Shown here piece after piece: positions 1 to 33,252 of a stretch of DNA of 33,252 nt; the stretch's first letter is position 1; the number at the start of each line of letters is the position of its first letter. The notes below the pieces were generated by a model. The model was not told the origin of the DNA, searched no databases, and saw only the letters and a list, made by a program, of their open reading frames with translations. The stretch covers positions 1 through 33,252 of the forward strand of contig JAKACW010000050.1 of assembly GCA_021821045.1 (NCBI GenBank). Reading direction: 5' to 3'. Made by a program: the position numbers and the translations under genes. The DNA comes from Pseudomonadota bacterium. GTDB lineage: Bacteria > Pseudomonadota > Gammaproteobacteria > JAADHS01.

Positions 1-117
1 CTTGGTTGTTTGCTGTTCGGCCAACGCCGACGCACCGCCGTCGGGCGGCGGCGCTGGATTAACGTCTTTGTCGTTGTCGCTGTTCATGAATCGATGATGG
101 CTCGCCCGGGCGCTCAT
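1..117 (-). CDS. 5' part of an unidentified leftward ORF (runs off the window)
   Basis: An open frame enters from the left edge on the minus strand. In-frame ATG codons lie at 117 and 87, and the frame is open to base 1. From the second ATG it reads MNSDNDKDVNPAPPPDGG and continues with Ala, Glu, Gln and Thr, a polar, Pro/Gly-rich N-terminus such as precedes a folded or membrane domain. I cannot name a family from 29-39 residues. Neither start has a strong ribosome binding site. It is divergent from the protease gene to its right. It could be a chance ORF. Confidence 0.35.
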   Translation of the reverse strand, partial: MSARASHHRFMNSDNDKDVNPAPPPDGGASALAEQQTTK

Positions 118-402
118 AGCCAGTAACTAATTAGGTGACGCGCACCCGAAGCACCTCCCGAATTGTGGCCCAAAACACGCTTCCAAATCGACCAACTCCC
201 GTCGCGCGAAATTTGTATCATAAATGTAAACGATTGATTTCTAAGCTGTATCCTCTTTCCGGGCGGGGTCTTTTTTTGTGGCCTGCGTCACAGTTTGGAC
301 AACCAACAGTAATCGCCCCCGATTTCCGGACCGATGAAGGTCTCGGAACGAACAACAATCCGGCCCCAACGCAGGGCCACCAACACTGGGGGCGCAAGCC
401 TG
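118..402. other. Intergenic region upstream of the M6 protease
   Basis: About 285 bases lie between the leftward partial ORF and the chosen start of the protease. The part around 200-260 is AT-richer than its surroundings and is the likely place for promoters of the two divergent genes, but I see no convincing -35/-10 pair. Overlapping short ORFs on both strands here look like shadows. No hairpin repeat of the family found elsewhere in the window is present. Confidence 0.4.
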
Positions 403-2253
403 ATGACGACGAGCAAACGAGCAGCACTCAAGTCGTGTGTGACACTGGGTACTTTTTTAGTGGGATTTTCCGGCTGGGTTGTGGCATCCCCCGTCGCCGC
501 GCCCGTCGACGGCACGGCCCTGCAGCCCGATGGCACCCCGGTTACGTTGGTTCAAAAGGGCAATGCCGACCTCAATTGGGTTGAAACTCCCGATGGCTAT
601 ACGGTTTTGCGCGACGAGCGAGGCCAATGGGTCTACGCCGAACCGGCCAACAGCAATGTACGCGCCCTGACCGGGCAAGGCGGCTTGGTCGCCGGCAGTC
701 TGGTGGTTGGCCGCGACGACCCCGCAGTTGGGGGTCTGACCCCGCATGTTCATGATCACAGCCACGATAACGACCTTGCTACCGCGTTTTATCGTTCCGT
801 TTCCGGCGGCAACCCGATTTCCGATGTCTCCGGCACCATCCCGACGGTGGTGATCTTGGGCTACTACGACGATGCACTGGCCTCAGCCAACTGCTTGAGC
901 TGCGGCACCACGCCCCCCGATACGTTCCAACAGAATGTTTTCAATACGGTGAACAGCGGCCAAAGCGTCGCCGACTACTACGGCACCATGTCCAAAGGCG
1001 TGGTGACCATCGCGCCGGTGGCCGAAAGCCACGGCACGGCCAACGATGGCGTGATTGGCTGGCTGCGTTTGGGCGCCACGACGCCGGAAGCGTTAGCCAG
1101 CACCACGTCGGCTTATAAGTCCAACCGCATTGCCGCCGACGCGCTCAGCGCCGCGATGGCCTACATGGATTTCACGGCCTACGACACCAACGGCAACGGC
1201 GTGATCTCAAATCGAGAAGTGGCCATTTTGGTCGTGTTGGGAGGATATGAGGGTTCATATGGCCGCGACGAAGATGGCGGTTCACTGACCAGCGACACGG
1301 AAACGCCGCGCATCTGGGGTCAATCGCGCAGCTTCTCCGGCTTCAGCGGTGTGGCCACACCGACCCAAACCGCCAACGGCAAAACAGTTTCGATCAATAC
1401 AACGAGCAATGGTTTTACCTATGCCATCGTCGGCGAGCGCCACGGCAACCATGCCGCCTCCATGGGCATCATGGTGCACGAGATGGGCCACTCGGTGTTC
1501 AATCTCCCGGATCTTTACGACACGTCAGGCGCGAGCTACGGCGTCGGCATTTGGTCGTCCATGAGCTATGGTTCCTGGGGGCAAAAAGTCGGTGACAGTG
1601 CCGCCGGCGCTACCCCTGTAGCGTTGGACGCCTGGTCCCGCGTCGCGATGGGATGGATCTCCCCCGAAACCCCGACCTCCGGCGATTTTGCCACGCTCAA
1701 TGCCGCCGCCGGCGCGACCGCTAATATCGTCAAGCTGCCCACGTCCAACAGCAACGAATACTTTTTGGTCGAAAACCGTCAGAAGGTGGGCTACGACCAA
1801 GGCTTGACCTACTTGATCTATACCTCGACCTATGGCGGCTTGGCTGTGTGGCACATCGATGACAACGTCGGCACGCCCCGCTTGAATAATGACAACGCCA
1901 ATGTTTCCCATAAACGCGTCGACCTGGTGGGCGCGGTCGGCGACAGCAAGATCGACGACAAGACCAGCTACGGCCAAGCGTCGAACCTCTACTATGCCGG
2001 CAACGTCACCACCACCAACGACGTCACCACCCCGGGCACGACGCTTTACAGCGGCGCGGCCAGCGGTGTGGAACTCTCCGAAGTCTCGGTGTCGATGGGG
2101 TCCATGATCGCGAAAATGATCTACTCCGGCAGCAACTCCGAAACCGCGGCCCGCGCGGCCAGCACCGGCGGCGGTGGCGGCGGTGGCGGCGCGTTCCATC
2201 CGCTGATGCTGGTATTGCCCTTGATGCTGGTGGCATTGCGCCGCCGCGCCTAA
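403..2253 (+). CDS. Secreted M6-family zinc metalloprotease with GlyGly-CTERM-like tail
   Basis: Predicted extracellular zinc endopeptidase of the M6 (immune inhibitor A-like) family, 616 aa from the ATG at 403. That start puts a Sec signal peptide first (MTTSKRAALK then a hydrophobic stretch, likely cleavage near residue 28); an upstream in-frame ATG at 334 would add 23 residues in front of it. The zinc site is HEMGHSVFNLPDLYD, beginning at H359 (H359, E360, H363), followed by the Met-turn-like SSMSYGSWG. A calcium-loop-like segment, DTNGNGVISNRE, starts at about residue 261. The C-terminus has eight glycines (589-596), a hydrophobic segment and a final RRRA, the layout of a GlyGly-CTERM anchor. 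Such tails are known to be handled by rhombosortase and are linked to type II secretion; neither is in this window. An intrinsic terminator follows at once, so the gene is probably transcribed alone. Confidence 0.9.
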   Translation: MTTSKRAALKSCVTLGTFLVGFSGWVVASPVAAPVDGTALQPDGTPVTLVQKGNADLNWVETPDGYTVLRDERGQWVYAEPANSNVRALTGQGGLVAGSLVVGRDDPAVGGLTPHVHDHSHDNDLATAFYRSVSGGNPISDVSGTIPTVVILGYYDDALASANCLSCGTTPPDTFQQNVFNTVNSGQSVADYYGTMSKGVVTIAPVAESHGTANDGVIGWLRLGATTPEALASTTSAYKSNRIAADALSAAMAYMDFTAYDTNGNGVISNREVAILVVLGGYEGSYGRDEDGGSLTSDTETPRIWGQSRSFSGFSGVATPTQTANGKTVSINTTSNGFTYAIVGERHGNHAASMGIMVHEMGHSVFNLPDLYDTSGASYGVGIWSSMSYGSWGQKVGDSAAGATPVALDAWSRVAMGWISPETPTSGDFATLNAAAGATANIVKLPTSNSNEYFLVENRQKVGYDQGLTYLIYTSTYGGLAVWHIDDNVGTPRLNNDNANVSHKRVDLVGAVGDSKIDDKTSYGQASNLYYAGNVTTTNDVTTPGTTLYSGAASGVELSEVSVSMGSMIAKMIYSGSNSETAARAASTGGGGGGGGAFHPLMLVLPLMLVALRRRA

Positions 2254-2279
2254 CGAATTCGTAGTCGTACTCACCTCTC

Positions 2280-2308
2280 GGGGGCGCGTTTTGCGCCCCC
2301 AATTTTTT
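2280..2308 (+). terminator. Rho-independent terminator of the M6 protease gene
   Basis: A perfect 8-bp stem, GGGGGCGC (2280-2287) with GCGCCCCC (2293-2300), and a five-base loop are followed by AATTTTTT. It lies 27 bases after the protease stop codon. Confidence 0.9.
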
Positions 2309-2370
2309 GTGGGAGCGGTTTCCTACCGCGATTCTTTGCCTGACTCAATCGCGGAATGATCCGCTCCCAC
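2309..2370. repeat. REP-like hairpin doublet, 62-bp form
   Basis: Two inverted arms. The left arm (2309-2333) has tag GTGGGA and hairpin GCGGT/ACCGC with loop TTCCT. The right arm (2347-2370, read on the minus strand) has the same tag and hairpin GCGGA/TCCGC. The doublet starts just after the U-tract of the protease terminator. It has the same 62-bp length as the copy at 7046. Confidence 0.85.
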
Positions 2371-2389
2371 AGAATGATCGCCCCTTGTT

Positions 2390-2468
2390 GTGGGAGCGGA
2401 TCATTCCGCGATTCGAATCGGCGCCGGCGAGGATTTGGGCCAAGAATCGCAGCTGAAGCCGCGCCTAC
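2390..2468. repeat. REP-like doublet with one degenerate arm
   Basis: The left arm (2390-2413) is a perfect copy of the GCGGA-TCAT-TCCGC type with tag GTGGGA. About 79 bases from its start a diverged inverted arm ends at 2468: read on the minus strand it has tag GTAGGC and hairpin GCGGC/GCTGC with loop TTCA. This second arm abuts the promoter-like sequence of the following FAD protein gene. Confidence 0.65.
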
Positions 2469-2470
2469 GC

Positions 2471-2476
2471 TACAAT
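2471..2476 (+). promoter_or_regulatory. Candidate -10 element (TACAAT) very close to a start codon
   Basis: TACAAT lies eight bases before the ATG at 2485. If used, transcription would begin about 0-3 bases before the start codon, giving a leaderless or nearly leaderless mRNA. I see no good -35 hexamer at normal spacing, so this is tentative. Confidence 0.35.
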
Positions 2477-2484
2477 AGCCGCCC

Positions 2485-4107
2485 ATGTTGCGCCTCACTG
2501 AAATCAGGCTTCCGATCGATCATCAACCCGGCGATATCCGCGCCGCCGTGCTCAAGCGTCTGGACATCGCAGAGGACGATCTCAAGGACTGCACCGTCGT
2601 GCGCCGCGGTTACGATGCGCGCAAGGCGAATGCAATCGTGTTCGTTTACACGCTGGACGTCGAAGCAGCCAACGAAGCGCAATTGCTCAAGCGCCACCAG
2701 GACGATCGCCACCTCGCCGTAGCGCCGGACATGCGCTATCGTTTCGTCGCCCATGCGCCGGAGCGTCTGGCGTCACGTCCGGTCATCATCGGCATGGGGC
2801 CGTGCGGGTTCATGGCCGGCCTGGTGTTGGCGCAAATGGGATTCCGTCCCATCATCCTCGAACGCGGCAAAGCGGTGCGCGAGCGCACCAAGGACACCTG
2901 GGGCTTGTGGCGCCAGGGCCGGCTTGATCCCGAATCCAACGTGCAATTCGGCGAGGGCGGGGCGGGCACGTTCTCGGACGGTAAGCTCTACAGTCAGATC
3001 AAGGACCCGCGCCATCTCGGCCGCAAGGTGCTGGAAGAATTCGTCGCCGCCGGTGCGCCCGACGAGATTCTCTTCGTCAGCAAACCCCACATCGGCACGT
3101 TTCGCTTGGTCAGCATGGTCGAGAAGATACGCGCCGAGATCGAAGCGCTGGGCGGCGAGATTCGTTTCCAGAGCCGGGTCGAGGACATCATCGTCGATAA
3201 CGGCCAGTTGCGCGGGGTGATTCTGGCGGACGGCGAGCGCATCGAAACCAACCATGTCATTCTCGCCGTGGGTCACAGCGCCCGCGATACGTTTCAGGTG
3301 CTCTACGATCGCGGCATTTACATGGAAGCCAAGCCCTTTTCCATCGGTTTCCGCATCGAACATCCCCAGTCGTTGATCGACCGCTGCCGTTTCGGCAAGA
3401 ACGCCGGCAACCCACTGCTCGGCGCGGCGGATTACAGACTCGTCCACCACTGCAAGAACGGCCGCTCCGTGTACAGCTTCTGCATGTGTCCGGGCGGCAC
3501 GGTGGTGGCGGCGGCGTCGGAACCGGGACGGGTCGTGACCAACGGCATGAGCCAGTACTCGCGCAACGAGCGCAACGCCAACGCCGGCATCGTGGTGGGC
3601 ATTACGCCGCAGGATTTCCCCGGCGGTCCTTTAGCCGGCATCGCATTTCAGCGTCACTGGGAAGAGCGCGCCTTTGATTTGGGCGGCCGCAACTACGAGG
3701 CGCCTGGGCAGTTGGTGGGCGATTTCTTGGCGGGCAAGCCATCGACGGCATTTGGCTCGGTGTTGCCGTCCTATAAACCGGGCGTGCATCTTACCGATCT
3801 GAGTTCCGCGCTGCCGGACTATGCGATTGAGGCGATACGCGAAGCGATTCCGGCGTTCGATAAACAGATCAAAGGTTTCGCCATGCCCGACGCGGTGCTG
3901 ACCGGCGTCGAAACCCGCACCTCATCGCCGTTACGCATCAAGCGCGGCGATGATTATCAAAGCATCAACACCCGCGGGCTCTATCCGGCGGGCGAGGGTG
4001 CGGGCTATGCGGGCGGGATTTTGTCGGCCGCCGTCGACGGCATCGAAGTGGCGGAAGCGCTCGCCTTGAGCATGGTGGCGCAACACGAGCAAAGGGTCGC
4101 GCAATGA
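2485..4107 (+). CDS. Uncharacterised FAD-dependent dehydrogenase (COG2509 type)
   Basis: A 540-aa flavoprotein of the family known only as FAD-dependent dehydrogenase COG2509; substrate and pathway are not established. A domain of roughly 95 residues precedes the Rossmann fold. The FAD-binding motif is IIGMGPCG (about 101-108), ending in the acidic ILERG strand. The family motif GEGGAGTFSDGKL starts at G156. A Cys-x-Cys motif, FCMCPGG (C333, C335), sits in the middle. Near the C-terminus, GLYPAGEGAGYAGGI is the second FAD-contact segment. I see no signal peptide, so it is probably cytoplasmic. The start fits the usual family N-terminus (MLRLTEI). The stop overlaps the next gene's start in ATGA, implying translational coupling with the RNA methyltransferase. 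There is no clear ribosome binding site. Confidence 0.9.
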   Translation: MLRLTEIRLPIDHQPGDIRAAVLKRLDIAEDDLKDCTVVRRGYDARKANAIVFVYTLDVEAANEAQLLKRHQDDRHLAVAPDMRYRFVAHAPERLASRPVIIGMGPCGFMAGLVLAQMGFRPIILERGKAVRERTKDTWGLWRQGRLDPESNVQFGEGGAGTFSDGKLYSQIKDPRHLGRKVLEEFVAAGAPDEILFVSKPHIGTFRLVSMVEKIRAEIEALGGEIRFQSRVEDIIVDNGQLRGVILADGERIETNHVILAVGHSARDTFQVLYDRGIYMEAKPFSIGFRIEHPQSLIDRCRFGKNAGNPLLGAADYRLVHHCKNGRSVYSFCMCPGGTVVAAASEPGRVVTNGMSQYSRNERNANAGIVVGITPQDFPGGPLAGIAFQRHWEERAFDLGGRNYEAPGQLVGDFLAGKPSTAFGSVLPSYKPGVHLTDLSSALPDYAIEAIREAIPAFDKQIKGFAMPDAVLTGVETRTSSPLRIKRGDDYQSINTRGLYPAGEGAGYAGGILSAAVDGIEVAEALALSMVAQHEQRVAQ

Positions 4108-4904
4108 GTTCGTCGCGCATTACGCCGATCACATCCGCCGACAACGCGCAATTCAAGGAGTTGAAAAAACTCGCCGCGTCGGCGCGGGAACGGCGCAAGA
4201 CAGGCCGCACCTTGCTGGATGGCGTGCATTTGTTGATGGCGTTGGCGGATGCCGGCGGTCAGGTGGAGCTGATTATACTTCGCGTCGGATCCGAGAGCGC
4301 GCCGCAAATCACTCAGTGCCTTGCGCGCTTCCCAACTGTCCCGGCGATTGTATTGCCGCCGAAGCTTTTCGACGCCCTGTCGCCGGTGGAAACGCCCGTG
4401 GGCATACTGGGTTTGATGGCCATTCCGCACAGCCCCGAGCAGTCTTACCGCTGCGCGGTGCTCATGGAGGACATCCAGGATCCGGGCAATTTGGGCGGAA
4501 TTCTGCGCACTGCTGCCGCAGCCGGGGTCAATGCGGTCTATCTCTCCACGGGCTGCGCCGAAGCGTGGTCGCCCAAGGCGCTGCGGGCTGGAATGGGAGC
4601 GCAGTTCGTCATCGCGATCCACGAGCATCAGGCACTCGCCCATGCTGCCGGCCGGTTCGACTGCATCATGGCGACCACGCTGCATGGCGGCGATTCGGTG
4701 TTCGATCTCGATCTGCGCGGTTCGGTGGCGTTCGTTTTCGGCAACGAAGGCGCGGGCTTGTCCGAGGAATTGACCCGGCGCGCGACGCACTTGGCGCGGA
4801 TTCCCATGCCAGGTCGGGTCGAATCGCTTAACGTCGCGGCCGCGGCGGCGGTGTGTTTGTTCGAGCGGGTGCGGCAATTGACGCATAGGAGAATCGCGGA
4901 ATAA
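4104..4904 (+). CDS. SpoU/TrmH-family RNA 2'-O-methyltransferase
   Basis: A 266-aa SPOUT-class enzyme expected to transfer a methyl group from S-adenosylmethionine to a ribose 2'-OH of rRNA or tRNA. All three SpoU motifs are visible. Motif 1 is QDPGNLGGILRTAAAAG, with N129. Motif 2 is FVFGNEGAGLS, with N214 and E215. Motif 3 is IPMPGRVESLNVAAAAA, starting near 233, and forms the knot that binds the cofactor. The N-terminal part (KELKKLAASARERRKTGRTL) resembles the substrate-binding domain of RlmB/TsnR-like enzymes. Which RNA and nucleotide it modifies cannot be read from sequence. It overlaps the flavoprotein gene by four bases. Its last codons and TAA stop (4902-4904) lie inside a hairpin repeat arm, so the C-terminal RIAE is repeat-encoded. 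Confidence 0.92.
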   Translation: MSSSRITPITSADNAQFKELKKLAASARERRKTGRTLLDGVHLLMALADAGGQVELIILRVGSESAPQITQCLARFPTVPAIVLPPKLFDALSPVETPVGILGLMAIPHSPEQSYRCAVLMEDIQDPGNLGGILRTAAAAGVNAVYLSTGCAEAWSPKALRAGMGAQFVIAIHEHQALAHAAGRFDCIMATTLHGGDSVFDLDLRGSVAFVFGNEGAGLSEELTRRATHLARIPMPGRVESLNVAAAAAVCLFERVRQLTHRRIAE

Positions 4905-5014
4905 TCCGCTCCCACGGCATTGCTCCATTTCGCCGTGGGAGCGATTTCCTATCGCGATTTGACTCGGCGCGGATGCGGATTCGGGCGAAGAGTCGCGGAA
5001 TAATCCGCTCCCAC
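4892..5014. repeat. REP-like cluster: single arm plus 80-bp doublet
   Basis: A single right-type arm (4892-4915) overlaps the methyltransferase stop. An 80-bp doublet follows. Its left arm (4935-4959) has hairpin GCGAT/ATCGC instead of GCGGT/ACCGC, a paired change that preserves the stem. Its right arm is at 4991-5014 (GCGGA/TCCGC). The cluster fills the whole gap between the convergent methyltransferase and glutathione S-transferase genes. Confidence 0.85.
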
Positions 5015-5015
5015 A

Positions 5016-5618
5016 TTAGGAGGCCGGCGCGGTTACCGCAAAGGCTTCGCGCTTGATGATTTTCTTGCCCCAGCGGTTCAGCAACGGATATTCGTTGTGC
5101 CACTGTTCCGTAAAGCGGAAATCGACGTAGTCCAAGGCCGTGCCCATGGCGATATCGGCGACGGTGTAGCGGTCGCCAACCAAGTAATCGCCCGTCCCCA
5201 GGTTTTCGGTGGCAAAGCGCATTGCCGCGAATACTTTCTGTTCTTGTTTCGCGATGAAATCCATCGAGCGCGTTTCCGCCGGCCGGCGTGTTTCCATCAA
5301 CCTCGCAACGGTCGCGTCCATCATGCCCTGCGCCAACGCGTGCCAGCGCAGGACCTGCCAGCGTTCTTCGCCGCTGGGCGGAATCAACGCTGGGGCGCTC
5401 AGACTGTCTAGGTATTCCACGATCACCGGAGAATCGAATAGCGGTTCGCCGTTGTCGCGGATGAGAACCGGGACTTTTCCCAGAGGATTGAATCTGGCGA
5501 CATTGCCGGCGGCGTCACCCGGACCTTCGATGACGAACTGGCATGGGATGTTCTTTTCAAGCAGCACAATGCGCGCTTTGCGCACATACGGGGAGGTTAT
5601 CGAGCCGTAGAGTTCCAT
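5016..5618 (-). CDS. Glutathione S-transferase family protein (YibF-like)
   Basis: A 200-aa cytoplasmic GST. The N-terminal thioredoxin fold starts with MELYGSITSPYVRKARI, where S9 is the likely catalytic or glutathione-activating residue. FNPLGKVPVL (43-52) carries the cis-proline, and DSPVIVEYLD (62-71) holds the conserved acidic-Ser pair that contacts the glutathione gamma-glutamyl group. The all-helical C-terminal domain contains GDYLVGDRYTVADIAMGTAL, the N-capping-box region of the family. Length is normal. The substrate is unknown; YibF-like enzymes are poorly characterised. It is divergent from hemH, with promoter-like elements between them. Its TAA stop (5016-5018) lies one base from a repeat arm. 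Confidence 0.9.
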   Translation of the reverse strand: MELYGSITSPYVRKARIVLLEKNIPCQFVIEGPGDAAGNVARFNPLGKVPVLIRDNGEPLFDSPVIVEYLDSLSAPALIPPSGEERWQVLRWHALAQGMMDATVARLMETRRPAETRSMDFIAKQEQKVFAAMRFATENLGTGDYLVGDRYTVADIAMGTALDYVDFRFTEQWHNEYPLLNRWGKKIIKREAFAVTAPAS

Positions 5619-5684
5619 GTCTTGGTTCCAATCCTGGATCGCCTGTTGTGCGAAAAAATCCGGTTATTCAAATTATGGCGTCAC

Positions 5685-5716
5685 ATTATACCTCGTTCGA
5701 AGCGGCGCGTTATAAT
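5685..5716. promoter_or_regulatory. Candidate overlapping divergent promoters for gst and hemH
   Basis: A perfect TATAAT occurs on the plus strand at 5711-5716 (33 bases before the hemH ATG) and on the minus strand at 5690-5685 (66 bases before the GST start). Each has a weak -35 overlapping the other's -10, with 19-base spacing: TTATAC on plus, TTATAA on minus. The two polymerases would compete for the same 32 bp. The -35 matches are poor and the spacing is long, so confidence is moderate. Confidence 0.5.
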
Positions 5717-5748
5717 GCCGGCCAAACCTCCCAGAAATCGGCAAGCAC

Positions 5749-6879
5749 ATGACAACACACAGCACGGCAAGCGATCTTATCGAGCGGGCCCACCGATTCG
5801 TTCCTTCGGTCGGCGTGTTGATTACCAATCTGGGCACGCCGTCGGCGCCGACGCCGCAAGCGCTGCGCGAATACTTGGGCGAATTTTTGTGGGATCCCCG
5901 CGTGGTGCGCATTCCGCGGCTGCCGTGGTGGCTGATTCTGCATGGCATCATCTTGCGCACGCGCCCCGCCAAATCGGCTCATGCTTATCAAGCCGTTTGG
6001 ACCGAGGACGGGTCGCCCCTGTTGGTCATCAGCAAGCGTCAGCGCGATGCGGTCCAGCGGGAGTTGTCGCGGCGTTTTCAGGCGCCGGTAAAGGTCGCCC
6101 TGGCCATGCGTTACGGCACGCCGTCCATTGCCGAAGGACTGGCGGAGTTGCGCGCGGCGCACTGCGATCGAATCGTCGTTATGCCGCTTTATCCTCAGTA
6201 CTCCAGCGCGACTACGGCGTCGACCTTCGATGCGGTCGCGGCGGTAATGGAAAAGCAAATGTGGGTCCCGCACCTAAGGTTCATCGGCGACTACAGCGAC
6301 GAAGCCGGTTACATCGCGGCGTTGAGCACCAGCATCGGCACCTATTGGCAGGAACACGGCAAACCGCAGCGTCTGGTATTTTCGTTCCATGGCATGCCCA
6401 AAGCGACATTGCTCGATGGCGATCCCTACCACTGCCAATGCCAGAAGACGGCGCGCTTGGTGGCCCATCGGCTCGGCTTGGAACAGGATCAGTGGCAGGT
6501 TGTGTTTCAATCGCGATTCGGCAAGGCGGAGTGGCTCAAACCATACGCCGACGCCACGCTCAAGGCGTTGCCCGGTCATGGCGTCAAGCGCGTTCACGTG
6601 GTTTGCCCGGGGTTTGCCGCGGATTGTCTCGAAACGCTGGAGGAAATGGCGATGCAGAATAAGCAGCTGTTTCTGGACAACGGCGGCGAGTCGTACGATT
6701 ACATTCCGGCTTTGAACGACAGTCGGGACCACATCGCATTTCTCGCCGATCGCATCGAGCGCGAGGTGCAGGGGTGGCTGGACCGCGGGACGGAGTGGGT
6801 TCGTTCCCAAGCGGAAAGCGAAGCCAACGGCCGTGTGGAACGGGCGCGGGCGGTCGAGGCGCGGCTCAATCGCGGATAA
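5749..6879 (+). CDS. hemH: Ferrochelatase
   Basis: Inserts ferrous iron into protoporphyrin IX, the last step of the protoporphyrin-dependent heme pathway; 376 aa. Family features in order: GVLITNLGTPSAPTP near the N-terminus, LREYLGEFLWDPRV, the MRYG segment, YPQYSSATTAS, the metal-ligand motif FSFHGMP with H214, then FQSRFGKAEWLKPY and CPGFAADCLETLEEMA, which carries the conserved acidic residues. The last 40 or so residues are a variable, Arg/Glu-rich tail. The ATG at 5749 follows the TATAAT at 5711 but has only a weak ribosome binding site. The final codons and TAA stop (6877-6879) lie within a remnant hairpin repeat, so the last residues (NRG) are repeat-derived. It is convergent with lpxH across a block of repeats. 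Confidence 0.96.
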   Translation: MTTHSTASDLIERAHRFVPSVGVLITNLGTPSAPTPQALREYLGEFLWDPRVVRIPRLPWWLILHGIILRTRPAKSAHAYQAVWTEDGSPLLVISKRQRDAVQRELSRRFQAPVKVALAMRYGTPSIAEGLAELRAAHCDRIVVMPLYPQYSSATTASTFDAVAAVMEKQMWVPHLRFIGDYSDEAGYIAALSTSIGTYWQEHGKPQRLVFSFHGMPKATLLDGDPYHCQCQKTARLVAHRLGLEQDQWQVVFQSRFGKAEWLKPYADATLKALPGHGVKRVHVVCPGFAADCLETLEEMAMQNKQLFLDNGGESYDYIPALNDSRDHIAFLADRIEREVQGWLDRGTEWVRSQAESEANGRVERARAVEARLNRG

Positions 6880-6908
6880 ATCCGCGCTGCGGTGTGGGAG
6901 CGGTTTCC
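6868..6908. repeat. REP-like remnants at the end of hemH
   Basis: A truncated right-type arm (AATCGCGGATAAATCCGC, 6868-6885) contains the hemH stop codon. A truncated left-type arm begins at 6894 (tag GTGGGA, then GCGGTTTCC) and then loses its 3' half. Both look like decayed copies beside the intact doublet at 6943. Confidence 0.65.
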
Positions 6909-6942
6909 GATGCACATGGATGTGCGAATGTCGCGACATGGT

Positions 6943-7022
6943 GTGGGAGCGGTTTCCTACCGCGATTCTTCGTCGAATTCATCACCAACGCGTGACTCAA
7001 TCGCGGAATGATCCGCTCCCAC
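6943..7022. repeat. REP-like hairpin doublet, 80-bp form
   Basis: The left arm (6943-6967, GCGGT/ACCGC) and right arm (6999-7022, GCGGA/TCCGC) are inverted, each with tag GTGGGA. The whole 80-bp unit differs from the copy at 30174-30253 by only two substitutions. Confidence 0.9.
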
Positions 7023-7045
7023 AAAGAACCGCAGTTCATCGTGTT

Positions 7046-7107
7046 GTGGGAGCGGTTTCTTACCGCGATTCTTCGCCAATTCTCATCGCGGAATGATCCG
7101 CTCCCAC
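7046..7107. repeat. REP-like hairpin doublet, 62-bp form
   Basis: The left arm (7046-7070) has loop TTCTT in place of TTCCT. The right arm is at 7084-7107. Total length is 62 bp, as in the 2309 copy, although the spacers differ. It ends 11 bases from the lpxH stop codon. Confidence 0.87.
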
Positions 7108-7118
7108 CGCCTGTGCGG

Positions 7119-7844
7119 CTACTCCGCCGCGAAGGTTTCCAATTCCCAGTTCTTAGGGTCGCAACGCAGCGCGCTGCCCATGCTATGCCAGTCGCCCAGC
7201 ACGTAGCGCTGTGCCGGGTGATCGTCAATAAAGAAATTGTGGATGCCCGGGCGGTGGGTATGACCGTGGATCAAGCGGGTTACATCGTGTTGCTTCATCA
7301 TCTCGCGCACGGCCTGCTGATTGACATCCATGATTTCCGCCGACTTCGCGGCGGTCTGCTTCTTGCTCTCTTCCCGGTAGAGCGCGGCCGCCGCTTCCCT
7401 TTCACTCGGGGAGAGGGATAGAAACTTCTGTTGCCACAGCGTGTCCCGCACCCCCGCGCGATACTTCTGATAGGTCACGTCGTCCGTGCACAGCGTATCG
7501 CCGTGGGTGAGCAAGGTACGATGCCCGTATAGGTTAATGATCAATGGGTCCGTGATGATCTGGCACGCCGCCGCATTGGCCAGCCGCTCGCCGACGAGAA
7601 AATCCCGATTGCCGTGCATTAAGTAGACCGGCGTATTCTGCTGTGCCGTGTGGCGCAGCGCCTGAATCACCGCCTGGTAGTGTTGCGGCGACACATCGTC
7701 TCCCAACCACACCTCGAACAAATCGCCGAGGATGTAAAGCGCCTCGGCGTTGCCGCCGATGCGCCGCAGGAAGTGTTCCAGCAACGCGGTGACGTGGGTG
7801 CGATCGGTCGGCAGATGCACATCGCCGATGAAGTAAGTGGCCAT
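7119..7844 (-). CDS. lpxH: UDP-2,3-diacylglucosamine diphosphatase
   Basis: A peripheral inner-membrane enzyme of lipid A synthesis that hydrolyses UDP-2,3-diacylglucosamine to lipid X and UMP. The 241-aa sequence carries the calcineurin-like metallophosphatase set: GDVH with D8 and H10 near the N-terminus, GDLFEVW, GNRDF, LTHGD and the C-terminal HGHTHRP. These are the two-metal ligands of LpxH, and length matches the family (about 240). It begins 22 bases after the stop of the cyclophilin gene on the same strand, so the two are probably one transcript. A lpxH-cyclophilin pair is common in gammaproteobacteria. Confidence 0.96.
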   Translation of the reverse strand: MATYFIGDVHLPTDRTHVTALLEHFLRRIGGNAEALYILGDLFEVWLGDDVSPQHYQAVIQALRHTAQQNTPVYLMHGNRDFLVGERLANAAACQIITDPLIINLYGHRTLLTHGDTLCTDDVTYQKYRAGVRDTLWQQKFLSLSPSEREAAAALYREESKKQTAAKSAEIMDVNQQAVREMMKQHDVTRLIHGHTHRPGIHNFFIDDHPAQRYVLGDWHSMGSALRCDPKNWELETFAAE

Positions 7845-7866
7845 GGTGCCTGCGACCCGGGTCCGG

Positions 7867-8448
7867 CTATTTGAGTCGGCTGACTTCCTTGATGATCACG
7901 TCTTCCTTCGGCACGTCCTGCCCGAAAGGCGCTTTAGACCCCGTCGGTACATTTTGAATCTTGTCGGCTACATCCATGCCCTCGACTACTGCGCCGAAGA
8001 CCGCGTAGCCCCAACCTTGTCCCGACGGTGCGGAATGGTTGAGAAAGCCGTTGTCGACCACGTTGATGAAAAATTGGGCGGTCGCCGAGTGGGGATCGCT
8101 GGTGCGAGCCATAGCGATGGTGCCGCGATTGTTGGGCACGCGGTTGGTGGCTTCGTTTTGAATGGGGGCGTGGGTTTTTTTCTGCTCCATTGACGTGCTG
8201 AAGCCGCCGCCCTGAATCATGAAGCCCTTGATAACGCGATGAAAAATTGTGCCGTTGTAGAAGCCTTCATCGACGTAGCTCAGAAAATTCTTAACGGTCT
8301 CGGGGGCTTTGTCCCCGTACAGTTCGATTACCATGTCCCCGTGCGAGGTGGCCATTTTTACGCGGACATTCTCAGCGGCGGCGGTGCCGCCGGCGGCGAT
8401 TGAAACAGTCATTATGAGCGCCTTCCAAAATGTTGATCGGTTTGCCAT
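7867..8448 (-). CDS. ppiA: Periplasmic cyclophilin-type peptidyl-prolyl cis-trans isomerase
   Basis: Catalyses proline cis-trans isomerisation during protein folding; 193 aa. An N-terminal signal peptide (basic MANRSTFWK, hydrophobic stretch, AAA before E26) indicates the periplasm, as for PpiA rather than cytosolic PpiB. The cyclophilin core starts at [17 protein letters not shown]. The active-site motif is [14 protein letters not shown], with the catalytic Arg in [15 protein letters not shown] and [13 protein letters not shown] complete the fold. It is upstream of lpxH in a likely two-gene operon and divergent from gltX. The name ppiA rests on the signal peptide plus family; ppiB-like naming is possible. 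Confidence 0.92.
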
Positions 8449-8636
8449 TGTCTTTCCCGCTTTAAATACAGAACACGAGTGTTTGTTTGCCGGTAGAATA
8501 GTAGCCCTTTTGTCGCGGCCGGGAAAGCGCCGGAAGGTATCGGCGACGGCGAGCGCGTTTGGCGCGTTGCGGCCTTTCCGTTACTATGGCGGCGCCGCGA
8601 TGCCCCCGAAAACTGTTTGAGAGTGAAAGACTGATT

Positions 8637-10043
8637 GTGAAAACGCGATTCGCGCCCAGTCCAACCGGGTGGTTGCATTTGGGAAATTTGCGCACGGCGC
8701 TGTTCAATGTGTTGCTGGCGCGCGGGCGGGGCAAGTTCTTGCTGCGCATTGAAGACACGGACGCGGAGCGTAGCCGGGCCGAGTACATCGACGATCTGCA
8801 GGAAGATCTGCTTTGGCTGGGTTTGTCCTGGGACGAAGGACCGGTGGCCGGCGGCGAGCATGCGCCCTATGCGCAGTCCGAGCGGGGTCATGTTTATCAA
8901 AGCTATTACGAACAACTGGAGCAAGCCGGTCTCGCCTATCCCTGCTTCTGTTCCGAGCAGGAGCTGAAACTGGCGCGCAAACGCCAACTGTCGTCGGGAC
9001 AGGCGCCGCGCTATCCGGGAACGTGCGCTCATTTATCCAGCGACGACGCGGCGGCGCGGCGGGCCGCCGGACGCGAGCCGACGCTGCGCTTTCGAGTGCC
9101 CAAGGGCCAGGCTGTCGAGTTCAGCGACATGGTGCGCGGCCCGCAAAAATTCATGACTGACGACATCGGCGATTTCATCATCCGCCGCGCCAACGGCACG
9201 CCCGCGTTCTTCTTCTGCAATGCCATCGACGATGCGGTGATGAAGGTGACGCACGTTTTGCGCGGCGAGGATCACTTGGCGAATACGCCGCGCCAGATGT
9301 TGCTGCTGCAGGCGTTGAAGCTGCGCTTGCCCGAATACGGTCACATTTCCATGATCGTCGGTTCCGACGGCGCGCCGCTGTCCAAGCGCCACGGCAGCCG
9401 CAGCATTCGCGAATTGCGCCAAACCGGCTTTCTGCCCGAAGCCATCGTGAATTATCTGGCGCGCCTCGGTCATCACTACGAAGATACACGGTTGATGGGG
9501 TTGGACGAGTTGTCCACCTTGTTCGCCGCCGAGCGCTTGGGCCGCGCGCCGGCTCGCTATGACGGCGAGCAGTTGGTGCATTGGCAACGGGAGGCCATCG
9601 CCCACGCCGAGGTCGAGCGGTTGTTCCAGTGGATGGGCGATGGCATTCGCGACCTCGTGCCGGTGGAGCACAAGCCGGCCTTTGTCGATGCGGTGCGTGG
9701 CAATGTCACGTTGCCCGAGCACGCGTTAATGTGGGCGCGCATTCTATATGCCGATCCGTTGGAGCTGAGTTTTACCGCCCAGGAGGCGATCAAGTCCGCC
9801 GGCGCGGCGTTTTTCAACGCGGCCATGACGGCGGTCGATGAACACGGCGCGGATTTTCAGGCCATCGGCAATGCGCTGAAATCGCGTTTAGGCGTAAAGG
9901 GCAAAGGGCTGTTCCAACCGTTGCGGGCGGCGCTGACGGGCGAACTGGATGGGCCGGAAATGACCAAGATTCTGCCCTTGATGAGTTCGGCGCGAGCGCG
10001 TCAACGTTTCCACGCGGCGGCTGAATTGGCGGCGCAGTCATGA
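8637..10043 (+). CDS. gltX: Glutamyl-tRNA synthetase
   Basis: A class I synthetase charging tRNA with glutamate; 468 aa from the GTG at 8637, which gives the usual [11 protein letters not shown] start. A longer frame from ATG 8559 adds 26 unlikely residues. The HIGH-type motif is HLGN (H14-N17), inside [11 protein letters not shown]. The KMSKS-type motif is LSKRHG (S249-K250-R251). A zinc site C103-x-C105-x24-C130-x-H132 matches the spacing of the E. coli enzyme. [11 protein letters not shown] is the usual catalytic-domain signature. It overlaps cysS by four bases (ATGA). In Pseudomonas the slot between the lpxH/cyclophilin pair and cysS holds glnS; here it is gltX. Whether it charges tRNA-Glu only, or also misacylates tRNA-Gln, cannot be told from sequence. 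Confidence 0.96.
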
Positions 10044-11422
10044 TTCAAATTCACAACAGTCTTACGGGCCAGAAAGAAACCTTACAGCCTATCGAGCCGG
10101 GACATGTTCGCATGTACGTGTGCGGCATGACGGTCTACGATTATTGCCACATCGGCCACGCGCGGGTGATGGTGGTGTTCGATGTGGTGGTGCGCTATCT
10201 GCGTTCGCGCGGTCTCAATGTGACCTACGTGCGCAACATCACCGACGTGGACGACAAGATCATCAAGCGCGCGGCGGAAAACGGCGAAGCCATCGATGCG
10301 CTCACCCAGCGCTTCATTGATGCGATGCACGAAGACGCGGACGCGCTGGGCGTGCTGCGCCCGGATGCGGAACCCCGCGCCACCACATCCATGGACGACA
10401 TCATCGCCATGGTGAAAACGTTGATCGACAAGGGCTACGCCTACCAAGCCCCCAACGGCGACGTTTACTACGCGGTGGCCAAGTTCGAGCGTTACGGCGC
10501 GCTGGCGCGGGAAAATCTGGCTGAGCAGCAGGTCGGCGCCCGCGTCGAGGTCGATCAAAATAAGCGCGATCCGCTGGACTTTGTGCTGTGGAAAGCGGCT
10601 AAAGCCGGCGAACCGGCATGGGATTCGCCGTGGGGATCGGGCCGCCCCGGCTGGCACATCGAATGCTCGGCCATGTCGACGCGCTGTCTGGGCAATCATT
10701 TCGACATCCACGGCGGCGGGATGGATCTGAAGTTCCCGCACCACGAGAACGAAATCGCCCAAAGCGAAGCGGCCACCGGCGAGCGCTTCGTCAACATTTG
10801 GATGCATAACGGCTTCGTCCAAATCAACGAAGAGAAAATGTCCAAATCGCTGGGCAATTTTTTCACCGTGCGCGAGGTGCTGCGCCACTATCCGCCGGAA
10901 GTGGTGCGTTATTTTATTCTGGCCAGTCACTACCGCAGCCCGCTCAACTATTCCGAAGATAACCTCGAACAGGCCCGCAATGCCCTCACGCGTTTTTACA
11001 CCGCGCTGCGGGAGACGCCGGCGGGCGGCAGTCCAAGCGGCGCGGGGGATTGGGCGGCGCGATTCCATGCCGCCATGAGCGATGACTTCAACACGCCGGG
11101 CGCGTTGGCGGTGTTGTTTGAGGTGGCGAAGGAACTCAATCGCGCCAAGGAAGAAAAGAATGCCGGTCAGATTCAATCGCTGGCGGCGGAACTGCGCCGC
11201 TTGGGCGGCATCCTTGGCATTTTGCAGGCTTCGCCCGAGTCATTCCTGCGCGGCGGTGCGGCGACCGGCGATGACGCCGAGATTGAAGCCTTGATTGCCG
11301 CCCGCAATGCCGCCCGTGCTCGGCGCGATTTCAATGAGTCCGATCGCATTCGCGACGAACTTCGGGCGCGGGGCATTGTCTTGGAAGATGGCGCCGGAGG
11401 TACGCGTTGGCGCCGGGAATGA
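10040..11422 (+). CDS. cysS: Cysteinyl-tRNA synthetase
   Basis: A monomeric class I synthetase charging tRNA-Cys; 460 aa, the normal length. C28 in [16 protein letters not shown] is the first zinc ligand that selects cysteine. HIGH starts at H37. Further zinc ligands are in [10 protein letters not shown] and FPHHENE. The KMSKS loop is K266-S270 in [12 protein letters not shown]. The C-terminal DALR/anticodon-binding region is present, with [21 protein letters not shown] near the end. The ATG overlaps the gltX TGA, so the pair is translationally coupled. An inverted repeat follows. Confidence 0.97.
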
Positions 11423-11458
11423 CCCCCGCTTGAGCAGCTCGACCGGGTGCACTAACGT

Positions 11459-11489
11459 GATCAGCGGGGTGTTTTATTTCCCGCTGATC
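11459..11489. terminator. Inverted repeat after cysS, possible terminator
   Basis: A perfect 10-bp stem, GATCAGCGGG (11459-11468) with CCCGCTGATC (11480-11489), encloses an 11-base U-rich loop. No U-tract follows, so it is not a standard intrinsic terminator. It could be an mRNA-stabilising hairpin or a protein-binding site upstream of the PBP gene, which starts 30 bases later. Confidence 0.5.
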
Positions 11490-11518
11490 GACAACTCAAT
11501 TTCTCAGGCTCGACACGG

Positions 11519-14515
11519 ATGTTCAGCCGTCCCTTAGCGTTCTTCAATGTCCCTTGGCGGTCCAAGGCCGCGTGGCTGGCGGCCAGCGTGTTTTTGCTAG
11601 TGCTCGTCACCGCCAACGAGGTTCGCAACTCCAGCCTGCAGGCGCGGGTATTTTCCTCGCTGACGCGCGGCGCCGATTTCGAACTTGGCGAAGGCGCTTC
11701 ATCGCGCATCCTCTTTCCTCGCCATGGACCCTACGACGAGCGCCTGGGATACGCCTCGTTGCCCAAGTTTACGGGTCAGTTGCGAAGCCAGGGGTTCGTT
11801 ATCACGCGGCAAGCGCGCAACAGCGATCCGATGCTGCGATTGATGCAGTGGGGTTTATTTCCACCCTACGCGGAAAAGAATCAAGCGGGCCTGGCCATCA
11901 TCGACCAAGTGGGCAATGCATTTTATCGCTCGCTCTTTCCCTCATTCGCCTATGAGACTTTCGAGGACATCCCTTCTCTAATGGTAAAGTCCTTGCTCTA
12001 CGTCGAGAATCGAGAACTGTTCCACGACGCCGCGCCGACCTTCAATCCTGCCATCGAGTGGGATCGGTTTTTTCTCAGCACTCTGGGCTTTTTTGGGCGG
12101 CGTTTCAGCGATGACGCGGAGAAAGTGTCGGGGGGGTCAACGCTTGCCACCCAATTGGAGAAATTTCGTCACTCGCCGGGAGGCATCACCCACTCCGGAG
12201 CGGAAAAGTTGCGCCAGATGATGTCGGCGAGCGTTCGCGCTTACGTCAATGGCTCCGAAACGTTGGCGGCCCGCCGCAAGATCGCGCTGGACTACGTTAA
12301 TTCGGTACCGCTGTCGGCTGTTCGCGGCTACGGCGAGGTCAACGGTTTGGTCGGCGGAATGTGGGCGTGGTATGGCGTGCCGGTCGAGGCGACCAATGCT
12401 TTTCTCACTCTGCAGCCTGAGTATGGCAGCGATTTCGAGCAGGCGCAGGGCTTGGTGTACAAACAACTGCTGAGCCTGGTGCTCGCGCAGCGACGTCCAT
12501 CGTACTACCTGAGCGGCGATGCGGCTCGCCTCAATGCACTGACCAATGCCTATCTTGAATTGATGATGCGCGACGGTGTCATTCCTCGCCGGTTGTACGA
12601 ATCGGCTCGGCCGATGACGCTGGCTTTCCGCCGGCCGCCTTCGGCGAGCCGTGAGCTGACCCTGCTGGAACGTAAACCGACCACCGCATTGCGCGCCCGC
12701 CTGCTGAGCATGCTTGATCTCAAGGAAGTTTACGACCTCGACAAGTTGGATCTGGAAGCGAGGACGACGATCAAGCGGCCGCTTCAAAATGAAATCACCG
12801 TGAAGCTGGGTGCCCTCAAGTCCCGAGATGGCGTTGCCGCCGCGGGCCTCTACGGCGACCGGCTGTTACGGGAGAATGATGACTTGTCGCCAATCGTTTA
12901 CAGCATGACGCTGTATGAGCGGGTCGGCTCTGCCAACGTGGTGCGGGTTCAGACGGACAATTTCGATGGTCCGTTCAATATCAACGAAGGCGTTAGGCTC
13001 GATCTGGGTTCGACGGCGAAGTTCCGCGCGTTGGCGACCTATCTGGAGATCATTGCCCAGCTCTACGAGCGTTTTAGTCCGCTCGACGCTGCTCAGCTGG
13101 CGGCGATTCCGGTCGACGACAACGACCAGCTGACCCTGTGGGCGGTGGACTATTTGACCCGCACCGCGCGGCCGGAGTTGCCGCGGATGCTCGAAGCCGC
13201 CCTTGACCGCACCTATTCGGCCAATCCGAACGAGCGCTTTTTCACCGGCGGCGGTTTGCACACGTTTCGGAATTTCGAGCCGCGGGATAACAACAAAGTA
13301 ATGACCGTGCGCGAGGCGCTGAACAATTCTGTGAATCTGGTGTTCGTGCGTCTGATGCGGGACGTCGTGCGCTACTACATGTTCCAGGTGCCCGGTTCGA
13401 CGGCGCAAATTCTCGAAGATACCAAGGACGAGCGGCGCACCCGTTATCTGGCGCGCTTCGCGGACAAGGAAGGAACCACGTTCGTGGAGCGTTTTTACCG
13501 CAAGTACCGGCGCAAGGAGCCGGCGGCGATTCTCGACACGCTGATCGGCCCGGAGGCGGGGAAGATCGAGCGCGTGGCGGTGATCTACCGTAGCGTTTCT
13601 CCCGAGCGGGGCTTCGCTGAATTCGCCGGCTATCTGTTGAGTCACGCGCCGGAATTGGGCGAGGTGCAGCTGAGACAACTCTTCGACAAGTACGATCCGG
13701 CCAAGCTCACCTGGCCCGACCGCGGCTTTCTCGCCCGTCTGCATCCGTTGGAATTGTGGACCGCAAAATTCCTGATCGACAACCCGCAGGCTACCCTGGC
13801 GCAGGCGGTTGCGGCCAGCACCGACCATCGCCAGGCGGTGTATCAGTGGTTGTTCAATACCCGCCACAAGAATGTGCAGGATGCGCGCATTAAACAATTG
13901 CTGGAGATCGAGGCCTTTCTGGAGGTGCTCAAGCATTGGAAGGCGTTGCGGTTTCCATTTGACTCGCTGACGCCATCGTATGCTTCGGCGCTGGGCAGTT
14001 CAGGCGATCGGCCGGCCGCCTTGGCGGAGCTTATGGGGATCGTGGTCAACGACGGCGTTTTCTATCCCACGGTCGTCATCGATCAACTGCGCTTTGGTCT
14101 CGACACGCCCTACGAAACGTGGTTCGAACGCCGACCGGCCAAGGGCACCCGGGTGATGACCATGGACGTGGCGGTTGCGTTGCGCACTGCGCTGGCGGGT
14201 GTGGTCGATAAGGGTACGGGCAAACGCGTCGCCGGCGTTTTCAAAGACAGCGCCGGGAGACCGATCATGGTGGGAGGCAAAACCGGTACCGGCGATCATC
14301 GCCGCGAGCGTTACGGGCCGCGGGGAGTCGTGCTGGGCTCGGAAGTGGTGAACCGCACCGCAACGTTCGTGTTCTTCATCGGCGAGCGCCACTTCGGCAC
14401 AATCACGGCCTTCGTTCCCGGGAAGGAGGCGGCAAATTACCGCTTCACTAGCGGACTGCCCGTGCAGTTGCTCAAGACATTGGCGCCGACACTGGCTCCG
14501 TATGTCGCCGATTGA
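11519..14515 (+). CDS. Large divergent class A penicillin-binding protein (GT51 glycosyltransferase plus transpeptidase)
   Basis: A 998-aa bitopic peptidoglycan synthase. One N-terminal transmembrane helix (about 17-33) precedes the GT51 domain: VENRELF with the first catalytic Glu at E163, and GGSTLATQ (205-212). By eye, Q233 in EKLRQMM falls where the second GT51 glutamate is expected. The RKIALDYVNSVPLS segment and GEVNGLVGGMWAWYG are unlike standard PBP1a/1b. The transpeptidase part has SxxK as S498-T-A-K501 (LGSTAKF), SxN as S604-V-N606 and KTG at K921 in GGKTGTGDHR. The 315 residues between SxN and KTG compare with about 125 in E. coli PBP1b, implying an insertion of some 190 residues. 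It should polymerise and crosslink glycan in the periplasm, though the glycosyltransferase activity is uncertain. It is convergent with the Sel1 gene. Confidence 0.88.
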   Translation: MFSRPLAFFNVPWRSKAAWLAASVFLLVLVTANEVRNSSLQARVFSSLTRGADFELGEGASSRILFPRHGPYDERLGYASLPKFTGQLRSQGFVITRQARNSDPMLRLMQWGLFPPYAEKNQAGLAIIDQVGNAFYRSLFPSFAYETFEDIPSLMVKSLLYVENRELFHDAAPTFNPAIEWDRFFLSTLGFFGRRFSDDAEKVSGGSTLATQLEKFRHSPGGITHSGAEKLRQMMSASVRAYVNGSETLAARRKIALDYVNSVPLSAVRGYGEVNGLVGGMWAWYGVPVEATNAFLTLQPEYGSDFEQAQGLVYKQLLSLVLAQRRPSYYLSGDAARLNALTNAYLELMMRDGVIPRRLYESARPMTLAFRRPPSASRELTLLERKPTTALRARLLSMLDLKEVYDLDKLDLEARTTIKRPLQNEITVKLGALKSRDGVAAAGLYGDRLLRENDDLSPIVYSMTLYERVGSANVVRVQTDNFDGPFNINEGVRLDLGSTAKFRALATYLEIIAQLYERFSPLDAAQLAAIPVDDNDQLTLWAVDYLTRTARPELPRMLEAALDRTYSANPNERFFTGGGLHTFRNFEPRDNNKVMTVREALNNSVNLVFVRLMRDVVRYYMFQVPGSTAQILEDTKDERRTRYLARFADKEGTTFVERFYRKYRRKEPAAILDTLIGPEAGKIERVAVIYRSVSPERGFAEFAGYLLSHAPELGEVQLRQLFDKYDPAKLTWPDRGFLARLHPLELWTAKFLIDNPQATLAQAVAASTDHRQAVYQWLFNTRHKNVQDARIKQLLEIEAFLEVLKHWKALRFPFDSLTPSYASALGSSGDRPAALAELMGIVVNDGVFYPTVVIDQLRFGLDTPYETWFERRPAKGTRVMTMDVAVALRTALAGVVDKGTGKRVAGVFKDSAGRPIMVGGKTGTGDHRRERYGPRGVVLGSEVVNRTATFVFFIGERHFGTITAFVPGKEAANYRFTSGLPVQLLKTLAPTLAPYVAD

Positions 14516-14530
14516 GGTTGATCGGCCGCC

Positions 14531-14561
14531 AAAAAAAAGCCCGTACGGCTAGGTATGGGCT
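14531..14561 (-). terminator. Intrinsic terminator for the Sel1-repeat gene
   Basis: Read on the minus strand, AGCCCATA (14561-14554) and TACGGGCT (14545-14538) form an 8-bp stem with one A-C mismatch, followed by a run of eight T. It lies 39 bases after the Sel1 gene stop and just after the convergent PBP stop. The only convergent junction without a REP-like repeat is thus closed by this terminator. Confidence 0.75.
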
Positions 14562-14599
14562 GAGGTCTTTCTGAGGGAGGGGTAATTTGTTTAAAGCGA

Positions 14600-15418
14600 T
14601 CAACCCGTCTTCGGCCGCTTGGACGGCAACGGCAAGTGGCGGGCTTTGTCTGATTCTTCGTTGCGGCTCAGAATCTCTTCCAAGCTGTGCACGGCGCCGC
14701 TGTGGCCTTGGCCGGACGCTTTGCGGAACCACTTGACGGCGGTTTTTTCACTCTTGCTCACCGCCAGGCCTTCGGCGTACATCACGCCCAGATTGTATTG
14801 CGCTTCGGCGAAGCCTTGGTTGGCGGCTTTGTCGAACCACTCGAATGCGATGTAGTAGTCCTTTTCCAAGCCGAGGCCGTTGAGGTACATGGCGCCGAGC
14901 GTGGTCTGCGCTTGCGGGTTGCCGCTGAACGCGGCTTTTTCGAACCATTCGACGGCGCGGGTCAGATCGCGGCTGACGCCTTGTCCGGAGAAGTAGATCA
15001 CGCCCATGTTGTTCTGCGCTTCGGCCAGGCCTTGCTCGGCGGCGCGGCGATACCACTTTGCCGCCTCCTGGTGGTCGAGCCGTACGCCCAAGCCTTGTGA
15101 ATAGAGGATGCCCAAGTTGAATTGTGCGTCGGCGATATCCTGATAGGCGGCGAGTTCGAACCACTGGGCGGCCTTCTCGTAGTCTTGCGCAACGCTGAGC
15201 CCTTCTACATACAATGCGCCCAAGGCGAATTGCGCTTCCGGATTGCCGCTGTCGGCCAGATTGGCCCACACTTTCATCGCACCGTCATAGTCGCCGCGAT
15301 AATATGCGCTCCAACCGTCCACCAGCGCTTCGGCCTGGGTGGTGACCGGCCCAAGGGCCGTCATCAAGACCGCAAGACACAATCCAATAACTTTTCGGGG
15401 TTTTACCGTTCGATTCAT
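14600..15418 (-). CDS. Exported Sel1-like repeat (TPR-type) protein
   Basis: 272 aa from the ATG at 15418, preceded by GGAG at six bases; a longer frame from 15442 is less likely. A signal peptide (basic MNRTVKPRK, hydrophobic core, cleavage near TQAEA) sends it to the periplasm. Five consecutive 36-residue Sel1 repeats follow, each fitting A-x-x-x-LG-x-x-Y-x-x-G-x-x-V then A-x-x-WF-x-x-AA, plus a partial sixth. The tail is Lys/Arg/Pro-rich. Sel1 arrays are helical scaffolds for protein-protein contact, often in envelope or signalling complexes; the partner is unknown. It has its own terminator, and its tail-to-tail position next to the PBP does not by itself imply a joint function. Confidence 0.9.
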   Translation of the reverse strand: MNRTVKPRKVIGLCLAVLMTALGPVTTQAEALVDGWSAYYRGDYDGAMKVWANLADSGNPEAQFALGALYVEGLSVAQDYEKAAQWFELAAYQDIADAQFNLGILYSQGLGVRLDHQEAAKWYRRAAEQGLAEAQNNMGVIYFSGQGVSRDLTRAVEWFEKAAFSGNPQAQTTLGAMYLNGLGLEKDYYIAFEWFDKAANQGFAEAQYNLGVMYAEGLAVSKSEKTAVKWFRKASGQGHSGAVHSLEEILSRNEESDKARHLPLPSKRPKTG

Positions 15419-15592
15419 AGTCCACTCCACGGTACCGGCCAACCGGCGCTGTCCTAAGTCACTCTATGGGGCGCCTGTCATCGAATAACAACAGGGCTCT
15501 TTCAGAGGTAACATCGGCCATGCTCAAGGCCCGCTTTAGCGGATTTTTCACCTCGGAATGGTGATCTTGGGGCAAAACAAGCACTAATCCAC

Positions 15593-15620
15593 AAAAAAGC
15601 TGGCTTCGAGCGTGGCTTTT
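15593..15620 (-). terminator. Candidate intrinsic terminator for folD
   Basis: On the minus strand AAAAGC (15620-15615) pairs with GCTTTT, with an inner GCT/AGC pairing, and ends in a run of six T. It lies 50 bases after the folD stop. The outer stem is AT-rich and the inner stem short, so it may be weak. The rest of the gap 15419-15669 shows nothing I recognise. Confidence 0.45.
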
Positions 15621-15669
15621 GGGGATTTAGGCGGAGAATCGCCCTGGGGGCGTCGGCTGGCGAGTCGGA

Positions 15670-16536
15670 CTAGGCGTCGCGGGGGCTGTGCAGTTGTTCG
15701 GCCGCCACGAGGGTGTTTTGCATGAGTGTGGCGACAGTCATGGGCCCCACGCCGCCGGGAACTGGGGTGATCCAGGCCGCTCGGGCACTGGCGACCTGAA
15801 AATCGACGTCGCCCACGATACTGCCGTCAGCCTGACGATTGATGCCGACGTCGATCACGGTGGCGCCGTTCTTGATCCATTCGCCGGGCACGATGCCTGG
15901 TTTGCCGACGGCGACCACCAAAATCGAGGCATCGGCCACATGCTTGGCCAGATCCTGGGTGAAGCGGTGGCAGACCGTCACTGTGCAGCCGGCCAGCAAG
16001 AGTTCGAGGGCCATCGGTCGCCCCACAATATTGGACGCACCGACGACCACCGCATGGGCGCCTTTGATCGGCAGGTCGGTCGTTTGCAACAAGGTCATGA
16101 TTCCGGCCGGAGTGCACGGGCGCAATACCGGAAGCCGCAATGCCAAGCGACCCACATTGTAGGGGTGGAAGCCGTCCACGTCCTTGTCCGGATGGATGCG
16201 TTCGATGATCGTTTCGCTGTCGATGTGCGGCGGCAGAGGCAGTTGCACTAGAATGCCGTCGATGGTCGGTTCCGCGTTGAGGCGATCGATCAGGGCCAAA
16301 AGTTCCGACTGGGAGATGTTGTAGGGGAGGTCGAAAGCCCTGGAAACGATCCCTGCCTCGGCGCAGGCTTTGCGCTTGTTGGCCACGTAGATCTCCGACG
16401 CCGGATCGCTGCCCACCAGCAACACCGCCAATCCCGGCGGACGTTTCCCCGCGGCAACACGTTGCGCCACCTGAGCTTTGATCTCGCCTCGAATGCGGGC
16501 CGAAATCGATTTTCCGTCGAGAATTTTTGCGGTCAT
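15670..16536 (-). CDS. folD: Methylenetetrahydrofolate dehydrogenase/cyclohydrolase
   Basis: A bifunctional cytoplasmic enzyme interconverting 5,10-methylene-, methenyl- and 10-formyl-tetrahydrofolate with NADP. At 288 aa its length matches the family. The catalytic Tyr and Lys are Y50 and K54 in [30 protein letters not shown], the dinucleotide-binding [12 protein letters not shown] and the C-terminal [11 protein letters not shown] are all present. A TACAAT on the minus strand (16571-16566) is a plausible -10, 30 bases upstream, with a poor -35. In Pseudomonas folD follows cysS directly; here the PBP and Sel1 genes separate them and folD is reversed. Confidence 0.97.
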
Positions 16537-16720
16537 GGTCTAGCTGTGTTGGCAATTCCGGCGCTATTGTAGCGGTTTTGCGGCGAATTGTGAGAGTCTC
16601 GCTGTCCAAAAATACGATCAAGGTGGCGATGATGGTAAAATTTGCCGCAAAAACACCGCGGCGATACCGCCCGGTGATGACAATGGCGCCCGCGAAGCGC
16701 CCTTAGCAGAGTGAAATCCC

Positions 16721-18124
16721 GTGGCAGCGAAAACGCTTTACGACAAAATTTGGGACGCGCACATTGTCCGCCAAAACGACGACGGCGTGTGCACTATATA
16801 CATCGATCGGCACTTGGTTCATGAAGTGACCTCGCCGCAGGCCTTTGAAGGTCTGCGCCTGGCCGGCCGCAAGCCGTGGCGCGCCGCCGCCAATCTGGCC
16901 ACGCCGGACCACAACGTCCCCACGACGGACCGCGCGCGCGGCATCGCCGATCCCATTTCGCGTTTGCAGGTCGAAACCCTGGACAACAACTGCGAGACGT
17001 TCGGCATTACGGAATTTCGCATGAACGATCCGCGCCAAGGCATCGTGCATGTCATCGGCCCGGAGCAGGGCGCGACGTTGCCGGGAATGACGGTGGTGTG
17101 CGGCGACTCCCATACCTCGACCCACGGCGCGCTCGGCGCGTTGGCGCAAGGTATCGGCACGTCCGAGGTCGAGCATGTGCTGGCGACCCAGTGCCTCATC
17201 CAAAAGAAATCAAAGAACATGCGCGTGTCCGTGGAAGGGCAGCTGGGCGCGGGGGTGACTGCCAAAGACATCGTGCTGGCGATCATCGGCGAGATCGGTA
17301 CTGCCGGCGGCACCGGCTACGCCATCGAATTCGCCGGTTCGGCTATTCGCGCGCTGTCGGTCGAAGGCCGCATGACGGTGTGCAACATGGCCATCGAAGC
17401 GGGCGCGCGCTGCGGCTTAGTGGGCGTCGACAATAAAACCATCGAATACGTCAAAGGGCGGCCCTTCGCGCCGAAGGGCGATCTTTGGGACAAAGCGGTG
17501 GCGGCATGGCGCGATTTACACACCGATGATGGCGCGGCATTCGATCGCGAAGTCACGCTGCGTGCCGAAGACATCAAACCGCAAGTCACCTGGGGCACCT
17601 CGCCGGAAATGGTGCTGCCCATCGACGGCCGCGTGCCCGATCCGGCGCGGGAAGCGAATGCGGTCAAGAAAGAAGGCATGCAGCGGGCGCTGGAGTATAT
17701 GGGGCTCGACGCGGGTACGCCCATGACGGACATCGCCGTCGACAAAGTGTTCATCGGCTCGTGCACCAATTCGCGCATCGAAGATTTGCGCGCCGCGGCC
17801 GCCGTGGCCAAGGGCCGCAAAGTAGCGGCCAATGTCAAACTCGCCATGGTGGTTCCCGGATCGGGGCTGGTCAAGCAGCAAGCGGAGCGGGAAGGGCTGG
17901 ATAAGATTTTTGTCGAGGCCGGTTTCGAATGGCGTGATCCCGGTTGTTCCATGTGCTTGGCTATGAACGCCGACCGGTTGTCGCCGGGCGAGCGTTGCGC
18001 ATCGACGTCCAATCGCAATTTCGAGGGACGGCAAGGCCACGGCGGACGCACCCATTTGGTCAGTCCGGCCATGGCCGCAGCCGCCGCGGTATGCGGCCAC
18101 TTTGTTGACGTGCGGAAGATCTAA
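16721..18124 (+). CDS. leuC: 3-isopropylmalate dehydratase large subunit
   Basis: With LeuD it isomerises 2-isopropylmalate to 3-isopropylmalate in leucine synthesis, using a 4Fe-4S cluster. 467 aa from a GTG start; [14 protein letters not shown] matches the E. coli N-terminus. The cluster ligands are C348 (GSCTNSR), C409 and C412 ([10 protein letters not shown]). [25 protein letters not shown] and the C-terminal [23 protein letters not shown] segments are typical. No Leu-rich leader peptide precedes it. A TAAAAT lies about 80 bases upstream without a convincing -35. leuD starts three bases after the stop. Confidence 0.98.
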
Positions 18125-18127
18125 AAC

Positions 18128-18763
<636 letters not shown>

Positions 18764-18765
18764 AG

Positions 18766-18837
18766 AATCGCGGTAGGAAACCGCTCCCACAACAGCGTGC
18801 GAATCGGCGAATGTAGGAGCGGATTTATCCGCGATAA
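18766..18837. repeat. Two REP-like arms between leuD and leuB, outward arrangement
   Basis: A left-type arm in reverse orientation (18766-18790, stem GCGGT/ACCGC) starts two bases after the leuD stop. A right-type arm in forward orientation (18813-18837) follows, with tag GTAGGA and stem GCGGAT/ATCCGC. The order is opposite to the normal doublet, so these may be two unrelated insertions. They lie inside the operon and could modulate leuB expression. Confidence 0.75.
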
Positions 18838-18873
18838 GGCCGGCGGGGACCGATATAACAAACGAGGAACAGA

Positions 18874-19965
18874 ATGGCAACAAAAAAAATTGCGGTACTG
18901 CCCGGCGATGGCATCGGACCGGAGATCATTGCTGAAGCAGTCAAAGTATTGGACTGTTTGCGGGACGCCTATGGCTTTCAAGCGGAAATGGAAACTGCGC
19001 CGGTGGGCGGCGCCGGCTACGACGCCTACGGCAAGCCCCTGCCCGATGAGACATTGAAAATTGCACAAGCGTCGGACGCCGTGTTGTTGGGCGCTGTCGG
19101 CGGGCCAAAGTACGACACCCTTGATCGGCCACTGCGCCCCGAGCAAGGCTTGCTCGGACTGCGCAAAGCGTTGGAGTTGTTCGCTAACCTGCGCCCGGCG
19201 TTGCTCTATCCCCAGCTCGTCAGTGCCTCGACGCTCAAGCCGGAAGTGGTGTCCGGTCTGGATCTAATGATCGTGCGCGAACTCACCGGCGGGATTTATT
19301 TCGGGCAACCCCGCGGCGTGCGTACGCTCCCCGACGGCGAGAAGGAAGGCTTCAATACCCTGGTCTATAGGGAATCGGAAATCCGCCGCATCGGCATCGT
19401 CGCCTTCGAAACGGCGCGCAAACGCTCCAAGCGCGTATGTTCTGTGGACAAGGCCAACGTGCTTGAGTGCACCGAGCTGTGGCGCCAGGTCATGATCGAA
19501 GTCGCACGGGATTACCCCGACGTTCAGCTTAGCCACATGTACGTGGATAACGCCGCTATGCAGTTGGTCCGCGCGCCCAAGCAGTTTGACGTGATGGTCA
19601 CTGAAAATATGTTCGGCGATATCTTGTCCGACTGCGCCGCGATGTTGACGGGATCGATCGGCATGTTGCCGTCGGCGTCCCTCAACGAAGCGCAAAAGGG
19701 TATGTACGAACCGATTCACGGTTCGGCGCCCGACATCGCCGGACGCGGCATTGCTAATCCGCTGGCGACCATTCTCTCCGTCGCCATGATGCTGCGCTAT
19801 TCGTTGGGCGCGCCCGAGTTGGCCGAGCGCATCGAACAAGCGGTATCGCGAACCCTCGATGACGGGTTGCGCACGGGAGATATTTTTGTCGAAGGTTGTA
19901 AAAAGGTCGGCACGGCGCAAATGGGCGACGCGGTTGTCGGGCATTTGCGCGCAATGGCCAAATGA
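18874..19965 (+). CDS. leuB: 3-isopropylmalate dehydrogenase
   Basis: NAD-dependent oxidative decarboxylation of 3-isopropylmalate, the third step of leucine synthesis; 363 aa. Start supported by GAGGAA five bases before the ATG. Family features: [10 protein letters not shown] at the N-terminus, [23 protein letters not shown], the metal-binding [14 protein letters not shown] and the NAD-binding [18 protein letters not shown]. It continues the leu operon after the repeat-containing gap; asd follows 33 bases later. Confidence 0.98.
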
Positions 19966-19998
19966 AGGAATCCATCAACTTTAGGAAGGTGCAAACCA

Positions 19999-21024
19999 AT
20001 GGCGAAGAAATACAACGTGGCGGTGGTGGGTGCGACGGGCGCAGTGGGCGAGACGATGATCTCGATTCTCGAACAGCGCAACTTTCCCGTCGATCAACTG
20101 TTTCCCTTGGCCAGCAGCCGCTCGGCCGGCACCAAAGTGCAATTCAAGGGCAAGCACATCACGGTGACGGATCTGGCGGAGTTCGATTTTTCGAAGACGC
20201 CCATCGGCCTGTTTTCCGCCGGTGCCTCGGTTTCTGAAATCTACGCGCCCAAGGCCGGCGCCGCCGGTTGCGTGGTCATCGACAACACGTCGCAGTTTCG
20301 CTACGACGACGACATCCCGTTGGTGGTGCCGGAAGTAAATCCCCAGGCGATCGCTAAGTATAAAAACCGCAACATTATCGCCAACCCGAATTGTTCGACG
20401 ATTCAGATGTTGGTAGCGTTGAAACCAATTCACGACGCGGTTGGCATCGAGCGTATCAACGTGGCCACTTATCAGGCCGTTTCGGGTACGGGTAAAGAGG
20501 CCATCGAGGAATTGGCCAACCAGACTGCGGCTCTGCTCAATGGCAAGCCCATCGAGTGCAATGTCTACCCGAAGCAAATCGCGTTCAATTGCCTGCCGCA
20601 CATCGACGTATTCCAGGACAACGGCTACACCAAAGAGGAAATGAAGATGGTTTGGGAGACCCATAAGATCATGGGCGACGCCACCATCAAGGTGAATCCC
20701 ACCGCCGTGCGCGTGCCCGCGTTCTATGGTCATTCCGAAGCCATACATATAGAGACACGGAAAAAAATTACGGCGGAACGCGCGCGAGAATTACTGTCTA
20801 AAGCGCCGGGCGTGGTGGTCCTGGACGAACGCAAGCCGGGTGGATATCCCACGGCGGTGACCGAGGCGGCGGGCAAAGATCCTGTTTTTGTTGGAAGAAT
20901 TCGCGAGGATATCTCCCATCCGCTGGGTTTAGATTTGTGGGTGGTCGCCGATAATGTGCGTAAAGGAGCGGCCCTAAATAGCGTTCAAATTGCTGAATTC
21001 TTGATAAAAGATTTTCTAAAGTAG
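19999..21024 (+). CDS. asd: Aspartate-semialdehyde dehydrogenase
   Basis: Reduces aspartyl phosphate to aspartate semialdehyde with NADPH, the branch point to lysine, diaminopimelate, methionine and threonine. 341 aa. GATGAVGETM is the nucleotide-binding motif, the catalytic thiol is C132 in NPNCSTIQM, and RVPAFYGHSEA carries the conserved His. The segments IDNTSQFRYDDDIPLVVPEVN and AVSGTGKEA are typical. A strong AGGAAGG ribosome binding site precedes the ATG. Position after leuB and before fimV matches Pseudomonas. Confidence 0.98.
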   Translation: MAKKYNVAVVGATGAVGETMISILEQRNFPVDQLFPLASSRSAGTKVQFKGKHITVTDLAEFDFSKTPIGLFSAGASVSEIYAPKAGAAGCVVIDNTSQFRYDDDIPLVVPEVNPQAIAKYKNRNIIANPNCSTIQMLVALKPIHDAVGIERINVATYQAVSGTGKEAIEELANQTAALLNGKPIECNVYPKQIAFNCLPHIDVFQDNGYTKEEMKMVWETHKIMGDATIKVNPTAVRVPAFYGHSEAIHIETRKKITAERARELLSKAPGVVVLDERKPGGYPTAVTEAAGKDPVFVGRIREDISHPLGLDLWVVADNVRKGAALNSVQIAEFLIKDFLK

Positions 21025-21044
21025 GACGCTAATAGGTCTGTAGC

Positions 21045-21066
21045 CGGTCGCCCAACCGGGCGACCG
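21045..21066. terminator. Strong hairpin between asd and fimV
   Basis: A perfect 9-bp stem, CGGTCGCCC (21045-21053) with GGGCGACCG (21058-21066), and a four-base loop lie 20 bases after asd. No U-tract follows, so it may be a rho-assisted end, an mRNA-stabilising structure or an attenuator before fimV. The remaining bases to 21208 form a long untranslated gap with no other element I recognise. Confidence 0.55.
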
Positions 21067-21208
21067 CCACGCTTCTTGTCTCTGGGAAAGGTGCGCGGGC
21101 GACTACGTGTCCGCGAGAAAACATTTAGGTAAATACCCTGGCTTGCCGTTAAAGCACGTGCTGCCCACGAAAGGGTGCGAAGGAAAAGCAGGGAGACGGA
21201 ACGACCCT

Positions 21209-23959
21209 ATGCGTAATTGGAAAGTTGTCATCGCGGGTTCTGCCCTAGGGCTTGGCGCCGCATTTAACGCTCACGCGCTCGGATTAGGCGACATCGAGAT
21301 TCACTCCGGGTTGAATCAGCCTCTCGATGCCGAAATCCAGCTTTTGGCCGTCAAGCCCGAGGAAGTATCCCAAATTCGGGTGACGTTGGCGGACCAAATC
21401 GCGTACAGCACCTCGGGCATCGAGCGCGTTCCCCTGTTGTCGCAGCTCAATTTCGCGGTTGAGCAACGCGGCAGAGGTGAGGTCGTCATACGCGTGACGA
21501 CGAAAGACGCGGTAAAAGAACCGTTCCTTGATTTTATTATTGAAGCAAACTGGGCCACGGGCCGGTTGTTGCGCGAATATACGCTCCTACTCGACCCGCC
21601 GGTGTTCGCCGGCACCAAAGCGGCGCCGGCCCAACAGGCCGCCACCACCGAGCCCAAAACCAAGTCTATTTCCGAATTGATCGCCGGCCAAGAAGACGAG
21701 GCGGCACCCAAGCGTCAGACCAAGTCCATCTCCGAGATGTTGGCGGGTGAATCCGATGTCGCGGCCCCGCGTCGAACGAAAAACATCTCCGATATGCTCG
21801 GAGCCGAGAGTGGTGCCGGACAGGTTGGGCCCACCGGCCGCGCCGACACATTGTGGTCTCTTGCCGAACAAGCACGCGCCGATGATGCGCACAGCGTCGA
21901 GCAGGTGATGATGGCGTTGTTCCGGAACAATCCGGAAGCTTTTTTTGGCGACAATATCAACAATCTGAAGGCCGGTATCGTCCTGCGCACGCCGGATCAG
22001 CGACAGATCGAAGAACTCAGCAAGTCTCAGGCGGCACGCCAGGCCCGCGAACATTATCAGCGCTGGCTGGCCGCTCGCCGCACGGCTGCCGCCACAAAGA
22101 TTGATACGGTCGGCTCTGAAAGCGGCTTGGCCGCATTCGCCGACGACACCTCGCCGGTAGCCGGCGGCGCAAAAGGCGGTGCGCCAACCCTTCGTCTGGA
22201 AAGTCCGGAGGAAGGCGCCGGTGGCGTGAGTGGCGGCGCGGGCGAAGGCGAGGAAGAAATCGCCGCGGCGCTGGCCATGCGCGAAACCGAGAACAAGGAA
22301 CTCAAAGACCGAATCGATGCCCTGCAGGAGCAGTTGGGCACGATGGAGCGCTTGATCACGCTCAAGGACGACGCGTTGGTCGAACTGCAGCGTAAGCTGG
22401 GCGATACCGGGGAAGTCGTTGAAATTCCTGTCGACGCACAGCCGGTTGAGCAGCCGCCTGTCGCGGAAGTCGTGCCGGAAGTGGCCGAGACGCCGTCCGA
22501 AGCCGTCGCACAAACGGAACCCGTGACAGCCGAGAGCGAGGAAGCCCAGCATGATGAATCATCCTGGATGGACTTGCTCATGGATACGACGGTGCTCGGT
22601 ATCCTGGTGGGCGTGTTGCTGCTGGTGGGCGCGGTGGTCTGGATGGTTGTGCGCCGTCGCCAGCAGGAAGAAGATTTCGATGCGAGCTATCCGCCGCTGC
22701 AAGATGAATTGAAACTCCCCAGCGGCGATGCGGTACAGCTTGGCGAGGAAAGTCCGTCTTTCGGCGCCGTGCAGACCGGGTTCGCCGCGGCGGGTGCTGC
22801 GCAGGCCGCGGATGACTTGGCGGACATGGGCCTTGAAACCATGGACGCCGACGAAACCGACATCGATCCGATTGCCGAAGCCGACGTCTATCTCGCCTAT
22901 CGCCGATTCCAGCAGGCCGAAGAAATTATCAAGGACGCCCTTCGCCATCACCCGGATCGCCAAGACTTGCAGCTTAAGATGCTGGAGATTTACTACGGCG
23001 CCAGCAACAAGCAGGGCTTCGAAGCGCAAGCCGAGGCGTTGTATGCGCTCTTGGGCGGAGAAGACAACGACGTGTGGGCCAAAGTGTCGGAGATGGGGCA
23101 CGAGTTGTGCCCCGACCATCCCCTGTTCAATCCCAACGCGCAAGCCGGCGGTCATCAGGATTTTGCCGGCGACTTGGGCGATCTCGGTCACGAGGCGGCG
23201 ACCCAGGCCTATGACCAAGGCGACCATGCCTTTGCCGCGACCGAAGAGAATCTGTTCGACGACCATGCCTTCAATGATCAATCATTTGAGTCTGGTACGG
23301 CCTCCGCTGCCGAGTCGAACCCGTTCCAATCGTCGGCATCGGATGAGCACGCCGGCGAGTTTCGTGATGCCCGCGCTGACCAGGCCGATTCGGGAGTAAT
23401 TAATTTCGAATCCGGTTTGGGTAAGGGTAATCAGATCGGGAAGCGTGGCGATGACCGCGCGACGGTCGATCGCGCCGAAGTTCCTGCCGAAGCGTCTCAC
23501 GGACTTGATTTCAATTTCGACGTGAGCAAGGAAATGGATTTTTCTCATGAGGAAGCGCCCGTTGCATCTCCAGATGGCAAGGCCGGCCTCGGGCATGACG
23601 AAAATGATTTTCTCAAGGGTTTCGACAGCAACGAGCTGGATAACTTTAAGTTCGAAGCGGTGAACGACGAAGATCAAGGCTTCGGCCAACCGTCGCCTAA
23701 AGCCAAGATCAAGGCGAGCGGTGGGAACGGCGGCGAGATCGAGGAAATCTTCACCGGTCTCGAGGAAGCGGAGTTCGGCGAGGATACCGACGAGCTGTTT
23801 TCCGGCACCGACATGATCGGCACCAAGCTCGATCTGGCCCGCGCCTATATCGACATGGACGATCGCGAAGGCGCGCGCGGCATTCTTCAGGAAGTGCTTG
23901 AAGAAGGTGACGATACCCAGAAGCGTCAAGCCAAGGACCTGATGGCGCAAATTGGATAA
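21209..23959 (+). CDS. fimV: FimV/HubP-family inner-membrane pole and pilus-assembly protein
   Basis: Family members bind peptidoglycan and organise the cell pole, type IV pili and, in HubP, chemoreceptors. 916 aa from ATG 21209, preferred over the frame start at 21107 because a signal peptide follows directly (MRNWKVVIAG, cleavage after AHA at about residue 23, then LGLGDIEIHSGLNQPLDAEI). The N-terminal FimV domain spans about 24-130. Next come three copies of a TKSISEML-like motif (151-200), a LysM-like region (about 213-265, ending NINNLKAGIVLRTP), a coiled coil (about 352-400), one transmembrane helix (about 460-483) followed by RRRQQ, a TPR-like part, a long acidic region, and the C-terminal FimV domain (last 55 residues). 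No strong Shine-Dalgarno is seen. The next gene overlaps its end. Confidence 0.93.
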   Translation: MRNWKVVIAGSALGLGAAFNAHALGLGDIEIHSGLNQPLDAEIQLLAVKPEEVSQIRVTLADQIAYSTSGIERVPLLSQLNFAVEQRGRGEVVIRVTTKDAVKEPFLDFIIEANWATGRLLREYTLLLDPPVFAGTKAAPAQQAATTEPKTKSISELIAGQEDEAAPKRQTKSISEMLAGESDVAAPRRTKNISDMLGAESGAGQVGPTGRADTLWSLAEQARADDAHSVEQVMMALFRNNPEAFFGDNINNLKAGIVLRTPDQRQIEELSKSQAARQAREHYQRWLAARRTAAATKIDTVGSESGLAAFADDTSPVAGGAKGGAPTLRLESPEEGAGGVSGGAGEGEEEIAAALAMRETENKELKDRIDALQEQLGTMERLITLKDDALVELQRKLGDTGEVVEIPVDAQPVEQPPVAEVVPEVAETPSEAVAQTEPVTAESEEAQHDESSWMDLLMDTTVLGILVGVLLLVGAVVWMVVRRRQQEEDFDASYPPLQDELKLPSGDAVQLGEESPSFGAVQTGFAAAGAAQAADDLADMGLETMDADETDIDPIAEADVYLAYRRFQQAEEIIKDALRHHPDRQDLQLKMLEIYYGASNKQGFEAQAEALYALLGGEDNDVWAKVSEMGHELCPDHPLFNPNAQAGGHQDFAGDLGDLGHEAATQAYDQGDHAFAATEENLFDDHAFNDQSFESGTASAAESNPFQSSASDEHAGEFRDARADQADSGVINFESGLGKGNQIGKRGDDRATVDRAEVPAEASHGLDFNFDVSKEMDFSHEEAPVASPDGKAGLGHDENDFLKGFDSNELDNFKFEAVNDEDQGFGQPSPKAKIKASGGNGGEIEEIFTGLEEAEFGEDTDELFSGTDMIGTKLDLARAYIDMDDREGARGILQEVLEEGDDTQKRQAKDLMAQIG
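21657..21815 (+). repeat. In-frame tandem repeat in fimV
   Basis: Three copies of a unit of about 19-20 codons encode TKSISELIAG, TKSISEMLAG and TKNISDMLGA, each except the last followed by an acidic-then-basic stretch. It lies between the N-terminal FimV domain and LysM. DNA identity is highest between the first two units. Confidence 0.8.
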
Positions 23960-24641
23960 AGAGCTGACTCTGCATCCGGTTGTTCGCGTCACATCATTGA
24001 TCGTCGCCGCGACGGCGATCGCGCTCGGAGACGGTTACGTCCTTGCCAGCGGCCTGCTGCTGCTGTTCGCTCTCTACTACTACCTCGGTTTCGGTTACTT
24101 GCGCGCGGCGTGGCCTTTCATTCGCCGATTGCGCTGGTTTTTCGTTTCCATCCTCATTCTTTACGGCTTCTTCGGCCCCGGCGGCTCGGGGAGCGGTTTG
24201 CAATTCTCCTGGGCGGGCGTGGGCGACGGACTGATTCGGGTCGGCGCGCTGGCGGCGATCGCGGCCGCGGTGAGTTTGATGCTCCAGACCACCGCGCGGG
24301 ACGACTTGTTCAGGGCGATTTATTTTCTGGCTTCGGCGCTGCCGCTGGGCCGCGAAATTCGCGCTCGGCTGGCGCTGCGAATAACGCTCACCCTCGATGC
24401 GGTGGATCAGGTGCGTGCGACGTGGGATGCTCACCGTCCCACGCGTACGCCTGGCGAAAGAGTCACGCTGCGCGCGCGTATCGGCGAGTGGTCGGGGGCG
24501 ATGTCTCAGATGCTCGATTTTGCTATCGCCCAAGCGGACGCTCAGGCGCCCCGCGAATTGACCATCGCCCAGGTCCGTCCACCGCCAGCTTGGCAGTGGT
24601 TGGTGCCGCTGGGATTGGCGGTGCTTTTCGCGGTTCTATAA
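23952..24641 (+). CDS. Small integral membrane protein, weakly EcfT/CbiQ-like
   Basis: 229 aa from a TTG at 23952 that overlaps the fimV stop by eight bases; the first in-frame ATG would remove over 100 residues, so an overlapping non-ATG start is likely. Hydrophobic segments are seen at about 10-50 (two helices), 62-76, 88-110 and 212-229. The middle is basic and helical (REIRARLALRITLTLDAVDQVRA; WDAHRPTRTPGE). This recalls the transmembrane component of energy-coupling factor transporters, where helices with Arg motifs couple to ATPases, but no ATPase or substrate-binding gene is nearby. The assignment is tentative. In Pseudomonas, truA follows fimV; it is absent here. Its convergent neighbour is glgB, across repeats. 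Confidence 0.7.
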   Translation: MDKELTLHPVVRVTSLIVAATAIALGDGYVLASGLLLLFALYYYLGFGYLRAAWPFIRRLRWFFVSILILYGFFGPGGSGSGLQFSWAGVGDGLIRVGALAAIAAAVSLMLQTTARDDLFRAIYFLASALPLGREIRARLALRITLTLDAVDQVRATWDAHRPTRTPGERVTLRARIGEWSGAMSQMLDFAIAQADAQAPRELTIAQVRPPPAWQWLVPLGLAVLFAVL

Positions 24642-24655
24642 TTCCGCGTTCCGAG

Positions 24656-24738
24656 GGGGGAGCGGTTTCCTACCGCGAATTTGTGCCGGTGTTATCGGCA
24701 TCGCTCGACTCAATCGCGGAATGATCCGCCGCTCCCAC
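24656..24738. repeat. REP-like hairpin doublet, 80-bp form with 3-base insertion
   Basis: The left arm (24656-24680, tag GGGGGA, GCGGT/ACCGC) and right arm (24712-24738) are inverted. The right arm carries an extra CCG that duplicates part of the stem, making the unit 83 bp. Confidence 0.85.
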
Positions 24739-24757
24739 AGTCTTTAAGCCAAGCATT

Positions 24758-24782
24758 GTGGGAGCGGTTTCCTACCGCGATT
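24758..24782. repeat. Single REP-like arm before the glgB end
   Basis: A perfect left-type arm (tag GTGGGA, stem GCGGT/ACCGC, loop TTCCT), 10 bases from the glgB stop codon. Together with the doublet at 24656 it fills the gap between the convergent membrane-protein gene and glgB. Confidence 0.87.
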
Positions 24783-24792
24783 CCCCCGGTCT

Positions 24793-26982
24793 TTAGCACC
24801 GTTTAAGAATCAATGCTCCCAACGGCGGGATCGTCAGCGACAGCGAATGAGGTTGATTCATCCATGCGATGTCGTCGCCATGAACAACACCATTGCCGAC
24901 GTTGCTGCCGCCGTAGAACTGCGAATCCGAATTCAGCAGCTCCCGATAGGCGCCGCCGCGCGGCACCCCCACCCGGTAATTTGTCCGGGGCACCGGCGTG
25001 AAATTCAGCACGACGATGATCGGTTCGCCGACTTCATCGGTGCGGAAGTAGCTCAGGATGGATTGAGGGGCGTCGTGGCAGTCGATCCAATGAAATCCTC
25101 GCTGTTCGAAATCGAAGCGGTGCAATGAAGGCTCTTCACGATACACGCGATTGAGATCGCCCACGAGCTGCTTCACGCCCTGGTGAAACGGGTATTGCAG
25201 CACCCACCAGTCCAAGGCCGTCGCGTGATTCCATTCCTGTCCTTGGCCGAACTCGCAACCCATGAAGAGCAGCTTTTTGCCGGGATGGGTGAACATGTAG
25301 GTCAGCACCAAGCGCAGGTTGGCGAAACGCTGCCATTCGTCGCCGGGCATTTTGTTCAGCAGGGAACTCTTGCCATGCACGACTTCATCATGGGAGAAGG
25401 GCAGAATGAAATTTTCCGTGTATGCGTAGAGCTGGCTAAACGTCAACATGTCGTGGTGATACTGGCGGTGGATCGGACTATGGGCCATGTACGCCAGCGT
25501 GTCGTTCATCCAGCCCATGTTCCACTTCATGCTGAAACCCAAACCGCCGACCCAGGTCGGACGCGACACCATTGGCCACGCCGTGGACTCTTCGGCCATG
25601 ATCAACGAGCCAGGGAACAGTTCGTGGGTCACGGTGTTCAATTCGCGCAGAAAGTCGATCGCTTCCAGATTTTCCCGGCCGCCGTATTGATTGGGGATCC
25701 ATTCGCCTTCCTTGCGGGAGTAATCCAGATAGAGCATGGATGCCACCGCATCCACCCGCAGCCCGTCGATATGGAACTCTTCCAGCCAGTACACGGCGCT
25801 CGATAACAGATAGTTCTTAACTTCGTTGCGGCCGTAATTAAATATCAGCGTGCCCCAGTCGCGATGCTCGCCGCGGCGCGGATCTTCGTGTTCATATAAC
25901 GCGCTGCCATCAAAGCGCGCCAAGCCGTGGGCGTCCTTGGGGAAATGCCCCGGCACCCAGTCGACGAATACGCCCAGGTCGTGGCGATGACAGTAGTCGA
26001 CGAAATAGCGAAAATCGTCCGGCGTCCCGAAGCGGCTGGTCGGTGCGTAATTGCCGATGATTTGATAGCCCCACGACGCGTCCAGCGGATGTTCCGACAC
26101 CGGCAACAATTCGATGTGCGTGAAGCCCAGCTCTTTTACATAGGGCACCAGGCGGTGCGCCAGTTCGCGATAGGATAAGAAGTCGCCATTGTCGTCTCTT
26201 TGCCACGACCCCAGGTGAACTTCGTAGATGGACATCGGGGTGTGCAGCCAATCCGCTTCGCGGCGCCGGCTCAACCACCCGTTGTCGCCCCAAGTGAAGT
26301 CGCTTGTCGAGCACACAATCGACGCGGTGCTGGGGCGCAATTCGAATTGTTGTGCGTACGGGTCGGATTTGACATGAATCGTGCCGTACTCCCGGTTGCG
26401 CAGTTCGAATTTGTACAAATCGCCTTCGTTCAGGCCCGGGATGAACAGTTCCCACACACCGCAGCCGCCCCGTGAGCGCATGGGGTGGCAGCGGCCATCC
26501 CAGTTGTTGAAATGGCCGATGATGCTGACCCGTTCCGCATTGGGGGCCCAAGTGACGAACAGAACGCCTTTTACGCCATCGACCTCCTTGGTGTGTGCCC
26601 CAAGAACGTTGTAGGCGTGGCGGTGTTTGCCTTCGCCAAACAAATACAAGTCGTAGTCGGAAATTTGAGCCGGGAAACAATACGGATCGTAGGCGCTCAC
26701 GCGGTTCCCGTCGGCGTCGGTCCACTCCAGTTCGTAACGACTGGGCACCTCGTTGGCGGCGCCGTGACCTTCGAACATATCGGTGCCGGCGATGCGTCGC
26801 AGAGTCAGGCCCGACTGCGATACGCGCACCGATTGAGCGCCGGGAATGAAGGCGCGCAGCGTGACTTTTTCGCCGTGGACATGCCGGCCCAGCACCACGA
26901 AGGGGTCGTGATGGCGAGCCTCGATGATGCGCTGGACGTCGGTCGAGTGAGTGCGGGACGAATCGATGTGGCGTGATTCCAT
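24793..26982 (-). CDS. glgB: 1,4-alpha-glucan (glycogen) branching enzyme
   Basis: A GH13 enzyme that makes alpha-1,6 branches in glycogen; 729 aa against 728 in E. coli. The N-terminal half has the carbohydrate-binding CBM48-type domain ([20 protein letters not shown]). The catalytic nucleophile is D411 in [11 protein letters not shown] and the acid/base E464 in MAEEST, six residues later than their E. coli counterparts. The third acidic residue is in [10 protein letters not shown]. The C-terminal beta domain ends GALILKR. It is divergent from glgC across a 227-bp gap, so the glycogen genes are probably controlled from that shared region. Confidence 0.97.
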
Positions 26983-27209
26983 AGTGGCGACTTTGATTTC
27001 GTTGTGGGTTAAATCCGCTACAAAACGCGGCGATTAGCGGATGACAGACGCCCGACGAGTCAGTGTTCGCGCTCGATTAGGACGTTCTTTGTTATGAATC
27101 GTAACGCGCAAGATGATAACATACGGGCAAATAATGAGAGACAGGGTAGAGGTGTCGGGGCCGGCGTGTCGATAGCCAACGACGCGTTTAAAAGATCGGA
27201 GACAGGGCC
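26983..27209. promoter_or_regulatory. Divergent control region between glgB and glgC
   Basis: A gap of 227 bases between the two start codons. It holds an imperfect inverted repeat, ATCCGCT (27013-27019) with AGCGGAT (27036-27042), which may be a decayed REP-like arm or an operator. For glgC a TTGTTA near 27090 with GATGAT 17 bases later is a weak promoter candidate. A GGAG at about 27198 serves the GTG start of glgC. Confidence 0.45.
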
Positions 27210-28493
27210 GTGAAAGAGTTCGTTCTGGGGCAAAATCAAGAATCCCGTTTCGTCAGCCGGCTTACACGCAATACACTCGCGTTGGTTCTCGCCGGCGGGC
27301 GCGGCACGCGACTGAAAGATCTGACGCGCTGGCGGGTAAAGCCCGCGGTGCCCTTCGGCGGCAAGTTCCGCATCATCGATTTCCCGCTATCCAATTGCAT
27401 CAATTCTGGAATTCGCGCCATCGGCGTGCTGACGCAATACAAATCCCACTCGCTGATCCGCCACATTCAACAAGGCTGGAACTATCTGCGCGGTGAGTTC
27501 GGCGAGTTCATCGAAATTCTGCCTGCCCAACAGCGCATCCAGGATTCCTGGTACGCGGGGACCGCCGACGCCATCTATCAGAACTTGGACATCATCCGCA
27601 GCCACAAACCGCAATACGTCTTGATCCTCGCCGGCGATCACATTTACAAAATGGACTACGGTCCGATGATTGCCCACCACGTCGAAACCGGTGCCGACAT
27701 GACCGTGGGCTGCATCGAAGTGCCCCTCGAAAAAGCCAAGGAGTTCGGCGTTATGGCCGTGGCCAGCGACAATCGGGTTTTGCGCTTTCACGAGAAACCG
27801 CAAAACCCCGAGCCGATGCCGGGACGCAGCGATGTGGCCTTGGCGTCCATGGGCATTTACGTTTTCAACACGGACTTTCTCTATCAGCAGCTGATCACCG
27901 ACGCCGACGACGCGGAGTCCAGCCATGACTTCGGCAAAGACATCATTCCTAAAGTCATCGACGAGTACCGCGTGAGCGCGTATTCGTTCCGCGACGTGCA
28001 GTCCAACAAGAAGGCTTACTGGCGCGATGTCGGTACGGTGGATGCGTTCTGGCAAGCCAACATGGAGCTGGTCGGCGTCACGCCCGAGCTGAATCTTTAC
28101 GACAAAGATTGGCCAATCTGGACCTACCAAGAGCAGTTGCCACCGGCGAAGTTTGTCTTCGACGACGACAACCGGCGCGGCATGGCCGTCGATGCCATGG
28201 TGTCCGGCGGGTGCGTCATTTCGGGTTCTGTGGTGCGCCATTCGTTGTTGTTCTCCAACGTGCGCGTCGAAGAGGGGGCCAAAGTGCAAGATTCAGTGGT
28301 CTTGCCCAATGTCACCATCGGACGCGGCTGCCGGGTGCGGCGCGCGGTCATCGACAAGGGCTGCGTGTTGCCCGACGGGTTGGTCATCGGTGAGGATCTG
28401 GAGAAGGATCGCACCCGATTCCATGTGTCCGACACGGGCATCGTGCTGGTCGCACCGGAAATGTTGGGCCAAGAACTCCACTACGTGAGATAG
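27210..28493 (+). CDS. glgC: Glucose-1-phosphate adenylyltransferase (ADP-glucose pyrophosphorylase)
   Basis: Forms ADP-glucose from glucose-1-phosphate and ATP, the committed and usually allosterically controlled step of bacterial glycogen synthesis. 427 aa from a GTG with GGAG upstream. [16 protein letters not shown] is the nucleotide-binding loop; [18 protein letters not shown] carries the lysines of the activator and substrate sites; GTADAIYQN and [12 protein letters not shown] follow. The C-terminal left-handed beta-helix is seen as hexapeptide-like repeats ([30 protein letters not shown]). The TAG stop directly joins a degenerate repeat arm. malQ follows on the same strand after about 210 bases. 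Confidence 0.97.
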
Positions 28494-28572
28494 CGGGAGC
28501 GGCTACTTCCGCGATTAGAATCGGTCCAAATCCCAAGGGCTGCGAAAAAATCGTGGTAGGTTACTGCCCCGC
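28493..28572. repeat. Degenerate REP-like doublet, 80 bp, after glgC
   Basis: The left arm (28493-28517) has tag GCGGGA and a GCGG/CCGC hairpin with altered loop. The inverted second arm (28549-28572) has clearly diverged. The unit keeps the 80-bp length of intact copies. It begins at the last base of the glgC stop codon. From there to malQ nothing else is recognised. Confidence 0.65.
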
Positions 28573-28703
28573 GGGAAGTAGCGCTTTCTTTATTTGTCAC
28601 CATAACAAGCACCCGGTTTAACTCTCGCACGGAACGCCGATACCGGGGTGTCAAGCAAAAACGGACTTTGCATCACATGGCAGCCAGCCGGGACAATAAC
28701 TGG

Positions 28704-30155
28704 ATGAATCAGCGCCGCGCCGGCGTGTTGTTGCATCCGACGTCGTTGCCCGGCAGCGGCCGGCGCGGTGTCTTGGGCCGTCAGGCCTATCATTTCGTCG
28801 ACTGGATGGCGGCCGCCGGCCTCAACGTGTGGCAGACCTTGCCCCTCGGGCCGACCCACGGCGACGGATCACCCTATCAGTGTTTGTCCGCGTATGCCGG
28901 CAGTCCGCGCATGATCAGCCTCGACTTGCTCTATGAACAAGGCTACGTCAACGGCCCGCGCCCGGTCGATGGCGAGGACGACGTGGAAGGGCAGTTGTTG
29001 TCGATCTTCGAATACTGGCGCACCAATCACAGTCAAGACGAAGACGCGCACTTTCAGAACTTTTGCGCGCACAACGCCCATTGGCTGCCGGACTACGCGT
29101 TGTTCATGGCGCTCAAACGGCACCATCATTCTCGTTCCTGGGGTGATTGGCCCAAGCCGCTGCGGGATCGCGAATCGAACGCATTGGCAGAAGCGCGCCA
29201 CAGGTTCGCCCACACCATCGAATACATTGCGTTCGAGCAATTCGTGTTCTTCAAACAATGGCAGGCGCTCAAGCGCTACGCCAACGAGAAGGGGATTTTG
29301 TTGTACGGCGACATTCCGATCTTCGTTGCCTATGACAGCGCCGACGTGTGGGCCAATCGCAAGCGGTTTCTCCTCGACGACAATGGGCAGCCCATCGTGG
29401 TCGCCGGCGTACCGCCGGATTATTTCTCCGCCACCGGTCAACGCTGGGGCAACCCGCTGTATCACTGGGAGACGTTGGAGGGCGAAGGGTTCGAGTGGTG
29501 GCTGCAGCGGATTCGCACCCAGCTCGACATGGTGGACATTCTGCGCATCGATCATTTCCGCGGCTTCGAGGCCTACTGGGAGATCGACGCCCATTGCGCC
29601 ACCGCCGTTGACGGCCGCTGGGTCAAGGCGCCCGGCGAAGCGTTGTTCAAAGCGCTGCGCAAGAAGCTCGGCAAACTGCCGCTGGTGGCCGAGGATCTGG
29701 GTGTCATCACGCCGGAAGTGGATAAACTGCGCGAGAAGTTCGGCCTGCCCGGCATGAAGATTTTGCAGTTCGCCTTCGGCGACAACCATCGCAATCCGTA
29801 CTTGCCTCATCATCATCGCTACGACTTCGTCGTCTATACCGGCACCCACGATAACGACACCACCGTGGGCTGGTTCGACAGCTTGGATCAGGGCAAGCGG
29901 GATCACGTGTTGGAATATCTCGGCCGACCGGGCGAAGCCATGCCATGGCCGATGATCCGTGCGGCGATGGAATCCGTTGCTGTCATGGCGATCGTGCCGA
30001 TGCAGGACTTCCTCGGACTGAATTCCCAGCACCGCATGAATTCGCCCGGCACCACCCAAGGCAACTGGGGCTGGCGCTTTCAGTGGGACATGATCCCGGC
30101 GGATTTGGCTGCGCGCATTCGCCAGCTCACTGATCTATACGGGCGGTCCTTGTAG
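28704..30155 (+). CDS. malQ: 4-alpha-glucanotransferase (amylomaltase)
   Basis: A GH77 enzyme that transfers maltodextrin segments between alpha-1,4-glucans; 483 aa from ATG 28704, giving the family-like MNQRRAGVLLHPTSLPG. In-frame alternatives are ATG 28677 and TTG 28668; a GGA ten bases upstream slightly favours 28704. Motifs: the nucleophile Asp in DILRIDHFRGFEAYWE, the acid/base Glu in VAEDLGVITPEV and the third Asp in YTGTHDNDTT. GNPLYHWE and the C-terminal NSQHRMNSPGTTQGNWGWRF are also typical. It likely works with glgC and glgB on storage glucan. Its TAG stop (30153-30155) is the TAG of a repeat arm's GTAGGA tag. Confidence 0.96.
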   Translation: MNQRRAGVLLHPTSLPGSGRRGVLGRQAYHFVDWMAAAGLNVWQTLPLGPTHGDGSPYQCLSAYAGSPRMISLDLLYEQGYVNGPRPVDGEDDVEGQLLSIFEYWRTNHSQDEDAHFQNFCAHNAHWLPDYALFMALKRHHHSRSWGDWPKPLRDRESNALAEARHRFAHTIEYIAFEQFVFFKQWQALKRYANEKGILLYGDIPIFVAYDSADVWANRKRFLLDDNGQPIVVAGVPPDYFSATGQRWGNPLYHWETLEGEGFEWWLQRIRTQLDMVDILRIDHFRGFEAYWEIDAHCATAVDGRWVKAPGEALFKALRKKLGKLPLVAEDLGVITPEVDKLREKFGLPGMKILQFAFGDNHRNPYLPHHHRYDFVVYTGTHDNDTTVGWFDSLDQGKRDHVLEYLGRPGEAMPWPMIRAAMESVAVMAIVPMQDFLGLNSQHRMNSPGTTQGNWGWRFQWDMIPADLAARIRQLTDLYGRSL

Positions 30156-30171
30156 GAGCGGTTTCATCCGC
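30152..30171. repeat. Partial REP-like arm overlapping the malQ stop
   Basis: Tag GTAGGA and a GCGG...CCGC hairpin with loop TTTCAT. The TAG in the tag is the malQ stop codon. It is shorter than other arms and abuts the 80-bp doublet. Confidence 0.75.
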
Positions 30172-30173
30172 TT

Positions 30174-30253
30174 GTGGGAGCGGTTTCCTACCGCGATTCT
30201 TCGTCGAATTCATCGCCAACGCGTGACTCAATCGCGGAAAGATCCGCTCCCAC
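30174..30253. repeat. REP-like hairpin doublet, 80-bp form
   Basis: The left arm (30174-30198) and right arm (30230-30253) are inverted, with the 31-base spacer of the 6943 copy. Across 80 bp only two substitutions separate the two copies, one in the spacer and one in the right-arm loop. Confidence 0.9.
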
Positions 30254-30273
30254 ATCGAACGGTGCGACTTGGT

Positions 30274-30298
30274 GTGGGAGCGGTTTGCTACCGCGATT
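30274..30298. repeat. Single REP-like arm before the kinase end
   Basis: A left-type arm with stem GCGGT/ACCGC and loop TTGCT instead of TTCCT, 13 bases from the histidine kinase stop codon. It completes the repeat block between convergent malQ and the kinase gene. Confidence 0.85.
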
Positions 30299-30311
30299 CT
30301 TCGACTTCCTC

Positions 30312-32249
30312 TCAATCTCGATCGCGCCGCAACCGCACCCAAAACGTGCTGCCTTTGCCGGGCGAACTGTCCACACCGATTTCGCCGTCCATCAACTCGA
30401 CGAAGCGCTTGGAAATGGCCAAGCCGATGCCGGTCCCTTCGATGCCCTGCTTGTCGGCGTCCAGGCGTTCGAATGGGATAAACAGACGATCCTGCTGCTC
30501 CGGCGCGATGCCCGGACCGGAATCGCCGACCGCCAGTGTTACCCAATCCTCGCCATCGGCTGCGCAAGTTACTTCAATCGCTCCACCGCTTCGGTTGTAC
30601 TTGACTGCGTTGGAGAGAAGATTCACGAGGACTTGCCGCATACGGCTCCCATCCCCGCGCACCTTCCGCGCCGTTGATGTGATCGGAGTGATTTCGATTT
30701 TAATGCCGCGCTCGTTCGCCATGGTCCGTACTAGAGCAACCGCTGCGTTGAGGGTCTGCTCCAAATCGATCGTCTCGATGTTCAATTGCAGTCGTCCAGA
30801 CTCTATCCGCGCCATGTCCAGCACCTCGTTGATGAGCCCGAGCAAGTGTTTCCCCGCGATGAGTATCTCTCGCACCTGGCCAGTCTCGCGCTCCGCCAGG
30901 GGCGGCTCGGACCCTTCCTCCAGTAATTGCGCGAAACCAAGTATCGCATTGAGCGGTGTGCGAAGCTCATGGGACATACGGGAGAGAAACTCGGTTTTGG
31001 CCGCATTGGCCCGTTCGGCGTCCTGTTTGGCGGCGATGAGTTCCGCGGTGCGTTCTGCGACACGCTGTTCCAGGTTCTCGTTCAGAACCCGCAGCGCGTC
31101 CTCTGCCCGCTTGCGTTCGGTGATGTCCTCCGATATGCCCAACAGGTAGCGCGGTTGGCCGTGGTCGTCCCGCAAAGCGATTTTTCGCGTGTGAAGAAAG
31201 CGTCGACCGTGCTCGCGTGTATCAATGGGCTCTTCGGGAATGTCCACGACATCTTGCTGGGCCAGCACGGTGCGATCTTTCGCGGTGAAGAAGTCTGCCT
31301 GTTCCTTGGGGAAGAAGTCGTGGTCGTTCTTGTTCAGTAGATCTTCCCGCTTGACGCCGATGAGCTGTTCGCCGGCGCGATTGAACAGAGCAAAACGCAG
31401 ATCGTCGGCGCGCTTGAGGAACACCATGTTGGGAATGTTCTCGACGATGGAGTCAAGCAGTTGAGTGGTTTCCCGCAGTTGCTGCTCGGCGCGCACCCGC
31501 TCCGTGATGTCCTGCACGGTGCCGATGGATCGCAGGGGCTTGCCTGCAGCATCGAACATGGACTCGCAGCGCTCGCTCACCCATTTCACGCGGCCGTCTG
31601 ACATGCGCAGCCGATGGGTGATCTCGTAAGGCGATCTGTTCTTCAATGAGTCCAAATAGGCGTTATTGACTGCATCGCGATCATCGGGATGAATGGCGTC
31701 GAGGAAGGCCTCATAGGATGCGCCGAAGCGATTCTTGTCGACCTCGAATATACGAAAAATTTCGTCGGACCAGATTAGGGTGTTCGTGACTAGATCCAAC
31801 TCCCAACTGCCGACTTTGGCGATGCGCTGCGCTTCGTTCAAACGGGCCATGCTCTGAGCCAACTGGGCGTCGACGACTTTGGTCGAGGTGATGTCGCTGA
31901 TCAAGGCGTAGAAGCCGCGCACCGCGCCGTCTTGCATATCGGGCACGTATCGAACGAGGATCTCGCGCCGGTGGCCGTCGGGGTGCGGATACTCCAACTG
32001 GTAGCTGACATCTTCCCCGGCCAGGGCCCGGCGTAGGTAGGGTTCGAGCAGCGCGTAGCGCTGCGGCCCCACCACATCCCGCACTGAGCGGCCGATGACC
32101 TGGGAGAGCGGAAGGCGGTACCATTTTTCGTAGGTGGCGTTGGCATAGCGATAGATTTCGTCCACGTCGACGTAGGCGAGCAGTGCGGGCAGATGGTCCG
32201 CGATGGCTTGGAAGTTAAACGGTGGAGAGTTGTCTGCGCGGTGATTCAC
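30312..32249 (-). CDS. Sensor histidine kinase with three PAS domains
   Basis: 645 aa, without an evident transmembrane helix or signal peptide, so probably cytoplasmic. Three PAS/PAC units occupy about 12-125, 130-260 and 265-390, each ending in an ITS/ITER-like PAC tail (GFYALISDITSTK, GTVQDITERVRAEQQ, GISEDITERKRAED). A coiled-coil linker follows. The phosphoacceptor is H427 in SHELRTPLN. The ATPase domain has the N-box LVNLLSNAVKYN, the G1 box DSGPGI and the G2 box GTGIGLAISK. No receiver domain is attached and no response regulator lies in the window, so it is an orphan here. The signal is unknown. The MipA/OmpV gene lies 90 bases upstream on the same strand and may be co-transcribed. 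Confidence 0.95.
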   Translation of the reverse strand: MNHRADNSPPFNFQAIADHLPALLAYVDVDEIYRYANATYEKWYRLPLSQVIGRSVRDVVGPQRYALLEPYLRRALAGEDVSYQLEYPHPDGHRREILVRYVPDMQDGAVRGFYALISDITSTKVVDAQLAQSMARLNEAQRIAKVGSWELDLVTNTLIWSDEIFRIFEVDKNRFGASYEAFLDAIHPDDRDAVNNAYLDSLKNRSPYEITHRLRMSDGRVKWVSERCESMFDAAGKPLRSIGTVQDITERVRAEQQLRETTQLLDSIVENIPNMVFLKRADDLRFALFNRAGEQLIGVKREDLLNKNDHDFFPKEQADFFTAKDRTVLAQQDVVDIPEEPIDTREHGRRFLHTRKIALRDDHGQPRYLLGISEDITERKRAEDALRVLNENLEQRVAERTAELIAAKQDAERANAAKTEFLSRMSHELRTPLNAILGFAQLLEEGSEPPLAERETGQVREILIAGKHLLGLINEVLDMARIESGRLQLNIETIDLEQTLNAAVALVRTMANERGIKIEITPITSTARKVRGDGSRMRQVLVNLLSNAVKYNRSGGAIEVTCAADGEDWVTLAVGDSGPGIAPEQQDRLFIPFERLDADKQGIEGTGIGLAISKRFVELMDGEIGVDSSPGKGSTFWVRLRRDRD

Positions 32250-32339
32250 GGACGGGTCGCGGCGGCTCTGGTATCGAATGCTGGCAAAGCTAACACACCT
32301 CGCCCCTCCCTTGTGTGAATTCCGCAGTTGTCGATTGAA

Positions 32340-33179
32340 TCACTCGGTCGTTCGGACGTCGGACTCCCAAAATCGCCAGGCCATAAAGAGGCCGCCGGCT
32401 ATGTACGAGTTTTCTTCCACCAGCGGGCTATCGAGAAAAACCGCGTCTGCAAGTGTGTCATATCGCAGATAGGTGCCCACCGTGAATTTGCTCCAGCGAT
32501 AGCGTAGAACGACGCTGAAGCGCGCGCCGCCGTATCCGCCTTCTGCCGCGTACTCCGGTCGGTTCGATCTGGCGTATTGGCGTTCCACCTCGTAAAAATA
32601 GCGATGGTAATCGTCGTTGGCAAATAGGGGGCCGGCCGTGAAGCTGATTTTCAGCTTACCGTTGGTCTCCGAATACTCGAGGTACGGCGAGAGCAGCCAG
32701 CCGTGATAGTCGATGCGCAAGTCGTCGAACGAAAAGGCCGCCCGCAGCGGCAATTTTCCCCACAGCTCGCCGCCGCTGTCGTCGTGCCAAAAGCGGTACT
32801 CGAAGGAGGGGCCCAATTCGAGTATGGTTTCCAATCGCGGCATGCCCGCACGCGCCGGCAGCGACGCGTCGGAGACCGGCACGCCCGACGACAGGCTCAC
32901 ATTCACGCGCGCCTGATCGCCGCGGAAGATGTTGCCGCGCGCGCCGCCTTCGCCAACATTGAGCCGGTCGCTGCGGTAGATGAAAAACGGGAACGGGAAA
33001 ATCAACTGTTCCGATGCCGCCGAGCCGCGATAGGCATTGAACTCCGCCGCGGAAAACGCCAGCCCAAGTTCCCACCGTGGCAGCGACTCGGACCTCGCGG
33101 GTTCGGTCCAAGACAGCAACAGCGCGGCCAATATCGCAGTGACTCGACGAGCACGTCGGAAGCGAAATCGATTAATCAA
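32340..33179 (-). CDS. MipA/OmpV-family outer-membrane protein
   Basis: 279 aa. The N-terminal signal peptide (basic MINRFRFRRARR, hydrophobic core, cleavage near ARSES at about residue 30) and alternating aromatic/polar strands fit an outer-membrane beta-barrel. The family is suggested by WELGLAFSAAEFNAYRGS followed by FPFPFFIYRSDRL, and by the last strand IAGGLFMAWRFW. The final nine residues (ESDVRTTE) extend past the aromatic residue that usually ends outer-membrane barrels. In E. coli MipA was described as a scaffold for murein enzymes; other members are outer-membrane proteins of unknown role, so no specific function is claimed. It is upstream of, and possibly in an operon with, the PAS kinase. 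Confidence 0.85.
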   Translation of the reverse strand: MINRFRFRRARRVTAILAALLLSWTEPARSESLPRWELGLAFSAAEFNAYRGSAASEQLIFPFPFFIYRSDRLNVGEGGARGNIFRGDQARVNVSLSSGVPVSDASLPARAGMPRLETILELGPSFEYRFWHDDSGGELWGKLPLRAAFSFDDLRIDYHGWLLSPYLEYSETNGKLKISFTAGPLFANDDYHRYFYEVERQYARSNRPEYAAEGGYGGARFSVVLRYRWSKFTVGTYLRYDTLADAVFLDSPLVEENSYIAGGLFMAWRFWESDVRTTE

Positions 33180-33216
33180 TCAAATTCCTCTGACCTTGTC
33201 GCGGGTTCACAGTGCT

Positions 33217-33240
33217 GTGGGAGCGGATCATTCCGCGATT
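33217..33240. repeat. REP-like arm at the right edge
   Basis: A perfect right-type arm in forward orientation (tag GTGGGA, stem GCGGA/TCCGC, loop TCAT), identical to 2390-2413. If it belongs to an 80-bp doublet, its partner would fall beyond the window end. It lies upstream of the MipA/OmpV gene. Confidence 0.85.
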
Positions 33241-33252
33241 CTTCGCCAGATT

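Follow-up and report, generated by a model that had tools for sequence, protein, structure and literature searches.

The question raised by this locus is whether a class A penicillin-binding protein (PBP) that seems to have lost one of its two glycosyltransferase glutamates is a single oddity or belongs to a lineage of its own, and what its GT51 domain may still do. In the well-studied class A PBPs both GT51 glutamates are regarded as active-site residues. Terrak is said to have reported in 1999 what happens in PBP1b when Glu is exchanged for Gln. E233 of PBP1b is described as the general base, tuned by K355 and R372 (PMC8119973), E290 is called catalytic (PMC7400108), and both glutamates of Staphylococcus aureus PBP2 are named as active-site residues (PMC12229560). 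A naturally selected lineage, spread over many Proteobacteria and always with Gln at the second position, would show which residues the GT51 chemistry needs, and PBPs able to cross-link without making glycan themselves might come to light in it.

Gene layout and extent of the family

The window, i.e., the whole stretch of 33,252 nucleotides that was analysed, carries the gene as one open reading frame. The initial annotation was correct in its coordinates and frame and in its numbering of the three transpeptidase motifs, E163 and Q233. The features are as follows; counts refer to 71 aligned family members and 29 control proteins, both introduced below.

11519..14515, + strand: class A PBP-like gene, one open reading frame of 998 aa
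11564..11620, + strand: membrane helix predicted near the N-terminus, about residues 16-34 (hydropathy maximum of 1.8 at residue 17)
11699..11953, + strand: pre-GT region, residues 61-145, without UB2H or other Pfam match
11954..12634, + strand: GT51 domain, residues 146-372 (PF00912 over the cut-off; hhalign)
12005..12007, + strand: E163, first catalytic Glu (general base position), 71/71
12044..12058, + strand: rewritten HxG(V/I)D motif (motif I), N176-P-A-I-E180; N and P each 71/71, canonical His and Gly each 29/29 in controls
12131..12163, + strand: motif II, GGSTLATQLEK, residues 205-215; E214 and K215 invariant, Asn after the Lys changed to F/Y/L
12203..12217, + strand: motif III, E229-K-L-R-Q233; Q233 and K230 71/71, residue 229 E or D in 71/71
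12332..12376, + strand: altered motif IV, residues 272-286; G272, E273 and W284 invariant
12488..12502, + strand: motif V, QRRPS, residues 324-328; R325 in place of the canonical Lys, R in 70/71
12539..12544, + strand: L341-T342 in place of the canonical Arg-Arg (R-R in 29/29 controls); L 67/71, T 55/71
13010..13021, + strand: SxxK motif, S498-T-A-K501, 71/71
13064..13204, + strand: first transpeptidase insertion, about residues 516-562, edges estimated from the SxxK-SxN spacing
13328..13336, + strand: SxN motif, S604-V-N606, 71/71
13382..13888, + strand: second transpeptidase insertion, about residues 622-790, predicted all-helical, edges estimated from the SxN-KTG spacing and the model
14279..14296, + strand: KTGTGD, residues 921-926; K, T, G and D each 71/71

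The window protein matched PF00912 with 38.7 bits (cut-off 27) and PF00905 with 31.8 bits (cut-off 22.1). The pre-GT region had a low-confidence fold in a full-length model built from four sequences, and Pfam UB2H was matched by none of 42 members at E<=0.01, in a region that is poorly modelled. The gene is preceded by two genes which, from their translations, we take to be gltX and cysS, and a gene for a Sel1-repeat protein lies behind it on the opposite strand. Three other GT51 proteins are encoded in the same genome; they are ordinary class A PBPs and scored 156.9-218.1 bits as compared to 42.5 for the window protein. The same gap was seen across 36 genomes, where two family members scored 42.5 and 53.2 bits and the other 75 of the 77 GT51 matches at least 142.1 bits.

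Seventy-one full-length members, the window protein included, were aligned. They come from Proteobacteria and Gemmatimonadota, the aligned members are 38-51% identical to the window protein, and all share its architecture and the Gln. When a 42-sequence profile was searched against 299 genomes, 16 of the genomes matched at E<=1e-10, all matches being full-length and above 1400 bits, and no intermediates between the family and other proteins at that threshold. PF00912 was found in 42/42 members and PF00905 in 38/42, both at E<=0.01. The initial annotation had raised the possibility of a subfamily, and the members and the clean profile search bear this out. Curated NCBIfam models did not fit the family: the window protein scored 31.6 bits against a cut-off of 508.75 for PBP_1a_fam, 17.2 against 717.75 for PBP_1b, 10.6 against 494.2 for PBP_1c and 22 against 900 for PbpC. 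The chance that the large insert is a normal part of an already described PBP subfamily did not materialise either, for the NCBIfam and Pfam subfamilies are without it. No description of such a subfamily was found in the open-licence PMC literature, and it has no name in NCBIfam or Pfam. The family is apparently a widespread, undescribed branch of the class A PBPs. Judged from its sequences, it is better treated as a divergent subfamily of class A PBP-like proteins than as a canonical member, because Gln takes the place of the second GT51 Glu.

The family was present in 7 of 369 genomes of a class-level sample and 28 of 398 of a phylum-level sample (the window's own genome is in both counts); among 101 genomes related to one carrier, 42 had it. 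A scan of genome contigs added three loci, two in Gemmatimonadota MAGs and one in an alphaproteobacterial MAG. Fifteen records of a plasmid collection matched, 12 of them over at least 80% of the query, the carriers being Cupriavidus, Caballeronia, Sphingobium and a record of 4.94 Mb deposited as an Aeromonas caviae plasmid. In Cupriavidus metallidurans CH34 the gene occupies 129560-132535 of record NC_007974.2. On one plasmid locus (L015), genes for a universal stress protein, a DksA-like protein and an antiporter lie near the family gene, and on another (L016) lon/hsp20; a stress island was considered and set aside, because the chromosomal loci do not have the pattern of these two. A phage or mobile-element gene was likewise ruled out, as there were no matches in 50,697 phage records or in viral contigs. 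In the family tree most of the larger groups are in line with taxonomy (22 label changes, the minimum being 21), and Cupriavidus and one GTDB family (f189) are each split.

The GT51 active site

The controls were ordinary class A PBPs. They were taken at 34 loci, of which a crude motif filter dropped 5 and left 29; the baseline for comparison was formed by control positions conserved in 29/29 or nearly so. The canonical motif III, R-K-x-x-E, has its R, K and E in 29/29 controls. E163 had been described as kept, and it is, in every member. The initial annotation had further placed Q233, by eye, on the second catalytic Glu, and this placement was upheld by four concordant alignment methods: the position is Gln in 71/71 members and Glu in 29/29 controls. 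In the profile-profile alignment Q233 fell on the second Glu (P 97.6%, E about 3e-12), and joint MAFFT aligned it with the second Glu of all 29 controls. Among the 26 single-sequence HMM alignments that reached this column there were 16 Q, 5 S, 5 A and no acid. In an ungapped block scan the Q233 register scored best (1.7), the next registers, about one helical turn off, scoring -1.5, -2.5 and -2.9. By the alignments, then, Q233 occupies the position of the second Glu, and no method put another Glu there. The margin of the block scan, about 3-4 units, is the main doubt on the register, because residue 229 would be the second acid in a shifted one. The full-length model was left out of this placement since its GT51 part was poor (pLDDT mostly below 50); the GT51 domain of this weak model aligned to the Aquifex peptidoglycan glycosyltransferase 3d3h with Z 9.5, rmsd 4.5 and 140 aligned residues.

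The change is not confined to one residue. The position after the first Glu, Asp in controls, is N in 63/71 members and otherwise D; in motif I, N176 replaces the His in 71/71 and A or V the Gly; and L stands in 70/71 members at a GT51 position where controls have Phe. In motif II, S207, T208, Q212 and K215 are invariant, the Asn has become F, Y or L in all 71 and a Thr has become A in 70. The stretch following Q233 had been called atypical, and so it is: motif III and YxN lie 6 residues further apart, and motifs IV and V are changed. Residue 279 is D or E in 70/71 members and G in the window protein, and residue 347 is Arg in 63/71 and E in the window protein. R325 and T342 of the family probably correspond to K355 and R372 of PBP1b. 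On the other hand, residues conserved within the family appear anew: E214, E273 and W284 in 71/71 and H218 in 70/71.

The altered site is under purifying selection and is not drifting. Mean pairwise identity was 0.57-0.62 for the transpeptidase core and 0.54 for GT51, of whose 227 positions 29 are invariant; for the large insertion it was 0.45 and for the small one 0.39. The GT51 dN/dS was 0.03-0.18 in 10 of 13 close pairs, counted where dS was usable and either unsaturated or moderate; one pair (L073/L075) gave 0.04 at a dS of 1.88, and dS was not computable for two others (L045/L047 and L065/L072). Conservation as in the transpeptidase core together with these ratios argues that the domain is not a decaying relic. 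The invariant Glu-to-Gln change and the lost signature residues are most simply read as a sign that the glycosyltransferase activity is altered, as far as alignments can indicate activity.

The transpeptidase half and its insertions

With its three motifs intact, the protein would have a working D,D-transpeptidase. The SxxK-SxN spacing, noted earlier as longer than usual, is so: it is 106 residues in the window protein and 103-110 in the family, as compared to 57-68 in controls. From SxN to KTG there are 317 residues in the window protein, 313-332 in the family and 125-188 (median 147) in the 29 controls, in one of which the KTG column is a gap. The initial annotation had put this excess at about 190 residues over Escherichia coli PBP1b; measured on the 29 controls, the figure is right for the shortest of them (125-126) and comes to about 170 for the median.

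When residues 604-818 were modelled alone with three relatives, the prediction gave a compact, confident all-helical domain (pLDDT 82.2, about 93 in the core; pTM 0.72) of 12 helices and no strand. Its PDB matches were weak, the best having a VIA Z of 4.4 (rmsd 10.7, 105 aligned) and a Foldseek E of 1.9. For a predicted model, this lack of a clear match is no proof of a new fold. It is plausible from the model that the helical insert binds a partner.

The family shares with canonical class A PBPs (E. coli PBP1a and PBP1b, S. aureus PBP2) the domain order, the N-terminal membrane helix, the first GT51 Glu, the core of motif II, the motif III Lys and the SxxK, SxN and KTG motifs. It differs from them in the Gln for the second Glu and in the two transpeptidase insertions, and it lacks the His of motif I, the Asn of motif II and the Arg pair. 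The distance is considerable: phmmer found no PDB sequence for the window protein at E<=0.1, and the family profile aligned significantly with PBP1b only in the C-terminal part of the transpeptidase. The modelled transpeptidase fold resembles that of the class B PBPs PBP2 and PBP3 with Z 10-11 (6p55_B, Z 10.8, rmsd 5.4, 231 aligned), but the family has a GT51 domain and is without the class B pedestal.

Possible functions, partners and PA0788

We propose, with about as much confidence as doubt, that the protein is an accessory transpeptidase whose GT51 domain binds lipid-linked glycan and is an altered or slow polymerase, and whose helical insert is a docking or gating domain. The GT51 active site would have been rebuilt and then fixed in a class A PBP subfamily of its own with one N-terminal anchor helix. 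The domain probably still holds lipid-linked glycan in the donor/acceptor groove, since E163, the Ser, Thr, Gln and Lys of motif II and the Lys of motif III are kept; that it still meets its substrate is suggested by the kept general base and groove residues and by the purifying selection. As a polymerase it may be slow, non-processive or altered, because it has lost the second carboxylate, the His of motif I and the Arg pair. It would then act as an accessory cross-linker beside ordinary class A PBPs, using glycan mainly from them, a role in keeping with an intact transpeptidase in cells that also have ordinary PBPs, and the helical domain next to the transpeptidase site might dock or gate other wall enzymes. 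Several points stand against this reading, the review cited below (PMC4632607) being one of them: the acid at 229, a helical turn ahead of Q233, might make up for the lost Glu and give normal activity, the GT51 part of the structure model is poor, and neither a conserved neighbour nor an extra SEDS gene indicates a partner.

If instead the GT51 domain were a dead pseudo-enzyme with only a shaping or tethering role, e.g., to nascent glycan or the membrane, the protein would act like a class B PBP. The loss of the second Glu in all 71 members, with the His, Asn and Arg pair also gone, and the PF00912 scores far below those of other GT51 proteins are consistent with this, but an invariant general-base Glu is odd for a purely structural domain, the purifying selection is strong, and the SEDS polymerase is not supplied in extra copies, two being found in 31/33 carriers and 18/20 non-carriers alike. 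According to a review, a class A PBP can transpeptidate only while it is itself making glycan (PMC4632607). Such dependence is hard to reconcile with a weak GT51 domain, unless the strands come from another polymerase; it is also the strongest argument against a dead domain, and for this reason the altered enzyme is ranked above the dead one, which we hold doubtful. That GT51 is a lipid II polymerase of normal speed, with the acid at 229, E214 or E273 replacing the Glu or with Gln sufficing, seems unlikely to us. Residue 229 is indeed D or E in 71/71 members and Arg in 29/29 controls, E214 and E273 are each invariant, and a shift by four residues, which puts 229 on the second Glu, is moderately worse in the block scan (-2.5 as compared to 1.7). 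However, no alignment method chose the shifted register, the shift misplaces the motif III Lys, kept in 71/71 and 29/29, and the other canonical signature residues are lost as well.

The new conserved set can also be taken as the mark of a different chemistry. With one carboxylate, the acid moved to 229 and new invariant residues, GT51 might perform another glycan reaction (e.g., strand joining, strand-end capping or a lipid II transfer independent of the second Glu), and a helical domain of new fold would couple this reaction to cross-linking; we rate this as quite improbable. A wholly new reaction, such as the cutting or re-joining of glycan strands with a single Glu as in lysozyme-like folds, would suit one invariant Glu on a lysozyme-like fold and the coherent set of E214, H218, E273 and W284, but similarity to hydrolase families was not found in Pfam, NCBIfam, PHROGs or PDB sequences, and we give this very little credence.

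Partners for the proposed accessory cross-linker were sought in the neighbourhood. Among BLAST clusters of the open reading frames of 50 loci, the largest after the PBP was a methyltransferase found in four loci, all of one GTDB family (f160); the selection of reading frames missed the PBP in three loci (L005, L086 and L102), where it was probably displaced by longer antisense frames. A conserved operon partner was ruled out, as no non-PBP cluster occurred in more than 4 of the 50 loci, and when 108 neighbour proteins, chosen from the 145 listed, were compared with Pfam, no wall-related family came up repeatedly. On the Sphingobium plasmid pMSHV, RodA adjoins the family gene. A dedicated SEDS partner, hinted at by that plasmid, was ruled out as a general rule by the equal copy number; the two remaining carriers have one and three copies, the third being weak, and the two remaining non-carriers also one and three.

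The family f160 is probably Pseudomonadaceae. In two of its loci, an amino-acid permease gene (L091) and genes for an SSF symporter and an isochorismatase (L088) lie near the family gene, which presumably fits the gene order PA0783-PA0789 of Pseudomonas aeruginosa. PA0788 is reported as a 'possible penicillin-binding protein' of 116.4 kDa with a transglycosylase domain (PMC9948630). It is probably a direct member of the family, being likened to it by size, transglycosylase domain and gene order. If so, an uncharacterised PBP of P. aeruginosa gains a structural hypothesis. An enzymatic study of PA0788 was not found in the open-licence PMC papers covered. In pulldowns, which give the only partner data in these papers, PA0788 was recovered with RlpA and SltB1, both of them lytic transglycosylases; the expressed protein was insoluble (PMC9712689). 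In hypermutable cystic fibrosis lineages PA0788, there called a penicillin-binding protein, was hit recurrently, and all five of its mutations were non-synonymous (PMC4199492). The gene is negatively regulated by PA2206 (PMC3557286), and PA0788 was lowered at the highest meropenem level tried in two strains (PMC9948630).

The region upstream of the PBP gene and other genes of the window

A perfect 10-bp inverted repeat with a spacer of 11 bases was found at 11459-11489, between the cysS-like gene and the start of the gene for the divergent class A PBP-like protein. Because no T-run directly follows this repeat, it may be an operator or an RNA hairpin. Two further features of the window are as follows:

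334-2253, gene whose product has an M6 peptidase domain of the immune-inhibitor-A-like type
24793-30155, cluster of glycogen genes that encode a branching enzyme, a GlgC-like nucleotidyl transferase and a 4-alpha-glucanotransferase

Relatives on plasmids and in a single genome

In Sphingobium herbicidovorans, the PBP relative is carried by the conjugative plasmid pMSHV (locus L015, 5884-18812), where it is adjoined by rodA and by genes for a universal stress protein, a DksA-like protein and a K+/H+ antiporter, and on a plasmid of Cupriavidus sp. USMAHM13 (locus L016, 7977-13903) the relative is adjoined by lon and hsp20 genes. A family gene is also present in NZ_AP026896.1, which is labelled as an Aeromonas caviae plasmid; its size of 4.94 Mb points to a chromosome or to an error in the labelling. 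One genome, G807, carries two family members on separate contigs (C292 and C263), and their identities to the window protein are 46% for one and 40% for the other.
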